Origin: Nitrososphaerota archaeon
GTDB taxonomy: Archaea > Thermoproteota > Bathyarchaeia > Bathyarchaeales > Bathycorpusculaceae
Direction of reading: 5' to 3'
Length of the DNA: 41,752 bases
Assembly (NCBI GenBank): GCA_031274765.1
Contig: JAISPR010000117.1
Coordinates: 1-41,752 of the forward strand
The translations under genes and the position numbers were made by a program. Under the pieces are notes generated by a model that was not told the origin of the DNA, did not search any database, and was given only the letters and a program-made list of their open reading frames with translations. How positions within the stretch are numbered: the stretch's first letter is position 1; every line of letters starts with the position of its first letter. Of this stretch, positions 1-41,752 are shown one piece after another.

Positions 1-1803
1 AACAACCAAAGAATCAGTCAACGCATCATCTTTAACACCATTGAAATAATACTCAACAGTATAAGACAAAGTCTGACATGGATCAGTCACATAATAAACA
101 CGAATCACATTATCAACAACATTTGCACTAATGGTCAACGGAAAATTCTCGGCGCTATCAAACGTATAACCCGTAATCGTCTTATCAGGATAAGTATTGA
201 TTACATTGCCAATAGTTGCTGTGCTTGTTTCAGTCTTTGTAATATCAAGTACACCATTGTAATAGTACTCAATTGTATAATCGGCAGTATTTGGTACAAA
301 ATTGTATTTTACCCAGCCATTGTTAGTCAGTTCTTGAATTATAAGATCAGCGTTGTAGTTAACATATTGTGATGAGGCAAAGTTGTTAGTGTAATATTTT
401 TCGCCGTTGTAGTTGTCAATGTCTTTGGGCAGTGGTTCGCCAATTGCTGTTACTACGAATGTAATTTTGTTCATGTTTGCTTTTGCAACGTTAGAGCTAT
501 ATGGAGAGTTGCCATCGTGCCAGTTCGATGGGTCGAATAAATAAAGCTGTGATGCTGGAACCGTCCATGTAATAGTGTGTGTACTTGTATCGTATGTTAC
601 TGCCGGACCTAAGCCGTTGAGTTGAGCTACATCAAATTCGAAACCTTCGCCAATAACGTCGGTGATGACAAGATTTTCACCTGCTTTAATAGGGGAAGCA
701 ATATCCGTTGTGATATCGTTAACGACTTCTTTGAAGGAGTCAATCAGTTGTTGTGGTTGTAGAGGTGCGTAGAATTTTGTGTTATATTTGAAATAGTTTA
801 TTGCCGCATTGGTGTGTCCTAGACCCGATATTGTATGCGCGTTTGCTATATCCACAGTTGTGCCACTAGTCTGGAAACGTAAGGTATTGAGATTACTTCC
901 AGAAGTACTTTGCCAATCTACATTGATAGCTCTTAATGTAATACCGGGAGCAAGGAAGCCGACATTATTACTTGGGTTTAATACTATCCACGCTAAAGGG
1001 TTGCTGTTGATATTGTATCCTACCGTGTAGATGCTGACTCCTGTTGCGGTAATTTGAGATGCTTTCTTGATTGTTTCGCTAACAGATGTAGCGTCTCCGG
1101 TTGCTCCACCGTTGCCTGCTACGCGACCATTTGTATCGATGTAACGATTGGGCGCGCCGTCGGTCATGAGCACTATGACAGGTTCGGCTGTGTTCTTGTT
1201 AGGGGCGTTGTCAAGTAAGGTTTTTGCTAGATTTAAACCTGCTACAATGTTTGTAGCGGACACAGTGCTAGGAAGGGTTAGTGTATCAAGTGTTGTTTTG
1301 ACGTTGTTTGGGTTGACCCATAACCAGTTTGGATTTGCTTGACGTGCAGTGTTGTCATAGTATACAACGGCTACAGTATTATTTGGGTTTGCGTTTAGGA
1401 TCATATTGCCTGCTTGTTTAGTTGCATTGAGCATTGCGGATAGGTCTGCGGATAACATGCTGCTTGAAGTGTCGAGTACAAATACGACGTTAATGGGTTT
1501 ATATCGTTCTAGATAAATTTCGCGTTCCATGCTCCATCTACGGCCAAAAGCGCTCAGTGTGATGTCGAAACTGCCGTCTGTGTTGGTTGTGACTGATTTG
1601 TCAGTCCATACTGTTCCATCGGCAATGTTTTCGGGGTTGGTTATGTCGTCGGCGTTACGGTCAGATATCGACCATGTGCCGGATACATCCTGAGCTGATG
1701 TCGGATTTATTAGCAGGGGTAGTGCTACAAAACAACCTGCAATAAGTGCGAGCATCAATATTATGGATGTTATTTTTTGTGGTTTGTTTTTCAATAATTT
1801 CAC
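1..1803 (-). CDS. Secreted von Willebrand factor A domain surface protein with MucBP-like repeats (3' part outside window)
   Basis: The frame is open from a GTG at 1803 to the window edge (601 codons), so the C-terminus is missing. The codon just before the GTG is TAG, so translation starts there or at the TTG three codons on. Residues 1-38 form a signal peptide: a basic start, a hydrophobic core and an AQD cleavage-like site. A VWA domain follows, with the MIDAS motif DTSSS at about 111-115 and a later TDG loop, so it probably binds a metal-dependent ligand. The C-terminal part carries repeats built on YTIEYYYNG and YTVEYYFNG, which resemble MucBP-type adhesin repeats. Such proteins are usually cell-wall or S-layer associated adhesins; adhesion is inferred. 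The gene stands alone, with about 1.4 kb of empty DNA upstream. Confidence 0.85.
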   Translation of the reverse strand, partial: MKLLKNKPQKITSIILMLALIAGCFVALPLLINPTSAQDVSGTWSISDRNADDITNPENIADGTVWTDKSVTTNTDGSFDITLSAFGRRWSMEREIYLERYKPINVVFVLDTSSSMLSADLSAMLNATKQAGNMILNANPNNTVAVVYYDNTARQANPNWLWVNPNNVKTTLDTLTLPSTVSATNIVAGLNLAKTLLDNAPNKNTAEPVIVLMTDGAPNRYIDTNGRVAGNGGATGDATSVSETIKKASQITATGVSIYTVGYNINSNPLAWIVLNPSNNVGFLAPGITLRAINVDWQSTSGSNLNTLRFQTSGTTVDIANAHTISGLGHTNAAINYFKYNTKFYAPLQPQQLIDSFKEVVNDITTDIASPIKAGENLVITDVIGEGFEFDVAQLNGLGPAVTYDTSTHTITWTVPASQLYLFDPSNWHDGNSPYSSNVAKANMNKITFVVTAIGEPLPKDIDNYNGEKYYTNNFASSQYVNYNADLIIQELTNNGWVKYNFVPNTADYTIEYYYNGVLDITKTETSTATIGNVINTYPDKTITGYTFDSAENFPLTISANVVDNVIRVYYVTDPCQTLSYTVEYYFNGVKDDALTDSLVV

Positions 1804-3229
1804 CTAGTGTTTGGTTTTGCCATGCGTATCGCTCAGCGGGCAGCCATATTAAGCTTACTTGCATTGGTAGAAAAAACGTTGTATTTTACATGTATTTTGC
1901 GGTTTTATTTTAATTAATGGGCTTGTATGGTGCGTGATATTTTCACTTAATTCATCAATATTCAGACGACAAATTAAAAAAATATGACAACAGATCAATT
2001 ATTCATGATAACTGACATTTATTTCATAACACCATACGCCCCGTCAATCCAAGGGTTCACTAAGAATTTTGCGATAGATTGAGTTTTCATTTTTTATATC
2101 GTAACTTGTTTAAATTATCAGAAATTAAGCCACACATATTTGTTTAAATTATACACAAAATTTAAATCATAAAAGCGTTGAAATTAAAATTTTAAAAAAA
2201 ATAAGTCATATAAAACAATTAATTCCAGTAAAATACTATCACAAATAATTCGTTTTCCTCAAAAACCCATCAAAAAAGACACATAATGGAAAAATTGAAA
2301 CTTACATATCAACCCAAGATTTTATTTTTTATACCACACACTCAAATTGAACTATCGAAAATTAAGACATACATATTTTCCAAACCATACGTAAAACCTA
2401 AATTAAAAGCAATATTCAAACTAAAAAAATCACCCTCGTACAAAATAATCAGTTATAACCTGATTTCTCGGCATTTTTGTACTATACGCGTATGTGTATT
2501 GATTTTAACTTGATTTTGCGAATAATATTTCAATTAAAATATTGATGATGATTGTAGCTATTTTTTACAACACGCATTTTTGTTGCAGGGTGTAATTATA
2601 CTATACACTGCACATAAAAATTATGATACAGCCATCATATAAAAAACAAGAGTTAACACACAAAAAATGAATATAATATGACATAATAAATAACACGTAC
2701 TGAAAAACGACAAATAATTTTCAGCCGCATATATCACAACTTTGACGAGAATTCAGGTTATAATAAAACATATTAAATAACCGCTTTTCTCAAAAAAGTT
2801 CATCAAAAATGGAGTAGAAAAAATAAAAAACTCACAACACCAACGTGCATAAAACAACAAGATAAAAACCAAACAACACATCAAATCACCACATTGCCCA
2901 ACACAACTCTAAAAACAGAAATCACCACATCAAACACAGCTCAAACAATCTATTTTGCAAAGACATATTTTTCGAAATGCCGAGGCGAGGGTCAACTCAG
3001 TTTTAACCAATAATCAATGCATCACTCTACAAACATAACTTAAACAACGTGTTTGTTTTAGTTAAACAATAGTATTTTTTGGAAATATTGATTAATAAAT
3101 ATTTTGTCCGGTTTTTATGCATAAAGCTGGGATGGCCGCGATTTAAGGCATTATTCGTTGTAGTGCAATGTTGACAACAATAGAGTTAGTGGAAAAATGC
3201 TATAAGACTCTTTGCATTCTAAGACACAC
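1804..3229. other. AT-rich intergenic region
   Basis: About 1.4 kb between two diverging genes. I find no convincing gene here. The longest plus-strand frame (2286-2513, 75 aa) has a low-complexity K/I/S composition, no recognisable motif and no good ribosome site. A short inverted repeat (GCAGGGTGTA then TACACTGC) lies near 2585-2611. The 2820-2950 part is A/C-rich, like other intergenic stretches in the window. Confidence 0.5.
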
Positions 3230-4360
3230 ATGTTCTTTCATGTGCTCCTCACCAGCGACTGTAACCTGCAATGCAAATATTGTTTTGGAGAAAGCCTTGA
3301 TGATTTTGATGAGGAATTTGGCGAGGACATAAAAGTTGACTATAATCTGCCCCGAAATCTCAACTACGATATATCGTTGCTCGATAGATTCTGCCGTCAA
3401 GACCCCGACTGCACCCTAACTTTCTATGGTGGAGAACCACTTATGCAGGCAACTAAATTGCGAGAAATCATGGATAGGGTTACACCTAAGCATTATATGA
3501 TGCAGACCAACGGCTTGTTGCTCCATACGCTGGAACCAAAATATGTTAATCGTTTTCATACTTTACTGGTCTCTATTGATGGAGAAAAAGGGTTAACAGA
3601 TCATTATCGCGGAGAGGGCACATATCAAAAAGTCATCAACAACCTCAACCTTATTAAACAAAACAAATATACAGGTGAATTAATCGCTCGCATGACTGTC
3701 ATGGAACAAACCGATATAGAGAAACAAGTCAGATACCTTTTGTGTAACGATGACATCACATTTACCTCTATCCATTGGCAACTCAACGCCGGATTTTGGG
3801 GTAATGACTATAAGCGCCGAAACTTTGAAGAATGGACCAAATCCAGCTACATCCCAGGGGTGAACGCGTTGACACACTTCTGGGTTGATTATATGCATCA
3901 AAAAGGCAAAGTAATCAAACTCTATCCACTATTAGGTATTGCAAATTCACTTTTACATGATGAAAAAAATTGTTTAATGCGCTGTGGGAGCGGCTGGATA
4001 AATTATTCTATCCAAACAGATGGCCACATTATGCCCTGCCCAACCATGTGGGGCATGAAATCCCACTACCTTGGACACATAAAAGATGCAGACCCAAAAC
4101 ACCTGCCCAAGATATTTGTTCAAGAAAATCCCTGCAGTCAATGCAGAATTCTTAGCGTCTGCGGCGGCCGATGCCTCTATACCAATATCACCAAACGCTG
4201 GACTGACAAAGCCTACAGCAACGTTTGTCATACAGTACAACAACTGATTAAATCAGTACAAACTGAAATTCCCCGAATAAAACAACTCATCAAAGACAAC
4301 AAACTGACTTTGCAAGATTTTGATTACGTAAAATATAATGGTGCAGAAATCATTCCATAG
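3230..4360 (+). CDS. Radical SAM/SPASM putative peptide-modifying enzyme (AF1577-like)
   Basis: The N-terminus holds the radical SAM motif C-x3-C-x2-C at residues 11-18 (CNLQCKYC, then FGE), followed by a GGEPL motif typical of the partial TIM barrel. The C-terminal third has a SPASM-like set of cysteines: CLMRC, CP after a DGHIMPC segment, then CSQC and CGGRC. This architecture and the FGES context match the archaeal AF1577-type family of putative peptide-modifying radical SAM enzymes, which would bind three Fe-S clusters and cleave S-adenosylmethionine. The ATG at 3230 puts the SAM motif at the usual distance from the start; an in-frame TTG at 3212 is the alternative. Neither has a clear ribosome site. 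No precursor peptide is adjacent. The gene is convergent with EF-1 alpha. Confidence 0.85.
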   Translation: MFFHVLLTSDCNLQCKYCFGESLDDFDEEFGEDIKVDYNLPRNLNYDISLLDRFCRQDPDCTLTFYGGEPLMQATKLREIMDRVTPKHYMMQTNGLLLHTLEPKYVNRFHTLLVSIDGEKGLTDHYRGEGTYQKVINNLNLIKQNKYTGELIARMTVMEQTDIEKQVRYLLCNDDITFTSIHWQLNAGFWGNDYKRRNFEEWTKSSYIPGVNALTHFWVDYMHQKGKVIKLYPLLGIANSLLHDEKNCLMRCGSGWINYSIQTDGHIMPCPTMWGMKSHYLGHIKDADPKHLPKIFVQENPCSQCRILSVCGGRCLYTNITKRWTDKAYSNVCHTVQQLIKSVQTEIPRIKQLIKDNKLTLQDFDYVKYNGAEIIP

Positions 4361-4814
4361 AGTAACGTTAAAAAGTCTACAACATACACACACATTAAAC
4401 AAAAATACCTAAATATCAAAAAACACACTCCAACCAACAACCTCACGACACACATTTTTAACAATACCACCCTACTACTTGACTTTCCACTTTTTAATCA
4501 CACCACGTTTTATTGGCCGCAGTTAAACGGCTGTTTTTTAAGTTTAAGCCTTTTTTATAGAGCGTGATAAGTTGCCTCATATGCCCATTAGGCGCACAAT
4601 CAAATAAAATAAAAGTCCCCAATACGGCTTAAACATAAAAATAAGTCTAAAATGACCACTAAAATTTTGTAATGAACCTAAAAATGGGAACCCAGGCAAC
4701 TAACCAACAGACTCTATCGTACAACAACAATTTACAACAAATAACAACAAAAAAACATTAGATAAATGCAAACAAAGCGATTAAAAACACATATACCAAA
4801 AAGAAAATAAAGGG
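4361..4814. other. Intergenic region between convergent genes
   Basis: No gene is seen. A weak GCCG/CGGC hairpin followed by a T run lies near 4517-4540 and could end the radical SAM transcript. T-rich runs on the complementary strand near 4740-4756 could end the EF-1 alpha transcript. Confidence 0.4.
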
Positions 4815-6119
4815 TTATAAACCCTTCTTGGTAATTTCTTTAACTGCACCGGCTGCAACAGTTGTGCCCATGTCTCGGATTGCAAATCTACCGAGTTCAG
4901 GGAATTCAGTGAATGCCTCGATTGCAATAGGATGTAGGGGCTCCATGCGTACCCAAGCCGCATCACCAGTCTTTAGGAAACTGGGGTTTTCTTCAGAGAC
5001 TTGACCGGTACGTGGATCAATTTTTTTGATAAGTTCAATGAAACGCACTGCGATTTGTCCTGTGTGGTAATGAAGCACTGGAGTGTATCCTGCGGCGATA
5101 GCTGTAGGGTGGTAAATAACGATGATTTGGCCGATGAATTCTTTGGCAACCGTTGGGGGATTATCAACAGGTCCGGCAACGTCTCCACGGTGAACATCAT
5201 TCTTTGCAATGCCTCTGATGTTCATACCAATGTTATCACCTGGTTCAGCTAATGGAATACTGGTATGGTGCATTTCAATGGATTTGACCTCAGCAGTCTT
5301 GTTAGAGGGCATAAAGATTATGTTCGCACCGGGTTTTAGAACACCTGTTTCTACTCTGCCAACTGGAACAGTACCGATACCAGTGATAGTATAGACGTCT
5401 TGAATTGGAACGCGGAGGGGTTTGTTTGTTGGTTTTGCGGGAAGTTCTAATAGGTCAAATGCTTCCATCAGAGTGGGGCCAGTGTACCAGGGCATATTTG
5501 CACTTTTAGTAGTCAAGTTGTCGCCTTTCCAACCTGAAACTGGAATAAAGTTGATTTTCTCAATCTTGAAGCCAACCATACGGAGCATTCTTGAGATTTC
5601 ATTCTTCATTTCGTCATAGCGTTCTTGGCCCCAGTTTACTGTGGAGTCATCCATCTTGTTGATAGCAACAATCAATTGACGTATACCTAAAGTGAAAGCT
5701 AAGAAGGCGTGTTCACGTGTTTGACCGCCTGGGCCAATACCTGCTTCGAACTCGCCTTTTTTGGCTGAGCTGAAAAGAACTGCAGCATCAGCTTGGCTTG
5801 CACCGGTAATCATGTTTTTAATGAAGTCTCTGTGTCCGGGTGCATCGATAACGGTCATGTTGTATTTTTTAGTTGGGAATTGGAGGAACCGAAGGTCGAT
5901 GGTGACACCGCGTTCACGTTCTTCTTTGAGGTTGTCTAGAACCCAAGCGAAGTGGAAGGTGCCTTTGCCCAGCTGTTCTGCTTCTTTCTGATAAGCATCG
6001 ATTGTTCTTTGGTCAATAACGCCGGCTAGATAGAGTAAGTGGCCGGTGGTAGTTGATTTACCGTTGTCAACGTGCCCCATGATGATAATGTTTAGGTGGG
6101 GTTTGTCACTTTTGCTCAT
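4815..6119 (-). CDS. tuf: Translation elongation factor EF-1 alpha (aEF1A)
   Basis: GTPase that delivers aminoacyl-tRNA to the ribosome. At 434 aa it has normal archaeal length. The GTP-binding motifs are complete: P-loop GHVDNGKS at 15-22, DAPGH at 92-96 and NKMD at 154-157, followed by beta-barrel domains 2 and 3 ending in the usual GTTVAAG segment. The ATG at 6119 follows a GAGG site about 7 bases upstream, and an AT-rich TATA-like stretch (CATAAATTAG on the coding strand) lies near 6150. In many archaea this gene is followed by the ribosomal protein uS10 gene. Here nothing follows, and the next gene is on the other strand. Confidence 0.97.
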
Positions 6120-6216
6120 TTTTCAATCCTCTATTAATTTATCCTAATTTATGAAACTGTTAACACATCAGTTCTTCCCATTATTTTAATCTTATGATTT
6201 ACTCGGAAGGTGAAAT

Positions 6217-6330
6217 ATGATTAAAAAAACCTCAATCGAATGTGGAAAATACATCACATCAATGCATCCATTGCCTTGTAACTATGGCACATTCTATTGC
6301 CACAGCGAAGGTATTGGCTCTTTTTTGTAA
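6217..6330 (+). CDS. Possible 37-aa cysteine-containing peptide
   Basis: A short frame starts at ATG 6217, four bases after a good ribosome-binding sequence (GGAAGGTG), and ends at TAA. The peptide is polar at the start (MIKKTSIECGKY), has three cysteines at residues 9, 21 and 28, and ends in GIGSFL. It is divergent from the EF-1 alpha gene. It could be a small Cys peptide, perhaps a substrate for the radical SAM enzyme 2 kb away, but chance frames of this length are common and there is no homology evidence. The ribosome site and the cysteines are the only support. Confidence 0.25.
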   Translation: MIKKTSIECGKYITSMHPLPCNYGTFYCHSEGIGSFL

Positions 6331-7057
6331 AACTATAGGTTTTGTATTATGGGGTGACTAGTGAGAGTGATGTACCTCAAACACATCAACTGTTAATAAG
6401 CATCAATATTTGCAAAAAAGCCCAAATAATTCTTTAACAACCACTGTTTTTGTATTTTTTAGACAATTATGTAAAAACTGCAACAAATAACTTGCAACAA
6501 TAACTAATTATGCTGTGTTCGCGATAGCGTTATTATAGATGACACATGAGTGTAAACGGTAAGCTTCTAAGAGAAAAAACAATAACCAAACAGAAAGGGG
6601 CAGATAAAAACACGGGCAAAAAAAGGCAGAGTGATTTGAAAGTGATGACACTGATATAGTGCACCATAGCCTCAGTAGCCCAAAGTTATCATCGCTAAAT
6701 TAACAAAAGTTATTTGCATAATATTCTAAAATTATCTGTTCTATCAATTTGATGAAAAGCAGTAAACAATGATTTGCATTTTCAAGGTTTTAAATCGTTT
6801 TTGGACAGTTGAGGTTTGAAGAGTCAAGACTGTTTGTTATGTTTATACATCAATAATTTGATAAGAGATACATGTTAGGAGTACAACTAAAGAATAATGT
6901 GGAAGATTGTTTGTTTGCTTAATTTTTGCATAGGGGTTATTGGGGTGAATCTTGGCAGGGTACTTAGATAGAGTTGATAATGGAATGTATGGAGTTGCAC
7001 ATTTATTTAAAGCAGGTTACATAGGTTGAGGGTTTGGCTTACCTCTCACCGGGTTAA
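6331..7057. other. Intergenic region
   Basis: About 0.7 kb with no supported gene. A GTGATGA/CTGA combination near 6640-6655 resembles C and D boxes, but the spacing is too short for a normal C/D guide RNA. I see nothing else. Confidence 0.4.
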
Positions 7058-8152
7058 TCAATTTACCGGCGAGGGTGTGTTTTTATCGTTGGGAGGAGTT
7101 TTGTGGGGTGGAGTTTGGGTTGCTCTTAGCAGGGATTTTGTACCCATCCATTCAATCAGGGGGTAACCGACTACGATTTGACTCCAAAACGTTAGCAGAC
7201 GCACTATTGTGGTTGCAGCACCTGCAACTGCTATAGGGACACCGTAGAGAACAAAGAGGTTAATTAGAGTAACTTCTACGGCGCCTATGGGAACACCCGC
7301 AGTTAGGGTTTCAACTGTGGTAATTATACAATATACAGTCGCTAGATCAATTAGAGAGATGGCTGTGAAGTCAAGGGCATAGAGAATCATCAAGTAAACA
7401 GTGAGGTTAAATAACCACGAGACCACCGCGTAGAGAACGGGTTTTATGAGACGACGAGGTTGGTTTTTAAAAGTTTTAAAAACACCGCTAAAGGAAAAAA
7501 GACTGTGTCGGATTTTTATTTTTAATTTTTCTTGTTTTTCGGAATCTTTTATGACATGTTTGATTATCCACATTAAAATGTTTATTATTTTGTCTGTTGC
7601 TGTTTCTTTGAAAGCTATTAAAAAAACGCTGGCAACCACTACAGTGGTGCCCGATATTACCAGAATAATTGGTGTGATGAGATAAAACGGCAGTTTATGG
7701 GTAAATAGCAGGAACAAAAAGCCAAGAATTAAACCACCGGAATATACAAATGTACTAATTATGCGTGAGCCCAGAACAGTGGCGGCGGCAATACCGGTAT
7801 CGTGTTTGATTTCTTTTTGGGATAGGGCAATACGGATAACTTCGCCGCCTATAGTTGCACTTGGTAGAATGAGTTCAACAAAGTTACCTATCCAGTTGTA
7901 GAGGAAAAGTTTTCGGAACTTTACTTTAACATCGAGGCTCGTTAAGAGGCTGTACCATATTAGGGAGTCAAAAACTATACCTGCAAACAATGCGCCCACC
8001 GCTAGACTTAAAAACAGTGAGTAGTGGTAAACGTCTAAGCCGCTTAGAAGAGTGAAAAGCCCTTCAAAGCCTACAAATAGCCATAAGTATAGAAGGAACG
8101 CTACTAACCCTAAAAACATAAACAGAAAAGTTCGTCTTCTATCCAAATGCAA
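7058..8152 (-). CDS. Flippase-like integral membrane protein (lysylphosphatidylglycerol synthase TM / UPF0104 family)
   Basis: A 364-aa protein with about eight hydrophobic segments. It contains the family core near residues 90-110 (GNFVELILPSATIGGEVIRI), where an aromatic/acidic segment is followed by a GGE motif, plus a late GVPIGAVEVTLINLF segment. Members of this family resemble the membrane half of MprF and are thought to flip or handle polar lipids or lipid-linked sugars. No synthase domain is attached. The start is TTG at 8152 with a GGAG site about 9 bases upstream. The last 20 residues are a Pro/Thr-rich cytoplasmic tail. It is monocistronic. A role in lipid or glycan export is inferred. 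Confidence 0.85.
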   Translation of the reverse strand: MHLDRRRTFLFMFLGLVAFLLYLWLFVGFEGLFTLLSGLDVYHYSLFLSLAVGALFAGIVFDSLIWYSLLTSLDVKVKFRKLFLYNWIGNFVELILPSATIGGEVIRIALSQKEIKHDTGIAAATVLGSRIISTFVYSGGLILGFLFLLFTHKLPFYLITPIILVISGTTVVVASVFLIAFKETATDKIINILMWIIKHVIKDSEKQEKLKIKIRHSLFSFSGVFKTFKNQPRRLIKPVLYAVVSWLFNLTVYLMILYALDFTAISLIDLATVYCIITTVETLTAGVPIGAVEVTLINLFVLYGVPIAVAGAATTIVRLLTFWSQIVVGYPLIEWMGTKSLLRATQTPPHKTPPNDKNTPSPVN

Positions 8153-8400
8153 CTTTAAGTCTCCACTGGGTAAAACTGTCCGCTGCCAAGTATGCGGTGC
8201 CCGCTACATCGTCAATTTGAAGGGATGGTCAAAAAGTCATTTGCCTACTCATACAACGGGTCAGGCAACTATATACACATTGGTTCTTGCATACATATTA
8301 ATTAAGCGGCAAGGGGGCCTTGGGACAAGAGTCTCTTGCTTTTTAAAACACCAGCTCCAATGTGTTTGTGCCGATTTGAGATTAGCATATTTGTTGTAGG

Positions 8401-8834
8401 GTTAAAATTTATCGATACGTTAGTGTGTTTTATGGAAAAGAGAGTTTCTTTTTGAGAGTTCATTGTGTTTAGCACTGTAGGTTTCATTACCTAAATTTCC
8501 AGAAAATTATATGCGTATAAATTTTAAAATATTAATAAAAAATCAAACCAAACATATAACCGCAACAATACACAAAAAAACATAACATACCACAAACATA
8601 AGCACATAACCACAATACCAAATTATATGCTCAAACAAACACCAACACACCACAAACAACCAACAAACCAAAAATTAACCAACACCCAAAAAATTCCCCC
8701 CTACCAAAACATCAACCAACAACACACAAAACACCACATAACACACCAACAACCCAAAACCCCACCTACAAAACCAACAAACAAACACCCAAAACCACCC
8801 CAAAACCTAAACCAACCCAAACACACACCCACCA
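8401..8834. repeat. A/C-only tract (G-free on plus strand)
   Basis: The intergenic DNA becomes almost pure A and C. Positions 8630-8834 contain no G for 205 bases and hardly any T, although C is abundant. The complementary strand therefore has many GG, GGG and GGGG runs separated by T-rich spacers and could form G-quadruplexes. The A/C frame over 8627-8851 has a composition (Thr, Gln, Pro, Asn, Lys) dictated by the bias, so it is not counted as a gene. The tract leads directly into the repeat at 8835. Confidence 0.6.
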
Positions 8835-8936
8835 GACTATCCAAAAACTAGCAAAAAACCCAGAAAAACAAAAAAAGAACACAAATTCTCCGCCTGTTTA
8901 CACCAAAAACACAAAAATTATAGTTTTTAAACAGTT
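8835..8936 (+). repeat. R1 dispersed repeat, copy a
   Basis: An element of about 100 bp whose ends are imperfect inverted repeats: GACTATCCAAAAACTAG at the left and, read from the right end inward, AAACTGTTTAAAAACTA. The interior matches the copy at 28911 in CACCAAAAACACAAAAAT-type segments but is worn. The bases before it (ACCCACCA) are the same as before the copy at 28911. It looks like an old MITE. Confidence 0.55.
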
Positions 8937-8986
8937 TCCCCCACAAAACCCCAAAACCACAACACAAACAACCACACCAAATACAC

Positions 8987-8994
8987 ATATAAAT
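8987..8994 (+). promoter_or_regulatory. TATA-like box upstream of the 9115 gene
   Basis: The sequence ATATAAAT stands out at the boundary between the A/C tract and more normal DNA. A start about 25 bases downstream would give a leader of roughly 95 bases for the 9115 gene. This is inference from sequence only. Confidence 0.35.
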
Positions 8995-9114
8995 TTCTTG
9001 GGAATTTACGTTCATTACCATAGTTGTTAGAGATGTAACTCAAATACCGCTTGGATGATGTAGGAAAAGAAACAACTCTTATCTACTTGAAGGGCATACA
9101 ATGCAACGATACAT

Positions 9115-9498
9115 ATGCAGAACGGTACGGAAGCCAAAATTAGACAAGATCTCCTCTTGGAAATTCAAACCCTTGAGCACCATCACCACATTCTCTTAGC
9201 GTTCCTTACAGGAACAGACTATGCCCCCGCAACCGTTGGAAATAGCCTTCAAGCTTTTAAAGACAGCCTCAGTCGCGCTAGCACCTATGTACTTGCGCTC
9301 TATAACCTCAAGGGTCAACAAATCAACATACCGTGGGAATCGCTCTTCTCTAACCTCGACTATGCCCTAACAGCTCTTTCTGTTTCAGCGTCAGTTACAC
9401 AAAGAGATGCCGTTCGGACAATTTTGGCGATGTCTAAAGAACAGATACAACAGGTACTAACGTACTTTGTGGCTCTAAAAAAGTCTCTCACAACCTAA
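9115..9498 (+). CDS. Hypothetical small alpha-helical protein
   Basis: A 127-aa protein of unknown function. It is soluble, lacks a signal peptide, and looks fully helical, with an N-terminal amphipathic helix, a HHHH stretch at residues 22-25 and evenly spaced Leu/Ala. Codon use is balanced (GC higher than the flanks), which supports real coding. A GAAGGG ribosome-like site near 9090 is better placed for an out-of-frame ATG at 9102, whose frame ends after about 30 codons. The ATG at 9115 opens the long frame. The gene is monocistronic between two intergenic regions. I recognise no family. Confidence 0.65.
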   Translation: MQNGTEAKIRQDLLLEIQTLEHHHHILLAFLTGTDYAPATVGNSLQAFKDSLSRASTYVLALYNLKGQQINIPWESLFSNLDYALTALSVSASVTQRDAVRTILAMSKEQIQQVLTYFVALKKSLTT

Positions 9499-9824
9499 TT
9501 ATTTTTGTCAGCAAATACTCACGTTTGGCAGTTTGGGAAAAAATATATCGAGTTATTTATATTGCCGGTTGTTGCGAGTTTGGTTATTTTTACAATAATT
9601 TTCTTATTTTTCGAATATTTTTGGGTGACAATTTAATTTTTGACTATTTTAGGTCAAATTATCAAATGCGAGTAAGTAGATAGATTGGGTTATAGTAACG
9701 TGTGTTGTGTTTGGGTATCGCAAACTCTTTTTAGATACAAACATCATTTTGAGCCTGCGCAGAGGGTACTAACATAGACCAAAACAGCCATAATCAGCTA
9801 AGTCCAAATATAGGCTCAGTCATT
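9499..9824. other. Intergenic region
   Basis: About 325 bases with no gene visible. An AAATATAGG TATA-like stretch near 9805-9813 may belong to the glycosyltransferase gene, whose GTG start lies only about 15 bases further on. Confidence 0.4.
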
Positions 9825-11408
9825 GTGAGGCATAAGTATCGCTTAGCTTTGTTGGTTTTTCTGTGTGTCTTTGTTGGCGCGGCAGTATATAATTTGGGTT
9901 ATATGTCGGTGCAGTGGGATGAAATGCCCCACCTCTATGGTGGGTTGCTGCTAAATCGGGGCCAAATCTGGGAATATATGACGACCTATGGATATTATCC
10001 GCCAATTTTTGATTTAGTCACAACTGGTTTCTTTAGTGTTTTTGGTGTAAATGAAATTTCTGGTCGTCTTGTTGCTTTGGTTTTTTCAGTATTGGCGGTT
10101 TGGATTCTTTTTGAATTCACCAAACGGGTTTACAGCGTTAAAACCGCCCTTATCGCTAGTGTCTTATTGGGCACTATGCCAGGGTTCTTTTGGCTTAGCC
10201 GCGTTGCTATGATAGAGACTATGCTCATATTTTTTTTTACATTAACTATGTTTGCATTCTATACTTGGCTGTTCAAATCCAATAACTGTCGAGCGCTGGT
10301 CTTTGCAGGGCTATCGCTTGGGATAGGGGTGCTAGCAAAGTATCAAATCGTTGTTGCCGCTTTAGCTATGTTTTTTTGCATATTGTTTTTGACTCGAAAG
10401 CGTTTCAAAATCAATTTAGGAAAGTTTCTGTTAATAGGGGTCATTGCTGTTTTGGTTGTTGCACCATGGTTTCTTGCTATCTATCATTATAATGGTATGA
10501 CAAAATTTGAAACTCTCCAGTACGTTATGTCAGAGGGGGGACAAGATCGTCCTGCATATAGCAATCGTTTCCAGCCGCTTCCAGTTTTCTATCTTGTCGA
10601 GATGGCTTGGCCGTTTAATGATATAGCTGTTCATCCCATCTCGTTGCCTATTCTCATCTTGGGCTTATGTGGGCTGGGCTTGTTTGCTTATCGCCGAAGC
10701 AAGCAGGATATTTTCTTTTTAACATGGTTTTTGGTGGTTTATGCATTCTTCACATTGATTCCCAACAGGCAATGGCGCTATGTAACACCTCTGTTTCCAA
10801 TTTTGGCCATTGCCACAGCCTGTTTTATTTTGTTTCTCTACCGTGAAATACAAAAATGGAACCCCTCGCAAACCGGAATTAAGAAAACGCGATTGAAAAA
10901 ATTTGTTGCCACAGCATTTATTGCCCTGTTTATCGGTGCAGTTGCCTACAGCGGCTATAATGCTTATGAGATGACGGTACGCGACCAAATTCATATCCCA
11001 GTTAAAGAAGCAACAGCCTATATGGTGGGAAATATGACTCAAGATCAGTCGGCGGTTCTGGTTTGCAGTTTTAATTTACTCAATCAAGACATGTTCCGCT
11101 TCTATTTGCCACCTAATATGTCCAGTGAGCAGATTTGGCAGTATCCCGCCTTAGCTGTTGACGCTTTTACACCCGATTTTGATATAACTGAATTCATGGA
11201 TCTTTGCGTGGAGAGAAATGTGAAATATGTAATTCTCTATGATTTTGGCGTGCACACAAAGTTCTTTAACACAACCCTAGATTACACACAGGTAAGACAG
11301 ATGCTCTATGAAACCGGCCGATTCAACGACGCTCAAGAGCGACCGTTTTGGGGTGAATATCATGGTTGGTATGGCTATCGAATTTTTCTTATCCGTTTTA
11401 CAGGTTAG
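9825..11408 (+). CDS. PMT/ArnT-like membrane glycosyltransferase (GT-C fold)
   Basis: A 527-aa multispanning protein. The first transmembrane segment (residues 8-28) is followed by an extracytoplasmic loop with the acidic WDEMPH motif near residues 31-36, the usual catalytic or metal-binding site of GT-C enzymes related to dolichyl-phosphate-mannose protein mannosyltransferase and ArnT. About ten more membrane segments follow, then a soluble C-terminal domain from about residue 390. Such enzymes transfer sugars from polyprenyl-phosphate donors to proteins or lipids outside the cell. The start is GTG at 9825 with no evident ribosome site, which may mean a leaderless transcript. The nearby secreted protein at 12204 and the GT2 enzyme at 34426 are possible partners in surface glycosylation; that link is inferred. 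Confidence 0.85.
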   Translation: MRHKYRLALLVFLCVFVGAAVYNLGYMSVQWDEMPHLYGGLLLNRGQIWEYMTTYGYYPPIFDLVTTGFFSVFGVNEISGRLVALVFSVLAVWILFEFTKRVYSVKTALIASVLLGTMPGFFWLSRVAMIETMLIFFFTLTMFAFYTWLFKSNNCRALVFAGLSLGIGVLAKYQIVVAALAMFFCILFLTRKRFKINLGKFLLIGVIAVLVVAPWFLAIYHYNGMTKFETLQYVMSEGGQDRPAYSNRFQPLPVFYLVEMAWPFNDIAVHPISLPILILGLCGLGLFAYRRSKQDIFFLTWFLVVYAFFTLIPNRQWRYVTPLFPILAIATACFILFLYREIQKWNPSQTGIKKTRLKKFVATAFIALFIGAVAYSGYNAYEMTVRDQIHIPVKEATAYMVGNMTQDQSAVLVCSFNLLNQDMFRFYLPPNMSSEQIWQYPALAVDAFTPDFDITEFMDLCVERNVKYVILYDFGVHTKFFNTTLDYTQVRQMLYETGRFNDAQERPFWGEYHGWYGYRIFLIRFTG

Positions 11409-11416
11409 CAGAATAA

Positions 11417-11860
11417 TCAAGTTTCTAGGAGTTCAAAGCCTGTTTTGTTGTCTTTAGTTCGTTTAGCTGTACCGCCGTTTAGCTCCAAGATGATGACTTC
11501 GCCTATCTGCCATACATTTACGCCTGCGCGTATGCATCCTGTGATGGTACTGTTGCCTCTACCAAAACTTGCGTGCATGTGTAGTTTGGGTTTAGCATCA
11601 GCGTCACAAAATATGGTGCCTACGCCTACACCTTCATGTATACCCTGTAGTAGAGTAATCACAGGGTTTGGCGGCAGGGTTTTGTTATCTTGGGGTCCTA
11701 CAATAACCTTGCTTTGGTTCTCTGCACCGCCTAAAAAGAAGCAGAGTGCACCTGTGATTTGTTTTTCGATAGCAAATTTTTCTATGATTTGATGAATACA
11801 TTCGTTTTGGTGAAGTCGGAGGATGAAAATTCTGCCCAGTTCGGTTTGAGTGTAATTCAA
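11417..11860 (-). CDS. PPC (DUF296) domain protein
   Basis: A 147-aa protein that is a single PPC domain, the fold shared by plant AT-hook proteins and small prokaryotic homologues. The signature is the LHMHASFGRG segment near residues 92-101, followed by TITGCIRAGVNVWQIGEVII. His-rich and Gly-rich positions in this family suggest metal or ligand binding in a trimer; the molecular role is unresolved. It has no separate DNA-binding segment. It is convergent with the glycosyltransferase, with only 8 bases between the stop codons. The ATG start at 11860 gives the normal family length. Confidence 0.85.
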   Translation of the reverse strand: MNYTQTELGRIFILRLHQNECIHQIIEKFAIEKQITGALCFFLGGAENQSKVIVGPQDNKTLPPNPVITLLQGIHEGVGVGTIFCDADAKPKLHMHASFGRGNSTITGCIRAGVNVWQIGEVIILELNGGTAKRTKDNKTGFELLET

Positions 11861-12203
11861 GGTTTATGCCTCATAGAAAAAGAAGGTTAGTCTTCTAAAA
11901 GGGTTATGTAGTATGATCGGTCAGGTAAGGTTAGGTGGAGGTTTTATGAGGGTTTCTTGTTGTGATTATTTAACAGTTGAGTTGGCCAGTTACATCGATT
12001 AATTTGCAAAGTAACTTGTATTTTTGTAAAGTTATTGTAGTCACAAATGTAGATGTTTTTCTGTGTTTATGCCATAATATGAAATTTATAGCTGTTGCTT
12101 GAAAGATTAATTTTGACAACCCCGTTTCCACATTAAATCGCATCATAAAGTCAGTTAAATTTTAAATCATAAGCATAATTGTCAGTTAATGTCATGTTTG
12201 GGT
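11861..12203. other. Intergenic region
   Basis: About 340 bases, AT-rich, between two minus-strand genes. I see no gene, tRNA or clear terminator. Confidence 0.4.
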
Positions 12204-13550
12204 TTAGTCGGTTTGGTTCCAGTAGTATATGTGGTTGTAGCGATTTGTTGGAAAGAGGGAATCCTCATAGGCAATATCTAATTTTGAGCCATATTGGCTG
12301 AGTTTGTTTTGGACTTGAGTCCAAATTTGCTGAGACGTATCATTTGCATCCCATATGCCCCAAATGATGTCTTTGGAGTTGCGCATGCCCCAGCCATAGT
12401 TTCGGGGCAAAACAAGCACCGCCTCAGCCCTAACACTGCCCTGTACAACCCTATCATTCTCCACCACCTCAACCCAAAAACGTTCCAGAGCAGAAAAATG
12501 CTCTTCCTGCAACACCCCATAGGTTTTATCCATTAACTCTGCAGCATAGTTAAACAAGATCACATAGTTAGCACCACACTCATAGGAGAGACGCATTTGA
12601 GCATAGATCTCTTCCCCGCTAGCCAAATAGGGCCATTGAGAGTAGGTCCAGGTGATAATTGTACCCCAGTCCTTACTTTGCAAATTAGCGGCTCCGCGCA
12701 CCAACCCTATTTCTTGTGTTATAGAGTTATTCCAACCCAACTCTGCAAGGACCATATCATATCCGTTTTGCAGATCCCACCAATACCATACAAAATCCGC
12801 AGTAAAAATGTTATAGGATCGATTTGTATAGGCATGTACATATTCGTTGATATAATTTTTATAGATTTGTGCTGCGTCATCATAGGTTTTAATGGGGTTT
12901 CTATCTAACACGGCATTCAAAGGCTCAACTTGAGCGATCTGTGCACTGCCATTTGTTGCAGTATAGAGCACTTCTTGATTTTCCAAAATAGTAACCGCTC
13001 CCTCAGGGTAATAAGTGGTAATGGTATCAACAAAGTAGTGAGTTATTTGTATAGTACCATTGGAATAATAAGTTGTTGTTTTGTCATTGTCATATACATT
13101 GATGCCGCCTGTGTCAAGTTTTAATATGCCCGAGGGTGTACCCACATAGTTTTCGAGAAATTTTCCGCCGGGCTCATCATAGGCATATACACCTATAAAG
13201 TGGTCGCCCCATCTTTGTTTTGCGCTATTGGCCCACAGTGCGCCTAATTGATAGCTCATTTCTTTACCGAAATATGTCGCAAAGTTGAGTCCACAGGCAA
13301 TTGCGTAATCACCGATTTCATTTATGGCGGCAGTATTGCGTTGCAGATCTCCTGAGTCTAGAATAAAGAGATTGGTGTAGTTTTTGACTTTGTCAATTAG
13401 AAGTTTTGCGCCCTCAACTGTGTTTCCCCCATACGTTACACCGACATAGAAACTGTTTTTAGTTGATGCTTCGTTTGTGATAATAATAGCGGTTAAAATC
13501 ATTGTAGATAGAAATATGATCGCGATTATAAATATTGTTACACGTTTCAT
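12204..13550 (-). CDS. Secreted or membrane-anchored protein, possibly glycoside hydrolase-like barrel
   Basis: A 448-aa protein with an uncleaved-looking N-terminal hydrophobic segment (residues 4-25) and an extracellular body. The body starts with a barrel-like strand (FYVGVTYGG) and has later blocks such as FIGVYAYDEPGG near residue 120 and the aromatic-rich FVWYWWDLQNGYD and ITWTYSQWPYLA segments. Asp/Glu next to aromatic clusters in an alternating strand-helix pattern recalls TIM-barrel glycosidases, but I cannot assign a family. Seven N-glycosylation sequons are present (for example NYT, NGT, NGS, NRS, NNS, NDT, NQT), fitting a surface location. There is no C-terminal anchor. The ATG at 13550 opens the signal region. 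Function is open. Confidence 0.75.
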   Translation of the reverse strand: MKRVTIFIIAIIFLSTMILTAIIITNEASTKNSFYVGVTYGGNTVEGAKLLIDKVKNYTNLFILDSGDLQRNTAAINEIGDYAIACGLNFATYFGKEMSYQLGALWANSAKQRWGDHFIGVYAYDEPGGKFLENYVGTPSGILKLDTGGINVYDNDKTTTYYSNGTIQITHYFVDTITTYYPEGAVTILENQEVLYTATNGSAQIAQVEPLNAVLDRNPIKTYDDAAQIYKNYINEYVHAYTNRSYNIFTADFVWYWWDLQNGYDMVLAELGWNNSITQEIGLVRGAANLQSKDWGTIITWTYSQWPYLASGEEIYAQMRLSYECGANYVILFNYAAELMDKTYGVLQEEHFSALERFWVEVVENDRVVQGSVRAEAVLVLPRNYGWGMRNSKDIIWGIWDANDTSQQIWTQVQNKLSQYGSKLDIAYEDSLFPTNRYNHIYYWNQTD

Positions 13551-13644
13551 TTAATTATAGCCCCATGCTCATTAGCTGTAAATGGAGGCAAATATTCTCA
13601 TAGTGTTTCTACCCGGCCCTAATATGTTTTATCTGACACCAGCA

Positions 13645-13675
13645 GATGAAATGTACCCCAAGGTACAATTTCATC
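13645..13675. other. Long hairpin with CCAA loop
   Basis: GATGAAATGTACC and GGTACAATTTCATC face each other around a four-base CCAA loop, giving a stem of 13 pairs with one bulged base. It lies about 100 bases upstream of the 12204-13550 gene, between it and the MITE. It could be an RNA structure, an operator or a small repeat. Confidence 0.5.
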
Positions 13676-13775
13676 CACAAATAGATAATTGTTGATTGAG
13701 TTTTAGCAAAAATATCAAAGGTGTGAACAGGTTCTTGTATAAGATGACCAACAAATTATAGAAGGTAATTGCTAA

Positions 13776-13995
13776 CCTTAATGGCGCAAATTATAGGGTA
13801 ATACAATGTTCTCCGTTTGTTATTGTGTTCTTTTTCGAGAAACAAGCACAATTGGCGTATAAAGCAACTTACGATGTATTACCCTATTACCGTAATGCCG
13901 CAAATGGCTTTTTTAGCGTCAATCGGGCTTATTTTTCAGAAAAAAACGTGACCATGAGGTTTAAGATATGTATCCCAAAAGCTAGACCGGTAAGG
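13776..13995 (+). mobile_element. MITE-A, copy 1 (220 bp, uninterrupted)
   Basis: This stretch matches the reverse complement of 35352-35750 almost base for base, once an insertion in the other copy is removed. The two ends are imperfect inverted repeats: both begin CCTTAA and both carry GGGTAATACA about 20 bases inward. TGCTAA occurs immediately before the left end and immediately after the right end, a likely target-site duplication. There is no coding capacity. It lies in the intergenic space upstream of the secreted-protein gene and downstream of dinB. Confidence 0.8.
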
Positions 13996-14162
13996 TGCTA
14001 AAAAAACTCATATTCTTAAGAAGCTCGGATTAACTATTAGTTCATGTTTTTGACGCCTAATTATTTTGCCTTTTTTAATAAAAAATCCGCAACAATGCAG
14101 CATTATTTATTTTTGACCACCCAAACAGAAAATACATAAAACACCGTCACACGCTTCAAAAA

Positions 14163-15257
14163 TTAAAAGAAACTTGAAAGCTGCTTTTGTTTAGGCCCCT
14201 CTTTAGTAAATCCCGCCACTCGCACACCAACACGACGTACTTCCAAAGACGATTCATCCAAAAACCGTTCAAACAACAGCCGCACATTGCGCAGAATAAC
14301 ATCTTTAGCCTTTGCAGGCTGCTCAAGAGTTATACTACGCGTTTTACTACTCAAATCCACATTAACCACATAAATAGACACCGTTTTAAAACTATATCCT
14401 TTTTCAGTAAGCTCATCATATATAACCTCAATAAATTCATCGATTTTTTGCAAAATAATCTCTAAATCACGGGTATCTTGTTTTAAAGTACCAATTTTAC
14501 TAATGGACCCTGCATCACCCTGCTCCTGAACAGACACATTATCAACAGCATTGGCCGCATTGTGAAAATAAATACCAAGAGCCCGGCCAAAAGTTTCAAT
14601 GAGACGCTGACTATCATATAGAGCAAGAGCACCAATAGTTTTAATACCCAGCTGCTCCATTCGAACCGTTGTCTTTTTACCCACACCCAACAAACGATCA
14701 ACAGGAAGAGGTGCAAGAAATGCTTTGGCATCTTCAGGTTTTATGATGGTTAAACCATTGGGTTTTTGACTATCACAAGCAATTTTAGCAACAAGTTTGT
14801 TTGGTCCAACACCTATAGTAAAAGAAATACCCACTTTAGCTTTCACCTCTGCTTTGATTTTTTGGGCATAAGCAGAGGCTTTCTCAAAATTTGCTTCAAC
14901 CTGGGCGGTCACATCTAGATAGGCTTCATCTATACTGACTTGCTCAAGAGCAGAAGCATAGGTGCGAAAAATGTTCATAATATTGCTACTGATTTGGCTA
15001 TAGTATTTGTGATCAACTTTGAAGAAAACAGCATCCGTGCCTTCTAGTTTGCGTTTAGCCATAAATAGAGGTAACCCTGATTTGACCCCGTATCCGCGGG
15101 CGATATAGTTACTTGTAGAAACCGCTCCGCTTTCTTCAGTTCGACCTGAATAGACACCTACGACAATGGGTTTGTCTTTGATGGCAGGGTTGCGGAGTTC
15201 TTCGCATTGTGCAAAAAAATAGTCGAAATCCGCAAGAAAGATAATACGGGGAGGCAT
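14163..15257 (-). CDS. dinB: DNA polymerase IV (Y family, Dpo4-like)
   Basis: Translesion DNA polymerase. The start at ATG 15257 gives 364 aa beginning MPPRIIFLADFDYFFAQ, with the first catalytic Asp in DFD. This start sits one base after the stop of the upstream radical SAM gene; a GTG at 15293 would add 12 residues and overlap it. The SIDEAYLD motif holds the other two catalytic acids. The helix-hairpin-helix thumb (LLGVGKKT) and the little-finger domain follow. The last eight residues, QKQLSSFF, match the PCNA-interacting box Q-x-x-L-x-x-F-F exactly, so the enzyme should be recruited by the archaeal sliding clamp. It is co-transcribed with an SPL-like protein, which points to a DNA-damage role. 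Confidence 0.95.
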   Translation of the reverse strand: MPPRIIFLADFDYFFAQCEELRNPAIKDKPIVVGVYSGRTEESGAVSTSNYIARGYGVKSGLPLFMAKRKLEGTDAVFFKVDHKYYSQISSNIMNIFRTYASALEQVSIDEAYLDVTAQVEANFEKASAYAQKIKAEVKAKVGISFTIGVGPNKLVAKIACDSQKPNGLTIIKPEDAKAFLAPLPVDRLLGVGKKTTVRMEQLGIKTIGALALYDSQRLIETFGRALGIYFHNAANAVDNVSVQEQGDAGSISKIGTLKQDTRDLEIILQKIDEFIEVIYDELTEKGYSFKTVSIYVVNVDLSSKTRSITLEQPAKAKDVILRNVRLLFERFLDESSLEVRRVGVRVAGFTKEGPKQKQLSSFF

Positions 15258-15258
15258 T

Positions 15259-16122
15259 TTAATCGCTCCACTTTGGCATAAGCCATGAACCATCGCAGGC
15301 AGCAGTGCTCAAACCAGGGAGGGCTTCGCGGCAGATCCCAAACTGCATACCTTGTGCTAATACTGTTTCACGTATGTTTTTTAGCAGTTTGTAGCGGTAG
15401 CTGCTAGAAAGTAATGTGCTGCCACCGATTTTTTCGCCGTTCATAAAGTAGAGAGGTTTTAGTTGTTCCATCATTTTGGGCAGGACGTGGTAGAGTCGGT
15501 TCCAGTTGTCGGGTTTAGCTTTGTAGGTGGAGCAGGTTATGTGTTTGATGCCTATATCGGCAAGTGTTTTTATGAGTTTTTGGGGTTGGTCATTTAGGTG
15601 TGGGATAAGGGGGTCGATGCGGATAGAAACGGGGATGCCTGCTTTTTGGAGGACTTGGGCGGCGCGGATGCGATTGTTTGGTGTGGGTGCGTTTGGTTCG
15701 AGGATTTGGGCTATAGTTTCGTTGTCGGTTGTTATGGTGAGGGCTACTGTTGTAGGTATTTTGCTGAGCAGGTCGTTGTCTCGGGTGACTATGTTGCTTT
15801 TGGTTATGATTTGGATTTTGCAGTTGTATTGTGTTAGGATTTCTAGGCATTGTCGGGTTAGTTTTTTGGAGGTTTCTATTTGGGGGTAGGGGTCAGAGGA
15901 GTTGGATAGGGAGAGGGTTTGGCCGTTTAGTTTTGTTGCTTCTTGGCGTAGCAGGGTTAGGCAGTTTTTTTTGGGGTGGATTTCTTTAAAGTTTGGGATG
16001 TAGTTTGTGGCGTAGCAGTAGAGGCATTGGTGGTCGCATCCTGTGTAGGGGTTAAATGTGAGTTTGGATGGGCAGGTGCATAGGCCAGAACGCCAGGGGT
16101 CAAAGTTGTTAATCAGGGGCAT
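15259..16122 (-). CDS. SPL-like radical SAM protein (SplB/DNA repair photolyase family)
   Basis: A 287-aa protein with the radical SAM cysteines in GCDHQCLYCYA (C-x3-C-x2-C) near residues 29-36, preceded by TFNPYTGC, the typical start of the spore photolyase-like family (COG1533). Further family blocks are LSNSSDPYPQIE, KSNIVTRD and RIDPLIPHLND. Some relatives repair UV spore photoproduct using S-adenosylmethionine, but most archaeal members are uncharacterised. The gene lies directly upstream of dinB with one base between stop and start, so the two are translated together. The GC-rich third positions on the antisense strand open long shadow frames here. A repair function is inferred from family and neighbour. 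Confidence 0.85.
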   Translation of the reverse strand: MPLINNFDPWRSGLCTCPSKLTFNPYTGCDHQCLYCYATNYIPNFKEIHPKKNCLTLLRQEATKLNGQTLSLSNSSDPYPQIETSKKLTRQCLEILTQYNCKIQIITKSNIVTRDNDLLSKIPTTVALTITTDNETIAQILEPNAPTPNNRIRAAQVLQKAGIPVSIRIDPLIPHLNDQPQKLIKTLADIGIKHITCSTYKAKPDNWNRLYHVLPKMMEQLKPLYFMNGEKIGGSTLLSSSYRYKLLKNIRETVLAQGMQFGICREALPGLSTAACDGSWLMPKWSD

Positions 16123-16462
16123 GGTGTTTCAGGTGTTAAATTAATGGTGTATGCATAGTTAGCTTTAGTCTATTTTTTTATGGGGGATATTTGGTTTTGT
16201 ATACAGTTTGTTTGGGTGTTATATTTGTTTGCGAGATAAATGGTTGTTGTATGTATGGTTTGAATATGATAAATTGTGTCTCGAAGCGTCTATACACATG
16301 TTTAATTTTAAAAAAAGTATGGGTAAAAATGTTTCAATAATAGACATTTATTTGTATTTTTAAGATAAATTAATATGAGAATAATAATACAGACACCCAT
16401 AATAGCTAGATAGTGCGGGTGAGATTATTTCAAAGACATAGTAGGAAATCATGGGATGCAGA
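16123..16462. other. Intergenic region
   Basis: About 340 bases, T-rich, with no gene seen. It probably holds the promoter of the splB-like/dinB operon. Confidence 0.4.
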
Positions 16463-16816
16463 TTAGGGGTTATGATCAGGAGAGATTAAGAGAGATTCAT
16501 TTTCTAAGAGCATTTTATACGCTACTGCCATCACAGAATTGAGTGAGCGTGGCATCAAAGTTTTCATGGACATATGTTTCTCCGAGGTTGCCTTAAGGTT
16601 TGTTTGGTAGTCTAATAGTTTCCCCTTTGTTGTTGTCCACTTGTTGTGTTTAACATAGAAGTGGTTTAATAGTCTATGTGTTTGTTTTTCAATTATGTTG
16701 GAATTGTTTATGTTGTTTGAGAAAAAGTTGTTAAAATCTGAAATGCGCAGTTTAACTGCGTATTTGGGGATTTTAGAAAATGTGGTTTTCGCTATTTTGG
16801 GTGGTGTGTTCACCAT
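16463..16816 (-). CDS. Hypothetical protein (doubtful)
   Basis: A 117-aa frame, rich in Asn, Lys and Ser, with no signal peptide, membrane segment or motif I recognise. The ATG at 16816 is preceded by GAAGAA, a poor ribosome site. It sits in a decayed stretch next to a frameshifted pseudogene, and its composition is what AT-rich DNA gives by chance. It may be a remnant or not a gene. Confidence 0.3.
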   Translation of the reverse strand: MVNTPPKIAKTTFSKIPKYAVKLRISDFNNFFSNNINNSNIIEKQTHRLLNHFYVKHNKWTTTKGKLLDYQTNLKATSEKHMSMKTLMPRSLNSVMAVAYKMLLENESLLISPDHNP

Positions 16817-16972
16817 TTCTTCACTAAACAGGTTTGTTCGCTAGTATAGCCCTACAACGATTATCTACAACAAAATTTAATGACCCCTGATTGACAAACC
16901 CAAAGATTGTTCCCAGAAGTTTGTAGTGCGGGCCATCAAGTGCACACCCATTGCATTGGTTTTGGGACAAAA

Positions 16973-17335
16973 TTATTGGGTTGCTTTGTTTAGAATTTTT
17001 TCATCTTCAGGGGTTAAAATAATATCTCTTGTGTAGATCTCAGCATCATATTTTTCTAAGAACTCGAGCACCCGCTCCAAATCGGATACTTTTACAATAA
17101 CAACACTGCGCACCAACCGTACATGTGCAATATCTTCAAGCAAACCATGCACGTGATGATGATACTTCCCTCCATGACTACTACTGTTTGCCCATAAAAT
17201 TTTTGTACAAACGCATTAAGTATTGTCTTACCCTTTAGCTGTTTTGATGTTGTTTTTGTAGACCCAAAACGCCACAAGCTCACCATACATAAAGGATTCA
17301 TCCCCACCTTCACATTGACCTTGCACTTGTATCAC
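16973..17335 (-). pseudogene. Frameshifted remnant of a roughly 120-aa protein
   Basis: Three consecutive minus-strand segments in different frames read as protein. From a GTG at 17335: GGDESFMYGELVAFWVYKNN, stopping near 17230. Then KTILNAFVQKFYGQTVVVMEG to about 17160. Then KYHHHVHGLLEDIAHVRLVR, RSVVIVKVSDLERVLEFLEK and YTRDIILTPEDEKILNKATQ to the TAA at 16973. Each part has normal amino-acid composition and they join end to end, so this was one gene broken by two frameshifts. The His-rich HHHVHG motif may have bound metal. I do not recognise the family. A TATA-like TTTATAAATAT lies just upstream, near 17343-17355. Confidence 0.6.
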
Positions 17336-17410
17336 ATACAAGCAATATTTATAAAAATATACCGCATACATAGCAAAATAGTTTAAGTATTACATAGTCC
17401 AAAATAGATA

Positions 17411-17532
17411 CACCTCCTCCTGCAAAACATCACCATAAACAACAAACCAACCAACACAACCCTCAAAATAACCCACCACTCCAAAATCCGACTAAAAACC
17501 ACAAAAATACACCAACAAAACACCAAAAACAC
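17411..17532 (-). repeat. R2 dispersed repeat, copy a
   Basis: About 120 bp strongly similar to 23657-23780. The central block of roughly 50 bases, from AACAAACCAA through ACCCACCA to TCCAAAATCC, differs at only two positions before the ends diverge. G is nearly absent on the plus strand. It is followed at 17535-17568 by a fragment resembling the left end of the R1 repeat (ACCAAACTACTCGAAAACTA). Confidence 0.65.
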
Positions 17533-17646
17533 ACCACCAAACTACTCGAAAACTAACAAAAACACAAAAAATCAAATTATATTTAATCCTTTCTACAATA
17601 CTTTTCAAAATAAAAAATCAACAACATTTACCCCAAAAATCCACAC

Positions 17647-19713
17647 CTACACTTTTTGGTTTATAGCACCCCGAGTATAGGGTATAAACTCACGAATCTG
17701 CTCAATACTTGTTTTCCCCGCTCCCTCACGTTGCTCTTTTGAAAGCTTTGCAGTAATCAAACGCATAATCATCTGCAAAAGCTCTTTACCCTGATAGTCA
17801 CCTGGAAGCAAAACAACATAAGTTTTTGTTTTTGCCTTCACAGAATCTATAGGACCACCAACAAAACAGGTTTCATTATCCACCAAGACACCTATAGCAA
17901 CCCTGAGCGGCGTATTACGGTACCAGTTTCGCTTGCCCACCACAAAAAAAGCACCATGAGGAATAGATTCACCACTGGGACCACTTTTACTTAACTGATC
18001 CACCCTAACCCAGTAAACATCTGCTGATCCTGCATTTTCCCGCCAAGCCCGCGAAAAAGAAGCCGCATACTCTGCAGCTTCCTTTAGAGCCTGATCAGTT
18101 ATAGATTTGCCCTCTGCTTTGATAACAACAAAAGGCGAACCAGTAATTTCTGCGTGAAACACCACATCTTCTTGGGCAGTGTATTTTTTTATAAGCACCT
18201 CATTACTCACTGTGTCTTTACCTGCCACCACTAAAAAACCATCAGACGTTGTGAACCAACGAAACTTTTCATACCACTGTTTGCTCGCCATCGCCTCTTT
18301 GCGCTTAGAGAGCACTTCCATAATTTGAGCAGGTTTGAGATTTTTTAGCGCCTCGGCCTCTTGGAGTATGCGCTCTGAGTGAGCAAGTTTCTTTTTAGAT
18401 TCATTTAGTGCAACTTGGGCACCTTGGGCTTTCTGTTTTGCCAACTTACTCTTCTCATAGTAAGCGTTAGCATTTTCAAAAAACGATTTGCGCAAACTGA
18501 ACCCAAAATGGTAACCATCAAGAAACAGATTAAGAGTCAAATTCTTGCCATCAAACGATTCGGTATATAACGCAGGGGGTTTACCAGCTTTTTTAGCAGC
18601 CATAACCTGCTCAATTATAGCACTCCAAGCATACCCTTGGTTATTAGCTTGGAGGAGTTGTTCCTGAAAAGTCTGAAGCTCAGTGAAATGTGCATAGATA
18701 ACATCTCCAATCTGCTTATCCCGCTCAGTTTTCTTTGCTTCCTCAGCAATGGAACGCTCCTGTTCAGCCACAATACGTCTTAGTCGTGCCGTCTCCTGTT
18801 TGAGCTGATCGACTTCAATTGTGCCTGCGGCTTTCTCAGTAGCCATAATCCGTAGATAAAACTCATCAAGCGCTCCATTGAAAGACGCAAAGGATTGCGT
18901 AGAGTGTCCTTGATAACGCACAAGCCTAAAGGGCACCGCATCCAAAAAATCGCCCGCCGCATCAAGAATTATAACTGGTTCTAGTTTATTCTCTAAAACA
19001 GCAGATAACAAAGACCCCAGAGCTCCAAAAACTGCTGACAGCTCTATTTTTGTGAGGTCGTTGCTTTTTCGAGTTTTCTCTATACCAGCTCTGAGTAAAA
19101 GCTCCTCGGCATAAACACCACCAATACCCAAAAACCGCGCCAACGTGCGCACGATTTCAGCATCACCTGCGTCTTTTAAGCCCTCTTCAAGTTCGGTCAG
19201 AGTGATTTTGAATGGATCTTTACCACTTGCGGGTGGATACACCAGAACCTGGTTGCGTTGAATATCTCGGTCGCGCATATGCTTCAGGTGCATAGCTTGG
19301 ATGATGATGTTTTGTTCATTTGTGAGTATCATGTTGCCATCACCAAATAGTTCCACCACTAAATTTAACAGGCCGGTTTTGGTTTCAAAGGTTACAGTTA
19401 TAATACGTTCAAATTCATACTGCTTGATGTGTCTAAGCCAGGAATCTCGGAGGTAGCGGCGCATAAGCATACAAAATGGAGGGGGCTCGGTGGGGCTTTC
19501 TTCGGTGTAGCTGGTGCTGTGGAGTCGTCTGCCGATATCTATAACGAGTCGGATGGGAGGTTGGTCTGTTTTGTGAAGTTTGAAGATAAAAGTTTTTTCT
19601 CCAAACTGGTAGATGTTGTTTACTCTGGAATCAGCTATTAGGGGCTGAAGTTCTTTAACTGCGGCAGATATGTCAAAGCTTGTGAGGTCTTTTTTGGGCA
19701 ACTCGGGCACCAT
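17647..19713 (-). CDS. rqcH: RqcH/NFACT family ribosome quality-control protein
   Basis: A 688-aa protein with the NFACT layout. The N-terminal NFACT-N (FbpA-like) domain covers about 1-230 (VNNIYQFGEKTFIFKLHK). A helix-hairpin-helix-like segment follows near 190-220 (FLGIGGVYAEELLLRAGIEK), then a long charged coiled coil at about 300-450. The C-terminal NFACT-R domain (DUF814) spans about 475-600 (KFRWFTTSDGFLVVAGKD). Relatives bind split large ribosomal subunits and recruit tRNA to add C-terminal tails to stalled chains. The start is ATG 19713, about 25 bases from a TATA-like AATTTATAG, so the transcript is probably leaderless. It is divergent from the 19844 gene, and a palindrome lies in the shared promoter. 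Confidence 0.92.
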   Translation of the reverse strand: MVPELPKKDLTSFDISAAVKELQPLIADSRVNNIYQFGEKTFIFKLHKTDQPPIRLVIDIGRRLHSTSYTEESPTEPPPFCMLMRRYLRDSWLRHIKQYEFERIITVTFETKTGLLNLVVELFGDGNMILTNEQNIIIQAMHLKHMRDRDIQRNQVLVYPPASGKDPFKITLTELEEGLKDAGDAEIVRTLARFLGIGGVYAEELLLRAGIEKTRKSNDLTKIELSAVFGALGSLLSAVLENKLEPVIILDAAGDFLDAVPFRLVRYQGHSTQSFASFNGALDEFYLRIMATEKAAGTIEVDQLKQETARLRRIVAEQERSIAEEAKKTERDKQIGDVIYAHFTELQTFQEQLLQANNQGYAWSAIIEQVMAAKKAGKPPALYTESFDGKNLTLNLFLDGYHFGFSLRKSFFENANAYYEKSKLAKQKAQGAQVALNESKKKLAHSERILQEAEALKNLKPAQIMEVLSKRKEAMASKQWYEKFRWFTTSDGFLVVAGKDTVSNEVLIKKYTAQEDVVFHAEITGSPFVVIKAEGKSITDQALKEAAEYAASFSRAWRENAGSADVYWVRVDQLSKSGPSGESIPHGAFFVVGKRNWYRNTPLRVAIGVLVDNETCFVGGPIDSVKAKTKTYVVLLPGDYQGKELLQMIMRLITAKLSKEQREGAGKTSIEQIREFIPYTRGAINQKV

Positions 19714-19737
19714 TTGGATGTATAGGGATGCTATAAA

Positions 19738-19785
19738 TTAACCGTTTTCCAACTCGGGTCGATTTTTGTAGCGTAGAAACGGTTA
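19738..19785. promoter_or_regulatory. Inverted repeat in a divergent promoter (possible operator)
   Basis: ATTAACCGTTT and AAACGGTTAAT form a perfect 11-bp inverted repeat separated by about 26 bases. The left arm overlaps the TATA-like region of the rqcH gene. The spacing suits a dimeric regulator bound on two faces or a DNA loop. Regulation of both flanking genes is inferred. Confidence 0.45.
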
Positions 19786-19811
19786 ATACTTGGGTATCCT
19801 TTTTAAGAAGG

Positions 19812-19820
19812 CATAAATAT
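19812..19820 (+). promoter_or_regulatory. TATA-like box of the 19844 gene
   Basis: CATAAATAT lies about 25-30 bases upstream of the ATG at 19844. That places transcription start at or just before the start codon, so the mRNA is probably leaderless. There is no Shine-Dalgarno motif before the ATG, which agrees. Confidence 0.5.
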
Positions 19821-19843
19821 AGTGTGCCAAGGATTAGATTTAG

Positions 19844-20143
19844 ATGTCTCCTATCGTTCAGCTTTACTTGATTCGAACCACGTTAGGTATACTCGCGGGG
19901 GGTATATCAGCCGCTTTAGCCCAGTTTATTTTTGTTGAAGCAACTGATTTTGTACCATTGATCAATTGTATAACTGTAGCTATTGCTGTCTATCTTGTAA
20001 CTTTCTATGTCTTGAAAGCTGTTTACAGAAATAAAGTAGAGCAGCAATCGAAAATTCTTAGCACTGGGATAGGTATGTATTTCTTTGTTTGGATAGCTTC
20101 GCTTGTGCTTATCTATACTGCATTGCAGATATATTTAGTGTAG
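19844..20143 (+). CDS. Small three-helix membrane protein, conserved-looking
   Basis: A 99-aa protein with three hydrophobic segments: about 8-30 (a Gly/Ala-rich LGILAGGISAALAQ region), 38-58, and 75-97. A short basic loop (KAVYRNKVEQQSK) sits between the second and third and is probably cytoplasmic. No catalytic motif is visible. It resembles small archaeal membrane proteins of unknown role often encoded near information-processing genes. It is divergent from rqcH and convergent with the radA operon, with 15 bases between stops. Confidence 0.7.
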   Translation: MSPIVQLYLIRTTLGILAGGISAALAQFIFVEATDFVPLINCITVAIAVYLVTFYVLKAVYRNKVEQQSKILSTGIGMYFFVWIASLVLIYTALQIYLV

Positions 20144-20158
20144 GAAAAATAAAAATAG

Positions 20159-20614
20159 TTATTCTTCTTCTTTGGTTGTTTTTATTTCTTTTAAAAAGTT
20201 GGCGATGGTAGCTTGACTTTTGTCGCCTTTTAGGGTTTCGATTTTTGTGTCTCCAGTTGCTTTTTCAGATGTTGGAATTGTTATGCGTGAGAGAATACGC
20301 ATACAATCAGCCCAAGCAGAAAAGTATCCTCGATCAAAGTCGCCGTGTAAGCCGTTGCCCATGTGTGCGAGAAATTCTTTGCGATAATCATTTAGGGCCA
20401 CTTTATCTGACACATCGACCTTTGAAAGAAAGGCGTAGTCGTCAGTGTTTTTGCGTGACAAATACATTCCATAGAGTGCACGGAAGTATCCTCGGTTCCA
20501 TTCGGTACGTTGCATTTTCTGTTTAACGCGTTCCAACTCGCGTTCAGCTTCAGCAAATTGTCTGTTAACTATTAGCTGGAAGTATCGGGTTACTAAGGCT
20601 TGGGCAATAGGCAT
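20159..20614 (-). CDS. Conserved-looking hypothetical protein downstream of radA
   Basis: A 151-aa soluble, mostly helical protein. Residues 1-90 look like a helical repeat (RYFQLIVNRQFAEAERELER, then WNRGYFRALYGMYLSRKN), and a second similar unit (FDRGYFSAWADCMRILSR) follows at about 93-110, so WNRGYF/FDRGYF may mark an internal duplication. The end is charged (KEIKTTKEEE). The ATG at 20614 lies two bases after the radA stop codon, so it is translated with radA. A role in recombination is suggested only by this coupling. Confidence 0.7.
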   Translation of the reverse strand: MPIAQALVTRYFQLIVNRQFAEAERELERVKQKMQRTEWNRGYFRALYGMYLSRKNTDDYAFLSKVDVSDKVALNDYRKEFLAHMGNGLHGDFDRGYFSAWADCMRILSRITIPTSEKATGDTKIETLKGDKSQATIANFLKEIKTTKEEE

Positions 20615-20616
20615 GT

Positions 20617-21672
20617 TTAGCGTCCACGGGTTTTTGTTGCTTTCTCTTCTTCAGAGACATCCTCTATTCCGTTTTCGGTGACTTTAAGTATTTCCTCTCC
20701 TTCAGGCAGATATGGACTTGAAACCAGTCTTGCGATTCGTATTGGTCCATGGGACGCTCGACGAAGATAGATACGAGTGTGGCTTGTGTGGCCAACAATG
20801 TTACCGCCGATGGGGTGAATGGCATCACCGAAAAACTGATCTGGTTTAGCCATAACCTGATTGGTAACAACTGCCACAGCATTAAATGCTCGAGCTAACG
20901 CAGTAAGTTTATGCATATGTTTATTGAGTTTTTGTTGTCTGGAAGCCAACATTTCTCTGCCGATGTATTCGCTCCTAAAGTGTGCAGTTAAAGAATCAAT
21001 TATGATTAATTTAATGTTGTTTGCCTTGATGATTTCATCAGCGTTTTCAAGCAGAAACATTTGATGGTCACTTGTGTATGCTTCAGCATAGATGATGTTT
21101 TTTACGGCTTGCTCGGGATCTAAACCGACAAATTTAGCCATCTGCACAATACGTTCCAATCTAAAAGTGTTCTCAGTGTCCACATAGAGAACACCCCCCG
21201 CGAGTCCACCCCGTTCAGGGGGTAACTGAACATTGATACAAAGTTGGTGGCACATTTGACTTTTACCACTACCATATTCACCATAGTATTCGGTTATAGT
21301 TTGAGTTTCCAATCCACCCGCAAGAACTTTATCTAAAGCTTTACTGCCTGACGTTAATCGTAGCACCGTTTTACGCATTTTGTAGAGTTCATCCGCACGG
21401 ATAAAAGCAATGCCGATTGAGGAGCGTGCCGCCTGAATTATTTGGAAGGCTTTTTTTTCACTGACACCAACGGGATCGAGTTCACGACTGGTTGCCATTG
21501 CCAGTGATTCAACGGTGTGATAGCCAAGTTCACGGAGTTTCCCCGCAGTTGCCGGGCCAACACCGGGTAAATCTTCGATAAATTCATATTTCTTTTTATT
21601 CTCTTCTATTTGTTGCATCAGGTTTGATATTTCAGAGTTTTCTTCCTGATTTTGGTCAATGTCTTCGGACAT
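20617..21672 (-). CDS. radA: DNA repair and recombination protein RadA
   Basis: Archaeal RecA/Rad51-type strand-exchange protein. The ATG at 21672 follows a GTGA ribosome-like site; a GTG at 21681 would add three residues. Counting from that GTG, an N-terminal helix-hairpin-helix domain lies at 35-64 (DLPGVGPATAGKLRELGY), the polymerisation motif F-x-x-A is FIRA at 93-96, Walker A is GEYGSGKS at 134-141, and Walker B is the LIIIDSLT segment. Loop L2 is within the DQFFGDAIHPIGGNIVGH region. Length and domain order are normal for RadA. The protein forms filaments on single-stranded DNA. It heads a two-gene operon with the 151-aa protein. Confidence 0.97.
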   Translation of the reverse strand: MSEDIDQNQEENSEISNLMQQIEENKKKYEFIEDLPGVGPATAGKLRELGYHTVESLAMATSRELDPVGVSEKKAFQIIQAARSSIGIAFIRADELYKMRKTVLRLTSGSKALDKVLAGGLETQTITEYYGEYGSGKSQMCHQLCINVQLPPERGGLAGGVLYVDTENTFRLERIVQMAKFVGLDPEQAVKNIIYAEAYTSDHQMFLLENADEIIKANNIKLIIIDSLTAHFRSEYIGREMLASRQQKLNKHMHKLTALARAFNAVAVVTNQVMAKPDQFFGDAIHPIGGNIVGHTSHTRIYLRRASHGPIRIARLVSSPYLPEGEEILKVTENGIEDVSEEEKATKTRGR

Positions 21673-21872
21673 GTTATTCACAGCTTGTGATGATGTTGTA
21701 TTAGGGTCTATTTAAAACAAACGAATATACTACGTTCCCAAGGAGGGGAGAGATGAGTGAAAGTGAAACCTTACTCAAACGTGAGCGGCACCATTTTTAT
21801 AAGTGATGAACAATAAGCAGATAAATATGCAACTGCATTATCCATCAATAGGTTGAGCATCTATTGGATAAC

Positions 21873-23087
21873 ATGAAATACATACTTATCATCGGCGACG
21901 GCATGTCTGACTATCCAATAGCAGAACTGGGAAACAAAACCCCCCTACAGGTAGCCGCCAAACCGAACATAGACACTATAGCCGCCAGAGGTAAAAATGG
22001 CTTAATCAAAAACGTTCCTGACGGATGCACACCGGGTTCTGATGTCGCCATATGTGCAGTATTGGGCTATGACCCACGCATCTACTGCACAGGCAGAGGA
22101 GCACTTGAAGCACCGGCAAGAAATATAACCCTTGGCACAGAGGACACGGCATATAGATGTAACATTATCACAGAGGAAAATGGAACTATCGCCGACTACT
22201 CCGCAGGACACATAACAACCAAAGAAGCAACTCAACTCATAGAAGCAGTTAAAGAAATATACTATAAACCCGGCAAAATAGAATTTTATCCTGGTTTAGA
22301 CTACCGCCACTTTCTAATCATGCGCAACTTTACCCAACCTGAACAAATCTATTGCAGCCCACCCCATGACGTCATAGGACAAGCCATTGATGATGTTATG
22401 CCAAAAGCTAAAGGGCCAGAAGTAGAAAACAACACCCAGTTACTTAGAGATATGATTGAGGGTTCCAGAAACATTCTACACAATCACCCCGTCAACATAG
22501 CCAGAAAAAAAGCAGGAAAACGTCCAGGAAATCTGATTTGGCCCTGGGGCGGCGGAAAAAAACCCGCGATGCCCACACTTAAAGAAAAATTTGGCATAAA
22601 ATCAGCTGTTATTTCCGCTGTTGACCTTGTTAGAGGACTGGGCATTTATGCCGGTATGGATATTATAACCGTCGAGGGTGCCACTGGCTTGTACAACACT
22701 AACTATGAAGGCAAAGCAGACGCCGCAATAAAAGCCCTTGAAACCCACGATTTGGTTTGTGTACATGTCGAATCTCCAGACGAAGCAGGACATGTACACG
22801 ACTACAAACTAAAAGTACGCACCATCGAAGATTTGGATAAAAGACTGGTAGGCAGAATTCTAAACAACATAGGAGAACCATATGCAATTGCTGTTCTGCC
22901 AGATCATCCCACACCAGTAAAAATTGGAACCCACACAAGTGACCCTGTACCTTTCACGATAGCTGCACCAAACTTGAAACCTGATAACGTCAATGCGTTC
23001 GATGAATTTTTGGCAAAACAAGGCGGATTTGGCTTAGTTGAGAACGATTACTTGTTGACTATTTTGCTTTCCTTGGGCAAGAACTAA
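21873..23087 (+). CDS. Cofactor-independent phosphoglycerate mutase family enzyme (ApgM / proposed homoserine kinase type)
   Basis: An alkaline-phosphatase-superfamily enzyme of 404 aa. The ATG at 21873 gives MKYILIIGDGMSDYP; the in-frame TTG three codons earlier is less likely. Metal and catalytic residues are visible in GDGMSDYP, in PGSDVAICAVLGYDP (candidate Ser/Asp site), in ESPDEAGH and in LPDHPTPVKIGTHT. The IWPWGGGKKP and DHPTPVKIGTHTSDPVPF blocks look closer to the subgroup proposed as homoserine kinases than to classical archaeal ApgM, so the reaction could be 3-phosphoglycerate/2-phosphoglycerate conversion or threonine-pathway phosphorylation. The gene starts a plus-strand unit whose stop overlaps the end of the convergent 23084 gene by four bases. 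Confidence 0.88.
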   Translation: MKYILIIGDGMSDYPIAELGNKTPLQVAAKPNIDTIAARGKNGLIKNVPDGCTPGSDVAICAVLGYDPRIYCTGRGALEAPARNITLGTEDTAYRCNIITEENGTIADYSAGHITTKEATQLIEAVKEIYYKPGKIEFYPGLDYRHFLIMRNFTQPEQIYCSPPHDVIGQAIDDVMPKAKGPEVENNTQLLRDMIEGSRNILHNHPVNIARKKAGKRPGNLIWPWGGGKKPAMPTLKEKFGIKSAVISAVDLVRGLGIYAGMDIITVEGATGLYNTNYEGKADAAIKALETHDLVCVHVESPDEAGHVHDYKLKVRTIEDLDKRLVGRILNNIGEPYAIAVLPDHPTPVKIGTHTSDPVPFTIAAPNLKPDNVNAFDEFLAKQGGFGLVENDYLLTILLSLGKN

Positions 23088-23392
23088 ACACTATTTAGGC
23101 TTGTCTGTTCTGCACCGATAGCTTTGAGGCGCTTGTTTATGACCGATTGAATTTCGGGATCATCTTCCTGATGTGAGGCATCGATTAAGAGTTTTTTTGC
23201 CACATCATGGCTTTTGATCCCAAACAGTTTAGCGAATTTGCTACTTCGTTTTTCAAGTATCCGAAAATAACGCGGTAGAACACAGACGAAATTTAGAGGA
23301 TAATATTTGCTTTTGTCAAGATCGACAACGACAAGCTGGATGGGTTCGATTCGTTGACCAGTGTTTTTTATTGCATAAAGTTTTAGATTCAT
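23084..23392 (-). CDS. Hypothetical protein
   Basis: A 102-aa soluble protein. The first half is a beta-rich segment (MNLKLYAIKNTGQRIEPIQL then VVVDLDKSKYYPLNFVCVLP) and the second half is helical and charged. The ATG at 23392 is preceded by AGAAGGTGGGTAA, which includes a good GGTGG ribosome site, supporting a real gene. Its stop overlaps that of the convergent 21873 gene. No family is recognised. Confidence 0.6.
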   Translation of the reverse strand: MNLKLYAIKNTGQRIEPIQLVVVDLDKSKYYPLNFVCVLPRYFRILEKRSSKFAKLFGIKSHDVAKKLLIDASHQEDDPEIQSVINKRLKAIGAEQTSLNSV

Positions 23393-23656
23393 TTACCCAC
23401 CTTCTCTTACATAATTAGCAAGTTATGGATAACAGTAAGTTGAATTTACAGTTATAATTATCCATCACGTCAAACCATATTAAACTTTCCCAAAAATCAA
23501 AGAATTATTTTTTCTGAAAATTATTTCACTTTTAGAATTATCTTACTAATAGCGACATCGCCACCCAAATCAATAGCAGTATATCCAACCAAACCTAGGC
23601 CGCAACTCACAAATATACTCGAATAGTTTAAAAATTAGACCTATTAAAATAGGTAT

Positions 23657-23780
23657 CACCGCCTCTTGCAAAAACCCACACACAAACAACAAACCAACTA
23701 ACACAACCCTCAAAATAACCCACCATTCCAAAATCCAATTAAAATCAGACAAATACGCCAACAAAAACACCAAAAACACA
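23657..23780 (-). repeat. R2 dispersed repeat, copy b
   Basis: This matches 17411-17532, with the central 50 bases almost identical. It sits inside the remains of an IS630-like transposase, directly after its FFEWWF segment. Read on the minus strand the combined DNA gives an open 110-codon frame (23570-23902) that looks like a membrane protein; I treat that frame as a chimera of transposase remnant and repeat. Confidence 0.65.
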
Positions 23781-23814
23781 ACGACCGCCGAGAAATTTTT
23801 AGCAAAAAAATCCA

Positions 23815-24196
23815 TCACAAACCACCACTCAAAAAATGCACCCACCGTCGAATACTCATAACACACAGGCGCCACCACTCCACCATTAAAGAGACCGCAC
23901 ATAACGTTTAAGCAGTGAAATTTCCGCCCTCACCTAATGTCTTCGACACGTTTTCCCCTGGTCCATAAGCGTATTCACGCACCAGGTATTTTCTTATACC
24001 GCATTGGTCAATATAGGTGCAGTTTGCTTCTGGAATCTTGTTTAGAAGGGGTTGGTAGGCGGCTCGTTTTTCAGGGGATTTTTCGCGGTAGGTGAAAAGT
24101 TTTTTTACGCGTTAATTTATGCTTGACCATAGCGTAGTATATTGCGGAGACGGTGCAGTTGAAATGGGTGGCTATTTCTTTTAGATAGGCGTCGGA
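23815..24196 (-). pseudogene. IS630-family (Spn1-like) transposase fragment
   Basis: Minus-strand segments in shifted frames match the order of an IS630-type transposase. The helix-turn-helix is DAYLKEIATHFNCTVSAIYY then AMVKHKLTRKK. After a frameshift in an A run comes YREKSPEKRAAYQPLLNKIP and YIDQCGIRKYLVREYAYGPG, where YID carries the first catalytic Asp. A further shifted block is MCGLFNGGVVAPVCYEYSTV then GAFFEWWF. The N-terminal HTH and the C-terminal DNAxFHRKK/PPYSPDLNPIE part are missing. The 5' side stops exactly at the R1 repeat (24197) and the 3' side at the R2 repeat. It is dead. Confidence 0.75.
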
Positions 24197-24299
24197 GACT
24201 GTCCATAAACTAGATTTTTTCGTGTTTTTAACGGAAACGGACAGAGAAAAACAGCCTTTTTCTTGTTTTTCTGGGAGTTTTGTTAGTTTTCTGACAGTC
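24197..24299 (-). repeat. R1 dispersed repeat, copy b
   Basis: A 103-bp element bounded by GACTGTCCATAAACTAG at the left and, read inward from the right, GACTGTCAGAAAACTAA. The ends are therefore inverted repeats of about 16 bp. The interior ACGGAAACGGACAGAGAAAA is the complement of the interior of copy c (CTGTTTTCTCTGTCC type), so this copy is inverted relative to copies a and c. It abuts the IS630 remnant. Confidence 0.7.
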
Positions 24300-24772
24300 G
24301 GGGGGTGTTTTTAGAGTTGTTGAGTATAGTTTAGTAGACCTTAGCGTTATTAGTGTTTAGCGGTAGAGCGTACATTTTGTTGGCAAGTTATTGTGACAGC
24401 TATGTTTTAAGTGTACGTTTTTTGAATCATTTGGACAACGCACACTCATTTTTAGAATCGACAAATAATAACGCCTAAGGTCTAGTGTCTCGTGTGGCGT
24501 AGCGGTTGTTTGTTTGGGTGTGGTGGGTGTGTTAGTTGGGGTTTTGTTTGTTTTTTGTTTTTTTGGTTGTTGGGTTTGGGTTTGTTTTTGGTGGGGTTGG
24601 TTTGTGTTGTTTGGATTTGGTTTGTTTTGTTTTTGGGGTTTGTTTTTTGTGTTTTTTGGTTTGTTGGAGTGTTTTGGGTAGGTCTTGTTTTAAACTGCCG
24701 AATGTCAGAAGTTACATCCACACGCTGAGACGAAAAAAGCATATATGATAAGAATACCGTTTTTCATTAGAT
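24300..24772. repeat. G/T-only tract (C-free on plus strand) upstream of trpS
   Basis: Positions 24504-24683 contain no C for 180 bases and few A, the mirror image of the 8630-8834 tract. There are many G runs (GGGTTTGGGTTT, GGGG) that could form G-quadruplexes. Long frames read here (24482-24748, both strands) have compositions dictated by the bias and are not genes. A TATA-like CATATATGA near 24740-24748 lies about 35 bases before the trpS start. Confidence 0.6.
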
Positions 24773-24781
24773 GTGAAAGAT

Positions 24782-25918
24782 ATGACTACTGAAGAAAACG
24801 GCACGGACATGATTGTTACCCCATGGGAAGTCAAGGGCAAAGTCGATTATGAGCGGCTTATAAAAGAATTTGGCACTCAGCCTCTTACACCTCAGCTTTT
24901 GGATCGCATAGTAAAATACACAGACAAAATACATTTGCAACTTGAACGCAAAATTTTCTTCAGTCATCGTGATCTTGACACGATTTTTGATCTTTATGAT
25001 AGGGGCATTAAATTTGTGCTCTATACGGGCAGAGGCCCAAGCGGTCCTGTCCATATTGGACATTTGGTGCCATGGATTTTTTCGCTCCATATGCAGCAAA
25101 AATTTAGAACGCGACTTTATTTCCAAATCACTGATGATGAAAAGTATCTTGTTGGGGATGAGAGAAATCTAAATGAAACAAAGATGTGGAGCTATGAAAA
25201 TGCACTTGACTTTATTGCGTTGGGGTTTAAACCAGATGACACATTTATAATCTATGATACAAAAGACATCGATTTACTCTATGATATCACCCTTGAGGTC
25301 GCTAAACGCATTACCTATAGTACGGCAAGGAGCACCTTTGGTTTTCAGGATAGCACAAACATAGGCTGGGTTTATTGGCCTGCTGTTCAAGCGGCGCCAT
25401 GTTTTGTACATAAAAAGCTTACCGGTGAAAATGTTCCAGCACTGATTCCTGCAGCTATAGATCAGGATCCTTATTGGCGAGTAACGCGGGATGTTGCGCA
25501 GAAACTGGGCTACTATAAACCGGCACAGATTCATTGTCGTTTTCTTCCAGGACTTGGGGCAGGTGGAAAAATGAGCGCTTCGATGCCTGAAACTAGTATA
25601 TTTACGGTGGATTTGCCAGATGTGGTTAAGAAGAAAATTTGGAATGCCTTTACAGGCGGTAAAGGGACGGCTGCTGAGCAACGTAGAGACGGCGCGAATC
25701 CCGATATTTGTAGTATATTTCAATATTATTTTTATCTTTTTGAAGAAGACAACAGTAAACTTGTGGAAAGAGAACGCCGGTGTCGTGGGGGAGAGATGTT
25801 GTGTGGGGAATGTAAAAAAGATATTGTAGAAAAACTTAATTATTTTCTTGAAAGCCATAGAAAACGTCGGGAAAAAGCCAAAGACATTATTGAAAAGTAT
25901 CATATTAAACGCTCATAG
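24782..25918 (+). CDS. trpS: Tryptophanyl-tRNA synthetase (archaeal/eukaryotic type)
   Basis: Class I synthetase that charges tRNA-Trp. Counting from the GTG at 24773, the HIGH signature is in GPSGPVHIGHL (HIGH at 94-97) and the second signature is KMSAS at 266-270, the form common in archaeal and eukaryotic TrpRS. The ITDDEKYL and AAIDQDPYWRVTRD segments are also typical. I prefer the ATG at 24782; the GTG would add three residues. A TATA-like box about 35-40 bases upstream and the lack of a strong ribosome site suggest a very short leader. Length is normal. The gene is isolated between two transposase graveyards, but its own frame is intact. Confidence 0.96.
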   Translation: MTTEENGTDMIVTPWEVKGKVDYERLIKEFGTQPLTPQLLDRIVKYTDKIHLQLERKIFFSHRDLDTIFDLYDRGIKFVLYTGRGPSGPVHIGHLVPWIFSLHMQQKFRTRLYFQITDDEKYLVGDERNLNETKMWSYENALDFIALGFKPDDTFIIYDTKDIDLLYDITLEVAKRITYSTARSTFGFQDSTNIGWVYWPAVQAAPCFVHKKLTGENVPALIPAAIDQDPYWRVTRDVAQKLGYYKPAQIHCRFLPGLGAGGKMSASMPETSIFTVDLPDVVKKKIWNAFTGGKGTAAEQRRDGANPDICSIFQYYFYLFEEDNSKLVERERRCRGGEMLCGECKKDIVEKLNYFLESHRKRREKAKDIIEKYHIKRS

Positions 25919-25984
25919 ATATTTGTATCGTTTTACATACAGAACAAAAGAGACCAAATAGAAAATAGAAACAAAAATCAAAAT

Positions 25985-27190
25985 ATATAGGCGTAGTTAC
26001 GGATCTCAAAACTAAAACATATCAAAAAATACCACCAAATACCACCAAGAAAAACAAATACTTGACTACGACGACACCCACCTGCTCAACAACATAACCC
26101 AAACGACGCGTCTATAAAATTTTAAAAGATTCCTTCAAAAACCATCTCGACATCCTTATGACCCTGATATTTCACCGCATAATCACAAACCAACCATAAC
26201 TACGCCCAAACCTGGTATAAAGGCAACTATATTCGCCACCTATCCAAACGCCAATCTCAGCCCCAAAACATAACCAAAACTTTCCTATTAGGTCAAAAAA
26301 GCGCCCAACAAACCTTCCTTGCCGATTACATACCAAATCAGTCAAAATAAAACAGGCATCGTATTGACAACACCAAATTACTAAAGAAAAGAGCAAATCA
26401 TCAACTACTGAAACCACCCACAAGGGTTAGCATCTAAAATCCGGCTCATATTAGCCCTTCCCCGCAAACGAGCTCTCAGTGTACTTTCATCACAGAAAGG
26501 GAAATACCGGGAATTTAAGCACTCTTACAAAAACCATCAGGGTGATGGAAAATCAAGGCATACCCCCTTTATCGGTTCTTATTAATGCAGAGCATTGCAC
26601 TAAAGATAATTTAAAATTGTTTTTTGAGGAAAATATTTTTTCTCATACACATACTGGTTAATCGGGCAATCTGCAAAGTTGGTGACCAAAAATGTCGATA
26701 TTGAAAGATACTGTTTATTGTGAAATGTGGTAATGGGGTTGTTTGTTAAGGAAATAGAAGCAAAAGTTTGCGGCAGGGAGCATGTACGTATTTAGTTTTA
26801 GATTCCCCAGCAAAGGAGTTGAAATCTCAAAGGCAATTTTAGATTTTATTACCCGCAGGTCAGATGATTTGAAGACGGATTTTTCTAATTGCGATAAAAT
26901 GACGCTTTTGTGTAGTGTTAGACTAAGTCGTGCTGAGGGAGACCGTTTTACCATACAAGACAGGGGAGCGGTTTTGGAATTGTAGAGATGATTTGGAGAT
27001 TTTACTGATAGGACACCCTTGGAACCTGATTTTGAGGGGTTATGTTTGGTGTTTTGGTGTTGATGTTTGTTGGGGTAGTTGGGTGAGTAGGGAAGTTGCT
27101 CTTGGCGTGGTTTTATTGGAGTTAGGAATGTAAAGTGTAGAGTTTTTGAAGAGTAACTTGTTTGGTGAGGTTATAGAGGAGCCCCCTTAT
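25985..27190 (+). pseudogene. Decayed IS1634-like (IS4 superfamily) transposase
   Basis: Plus-strand fragments in several frames follow the order of an IS1634-type DDE transposase, separated by stops and shifts. Near 26214-26330: GNYIRHLSKRQSQPQNITKT. Near 26479-26650: VYFHHRKGNTGNLSTLTKTI and VMENQGIPPLSVLINAEHCT, matching the usual YF(R)Y-x-GN-x-x-D-x-STL block and the following Asp region. Near 26785-26985: FSFRFPSKGVEISKAILDFI. Near 26990-27050: RDDLEILLIGHPWNLILRGY, the usual KDDL-x-x-LPIR-x-H-S-x-x-x-RGYL block. Catalytic residues are lost or off frame. Open frames seen here (25-27 kb, both strands) are pieces or shadows of this dead gene. Confidence 0.72.
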
Positions 27191-27363
27191 TTTTTGAAAG
27201 AGTCAAGGTTTTGGTGCCTACACTGTAGGGGATGCAAAGTGTGCAAAAATAAACAATTTATACAGAGGTTTTTAATTAGGTGTGTAATTGTTAGTTATTT
27301 TGGTAGTATTTATTTATTTTAACAATTTCTCAACCTTAATTATAACATCGGGGTTATTGTATT

Positions 27364-28407
27364 TTAAGACGGTGTTGAGGGTTTCTGTATTTGGGCAAGA
27401 TTAGAGCAAACAAGGTGGTCTCTATAAAGTTGACGTGCATTCCAAACCCCATCAACCAAAATTTTTGAGTCAAATAAAACAAAGCGGAATTCGTCTCCAA
27501 CCGCCTTAAAACTGGTTTGCGCCGCCAAATCTACAAGCTGGGTCTCAAAAATATCGAATTCTTTTTGTAAATCCACCTCACCAACGACTTTAGCAAACCA
27601 AAGATCGTTTAACACAAGATACGCCAAAACAATATTTCTAACCTGTCCAAAGTTTGGTGTTGCATCAGCCAAATCCTCCAAGGCCACAAAACTATCAAAG
27701 TAACCATAGATGGCCCCAAGAATAGCAAAGGCTTCCTGAGCAGTCATAGCAGCATTTTGATTTTGAATTGCAACAGAAACGGAGCTAAAATCTAAATCCA
27801 AAGGGGCCAGGGTTTGAGCCCTAAAATTAAAGGTACCACCCAAGGCCCGCACAAACCGTTCTAACTCCAACCAGTCCACATGTTTTCTGTGCAACCCCAT
27901 CAAGATATCAAACGCGCCATCTACAAGGGGCAAAGCGGCATTTAGAAAAACAAGCAACTCATCTCTGTGTAACGTAATATGCTGGAGTTTTTGTATATCT
28001 TTCCGGTGAGCTTCTTGTAATACTGCAATTTGTTTAACTAATTCAGTAAAAGATTGACCTTTAGGCTTTAGGATAAATTGATATTTTTTATCATTCCAAC
28101 ACAAACTAATCCAACTGTCAAGGCTTTCCACGCCGGTTAGCTCATAAATCGGAAACTCTTTAACCACAGTCCAGTGCTTTTTAAACAGCCCCGCAGAGGT
28201 ATAGAATTTTACTTTCTCATCCACAATCTCATATTTGACAATTGGAAATCCAATAAGTTTTGGGGGTTTGGACTTTGAGTTAGCTGCATCCTTAGTAGAT
28301 GGTTGATTAGATTTTTTGCGTCCAAATAGCAATATCGGCACAGCTATAGGAGATTTAATTGACATATATGAACAGCAGGGTAAGGAATTAGTTTTGCGAT
28401 TCATCAA
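27364..28407 (-). CDS. Hypothetical protein with possible PH-like N-terminal domain
   Basis: A 347-aa soluble protein. Residues 55-125 form a strand-rich block (VKYEIVDEKVKFYTSAGLFK, then WTVVKEFPIYELTGVESLDS and KYQFILKPKG) that resembles PH-like domains known from archaeal membrane-associated proteins. The rest, 130-340, is helical with a FVALEDLADATPNFGQVRNI segment. There is no signal peptide. The first 35 residues, with Ser/Lys/Pro, may be a linker, and a later ATG (15 codons in) is possible. An ACTATAATG TATA-like sequence lies about 25 bases upstream of the start, so the transcript may be leaderless. The family is not recognised with certainty. Confidence 0.65.
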   Translation of the reverse strand: MMNRKTNSLPCCSYMSIKSPIAVPILLFGRKKSNQPSTKDAANSKSKPPKLIGFPIVKYEIVDEKVKFYTSAGLFKKHWTVVKEFPIYELTGVESLDSWISLCWNDKKYQFILKPKGQSFTELVKQIAVLQEAHRKDIQKLQHITLHRDELLVFLNAALPLVDGAFDILMGLHRKHVDWLELERFVRALGGTFNFRAQTLAPLDLDFSSVSVAIQNQNAAMTAQEAFAILGAIYGYFDSFVALEDLADATPNFGQVRNIVLAYLVLNDLWFAKVVGEVDLQKEFDIFETQLVDLAAQTSFKAVGDEFRFVLFDSKILVDGVWNARQLYRDHLVCSNLAQIQKPSTPS

Positions 28408-28871
28408 GGGCCTTCTTATTCATTATAGTATGCTTAATGGGTACTTAAAATTTGGCCAACCGACACACACAAAACACCACATACATGGTTTATGTAGTTT
28501 TATTGGTGAACAGTTTGAGTAGCCACACAACACCCAAGTATTTCAAGATTTAAAAAAAATCATCACATATATTAAACCGTTATCGGATAATAGAGTTAAA
28601 AATTATCAAAAATTACATCAAACAGATCAGTTAACCAGGGTGTTTTTGATACATAAAAACATGAAATCCAAAACCACAACAAACCCCTTAGCAGCACCTC
28701 AAAACACCACCCACAAATACACATACCATAATTAACCAACCCAGCCAACATTTAACCGACGCTGAAGAGACAAAACCGTCCATCTCCCAAAACATCAACT
28801 ACAACAAAGAAAAATCCTTGCCAAAACAACCACCGCTATCTTATGAAAAATTACAAAAGAAATATCGAAAT
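28408..28871. other. Intergenic region, A/C-rich towards its right end
   Basis: No supported gene. The left part holds the promoter of the 27364-28407 gene. From about 28660 the plus strand becomes poor in G and leads into the R1 repeat. Frames over 28818-29123 on both strands are products of this bias. Confidence 0.4.
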
Positions 28872-29125
28872 TCAGACTGCACAAAGACCCAAATATTTTT
28901 CAACCCACCAAACTGTCCAAAAACTAACAAAAATCTCAAAAAAAAAACAAAAAAACGACTGTTTTCTCTGTCCATTTCCGCCAAAAACACAAAAATCCTA
29001 TTTTTTAAACAGTCACCCACCCCAAAAACATCAACAAAAACCAAAAAAACAACCCCACCACCCAAACCCAAAAAACACAAACCCCCAGACGGCACAAAAA
29101 CTAACAAACCCTTGAAAAACTAAAA
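28872..29125 (+). repeat. R1 dispersed repeat, copy c, with A/C-rich flanks
   Basis: The core 28911-29014 (104 bp) begins AACTGTCCAAAAACTAAC and ends in TTTTTTAAACAGTC; read inward from the right the end is GACTGTTTAAAA, so the ends are inverted repeats. ACCCACCA precedes it and ACCCACCC follows it, possibly a 7-bp target duplication. The 30 bases at 28872-28901 (TCAGACTGCACAAAG...) match 37405-37434 at 27 of 30 positions. The downstream flank to 29125 has four C runs that would form a G-quadruplex on the minus strand. Confidence 0.65.
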
Positions 29126-29180
29126 AGAACAACAGCTCAATTACATAAATACGTTAACCAGAACAGAGACAAAAATAAAG

Positions 29181-29468
29181 TCACTTGGGATTCCAAACAC
29201 ACCAAACCGCCTTAGCCTCACAAGCCAAAACACATGGAGGCAAAAGGGTTTCAGGTTTACAAGAAAGACAAGTGTAATGTATTTTTTTACGATACTCCTC
29301 TTTAATTGCCGCCACAGTCATATCTTCTAAATCGATAAACTCTGTCACCAACGCGAAAGCATTTTGGGGACATTTTGCAACGCACCGCCCACAGCCCACA
29401 CATTTCTCAGAGTCCACAACGATAAAATATTCCCCTGAACCATCACAATACCCATAATAGGTGATTAT
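29181..29468 (-). CDS. Small ferredoxin-like 4Fe-4S protein with apparent AUA start
   Basis: The last gene of the operon. The frame contains ITYYGYCDGSGEYFIVVDSE upstream of the first standard start (GTG 29417), and this stretch reads as a normal part of the protein. There is no ATG, GTG or TTG for it. A perfect GAGGTG ribosome site at 29476-29481 lies seven bases before an ATA codon at 29468, so AUA initiation is the best reading, giving 95 aa. The first cluster motif is CVGCGRCVAKCP; a second Cys set, CLSC then CVLAC, could hold another cluster. The protein may carry electrons to or from the operon's ATPases and reductase. A minimal 78-aa form from GTG 29417 is the alternative. Confidence 0.8.
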   Translation of the reverse strand: MITYYGYCDGSGEYFIVVDSEKCVGCGRCVAKCPQNAFALVTEFIDLEDMTVAAIKEEYRKKIHYTCLSCKPETLLPPCVLACEAKAVWCVWNPK

Positions 29469-29479
29469 CGCAACGCACC

Positions 29480-30373
29480 TCAGATTTGTTGTGTCTTCTC
29501 ATAGAGGGCCTTAGCAAGCAAAGCCGCACCAAAAGCACCCGCCACCATAGGATCCAACCCGCCATCACGCCAATTTGGCGTCGGCAAACACTTAACACCT
29601 AAAAGGGTCTCAATACGACTCACAATCCCCACATTCTTAGACTGTCCCCCAGTAATAACTAATGCCGGCTCCAAACCAACCCGATTTATAAGGTTAGCCA
29701 TCCGCACTGCCATCGCCCGTGTGTAAGCCGCCAAAACCTTCTCCTTTGACCAACCCTTACGCAACAACCCAATAGCCTCAGTTTTTGCAAATGCCACACA
29801 AGTACAACTCACAGGCTCAGGTTCAGCCTCAACCTTAAGAGACATAGCACCAATCTCTTCAATGGGAACCTGCAACAAATCCGCAAAAACCTCCATCCCC
29901 CGACCAGTGCCAGCAGCACATTTATCATTCATAAGAAAGCTAACAACCCGACCAGTTGCATCAATCTTTATAGCCTTAATGTCTTGCCCCCCAACATCTA
30001 ACACTGTTCGAACACTAGAACCCCAAATATAATTAGCCCCCCTGGCATGACAGGCAATCTCTGTAATGGCTTTGTTAGCCATTGGAACATTAACTCGACC
30101 ATACCCGGTTCCCACAATATATCGCAGATCACGTGTACTCAACGCGGTGTCTTTTAGAGCCAAATCCAAGGCTTTTTTAGCACTCTCAGGACTATTACTA
30201 CCGGTCCGAGTAATACCCCAACTATAGGCTTGTCCATTAACCATCACCGCCGCTTTAGATCCCACCGAACCAACATCAACCCCTGCAGTGATAATATCAT
30301 CCGAAACAGGTGCAATATTTGGCATTGTGTGACGGTATTCATGCCAACGCCAAAACTCTTTAGCCGTACTCAT
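29480..30373 (-). CDS. BcrA/HgdC-like ATPase (ASKHA activator subunit)
   Basis: A 297-aa member of the BadF/BadG/BcrA/BcrD ATPase family, which uses ATP hydrolysis to raise the energy of an electron passed from its 4Fe-4S cluster. The phosphate loop is GVDVGSVGSK at about 31-40. The cluster cysteines are in NDKCAAGTGRG (C152) and SCTCVAFAKTEA (C190/C192). The adenosine motif is ITGGQSKNVG. It overlaps the end of the preceding ATPase gene by four bases (ATGA). The first 25 residues precede the ATPase fold, and the ATG at codon 17 is a possible later start. It probably pairs with the 30370-31155 protein as a heterodimer. Confidence 0.9.
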   Translation of the reverse strand: MSTAKEFWRWHEYRHTMPNIAPVSDDIITAGVDVGSVGSKAAVMVNGQAYSWGITRTGSNSPESAKKALDLALKDTALSTRDLRYIVGTGYGRVNVPMANKAITEIACHARGANYIWGSSVRTVLDVGGQDIKAIKIDATGRVVSFLMNDKCAAGTGRGMEVFADLLQVPIEEIGAMSLKVEAEPEPVSCTCVAFAKTEAIGLLRKGWSKEKVLAAYTRAMAVRMANLINRVGLEPALVITGGQSKNVGIVSRIETLLGVKCLPTPNWRDGGLDPMVAGAFGAALLAKALYEKTQQI

Positions 30374-31155
30374 TTAGCTGCCCCCTTGGCACGCATTGCA
30401 GCAGTTAACGCGGCGCCCAAAGCACCTGCATAATCAGGATACGGGGGAATTTGAACCTGCAAACCTAGTTTGCGGTTAAGGGAAGCTACAAACCCAGGGT
30501 CTTTGGCAACCCCGCCGACCAAAACCACTTCAGGGTTTACACCCAACCGATGCACCATAGAACAAACGCGATCAGCCATAGCATCAAAGACGGCACGTGC
30601 GATTTCGGGTTTGGATTCTTGACGGTGGATAAGAGAGACCACATCGGATTCGCCAAATATGACACATGAAGCGTTAATGGAGCTTGCGCGCTCTGCCTGT
30701 AGAGAGAGAGGTCCCATGTCTTCTAATTTCATCTCTAAGGCTCGGGCCATGGCTTCTATGAATGCTCCTGCGCCTGCGGCACAGCGTTCGTTGACAACAA
30801 ATTCCATCATTAAACCGCGTTCGTCACATTTGACGGCGCGAGCTTCTTCGGCGCCAATATCGATGATTGTGCGGGCTTGGGGGATGAGAAATACGCCTGC
30901 TTTTGCATCTGCGCCCATCATGCTTATAGTGCTATTGGCGTGGGGCGCTAGATCCATAGCAGCGCCGGTGGCAGTGATATGGTTTATGTCTGGGAGGGTT
31001 AGACCCGCAGTGTTTAGGGCATCATTGACTGTTTGTTTAGCTGCTTTTGCGGGGTCAAAGCCTGCAAACGCTTGGGCTTTGCTAGCGATTGTGCCGTCTT
31101 TTAGAACCAGGGTTTTTATTCTTTGGGTTCCAAGATCTATACCAAGGGTAATCAC
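30370..31155 (-). CDS. BcrD-like ATPase (ASKHA activator subunit)
   Basis: Second ATPase of the operon, about 261 aa. The GTG at 31155 (VITLGIDLGTQRIK) lies nine bases after a GAGGTG site; an earlier GTG at 31167 overlaps that site and is less likely. The phosphate loop is GIDLGTQRIK. The cluster cysteines, numbered from the earlier GTG, are in NERCAAGAGAF (C129) and NASCVIFGESDV (C168). The GGVAKDPGFV motif corresponds to the adenosine site. It resembles subunit D (or BzdQ) of ATP-dependent benzoyl-CoA reductase. Two non-identical ATPases, as in the Bcr system, differ from the homodimeric HgdC of 2-hydroxyacyl-CoA dehydratases. Confidence 0.9.
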   Translation of the reverse strand: MITLGIDLGTQRIKTLVLKDGTIASKAQAFAGFDPAKAAKQTVNDALNTAGLTLPDINHITATGAAMDLAPHANSTISMMGADAKAGVFLIPQARTIIDIGAEEARAVKCDERGLMMEFVVNERCAAGAGAFIEAMARALEMKLEDMGPLSLQAERASSINASCVIFGESDVVSLIHRQESKPEIARAVFDAMADRVCSMVHRLGVNPEVVLVGGVAKDPGFVASLNRKLGLQVQIPPYPDYAGALGAALTAAMRAKGAAK

Positions 31156-31169
31156 TGTTTTGGTCACCT

Positions 31170-32504
31170 CTAAAAATCGATGCGTGCATTTAGGAGTTCC
31201 ATAAAAGCTTCTACACGAGTTTTGAGTTGTCCAACGTCTTCGCGAGTGTATTCGGTATCAAGATAGTATACGGGTACATTGATTTTGTCTAGGGCTTTTT
31301 TGACGCGGTTGTATTCCATTGCGTAGAGCATGCATCCGCGCAGTACATAGTAGATAACCCCTTGGATGTTCCATTCTTTGACTTTGTTTAGTAGCCAGTT
31401 AATGCGGTCTTCGTTGCCGTCTTTGCTGGTAAAGCAGGGGCAGGTAGAGGCCATGAGGTAGCGTTCGCTTATGGCGTTTAACATGTCATCCATTGACCAT
31501 TCATCTACGCCTATGGGGTCGTTTAGGATGCGTTCTCCGCTGCATTGTTCGTCTGCGACGATAATACCTTTTGGGTTACCTTCTTCGACAAGAGCGGGGA
31601 GTTTCCAGCTATCGGGCCAAAACATGGGTGTGCCTGTGAGCATGACTCTTGGCGTATCGGGGCTGCAGACCCAATCTTTTTGTTGGACCCGTTTTTCGAG
31701 TTCATTGCAGAGGGCTTCGGTTTTTTCGGTCCAACGTTTTTTATCATCCCAGCTGTAGGCTTGGTTGACAAGCATGGCGTCTTGGCCCATGATAACAGGG
31801 TTGCCTTTGCGTAGCTCTTGTAGCCGGCGAAAAGCTTTGGTTGCACGGTGACTAGTGGTGATGGCTTCTTTTAGGCTGTTGCGGGTTATTTTGTTGCCGG
31901 TAAAGGTTTCGATTTGGGTTTTCATATGTTTGATTTCGGCGCTCCAAAATCGTAGACTTTGCGTTGAGTCTTTTACGCGTGGGACATTCATACCCCAGAT
32001 GGTTTTTTGGTCACTTAAAATTTCGCTAAGCTTAGTCATACCGTCGCAGGTTAGAACGCTTATCAGTGCATCACTTTGTTCTAAGAAGGGAGAGAGTTCT
32101 ATCATTTTAGCGCCTATCGTTGAGCGGATAACGGGGCAAACTTCTACTGGAACCACTCGGTCACCGAGTTTAGAGGTATCATACCAGCCAGAATTAACAC
32201 GAACCGGAATGGCGTCAGCAGCAGAAATCAACTCAGTAGGTGCAAAAAGACAGAGATATCCGATGATTTTTTTGCCTTTTTGTTTTTCTGCTTCGATTTC
32301 TTGTTGACGTCGCCCAAAGAGATTGGCGATGTCATCAAAGTATTTCATGGTATCGGGACGGTGGGAGTCGGCTTTTTTCATGCGTGCAATGTTGTCAGCA
32401 ATTATTTTTTGTGACGCTCCTTTCACGGTGGTTTTTAATTCATCGATTTCTTTTCTTTGGATTTCAGGCAGATATCTTTGTTCAACAGTTTGATTTTTAC
32501 TCAA
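31170..32504 (-). CDS. HgdB/BcrC-like iron-sulfur reductase (2-hydroxyacyl-CoA dehydratase superfamily, possibly double-cubane type)
   Basis: A 444-aa protein and the only HgdB/BcrB/BcrC-type subunit in the operon. Family blocks are IGYLCLFAPTELISAADAIP with C85, LTCDGMTKL with C153 and YYVLRGCMLYAMEYNR with C391, the three positions that normally hold a 4Fe-4S cluster. Further cysteines at C123 (EVCPVIRS), C321 (DEQCSGER) and C355/C357 (STCPCF) are more than a single cluster needs and recall double-cubane cluster proteins. It starts at TTG 32504 with a strong GAGGAG site and overlaps the upstream gene by eight bases. A single subunit suggests a homodimer. The substrate is unknown: acyl-CoA, an aromatic or a small molecule are possible. 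Confidence 0.85.
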   Translation of the reverse strand: MSKNQTVEQRYLPEIQRKEIDELKTTVKGASQKIIADNIARMKKADSHRPDTMKYFDDIANLFGRRQQEIEAEKQKGKKIIGYLCLFAPTELISAADAIPVRVNSGWYDTSKLGDRVVPVEVCPVIRSTIGAKMIELSPFLEQSDALISVLTCDGMTKLSEILSDQKTIWGMNVPRVKDSTQSLRFWSAEIKHMKTQIETFTGNKITRNSLKEAITTSHRATKAFRRLQELRKGNPVIMGQDAMLVNQAYSWDDKKRWTEKTEALCNELEKRVQQKDWVCSPDTPRVMLTGTPMFWPDSWKLPALVEEGNPKGIIVADEQCSGERILNDPIGVDEWSMDDMLNAISERYLMASTCPCFTSKDGNEDRINWLLNKVKEWNIQGVIYYVLRGCMLYAMEYNRVKKALDKINVPVYYLDTEYTREDVGQLKTRVEAFMELLNARIDF

Positions 32505-33501
32505 TTTTTCTCTCCTCGTTTATGATTGAGGGTTCCAGCCAGTTTCGGGATTTAAACACCGGCTTGTTACCCAGATTTATTTTAAGAGTGTCCTCATAGG
32601 GACACAACTCTACGCATCTTGCGCAAAGCATACATTGGGACGTTTTGATTTTTCCGCCCTTTTGGTCATAGACATCGTTGACTTGTACAGGACAAACGCG
32701 TTTGCATACACCGCATTTGGTACATTTTGCCTCGTCTTTCTCTATGTAGAGTAGGGGTACCCCTTTAAATGCCTTAAATTTGTTAAGGGCCGCTATGGAA
32801 ACACCGGCGGGACAAAAACGACACCAAATTCGTCGAACCAGAAATGCACCAATTAGGGTAGTGGCCACAAATGCAATAGCAAAGATTTGTCCAGGGGTTG
32901 CTTGGATTAATGAGGTGATGTTAGCTACGTAGGGGTAACTAAAGTTGATGTTTCCCAGGATTAGCTGACCGGTCCAGGGTACAACAAAGGGTACAAGGGG
33001 GTCGATTATGAGGCTGTAGGGCCGAAAGGGTCCTGCGAGTAGTCGAGCCATCATAATTGCGGTGGCGGTGTCAGGGGGGGGATTAAAAATCCACAAGATG
33101 AGGGGAAAGAGCAGAAATACGGTTATAATTAGGTATCTGCCTTTGTGGAGAGCGAGGTTTAATTTGTCGGGGAGAAGGCGATAGCGGATTTTGAGGGCTT
33201 TTCTTAGCAAATTTTCTATATCCATAATGAAGGCAAAAGGACATACCCAGCCGCAAAAAAATCTACCCAGAAAAAGCGTCACTGCAAACCAGGCAATGAG
33301 CACATAGAGTAGGGGTATAGCGGGTTCAAGGGAGAATAGGAAAAAGAAGGCGGCTAAGCCGACAGCTTGAATAACAAATCTTAAAAAAGTTACTCGGGAG
33401 GCACGATTTTTCTTCCAAACCAAAACAGCTATCACACCTGCAATCCCAAGTCCCACTAGCATAATGAGGCTAAGTATGTTTCCGATTAGTTCGCCAGCCA
33501 T
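32497..33501 (-). CDS. NapH/NosR-type membrane polyferredoxin
   Basis: About 334 aa from ATG 33501 (MAGELIGNILSL), 14 bases after the stop of the CcdA-like gene; an in-frame earlier start would overlap that gene and add no membrane segment. Five or six transmembrane helices carry the cysteine motifs FCGWVCPFAFIMD and WCRFCPAG, the paired C-x3-CP signature of the NapH/NosR/RdxA group. The cytoplasmic C-terminus has two 4Fe-4S motifs, CTKCGVCKRVCP and CMLCARCVELCP. Relatives move electrons between the membrane quinone or thiol pool and soluble Fe-S proteins. Here it probably supplies the downstream ATPases and reductase. Confidence 0.88.
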   Translation of the reverse strand: MAGELIGNILSLIMLVGLGIAGVIAVLVWKKNRASRVTFLRFVIQAVGLAAFFFLFSLEPAIPLLYVLIAWFAVTLFLGRFFCGWVCPFAFIMDIENLLRKALKIRYRLLPDKLNLALHKGRYLIITVFLLFPLILWIFNPPPDTATAIMMARLLAGPFRPYSLIIDPLVPFVVPWTGQLILGNINFSYPYVANITSLIQATPGQIFAIAFVATTLIGAFLVRRIWCRFCPAGVSIAALNKFKAFKGVPLLYIEKDEAKCTKCGVCKRVCPVQVNDVYDQKGGKIKTSQCMLCARCVELCPYEDTLKINLGNKPVFKSRNWLEPSIINEERKIE

Positions 33502-33515
33502 ATCAAATCGCTCTT

Positions 33516-34220
33516 TTAGGTTATTTGAATTATTGAGTTGAACAGGGTAAATATACCCAGTATAATCAGAGCAGCAGCTCCGGCAATTGAGATCCATTTT
33601 TGGAGTAGGGGAGCTTTGCTAAGCAGCCAGCCGGTAACGCCGGCTAAGAGTAGCAGGGGCGAAATTGCAGTCCCTATACCAAAAAGAATAGCTATACTAA
33701 CGCTGCCAAGGGGTGATGCAAAAGGCAGGGCGTAGACCAGAAGTGCCATTAGAGGGGGGCAGAGAATTAAGCCGCGCGTCAATCCCAGGGTGAAAGCCCC
33801 AAAGTCTACACTAAATTTACCTCTTTTTTTAGCCTCAGCTAATTTTTTTGCATCTTGGCCGTCGCATTCGCATGAAGGGCGTTTGGTTTTGAACAAAACC
33901 ATCACACCGATAAGTATGGTAACGGCGCCAAAGATAAGTGAGGAGTATATTTGAAACGGTGATAGGGCAGTTTCAGTGACAAAAACTCTCAAAAGACCCC
34001 CAAATAAACCTACAGCGGCCCCAATTAGTGCATAGGCAAATATGCGTCCAGAATTAAAGAGCAGGGTTATCTTGATACTGTCCCGAAATCCTGAACCGAC
34101 GCCTGCAATATAGCCTGCAACAAAGGGTAAACAAGAAGCAGTACAGACCGCTAAGCCATAGACTAAACCACCGGTAAATGCACCCATATACGGATTTGAG
34201 ATATCAGGCATCAGCGACAT
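33516..34220 (-). CDS. CcdA/DsbD-like (SafE family) membrane thiol or electron carrier
   Basis: First gene of the six-gene operon, 234 aa with about six transmembrane helices in two similar halves. The first helix has VCTASCLPFVAGYI and the fourth has LILCPPLMALL; paired membrane Cys-Pro motifs in these positions are typical of CcdA/DsbD-type proteins, which carry reducing equivalents across the membrane by thiol exchange. A cytosolic loop holds CECD, a possible extra metal or thiol site. The ATG at 34220 follows a G-rich GGGGGA site; an ATG three codons on is also possible. Its position before a membrane polyferredoxin suggests it feeds or senses the redox state of that chain. Confidence 0.82.
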   Translation of the reverse strand: MSLMPDISNPYMGAFTGGLVYGLAVCTASCLPFVAGYIAGVGSGFRDSIKITLLFNSGRIFAYALIGAAVGLFGGLLRVFVTETALSPFQIYSSLIFGAVTILIGVMVLFKTKRPSCECDGQDAKKLAEAKKRGKFSVDFGAFTLGLTRGLILCPPLMALLVYALPFASPLGSVSIAILFGIGTAISPLLLLAGVTGWLLSKAPLLQKWISIAGAAALIILGIFTLFNSIIQIT

Positions 34221-34303
34221 GTAACTGTCCCCCCATTTGAATTGTTATAGCAAATAAACGTTTAGAGCATTTAAAGTTTACATAATTTTTGAAAGCTACA
34301 CCG

Positions 34304-34316
34304 GTACAAATTGTAC
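34304..34316. promoter_or_regulatory. Inverted repeat GTACAA-A-TTGTAC in divergent promoter region
   Basis: A 13-base near-perfect palindrome between the six-gene operon and the GT2 gene. A TATA-like TTTAAATG (minus strand, near 34268-34276) lies downstream of it relative to the operon. The position suits an activator or repressor site controlling the operon. This is inferred from sequence only. Confidence 0.35.
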
Positions 34317-34425
34317 AGGAACAGAAAGGTGAGCTTGGCGAATTCACATGATATAAATTGCTGGATTTGCGTAAGTGATTTATCTTAAAAGACTATTGTT
34401 CCATACAATAATGTGGAGGTATCGC

Positions 34426-35166
34426 TTGAAGAACCAGCCCCTAGAAAAAGAGTTATCGATCCTGTTACCAGCCTATAATGAAGCAGCACAAATTAAGCCT
34501 TGCATACATGCAGTAGAAGTAGCCCTTCAAACCTTTTGCAAATCCTATGAGATAATAGTCTCTGAAGACGGCAGTACTGATGGCACAGACAAAATTGTTG
34601 CCGCCTTGGCGAAATCAAACCCTAACTTGGTTCTGCTACATTCACCTCTACGACTAGGCAAAGGTAGAGCCATCAAAAACGCGGTTAATGCGGCTAGGGG
34701 CAGATACATCGCATTTATGGATGTAGATTTAGCCACAGACCTTGTTTGTTTACCCAAACTCTATGAGGTTGTCAAGTCTCAGGGCGGGATGGCCATCGGT
34801 TCGCGGCATATAAAGGGTTCAAAGGTGCAGCGTCAACCTATGCGAACATTATTTAGTTTAAGTTACAATATTTTTGTGCGTGTTCTCTTTTTTGATGGTG
34901 TCCGTGATCATCAGTGTGGTTTCAAAGTTATGAGTCAGAGCACTGCAAACGTGGTGCTTGGGGGTTCTTTTTCGGATGGCTACTTTTTTGATACGGAGAT
35001 GATTATTTGGTGTAAACGCTTAGGTTATCCTGTGACTGAGGTGGCGGTGACTTGGCGAGAGAAAAATAAAGGCGGCTCCAAAGTCAACCCGGCTCGGGAT
35101 AGTAGAAAAATTGCCTGGGATATGCTTATGTTTAGATTTAATCGCCAGAAAACAAGTCTTAAATAA
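34426..35166 (+). CDS. Family 2 glycosyltransferase (dolichyl-phosphate sugar synthase type)
   Basis: Adds a sugar from a nucleotide donor to a polyprenyl phosphate or other acceptor. The GT-A motifs are LSILLPAYNEAAQI at the N-terminus, SEDGSTDGT, the metal-binding FMDVDLATD (D-x-D), and a RDHQCGFKVM acceptor-site segment, all typical of DPM/Alg5-like enzymes. The best start is TTG 34426, five bases after a perfect GGAGGT site, giving 246 aa beginning MKNQPLEKE. An upstream GTG at 34375 follows a TATA-like box and would add 17 residues. There is no membrane segment. It may make the polyprenyl-linked donor used by the PMT-like enzyme at 9825; that is inference. It is divergent from the six-gene operon. 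Confidence 0.88.
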   Translation: MKNQPLEKELSILLPAYNEAAQIKPCIHAVEVALQTFCKSYEIIVSEDGSTDGTDKIVAALAKSNPNLVLLHSPLRLGKGRAIKNAVNAARGRYIAFMDVDLATDLVCLPKLYEVVKSQGGMAIGSRHIKGSKVQRQPMRTLFSLSYNIFVRVLFFDGVRDHQCGFKVMSQSTANVVLGGSFSDGYFFDTEMIIWCKRLGYPVTEVAVTWREKNKGGSKVNPARDSRKIAWDMLMFRFNRQKTSLK

Positions 35167-35351
35167 AATATTGACAGTGGACCAATTTAGAATAGTTAGT
35201 TTAGTGAAGAACAAATGCACACGTTAACTCATACTTGATTGACAAATTCTTCAAGGTTTGAAAAGAAAGTCACCTTAATTCAGGGACAGCCCATGAGCAT
35301 CTGACCTGTAAAAAAACTATTCGATGTTGGCACCTATCAGAATATTTAAAA

Positions 35352-35750
35352 CCTTAACCGTCTATTTTTGGGGTAATACATATCTTAAACCTCAGGGTCA
35401 CGTTTTTTTCTGAAAAATAAGCCCGATTGACGCTAAAAAAGCCATTATGCGGCATTACGGTAATAGGTAATACATCGTAAGTTGCTTTATACGCCAATTA
35501 GTGGTTACTACTCAGCAGATTCCCACTATATAGTGTTCTTACAGTAAAATAGTTCACACATAGGGTTATTCTTATTTGCCTTATTTCATAACCATAATTT
35601 TGCAGAAAAACCGCTATACATAACGGTTTACGAGTAAAAAATAACGCTATATGCCCCTGCTGAGTAGTAACAATTAGTGCTTATTTCTCGAAAAAAAACA
35701 CAATAACAAACGGAGAACATTGTATTACCCTATAATTTGCGCCATTAAGG
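35352..35750 (-). mobile_element. MITE-A, copy 2, interrupted by MITE-B
   Basis: Inverted copy of 13776-13995. Without the insertion at 35504-35671 and its duplicated target it is about 223 bp. It begins CCTTAACCG and ends CATTAAGG, imperfect inverted ends, and TTTAAAA is found on both sides, a possible 7-bp target duplication. Differences from copy 1 are scattered single bases and small indels, so both derive from one element. There is no coding capacity. Confidence 0.82.
35504..35671 (+). mobile_element. MITE-B (168 bp) inserted in MITE-A
   Basis: The ends are perfect 15-bp inverted repeats, GTTACTACTCAGCAG and CTGCTGAGTAGTAAC. The element is flanked on both sides by the direct repeat AATTAGTG (35496-35503 and 35672-35679), an 8-bp target-site duplication. 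Copy 1 of MITE-A has the empty site (AATTGTG) in a single version. It has no coding capacity, so it depended on a transposase elsewhere. No second copy is in the window. Confidence 0.93.
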
Positions 35751-35829
35751 TTTAAAAAATATTTAATTAAAATATCAAGGGCTCAACAATGTCGGGAGAT
35801 TTGATGTGCTTTACCTTCGAATAAAGGTT

Positions 35830-37272
35830 TTATTTTGCGGTTCCTTTTTTTCGAAGGTACAAAATTACAGCAACAAATCCAAGACATAACAGTATAACTA
35901 GAAAAACCACAACTTCGATGGGGACTGTAAAGGGGTCAGAAGTAGACGACGTAGGAGTTGGAGTAGGTGTGATAACAGGGGCGATAGTTGGAGGGAAACT
36001 TGAAGGAGAAGGAGAAGGAGAAGGAGTGGGCGTAGAGACAGCGTCTTTGGTGAAACCGATGTCATAGTTATTATAGCCATAAGTCAGGGGAGATGTCCAG
36101 ATAATGTTAGCGGCTATGCGGGCACGATATATTTCATCATAGGTGGAATCTTGGTCATATATTGTAGCGGCACGATTATTTGAAAACTCTACGCCGGTTG
36201 CAACAGAGAGTTTTTGGAGGTTTTCAACAAAAATACCCCCGCCGTTTTTTAATGCGGTGTTACTTGAAATTTTACCGCCCCGAAGCTCAAATGAGCCTGC
36301 ACCAACATATACACCTCCGCCATTGTCCTCAGCAGTGTTGCCAGAAATTGTGCCGCCAGCCATGCTAATTGGAGAGTCAGCAACTATGCCGCCGCCAGAG
36401 ACTGTGGCTTTATTGTTAGAAATTGTTGCCTTACCGGTGATGGTGAGACGGCCATAAAAATAGTTGTATATGCCGCCGCCTTTTTTAGCGGTGTTACCAG
36501 AGATTTCCCCTCCAGAAAAACTAAAATCACCATTGTTATATACGCCTCCGCCATTGTCAGCGGTGTTTTTTGAAATAACACCGCCAGTCATGCTAAAGAC
36601 GCCATAGTTACATATACCCCCGCCTTCAAAGTTGGCGGTGTTGCCAGAAATAACTCCACCTGAGAGGCTAAAATGGCCATCGCGGGTATTGTATACGGCT
36701 CCGCCAACAGATGTAGAGGCGGTGTTAGCAGATATTTCACCGCCAGCCATGGTAAAGGTGCCGTCGTTGTGTACACCGCCTGCAAGACCCGCAGTGTTTC
36801 CAGAGATTTTGCCTCGAGTCATAGTTAGGGTCCCGCCAGATTTGATATCTATACCCAAACCTTGGGCTTCTGCACTGTGGGTTACGATGATGCCTTCAAG
36901 ATTTAATGTGCCACCGTCGGCAATAGTTATGGTTGCTTTATTAGCGGGACCGATTAGTTTAGAGAAGGTTTCACCTTCGCTATTGCTCATTAGAGTGAGG
37001 GAGAGATCAACAGATATATTGAGCGTCTCTGTGAGGGGGATGTCGTTATCTATGGCGATTATTATTGGTTCTTCTGAGGGGGCGTCAGCTATTGCGGTTC
37101 TAAGTTCAGTTTCTGTTTTAACGTGTACCGCATCGGTTAAAGAGGCGGCTTCAACGGTTACTGATGGGGGGTAAACAAATAAAGTAAAACTTAGCAGTAG
37201 GATCAGTAAAGTGGCAGGTAGAAGATTTTTGGGGTGAATATATCTTAGTTTAAAGGTGTGTGAAGCAGTCAT
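35830..37272 (-). CDS. Surface-anchored beta-helix protein with PMP-like repeats
   Basis: A 480-aa protein with a signal peptide (hydrophobic core at about 17-33, VEAAS cleavage-like site). Residues 75-140 form the helix cap. About ten imperfect repeats of 22-25 residues follow at 140-370, with the pattern GG-x-I-SGNTA and GGG(I/V)YN, as in right-handed beta-helix and chlamydial polymorphic membrane proteins. Then comes a Pro/Ser/Thr-rich stalk (about 410-445, probably glycosylated), one transmembrane helix (about 450-472) and a basic tail RKKGTAK. This is the usual layout of an archaeal surface protein exposed through an S-layer. Adhesion or glycan binding is inferred. Confidence 0.85.
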   Translation of the reverse strand: MTASHTFKLRYIHPKNLLPATLLILLLSFTLFVYPPSVTVEAASLTDAVHVKTETELRTAIADAPSEEPIIIAIDNDIPLTETLNISVDLSLTLMSNSEGETFSKLIGPANKATITIADGGTLNLEGIIVTHSAEAQGLGIDIKSGGTLTMTRGKISGNTAGLAGGVHNDGTFTMAGGEISANTASTSVGGAVYNTRDGHFSLSGGVISGNTANFEGGGICNYGVFSMTGGVISKNTADNGGGVYNNGDFSFSGGEISGNTAKKGGGIYNYFYGRLTITGKATISNNKATVSGGGIVADSPISMAGGTISGNTAEDNGGGVYVGAGSFELRGGKISSNTALKNGGGIFVENLQKLSVATGVEFSNNRAATIYDQDSTYDEIYRARIAANIIWTSPLTYGYNNYDIGFTKDAVSTPTPSPSPSPSSFPPTIAPVITPTPTPTSSTSDPFTVPIEVVVFLVILLCLGFVAVILYLRKKGTAK

Positions 37273-37805
37273 AAGTTAGCCTCAAAATATTAAACCTGTC
37301 AGGGCAAATATAGTTTACTGTTAATATACACACAAATAGCTAAGATATGAAAAAGCAGATTGTAAAAAACAGACAGATCCATATGGATGCAACTTTTTCA
37401 CATATCAGACTGCACAAAAATCCAAATATTTCTCGCTCCCACTCCTAAAAGTATTAACAAAAACCCAAAAACACAATCCACATCCACCCACCACGAAAAA
37501 ACAATTCTGCACTTCAAATTTAAAAATCAAACGCATCAAATCACTTAATGTCACCAATATAAATTTTTTAATTAGAAAAAAATCTATTAGATATAAAAAA
37601 AATTGAAAAATTCATTGTTAGGGAAACTTCAAAGAGGCAAAGAGGTTGCGGGGAAGCTAAAGTTTGAGTTTCCGTTAAAGCCCTAAGTGTTAGTTTGTGG
37701 TTGTAAAAACTTTTCGGGAATTATGGATAAATAAAGGAGGAACGTTTCACGCGTTAGAGTGTAATGATATGATATTATTGTGAAAAAGTGAAATGAAGTG
37801 GAATC
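37273..37805. other. Intergenic region with an R1-related fragment and a stranded ribosome site
   Basis: No gene. The A/C-rich stretch 37405-37500 resembles the 28872-28960 region, its first 30 bases matching at 27 of 30 positions. A perfect AAAGGAGGAAC lies at 37734-37744, but the next start in the downstream gene's frame is 60 bases on and the codons between contain a stop, so this site serves no visible gene. Confidence 0.45.
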
Positions 37806-39218
37806 ATGTTTGAGGATAACAAAATTGAATTTAAGCAACAATATACCTCAGAGCTAAAAAAAGAAGTTACCGCATTTGCTAATACAGATGGCGGAGTGAT
37901 CTATGTTGGGCGTGATGACAAGGGAAATAATTATCCCATACAGGATATAGACAAAACCTTAACACAAATCACCAACAGCATACGGGAGGAGATTTTACCC
38001 GATGTAACCATGTTTGTAGATTACAAAATCGACAAAGACAACATCATCATTACAGTCCAAGAAGGAACAAACAAACCATATTTTTTAGCTGAAAAGGGCT
38101 TAAAACCAACAGGCGTGTATGTGCGCCAAGGCACATCAAGTGTGCCGGCTAGCTTTGAACAAATTCGAAAGATGATAAAACAAACCGATGAAGACAAATT
38201 TGAAACAACCCGTTCCCTGATACAAAAGTTAACGTTTAACACAATAACAGAAGAATTTGCACAGCATAATATGGAATTTGGAGAAAAACAAAAAAGAACA
38301 CTATCAATTATTTGCACAGATGGGTTGTATACAAACTTGGGAGTGTTGTTGTCTGATCAATGTACACATACCATCAAATTTGCAGTATTTATGGGCACTA
38401 AAAAAGGAGAATTTAAAACACGAAAAGAGACCGGAGGATCGGTTTTAAAGCAAATGCATACAGCGTTTGATTTTCTCAACCTATACAACAATCTTTCAGC
38501 TACTTTTTCAGGACTCAACCGTATAGAACAATACGACTACCCCATAGAAGCTATCCGCGAAGCTACGCTCAATGCACTTATCCATAGGGACTATTCTTTT
38601 TCGGGCAGCACCATCATCAATATATATGATGATCGCATGGAATTTGTGACACTGGGGGGTCTTGTACCGGGTCTGCAAATAGAAGACCTTTTTATGGGTA
38701 TCTCACAACCACGTAACGAAAAATTAGCTCATATCTTTTACCGGTTGAAATACATAGAAGCCTACGGAACTGGACTCCGACGGATTATGCAACACTATGA
38801 AAATTTTGAGGTAAAACCAAAAATTAGCACCACCCAGGCCGCTTTTGTGCTAACCTTACCTAACATGAACTACATCCAAAAACCCAACCCCCTACATTCA
38901 GAGGAAAACACAACAACAATACCATACAATAACCAGACACAATATAACATAACTACGAGTCCAAGCGAATTTGACACAAACAATAAAAACACTACTCGGC
39001 AAACAGTACAACATCAAAAAATACAACACAAAACCATAATAGAGTACTTGCAGACCAACCAATCTATCACCAATAAAACTATTCAAACACTTCTACAAGT
39101 AAAACAAACAAGAGCCTATATAATAATTCAAGAAATGGTAAAAGCAGGCTTAATTATCAAACAGGGCTCAAGAAAAACAGACAAAGAATACAGTTTAACC
39201 AAACAAAATTCATATTAA
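37806..39218 (+). CDS. AlbA_2 (Schlafen AAA-like) plus RecG-type HATPase domain regulator
   Basis: A 470-aa protein. The N-terminal AlbA_2 domain (1-130) begins EDNKIEFKQQYTSELKKEVT and includes AFANTDGGVIYVG and KGLKPTGVYVRQG. A central HATPase_c_4-like domain follows (about 220-350) with AIREATLNALIHRDYS and GTGLRRIMQHY. A Gln/Asn/Thr-rich linker (about 360-410) leads to a C-terminal winged helix (about 415-465; NKTIQTLLQVKQTRAYIIIQ). These proteins are commonly annotated as RecG-like transcriptional regulators or ATP-binding proteins and are abundant in gut Firmicutes and Bacteroidetes; function is largely unknown. The ATG at 37806 lacks a good ribosome site and an in-frame stop precedes it. 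Horizontal origin is plausible. Confidence 0.85.
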   Translation: MFEDNKIEFKQQYTSELKKEVTAFANTDGGVIYVGRDDKGNNYPIQDIDKTLTQITNSIREEILPDVTMFVDYKIDKDNIIITVQEGTNKPYFLAEKGLKPTGVYVRQGTSSVPASFEQIRKMIKQTDEDKFETTRSLIQKLTFNTITEEFAQHNMEFGEKQKRTLSIICTDGLYTNLGVLLSDQCTHTIKFAVFMGTKKGEFKTRKETGGSVLKQMHTAFDFLNLYNNLSATFSGLNRIEQYDYPIEAIREATLNALIHRDYSFSGSTIINIYDDRMEFVTLGGLVPGLQIEDLFMGISQPRNEKLAHIFYRLKYIEAYGTGLRRIMQHYENFEVKPKISTTQAAFVLTLPNMNYIQKPNPLHSEENTTTIPYNNQTQYNITTSPSEFDTNNKNTTRQTVQHQKIQHKTIIEYLQTNQSITNKTIQTLLQVKQTRAYIIIQEMVKAGLIIKQGSRKTDKEYSLTKQNSY

Positions 39219-39283
39219 ACAACAACACAGCATAAACAACCAACAAAACTATCACTGAACACAAAAATAAACAGTACCACCTA

Positions 39284-39958
39284 TTAGAAAAGTTGTGGCG
39301 TAAATTTTTTTATCAACCGCTTCAATCTTGCAATCTGTTGACCGGCATTTAAAAAGGCTGGTACCGGCTGCCCATGGGGCGAACAACGCCCAGCTACAAT
39401 GGCATCAACAAGAGCCTCAACCGTAGCATCCTTAGCCTCGATTTCAGTATAGCCATAACCAATTTGGGGACCATAGTGAGCATCAGTTCCAGCAACCCTT
39501 GACAAATTAAACCGCTTAGCAGCCTCTTGAGCTTTTTTAACACTCAACCTAAAAGGAAAAGCCCGCGCATTAATCACCTCAATGGCATCAAACGCAGAAC
39601 AAACATTTTCTCGAAGACAGCCCTTAAAATAAACATAAGGATGACACGCAATGGCAACCCCCCCAGCCTGATGGATACGCTCAACTGTTTCAATGGCACT
39701 AAACCCTCGGGGAATAAGCTCACTAACATTTAGAGCCACAATATGACCCTGCGCACTAGAAACTTCCACACCGGGAATTATAAGAAAATCTGTTTCTTTA
39801 GCAATTTTGTATGCGCCCTCAAGAATATTGTGATCTGTTACTGCACAAGCAGTTAACCCTTTTTTTTTAGCATACCAAACAAGCTCTTTAGGAGTTATCA
39901 AAGAATCCTTTGAGTAAGTCGTGTGAACATGCAGATCAGCAGTAATTTTTATAGTCAT
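39284..39958 (-). CDS. PHP-domain metal-dependent phosphoesterase
   Basis: A 224-aa hydrolase. Metal ligands are visible in order: DLHVHTTYSKDS (H-x-H), AVTDHN, PGVEVSS, ACHPY and AGTDAH. These are the conserved motifs of the PHP superfamily (histidinol phosphatase and nucleotide or nucleic-acid phosphoesterases). The small size and the gap between PGVE and CHP fit the stand-alone archaeal/bacterial group. The ATG at 39958 is five bases after a GGTGA site; the GTG at 39967 lies within that site. The C-terminal 30 residues are basic. The substrate is not known. It is convergent with the AlbA_2 gene, 65 bases apart. Confidence 0.9.
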   Translation of the reverse strand: MTIKITADLHVHTTYSKDSLITPKELVWYAKKKGLTACAVTDHNILEGAYKIAKETDFLIIPGVEVSSAQGHIVALNVSELIPRGFSAIETVERIHQAGGVAIACHPYVYFKGCLRENVCSAFDAIEVINARAFPFRLSVKKAQEAAKRFNLSRVAGTDAHYGPQIGYGYTEIEAKDATVEALVDAIVAGRCSPHGQPVPAFLNAGQQIARLKRLIKKFTPQLF

Positions 39959-39967
39959 ACCGCTCAC

Positions 39968-40260
39968 CAGTCAATAGACAGCTATTGTCAGTATCTCTAT
40001 TATAGCCCGGCTATTTTTTTATTTCTAAATTCAGCCGCATCGAACGAGATTTCAAAACAGATTTAGAGAAAAAAAAGTTAGAATCAAATGAACCGGTATG
40101 TTGCTATTCGTTGCATTGCGGTTTAGCTTATTGTTTGCATCATCAGATAATAAAACATCTATTTGATGGCGTCATTAACAAGAAAGCGCCTTCGACGCAA
40201 ATGGGCAACCACCTAATTATAATATATAAATTCGTTAACCATAAAAAACTAAAAAAAGAA
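39968..40260. other. Intergenic region
   Basis: An open plus-strand frame runs through most of this stretch (about 40010-40314), but its only ATG is at 40111, it overlaps the convergent 40261-40602 gene, and I see no motif. It may be a gene remnant. A/T runs near 40240-40260 could end transcription of the 40261 gene. Confidence 0.35.
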
Positions 40261-40602
40261 TTATACGTCAAGATTTATTGGGATGTTGTAAGTTTGTTGC
40301 AATTGTTCAACTAATTTTTTGTATTCCGCTTTTGCGTTTTGAACAGAACCGATATAAAAACCCATGCAAGCGCCGAATATCCCGATACCGATTATTAAAC
40401 CGATTGGCATAGGAAGAAAAGCGCCTAAAAGTCCATAACAGATCCCCCAAATAGAACCCGCAATAAACGTATATAATAGGCTGCGATCTGCTATTTTCTT
40501 GACTTTGAAAAGTTGGTCTTGTAAGTTTTGAATTTTTCTTGCATTGTCAATTAAATCTTGTGAACTTTTGGCGTTTGCTCCTTCTGTCATCATAGACACC
40601 AT
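40261..40602 (-). CDS. Small two-helix membrane protein
   Basis: A 113-aa protein with a polar, helical N-terminus (about 10-40, heptad-like ARKIQNLQDQLFKVKKIADR), two membrane segments (about 43-62 and 66-85, Gly-rich), and a charged helical tail (AKAEYKKLVEQLQQ). ATG codons at 1, 4 and 5 are possible starts; GGTG before codon 4 favours that one. It is the last gene before the bacterial-type mobilization region. I do not recognise a family, and it could belong to either side. Confidence 0.65.
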   Translation of the reverse strand: MVSMMTEGANAKSSQDLIDNARKIQNLQDQLFKVKKIADRSLLYTFIAGSIWGICYGLLGAFLPMPIGLIIGIGIFGACMGFYIGSVQNAKAEYKKLVEQLQQTYNIPINLDV

Positions 40603-40761
40603 TTAATATGTGTATGGATATACCCTAAAAAAACTTTTGTTTTCTCTATGCAGGGGCGGTTTTGTGTTTGCGTCCCAATATCAAGAGTGAGGCTTGTACA
40701 ACGTAAATCACAGCATACATGCGTATCGTGCCGAAAACCAAAGAAAAAACCTGCACAATAG

Positions 40762-40793
40762 AAGGGCGCAAGTATACGTTCCTTCGGAACGTA
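40762..40793 (-). other. Putative transfer origin (IncQ/pIP501-type oriT)
   Basis: Read on the minus strand, a perfect 8-bp inverted repeat (TACGTTCC-GAA-GGAACGTA) is followed directly by TACTTGCGCCCTT. Known IncQ and pIP501-type oriT regions have the same order: an inverted repeat with a short purine loop, then a nic core of the form TAA(G/A)TGCGCCCT. It lies about 70 bases upstream of a MobA/MobL relaxase gene of the type that acts on such sites. Nicking is expected in the GCGCCC core by analogy. Confidence 0.65.
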
Positions 40794-40863
40794 GCGGCTT
40801 AAAAACTCTTGAAACATGCGGGTTTGCTGACATATCCAAGACGACAAAAAGAGGTCGTCTGTG

Positions 40864-41487
40864 ATGGTGTTGTATTATTTTAACGGCAACATCATAGGGC
40901 GCGGGTCAGGACGTTCCGCAACAGGCGCGGCGGCGTATCGGTCGGGCGGGATACTACGCTCGGCGGCCTACCGTTCAGGCGAAGAATTACGCGACGAAAC
41001 AGGCGAAATCGTCCACGACTACACTCGTAAATCAGGTGTGGTGTATAGTGAAATAATGTTGCCTGATGGCGCGCCACCCGAATATGTGGATAGGGAAATC
41101 CTTTGGAACGCCGTCGAAGCAAGCGAAAAACGTAAGGATTCACAGCTTGCAAGGGAAATTGTAGTTGCCCTGCAAAGAGAATTTGACTTACAAGAGCGGA
41201 TTGAGGTTTTGCGCGAATACATAGCGGAAAATTTTACAGAAAAGGGCATGATTGCGGATTTGAACATACACGACAAAGGCGACGATAACCCCCACGCACA
41301 TATTATGCTCACGACGCGCCATGTTTCGCCTGATGGTTTTGGGTTGAAGAATCGCGACTGGAATAAAAAAGACATGTTATTGGATTGGCGGGAAAGCTGG
41401 ACGGAGGTTAATAATCGCAAATTTGAGCAAAAAGGGCTTGACGAGCGGATTGACCACCGTTCGTATAAAGCTAAACTTGCCCCATAA
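40864..41487 (+). CDS. mobA: MobA/MobL relaxase, truncated by an insertion element
   Basis: N-terminal relaxase domain of a MobQ-class mobilization protein, which nicks and covalently binds the transfer origin. The start at ATG 40864 follows AGAGG. The catalytic Tyr is probably in SGRSATGAAAYRSG at the start, and the metal-binding His motif is GDDNPHAHIMLTTRH at about 145-160. Blocks such as DWNKKDMLLDWRESW and RIDHRSY are typical. The frame ends at LAP-stop at 41487, right after DHRSYK, where an IS begins, so the rest of the protein, usually 200 or more residues, is cut off. Codon use is richer in G+C than most neighbours. Bacterial origin is likely. Confidence 0.9.
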   Translation: MVLYYFNGNIIGRGSGRSATGAAAYRSGGILRSAAYRSGEELRDETGEIVHDYTRKSGVVYSEIMLPDGAPPEYVDREILWNAVEASEKRKDSQLAREIVVALQREFDLQERIEVLREYIAENFTEKGMIADLNIHDKGDDNPHAHIMLTTRHVSPDGFGLKNRDWNKKDMLLDWRESWTEVNNRKFEQKGLDERIDHRSYKAKLAP

Positions 41488-41752
41488 GTCGAAAAGTTGT
41501 ATAATGGGAACATGGAAAATATAAAATACAACAAACCGAGCAGTGATATAAAAGATGTGAACTTTGGAGACAAAAGACTAAACGCTCGATTGGAAGTGAG
41601 CGTTGAAGCGATGACGCAACGCTCACAAGCTTCCATATTAAGCGGCTGTGGAACGAAGCATGGCGCGAAGGCGTTTTATGCGTTGCTTTCCAATGACAAA
41701 TTTTCTATGGAAGAAATTGGCAACAAAGTATATGAAGCTACAGCCGAGCGAA
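41470..41752 (+). mobile_element. Left end of an IS4/Tn5-type insertion sequence (continues beyond window)
   Basis: The relaxase reading frame is broken around 41470, where new sequence (CCCATAAGTCG...) begins, followed after about 35 bases by a transposase start. The exact IS end cannot be placed without its right end. It disrupts the mobA gene. Confidence 0.6.
41512..41752 (+). CDS. IS4-family (Tn5-like) transposase, N-terminal part
   Basis: The frame runs from ATG 41512 to the window edge (80 codons). The start NKPSSDIKDVNFGDKRLNAR and the following SGCGTKHGAKAFYALLSND block match the N-terminal DNA-binding domain of Tn5/IS50-type transposases (the FGDxRL and AKAxYRLL motifs). The DDE catalytic domain lies outside the window. 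A GGGA sequence 3-4 bases before the ATG is the only candidate ribosome site. Intact as far as seen. Confidence 0.88.
   Translation, partial: MENIKYNKPSSDIKDVNFGDKRLNARLEVSVEAMTQRSQASILSGCGTKHGAKAFYALLSNDKFSMEEIGNKVYEATAER

Follow-up and report, generated by a model that had tools for sequence, protein, structure and literature searches.

The window analysed here is a stretch of 41,752 nucleotides (contig JAISPR010000117.1) from a gut archaeon whose nearest named relative is Ca. Bathycorpusculum (Bathyarchaeia). It contains an operon of six open reading frames, all on the minus strand and at the positions given in an earlier note on this DNA. The co-directional arrangement described there, with gaps of at most about 14 bases, was confirmed: with corrected starts the intergenic distances are 14, −8, 2, −4 and 11 bases, the negative values being overlaps.

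The first gene (33516..34220) encodes a CcdA-like (DsbD_2) membrane protein, with a PF13386 score of 90.8 bits against a cut-off of 24.9. It is followed by a NapH-type polyferredoxin (32497..33501; PF12801, PF13237), for which the listed frame, extending to 33597, is too long, as orthologues begin at M33. The third gene (31170..32504) encodes a protein with the HGD-D fold (PF06050, 308.5 bits), a homologue of the double-cubane-cluster protein (DCCP) and putative reductase or electron-storage subunit. Next are two activases of the BcrAD_BadFG family: the BzdP-like ATPase 1 (30370..31167; PF01869, 153.8 bits) and the BzdQ-like ATPase 2 (29480..30373; TIGR03192, 344.9 bits, below the cut-off of 380.2). 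The last gene (29181..29468) codes for a 2x[4Fe-4S] dicluster ferredoxin (PF00037/PF13237). Its conserved N-terminal motif lies upstream of the called GTG at 29417, and the conserved N-terminus starts from 29468, at an ATA codon.

The genome is 95.6% complete and has one HGD-D gene and two non-identical BcrAD ATPases, all in this operon; neither a second, different HGD-D subunit nor a further BcrAD ATPase was found in it. The proposal of an ATP-driven reductase of the HgdB/Bcr superfamily with membrane redox partners at the same locus is supported, and a missing partner subunit, sought elsewhere in the genome, was not found.

The reductase subunit and its ATPases

Judged from sequence, the HGD-D protein is very likely akin to DCCP. 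A phmmer comparison with PDB 6eno/7yyl gave an E-value of about 1e-76, and a structural model (mean pLDDT 75) had 6eno as its top Foldseek match, followed by 7yzm/7yyl, with TM scores of 0.80-0.86. These entries are from Carboxydothermus hydrogenoformans (excerpts of PMC7306483); what is said here of that protein is drawn from excerpts of PMC11971306 and PMC7306483 and from PDB entry titles. The two proteins have the same fold and are about 34% identical. Six cysteines of the operon protein (C85, C123, C153, C321, C355 and C391) align with 6eno and BzdN, an assignment of putative [8Fe-9S] ligands by common alignment columns and not from coordinates. Five of the six are kept in 54/54 orthologues and C391 in 53/54; C266 and C357 are also common to the C. 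hydrogenoformans and operon proteins. In BzdN, the double cubane is described as an electron transfer and storage cofactor (excerpts of PMC11971306).

The operon protein scores 338.7 bits on NF040772, under the curated cut-off of 350, and we therefore place it in a subclade beside canonical DCCP and not as a canonical member. In a sample of 300 genomes, orthologues score between 324 and 362, with five at 350 or above, and the proteins of two deeper genomes in the clade reach 383.9 (G456) and 407.4 (G406). The earlier note had pointed to one reductase with two non-identical ATPases, which holds, but the single subunit, set apart there from the Bcr and Hgd sets, does resemble a known family, DCCP, that the note did not consider. 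A 2-hydroxyacyl-CoA dehydratase (HgdABC/HadBCI) combines two HGD-D subunits with a single homodimeric activator, whereas the operon has one HGD-D subunit and two ATPases; moreover, HadC lacks two of the six DCCP/BzdN cysteines, all of which are present here. An HgdA-like partner encoded elsewhere was rejected because none was found in the genome.

In C. hydrogenoformans the activase, DCCP-R, belongs to the same BcrAD family as the operon ATPases but is a single homodimeric protein, whereas the operon combines two non-identical Bzd-like ATPases with a ferredoxin, joined at many loci by NapH, CcdA and a secreted protein. A bzd-type benzoyl-CoA reductase operon is present in G042, a second bathyarchaeon from this family. 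In trees, ATPase 1 groups with the P protein of that operon (support 100/100) and ATPase 2 with the Q proteins of G042 and a further genome, G072 (100/100); the trees omit reading frames below 220 aa, and so the truncated P of G072, and some near-identical rows were dropped in one of them. MbdP and MbdQ, the only characterised benzoyl-CoA reductase ATPases included, did not group with the operon pair and have long branches of uncertain placement, which we count against the assignment. The candidate cluster cysteines C129 and C168 of ATPase 1 occur in 53/53 aligned rows. In the G042 operon, P and Q are followed by a ferredoxin of the same type as ours and then by a 744-aa Fe-S/pyridine-nucleotide oxidoreductase.

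The two ATPases and the ferredoxin are sisters of the P-Q-ferredoxin set of G042. With a DCCP-type reductase next to them, the operon is thus a hybrid of a DCCP reductase and a Bzd-type activation module. The trio and its order are those of class I benzoyl-CoA reductases of the bzd type (BzdNOPQ plus ferredoxin), with DCCP in the place of BzdN.

Conservation and membrane partners

The operon is conserved in relatives, in line with the earlier note. DCCP and the first ATPase are kept in 53 of 54 distinct bathyarchaeal loci and both ATPases with DCCP in 52, while CcdA was called at 44 and NapH at 41, and all six genes occur together at 28. The retention of DCCP with its ATPases is far beyond chance. 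NapH is missing from 13 loci and CcdA from 10, and both absences count against the reading preferred below; at least two of the loci without CcdA (L038, L133) are truncated where the contig stops, and among the 44 CcdA calls that of L109 is a 41-aa remnant. One locus (L140) has neither protein, and at L141/L247 the ATPases are absent although NapH, CcdA and a shortened DCCP are present. In view of these absences, neither NapH nor CcdA is indispensable at the locus. The ferredoxin is kept where NapH is absent. Apart from the CARDB protein described below, the commonest further neighbours are a 185-aa protein (19/54) and a 333-347-aa protein (10/54), neither of a useful family, and nothing encoded next to the operon in the 54 loci suggested itself as a conserved target enzyme.

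Over 44 aligned rows of the CcdA-like protein, C26 and C30 are each conserved in 41/41 and C154 in 42/43. The NapH-type protein has hydrophobic segments, CX3CP and CX2CP motifs and two C-terminal [4Fe-4S] motifs, and its 12 cysteines are kept in 40-41 of 41 aligned rows. It scores below the curated NapH cut-offs (TIGR02163, 77 versus 213 bits; NF007013, 74 versus 234). With NapH/CcoG-type transmembrane Fe-S proteins it has in common the Fer4_5 motifs, the hydrophobic segments and the dicluster domain, but its partner here is an ATP-driven DCCP, a pairing not found in the literature searched. One of these, CcoG, is an Fe-S cupric reductase of the membrane with an Ig-like domain in the periplasm (excerpts of PMC7558416), a parallel in favour of the reading preferred below.

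This large secreted CARDB protein is a seventh component: its gene precedes the operon in 25/54 loci, and in the genome of the window it lies on another contig. In its gene context it pairs with NapH. Among 11 genomes examined without NapH at the operon, nine carry a close NapH at another site, which in seven is immediately next to the CARDB protein; the other two, G002 and G020 (87-88% complete), lack a close NapH altogether. Over 100 genomes, DCCP and CARDB are both present in 41, one of the two alone in 3 and 2, and neither in 54, a test that ignores phylogeny. The CARDB protein has one invariant cysteine and a search for a recognisable redox cofactor site in it found none, which counts against the preferred reading. 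In a PDB fold search it matched long proteins, most of them rich in beta structure, over only part of their length (TM about 0.1), and no function could be read from this.

Related loci in deeper archaea and bacteria

In a scan of contigs that kept the best 80 of 227 relatives, 48 loci were above 60% identity, all archaeal (in records titled Bathyarchaeota, Bathycorpusculum, Bathyarchaeum, Crenarchaeota or Nitrososphaerota), followed by a drop to about 30%. The seed peptides of the scan were, however, specific. A Bathyarchaea-only invention was rejected when a plasmid match and a phylum sample gave bacterial members of the same clade. The DCCP subclade (support 100/99) comprises the bathyarchaeal loci, the two deeper bathyarchaea G406 and G456, a Sulfurovum mangrovi plasmid (NZ_CP087125.1) and five genomes of a Thermodesulfobacteriota sample, the latter chosen by NF040772 score band (331-365 bits) and not by gene context.

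In all eight loci outside the 54, NapH stands beside DCCP. Seven have one activase instead of two; the eighth, on a short contig, has none visible. NapH is directly upstream of DCCP in the six bacterial loci, in G406 and in G456; the single activase lies directly downstream in the bacterial loci and heads the gene run in G406. By contrast, same-strand NapH was found near 0/16 canonical DCCP loci examined, and the canonical bathyarchaeal DCCP-B is accompanied by SelD, DsrE and TusA genes. The bacterial loci differ from the bathyarchaeal operon in the single activase and in that the operon ferredoxin was not found. In common with it, CcdA is present in 3/6 and an additional partner with a membrane anchor is encoded upstream of NapH, but this partner may be unrelated to the archaeal CARDB protein, which counts against the preferred reading. 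TonB receptors are near 5/6 of them, and TonB, an RND pump and a tungstate-type ABC transporter also occur in the vicinity. In a NapH tree built without outside NapH rows, which is no test of co-inheritance with DCCP, bathyarchaeal and bacterial NapH are separate and the G406 protein joins the bacterial ones on a long branch.

These gene sets suggest that the link between reductase and membrane is real, and DCCP is probably coupled functionally to NapH. The membrane coupling in the earlier note is borne out by this recurrence in archaea and bacteria, but the inward direction it assigned to the electrons is not. Literature searches found no paper joining a double cubane to NapH in this sense, nor one placing it with CcdA, a polyferredoxin, a dehydratase activase or a membrane operon; in excerpts of PMC7306483, DCCP and the nap genes appear at different loci. 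What DCCPs do in the cell is described as unknown (excerpts of PMC11971306), and a subclade with recurrent membrane partners offers concrete partners to test. It also provides a way to ask if electrons boosted by ATP can drive a reaction in the membrane or outside the cytoplasm.

Electron direction and alternative readings

Our preferred reading, with a probability of roughly 0.4, is a membrane-coupled DCCP variant that exports electrons via NapH to an extracytoplasmic acceptor. The small ferredoxin would reduce the [4Fe-4S] cluster of the P/Q pair, and ATP hydrolysis would move electrons singly onto the predicted [8Fe-9S] double cubane of DCCP, where, as has been suggested for BzdN, they would be stored at a very low potential. 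From there they would pass to NapH and through it to the other side of the membrane, reaching an acceptor bound by the secreted partner, while CcdA may act as a thiol helper. This supposes a heterodimeric P/Q activase acting on a presumably homodimeric DCCP, a stoichiometry that counts against it.

The outward flow itself is held tentatively, since the excerpts of PMC7558416 on CcoG are silent on the side of copper reduction; they have its Cu(I) received by chaperones in the cytosol, which speaks against export. NapH-like proteins are proposed as transmembrane carriers to extracytosolic reductases or from oxidases (excerpts of PMC8238504), and the second role is a further point against. As a guess by analogy, the substrate could be an extracytoplasmic metal complex or oxyanion, because the bacterial neighbours include TonB receptors and a tungstate-type ABC transporter. 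A wider generalisation, which we consider rather unlikely as it stands, would be a cross-domain class of ATP-driven transmembrane reductases: the activase would charge DCCP below the usual redox window and NapH would export electrons to substrates that ordinary carriers cannot reduce, e.g., a tightly chelated metal or an oxyanion, the Bathyarchaeia having swapped the single activase for a benzoyl-CoA-reductase-type ATPase pair and ferredoxin.

Alternatively, DCCP could itself reduce a small molecule in the cytosol, with the secreted protein, CcdA and NapH importing or pre-reducing the substrate. We regard this as somewhat unlikely, although the characterised DCCP reduces acetylene, azide and hydrazine in vitro (excerpts of PMC11971306). 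The transport-related genes near the bacterial loci (TonB receptors, TonB, RND pump, tungstate-type ABC transporter) would fit such import, but the canonical DCCP loci examined manage without NapH. Moreover, NapH is not known as a transporter family.

Unlikely, too, is the inward version of the earlier note, in which NapH and CcdA feed ferredoxin with electrons taken from the membrane or from thiols on the outside, and P/Q and DCCP then use ATP to boost these electrons for a reduction in the cytosol. NapH could replace the 744-aa oxidoreductase as the donor that follows P-Q-ferredoxin in G042, but thiol or quinol potentials make poor ferredoxin donors, CcdA/DsbD proteins pass electrons outward, and the ferredoxin is kept at loci without NapH. 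In favour of this version, NapH-like carriers may run from oxidases, although they are proposed to work both ways (excerpts of PMC8238504). A draw from outside thiols is not supported.

A maturation role, in which NapH, CcdA and the secreted protein serve envelope or cofactor assembly and DCCP gives low-potential electrons or cluster chemistry, seems improbable. CcoG serves copper delivery (excerpts of PMC7558416) and the SelD, DsrE and TusA neighbours of DCCP-B would suit it, but the 54 loci show no conserved target enzyme beside the operon.

An incomplete or degenerate benzoyl-CoA reductase, as annotated for Bathyarchaeum tardum from a reported "BcrACD" cluster without BcrB (excerpts of PMC10477458), is highly improbable despite the Bzd-like ATPases: class I enzymes need a BzdN+BzdO (BcrC+BcrB) pair and no BzdO/BcrB-type subunit was found in the window genome, its one HGD-D protein groups inside the DCCP clade and not with BzdN, a bzd-type operon exists in a relative, and benzoate inhibited growth of B. 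tardum (same excerpts). The B. tardum cluster is very probably an operon of the DCCP type described here. Benzoyl-CoA reductase annotations in Bathyarchaeia have been cited as a sign of aromatic degradation (excerpts of PMC12694404), and such annotations can mark a DCCP operon instead.

The DCCP homologue and its activation module

Gene content, sequence kinship, conservation and clade structure identify the operon at 29181-34220 as real and conserved, and as a variant of the double-cubane-cluster protein (DCCP) system that has borrowed its activation module and acquired partners in the membrane. Its six genes, all on the - strand, lie as the earlier note had placed them: CcdA-like carrier, NapH-type polyferredoxin, DCCP homologue, ATPase 1, ATPase 2 and dicluster ferredoxin. 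With corrected starts the spacings are 14, -8, 2, -4 and 11 bases. The contig makes up all of C3; the genome measures 2.5 Mb and is 95.6% complete. The NapH start was corrected to 33501 (M33 of the called ORF), matching its orthologues, and the conserved N-terminus of the ferredoxin reaches upstream as far as an ATA codon at 29468. We surveyed this start (29417-29468 in the window) in 54 bathyarchaeal loci, in 10 of which the N-terminal motif was undetected; among the other 44, ATG, GTG or TTG occurs in 22 and ATA, ATC, ATT, GTT or GTA in 22. By eye, an AGGTGA-like stretch often just precedes the N-terminus. Near-cognate initiation or coupled translation is a possible explanation of the non-standard starts.

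The DCCP:DCCP-R pair of reductase and activase is already known, and the available text of PMC11971306 gives its function as unknown. PF06050 covers most of the reductase. Among named models NF040772 (double-cubane-cluster-containing anaerobic reductase) scores best, at 338.7 bits versus a cut-off of 350. With orthologues from 300 sampled genomes of the phylum scoring 324-362 bits, this cut-off falls inside the orthologue group. When solved chains were ranked against the reductase, DCCP came first (E ~1e-76) and the benzoyl-CoA reductase subunit BzdN second (3e-23), and the top Foldseek matches of a predicted model (mean pLDDT 75) were DCCP entries. The reductase has Cys 85, 123, 153, 321, 355 and 391 in common with DCCP and BzdN, and these are the putative cluster ligands. 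C266 and C357 are present in the solved DCCP 6eno and in the canonical paralogue DCCP-B and absent from BzdN; E. coli YjiM has C357 and lacks C266. The earlier note's single reductase subunit holds: no second HGD-D gene was found in the 95.6% complete genome, so the enzyme is presumably a homodimer.

Both ATPases retain the candidate cluster cysteines, and no further BcrAD protein was found in the window genome. Their closest counterparts lie in a bzd-type benzoyl-CoA reductase operon (N, O, P, Q and ferredoxin; L239:1585-10612) of G042, a bathyarchaeon from the window's family; next to that operon are a crotonase-family gene and one for a 744-aa Fe-S/pyridine-nucleotide oxidoreductase. ATPase 1 groups with P of G042 (support 100/100 in both trees) and ATPase 2 with Q of G042 and G072 (100/100 and 100/99). 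In G042, O scores above its model cut-off (563.6 versus 448.6 bits), N reaches 438 versus 453.8 and Q 367.5 versus 380.2; the operon also encodes P and a 94-aa ferredoxin sharing the N-terminal motif of the window ferredoxin. Because its ATPases and ferredoxin match this P-Q-ferredoxin module, the window operon resembles a DCCP combined with a Bzd-like module. Counting against a firm Bzd label, MbdP and MbdQ, the only characterised benzoyl-CoA-reductase ATPases in trees built without Azoarcus BzdP and BzdQ, form long unresolved branches that do not group with the operon pair.

Conservation, and NapH outside the operon

The gene set is kept in relatives. The operon-type DCCP was found at 92 loci, 54 of them distinct, with ATPase 1 at 53/54, ATPase 2 at 52/54 and a ferredoxin found by the ORF caller at 49/54. 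NapH is present at 41 and CcdA at 44, where one call is a remnant of 41 aa, and 28 of the 54 carry all six genes. CcdA and DCCP occur without NapH at 12 loci, and NapH without CcdA at nine, at least two of which are cut by a contig end. Both are missing from L140, and L141/L247 keeps NapH and CcdA with a shortened DCCP, the ATPases being absent. The closest named relative, among the best 80 of 227, is Ca. Bathycorpusculum termitum (reductase 93% identical).

A class-wide search at E 1e-60 gave matches in 63 of 256 genomes, some being DCCP-B or other HGD-D proteins. Of the 63, 53 belong to the window's family, eight to that of Bathyarchaeum and two to neither. For Bathyarchaeum tardum, a "BcrACD without BcrB" cluster and growth inhibition by benzoate are reported in the accessible text of PMC10477458. 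Since the only BcrAD ATPases found in G071, taken as B. tardum M17C-01, are the operon's two, that cluster is very probably this operon.

A seventh gene, encoding a secreted CARDB protein (usually 718-784 aa, one N-terminal membrane anchor), lies upstream of the operon at 25 of the 54 loci; in the window genome it is on a different contig and the protein is 68% identical. Eleven of the 13 genomes with NapH-less operons were checked, and nine have a close NapH elsewhere: directly adjoining the CARDB gene in seven (G010, G021, G026, G027, G031, G048, G092) and on another contig in G001 and G008. No close NapH was found in the genomes G002 and G020. Across 100 related genomes, 41 have both the operon-type DCCP and CARDB, three this DCCP alone, two CARDB alone and 54 neither (Fisher p 5e-22; 6e-7 by genus outside the window's genus; both ignore phylogeny).

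About 6 kb from the CARDB gene, the window genome encodes a prismane/hybrid-cluster-type protein (L235:2712-4328 on G000:C98; PF03063, 528.5 bits). A 347-aa protein without a Pfam match (27364-28407) represents a family whose genes lie downstream of the operon at 10/54 loci, the window counted. Region 35830-37272 encodes a repetitive protein that, by eye, looks secreted, with one stretch rich in Pro, Thr and Ser and a hydrophobic segment at the C-terminus. Of the 13 DCCP-B loci (L077-L087, L236, L237), 10 include a SelD-type gene, nine a DsrE gene and one, L236, TusA. DCCP-B comes with a dedicated activase in G310 and G321. Among the 11 other DCCP-B genomes, the only BcrAD ATPases found in 10 are the operon's two, and the eleventh, G003, has a third beside another HGD-D gene.

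NapH-linked DCCPs in deeper bathyarchaea and bacteria

The link between DCCP and membrane carriers is wider than the earlier note claimed, recurring in deeper bathyarchaea and in bacteria. The deeper bathyarchaeon G406 has the order ATPase, CcdA, 366-aa membrane-anchored protein (no Pfam match), NapH and DCCP, with one ATPase. G456 has NapH-DCCP, and the 2.9 kb that follow on its short contig hold no ATPase. A Sulfurovum mangrovi plasmid carries TonB receptor, CcdA, a 722-aa Fer4_5 protein, NapH, DCCP, one activase and an RND pump. A DCCP above the cut-off was found in 131 of 395 sampled genomes from the phylum to which a Syntrophaceae genome belongs; we fetched all five loci at 331-365 bits and 15 chosen at 461-530 bits, long contigs being preferred. 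All five low-scoring loci have NapH immediately upstream of DCCP and one activase immediately downstream (where the contig of L293 ends). In each of them a protein of 343-346 aa, predicted to have one or two hydrophobic segments, is encoded upstream of NapH; CcdA occurs in two. Within the stretch read, same-strand NapH was found at none of 16 canonical DCCP loci (the 15 plus G507), L298 having a weak match on the opposite strand.

In the tree, NapH-linked DCCPs and the bathyarchaeal orthologues form one clade (100/99) and 18 canonical DCCPs including 6eno a separate one (100/98); a YjiM group of four, containing three of the 16 canonical loci, falls outside both. From the NapH-linked loci and this clade structure, the membrane link seems to predate the exchange of ATPases and is no peculiarity of this one window. 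Outside the DCCP clade, a further CcdA/HGD-D link occurs in G392 (L248:7473-10846), where a CcdA-like gene directly adjoins a pair of HGD-D genes and the gene for a 153-aa protein whose Ig-like match is below threshold. No report linking DCCP to NapH or CcdA was found in the literature searched, which lacked many subscription papers and all bioRxiv preprints.

Electron path and substrate leads

We infer an electron path in which the ferredoxin would pass electrons to the P/Q ATPases and ATP hydrolysis would drive their transfer onto the DCCP double cubane. They may be stored there, as proposed for BzdN in the available part of PMC11971306. DCCP would then hand them to NapH and outward across the membrane. 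The earlier note suggested that electrons are drawn from the membrane or from outside thiols; we lean towards outward flow because of the NapH-like and CcdA/DsbD relatives. CcdA and DsbD send electrons outward. NapH-like proteins are proposed, in the accessible text of PMC8238504, as transmembrane carriers to extracytosolic reductases or from oxidases. CcoG is described as a cupric reductase, a membrane Fe-S protein whose Ig-like domain is periplasmic; cytosolic chaperones are among its copper receivers, and the available text leaves the side of copper reduction unstated (PMC7558416). Counting against any fixed scheme, many loci are without NapH or CcdA, and no cofactor site was seen in the CARDB protein.

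As a lead, the bacterial neighbours hint at the import of a solute in short supply, which might be a metal complex or an oxyanion. TonB receptors (Pfam) occur in L253, L290, L291, L292 and L294, with TonB in L290, and DUF4198 is above cut-off in one L292 protein and weak elsewhere among these neighbours. Upstream of its NapH-DCCP-activase set, L293 carries tungstate ABC transporter genes (169-1988) that resemble WtpB/WtpC but score below the curated cut-offs. According to the accessible text of PMC8238504, TonB receptors also adjoin another extracytosolic reductase family, one thought to free siderophore iron.

What the first reader, a model, noticed from the sequence alone, without database searches (positions are those of the whole stretch)
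35352..35750. Nested MITEs with both target duplications and an empty reference site
A 220-bp element (MITE-A) is present twice in inverted orientation, 21.6 kb apart. The right copy has been entered by a 168-bp element (MITE-B) with perfect 15-bp ends and an exact 8-bp target duplication (AATTAGTG); the left copy keeps the uninterrupted site. This gives a clear order of events and shows that non-autonomous elements have been active in this archaeon. An 8-bp duplication should help identify the source transposase.
Basis: seen in the sequence. Interest (0 to 1): 0.72.

Follow-up and report, generated by a model that had tools for sequence, protein, structure and literature searches.

The report
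Archaeal miniature transposon inside another
In the genome of an uncultured bathyarchaeon, a 168-base piece of parasitic DNA that cannot move by itself has jumped into an older one; its ends and its 8-base footprint show that it borrows the transposase of IS66-type insertion sequences, so this is a clear new example of a known kind of thing.

Summary
MITE-A occurs twice in the window: 13776-13995 on the minus strand, and 35352-35750 on the plus strand. The right copy is split by a 168-bp MITE-B (35504-35671) with perfect 15-bp inverted ends and an exact 8-bp duplication, AATTAGTG. One correction: the left copy's empty site reads AATTGTG, one base short, but it and ten MITE-A copies in related genomes lack MITE-B at that point.

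MITE-B has about 20 copies in this genome. Eleven of 30 copies (own and related genomes) have 8-bp flanks alike within one mismatch, against 3 of 870 mispaired controls. The source is an IS66-family element of the ISBst12 group: a congeneric genome carries a 1715-bp IS66 element with GTTACTGCTCAGCAGG ends and an 8-bp duplication, and published ISDge4 ends (GTGACTACTCAGCA) differ from MITE-B's in one base. Matching IS66 ends lie at collapsed contig edges of the window's own genome.

MITE-A makes 7-bp duplications (TTNNNAA) and occurs in five related genomes; its source was not found. The genus is Bathycorpusculum (Bathyarchaeia). Nesting recurs: MITE-B also sits in a third element, and other short elements sit inside MITE-B. 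This is a well-supported new member of a known kind.

The parts
35504..35671 (.). MITE-B, 168 bp, IS66-type (ISBst12-group) ends GTTACTACTCAGCAG, 15/15 inverted
35496..35503 (.). 8-bp target duplication of MITE-B, left copy (AATTAGTG)
35672..35679 (.). 8-bp target duplication of MITE-B, right copy (AATTAGTG)
35352..35503 (+). MITE-A, right copy, 5' part (end CCTTAACCG...GGGGTAATACA; its last 8 bases are the MITE-B target)
35672..35750 (+). MITE-A, right copy, 3' part (ends ...TGTATTACCC...TTAAGG)
35345..35351 (.). 7-bp target duplication of MITE-A right copy (TTTAAAA), left side
35751..35757 (.). 7-bp target duplication of MITE-A right copy (TTTAAAA), right side
13776..13995 (-). MITE-A, left copy, 220 bp, uninterrupted by MITE-B
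13769..13775 (.). target duplication of MITE-A left copy (TTGCTAA on the + strand)
13996..14001 (.). other side of the left MITE-A duplication (TGCTAA; one T missing)
13848..13854 (-). empty MITE-B target site in the left MITE-A copy (AATTGTG; one base short of AATTAGTG)

Best explanation
MITE-B is a non-autonomous derivative of an IS66-family (ISBst12-group) insertion sequence. An IS66 transposase made elsewhere in the cell recognises its 15-16 bp GTTACTACTCAGCAG(G) ends and inserts it into A+T-rich DNA, leaving an 8-bp duplication. In the window it entered an older miniature element, MITE-A. MITE-A belongs to a different family, with about 30-bp imperfect CCTTAACTGC...GGGTAATACA ends and 7-bp TTNNNAA duplications, and was inserted earlier and independently at two places 21.4 kb apart. 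Shown by sequence: ends, duplications, copy number, empty sites, order of events, and an IS66 element with nearly the same ends in the same genus. Inferred: that the IS66 transposase acts in trans on MITE-B, that the left part of MITE-B descends from the downstream end of the IS, and that a separate unidentified transposase moves MITE-A.
For: Family: 27 matches, about 20 copies, of MITE-B in the own genome, with relatives in three other genomes of the genus. TSD: 7 copies with exactly 8 bp and 11 of 30 within 1 mismatch, against 3/870 mispaired controls; no excess at other lengths. Source: an IS66 element in congeneric G004 (L107 99-1813, 1715 bp; TIR GTTACTGCTCAGCAGG 16/16; TSD GAATAATG), with DDE_Tnp_IS66 (PF03050, E=2.7e-17) and an IS66-like N-terminal part. 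Relatives of that transposase at 46-56% identity in Bathycorpusculum grumuli, Firmicutes, Synergistales and Oscillospiraceae carry the same kind of end just past the gene. ISDge4, ISBst12 group, has TIRs GTGACTACTCAGCA/GTAACTGCTCAGCA and an 8-bp duplication, and its transposition was observed (PMC12898284). Own-genome IS ends GTTACTACTCAGCAGGTAGTTTTTGTGTAAACAC, identical over 118-119 bp at the edges of three contigs, and matching the upstream end of the G004 IS. Subterminal TAGTGTTTTTAC(A/T)GC shared by MITE-B and the downstream IS end (0-8 of 500 shuffles as good). Independent second case: the MITE-B copy in C12 interrupts a third repeat whose uninterrupted copy lies in C78.
Against: No IS66 transposase domain is found in the assembled own genome; the explanation that its copies were lost as collapsed repeats in this 170-contig assembly is inferred from three identical contig edges. 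The G004 transposase reading frame is broken into two frames, so that copy may be dead. Most of MITE-B between its ends has no visible relation to the IS. Most MITE-B copies without an exact duplication have no recognisable one.
Confidence: 0.9

Rival explanations
1. MITE-B is moved by an IS1-family transposase (abundant in this genome; 8-9 bp duplications are usual for IS1, from general knowledge) and its likeness to IS66 ends is coincidence.
For: 19 IS1-domain matches in the own genome against none for IS66; an IS1 remnant lies about 1 kb from one MITE-B copy.
Against: None of the IS1 genes is bounded by the MITE-B end. The end is 15/16 identical to the ends of a real IS66 element in the same genus and one base from ISDge4's.
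Confidence: 0.03
2. The repeats are conserved regulatory or structural RNA/DNA elements at fixed places rather than mobile elements.
For: In the window they lie between genes; both fold slightly better than shuffles (z about -2), as any element with inverted repeats would.
Against: Copies have unrelated immediate flanks, target duplications and empty sites; no Rfam match.
Confidence: 0.02
3. MITE-A and MITE-B use the same transposase.
For: Both are short, A+T-rich and found in the same genus.
Against: Different ends (CCTTAACTGC versus GTTACTACTCAG) and different duplication lengths (7 bp TTNNNAA versus 8 bp).
Confidence: 0.02
4. The nested structure is an assembly error that joined two repeats.
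For: The genome is a fragmented MAG whose repeats collapse at contig edges.
Against: The exact 8-bp duplication, intact MITE-A on both sides, unique flanking genes and a second independent nested case would not arise from a chimaera.
Confidence: 0.02

Closest known systems
ISDge4 (Deinococcus geothermalis; IS66 family, ISBst12 group; PMC12898284)
   Same: 14-bp end GTGACTACTCAGCA differs from MITE-B's GTTACTACTCAGCA at one base; 8-bp direct repeat
   Different: ISDge4 is autonomous, bacterial, with a 449-aa transposase; MITE-B has no gene and sits in an archaeon
IS66-family element of Candidatus Bathycorpusculum acetigenerans (G004 contig C4; named record L199/WQVG01000004.1)
   Same: GTTACTGCTCAGCAGG ends, 8-bp duplication GAATAATG, downstream subterminal motif shared with MITE-B
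   Different: 1715 bp with an IS66 transposase gene (frame broken); only the ends and a short subterminal motif resemble MITE-B
MITECca01 of the Cardinium endosymbiont (PMC9769881)
   Same: Short gene-less element, about 240 bp, recognised by sharing TIRs and a few subterminal bases with a parental IS
   Different: Parental IS is IS982 (ISCca4), not IS66; bacterial endosymbiont
MITEs of archaea (Sulfolobus, Halobacterium, Haloquadratum and others; listed in the review PMC10969869)
   Same: Same kind of thing in the same domain of life
   Different: None of those named there is from Bathyarchaeia, and the review's main text does not mention IS66

Membership tests
MITE (non-autonomous miniature inverted-repeat element), MITE-B | short, no transposase gene | tested here: met
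   160-168 bp core, no gene; variants of 268-392 bp are explained at least in part by insertions
MITE (non-autonomous miniature inverted-repeat element), MITE-B | terminal inverted repeats | tested here: met
   15/15 in the window copy; 54 occurrences of the end with up to 2 mismatches in the own genome, against 2 of the reversed control pattern
MITE (non-autonomous miniature inverted-repeat element), MITE-B | target-site duplication and multiple copies at unrelated sites | tested here: met
   8 bp; 11/30 within 1 mismatch against 3/870 control; unrelated immediate flanks apart from other repeats
IS66 family (ISBst12 group) as source of MITE-B | ends match those of an element that encodes a DDE_Tnp_IS66 transposase | tested here: met
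   G004 element, PF03050 E=2.7e-17, ends GTTACTGCTCAGCAGG
IS66 family (ISBst12 group) as source of MITE-B | 8-bp target duplication | tested here: met
   IS copy GAATAATG; MITE-B copies; ISDge4 8-bp DR
IS66 family (ISBst12 group) as source of MITE-B | single transposase ORF, no tnpA/tnpB | tested here: inconclusive
   In the G004 element only the transposase is recognised, split over two frames; tnpA/tnpB models were not run on every frame
IS66 family (ISBst12 group) as source of MITE-B | transposase mobilises the MITE in trans | not testable with these tools
   needs an experiment
IS66 family (ISBst12 group) as source of MITE-B | autonomous element present in the same genome | tested here: inconclusive
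   No PF03050 match in the own assembly, but three contigs end inside identical IS66-type ends
MITE, MITE-A | inverted ends, target duplication, multiple sites | tested here: met
   about 30-bp imperfect TIR, 7-bp TTNNNAA duplications in most copies, copies in 6 genomes including the own
MITE, MITE-A | identified parental IS | tested here: not met
   Gapped pattern of its end over 32 genomes found 5 places and no long element

The most novel reading that the evidence does not exclude
Composite miniature elements made by nesting have themselves moved as units. In contigs C118 and C73 a ~98-bp element (ends GGCAACCTCCGAAAA) sits at the same position and orientation inside MITE-B, while each composite has its own perfect 8-bp duplication at a different site (GTTCAAAC, GACAAATT). 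Nesting between several miniature families would then be a way in which new, larger non-autonomous elements arise in this genus.
Probability: 0.5. Interest if true: 0.42.

Novelty: new member of a known kind. Interest (0 to 1): 0.33.

Why it matters
It gives a clean example, ordered by nesting, of non-autonomous transposition in an uncultured archaeal genus and ties it to a named transposase family, so a two-component assay (ISBst12-group transposase plus MITE-B ends) can be built. Ends of the same kind on related IS66 transposases in bacteria and in these archaea suggest an element family that crosses domains. It does not change current understanding of MITEs.

Tried and rejected
IS1 as source: 19 IS1 domains in the genome, none bounded by the MITE-B end. 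Direct search for IS66 transposase in the own genome: none. TIR-A in IS1 and IS66 loci and a gapped TIR-A pattern across the genus: only MITE-A copies, plus one solitary end in G027. Reading the C55 element as an intact IS66: its N-terminal part is decayed and interrupted by another repeat. Empty site of the left MITE-A by synteny at dinB in the other genomes: nucleotide similarity ends at the dinB stop, so no base-level empty site could be read. Rfam and tRNA searches of the window: nothing.

Full report
Observation. The window holds two inverted copies of a ~220-bp repeat (MITE-A), at 13776-13995 (minus strand) and 35352-35750 (plus strand). The right copy is interrupted at 35504-35671 by a 168-bp element (MITE-B) with perfect 15-bp inverted ends and an exact duplication AATTAGTG on both sides. 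Taking out MITE-B and one duplication copy gives a sequence identical to the left copy at 212 of 218 aligned bases. The only inaccuracy in the finding is that the left copy's site reads AATTGTG, one base short. Ten further MITE-A copies in congeneric genomes also lack MITE-B there.

MITE-B is a family. The own genome (2.5 Mb, 170 contigs, 95.6% complete) has 27 matching stretches, about 20 copies, most 160-168 bp long. The 15-bp end occurs 54 times with up to two mismatches, against 2 for the reversed control pattern. Relatives occur in three other genomes of the genus (G021, G026, G027). In 30 delimited copies, 7 have an exact duplication of 8 bp and 11 have at most one mismatch in 8; pairing flanks of different copies gives 3 in 870. 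Apart from one 12-bp and one 4-bp match, no other duplication length of 4 bp or more appears. Targets are A+T-rich (74%).

Source of MITE-B. Three contigs (C12, C139, C147) end inside an identical 118-119-bp stretch that finishes in the MITE-B end; this is the mark of a collapsed longer repeat. Older copies of the same end occur in C55, C87 and C100. The C55 copy led to a 1715-bp element in congeneric genome G004. It has GTTACTGCTCAGCAGG at both ends (16/16), an 8-bp duplication GAATAATG, and a transposase with the IS66 DDE domain (PF03050, E=2.7e-17), its frame broken in two. The same locus is in the named record of Candidatus Bathycorpusculum acetigenerans. Related transposases, 46-56% identical over the larger aligned stretches, are found in B. 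grumuli, a Firmicutes MAG, a Synergistales genome and an Oscillospiraceae MAG; where the end could be read, it is of the same kind and lies just past the gene. The literature match is ISDge4 of Deinococcus geothermalis, ISBst12 group of IS66, with ends GTGACTACTCAGCA and GTAACTGCTCAGCA and an 8-bp direct repeat (PMC12898284). MITE-B also shares a subterminal motif TAGTGTTTTTAC(A/T)GC with the downstream end of the G004 element (0 to 8 of 500 shuffles score as well), and the B. grumuli element has a similar stretch there. No PF03050 match exists in the own assembly; I infer that the autonomous copies were lost as unbinned repeats.

MITE-A. It is also a genus-level mobile family, with 11 matches in G004, G020, G021, G027 and G031. 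Its ends are imperfect inverted repeats, CCTTAACTGCCCA...GGGGTAATACA. Reading the flanks gives 7-bp duplications, mostly of the form TTNNNAA: TTTAAAA in the right window copy; TTACTAA, TTTCTAA, TTTGTAA and TTAAAAA in others; ATCCAAA as an exception to the pattern; and TTAGCAA with one base lost in the left window copy. The two window copies therefore inserted independently. A gapped pattern over 32 genomes found no long element with these ends, so its transposase is unknown.

Nesting is frequent. The MITE-B copy at C12:16744 interrupts another inverted-repeat element (CAGACTGCGCAAAA...), whose uninterrupted copy lies near a MITE-B copy in C78; joining the flanks with one 8-bp copy removed restores the site. 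Conversely MITE-B has been entered by a ~98-bp element (GGCAACCTCCGAAAA ends) in C118 and C73, at the same position, and in C53, at another position in the opposite orientation. In C44 it was entered by an element with GGTTATTCGTCAAA ends and a 7-bp duplication CTTATTT. C118 and C73 each have their own perfect 8-bp duplication, which suggests that a composite moved as a unit; independent insertion at one hot spot is not excluded.

What it is not. No Rfam family or tRNA lies in the window. The gene next to the left MITE-A copy, dinB-like (PF00817), is found in 29 of 32 genomes, but similarity ends at its stop codon, so MITE-A is not part of a conserved unit there. IS1 elements are numerous but none carries the MITE-B end.

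Taxonomy. The genus is inferred to be Candidatus Bathycorpusculum, because G004, a member of the window's genus, matches the named record at 100%. The genus is described from termite guts, soils, sediments and digesters in PMC10684969. Only one paper in the library names the genus, and it does not mention insertion sequences or transposases.

Verdict. The tools add the source family (IS66/ISBst12 group), the second duplication class (7 bp), the genus-wide spread and recurrent nesting. It is a well-supported but ordinary kind of finding.

Noticed in passing
G000:C118:43079-43347 (L013 1377-1645), C73:2541-2808 (L019 1501-1768), C53:23129-23396 (L018 1327-1594): A ~98-bp element with ends GGCAACCTCCGAAAA sits inside MITE-B, at the same place in two copies and elsewhere in a third; two of the composites have their own 8-bp duplications.
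   Followed up: partly
G000:C44:34691-34997 (L015 1501-1807); C55:10475 onward; C99, C165, C83, C147, C159, C39, C111: Another dispersed repeat with ends GGTTATTCGTCAAAACAGGTGGGT, about 139 bp, ~90% alike in many contigs; 7-bp duplication CTTATTT where it entered MITE-B.
   Followed up: partly
window 35166-35338: A further dispersed repeat directly upstream of the right MITE-A copy (70-72% matches to flanks of repeats in C72 and C49).
   Followed up: no
window 8825-8979, 28901-29057, 29078-29152; also C55 and C100: A ~150-bp intergenic repeat (CAAAAACTAGCAAAAAACCCAGAAAAAC...TTCTCCGCC.GTTT..CGCCAAAAACACAAAAAT...GACAGT) recurring between genes in A/C-rich low-complexity DNA.
   Followed up: no
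L199-L204: IS66 transposases with GTTAC(T/A)G-type ends in Bathycorpusculum and in Firmicutes, Oscillospiraceae and Synergistales at about 46-56% identity: possible spread across domains.
   Followed up: partly
own genome, 19 places (for example G000:C142:3854-4210): Many IS1-family transposase genes, mostly broken or at contig edges.
   Followed up: partly
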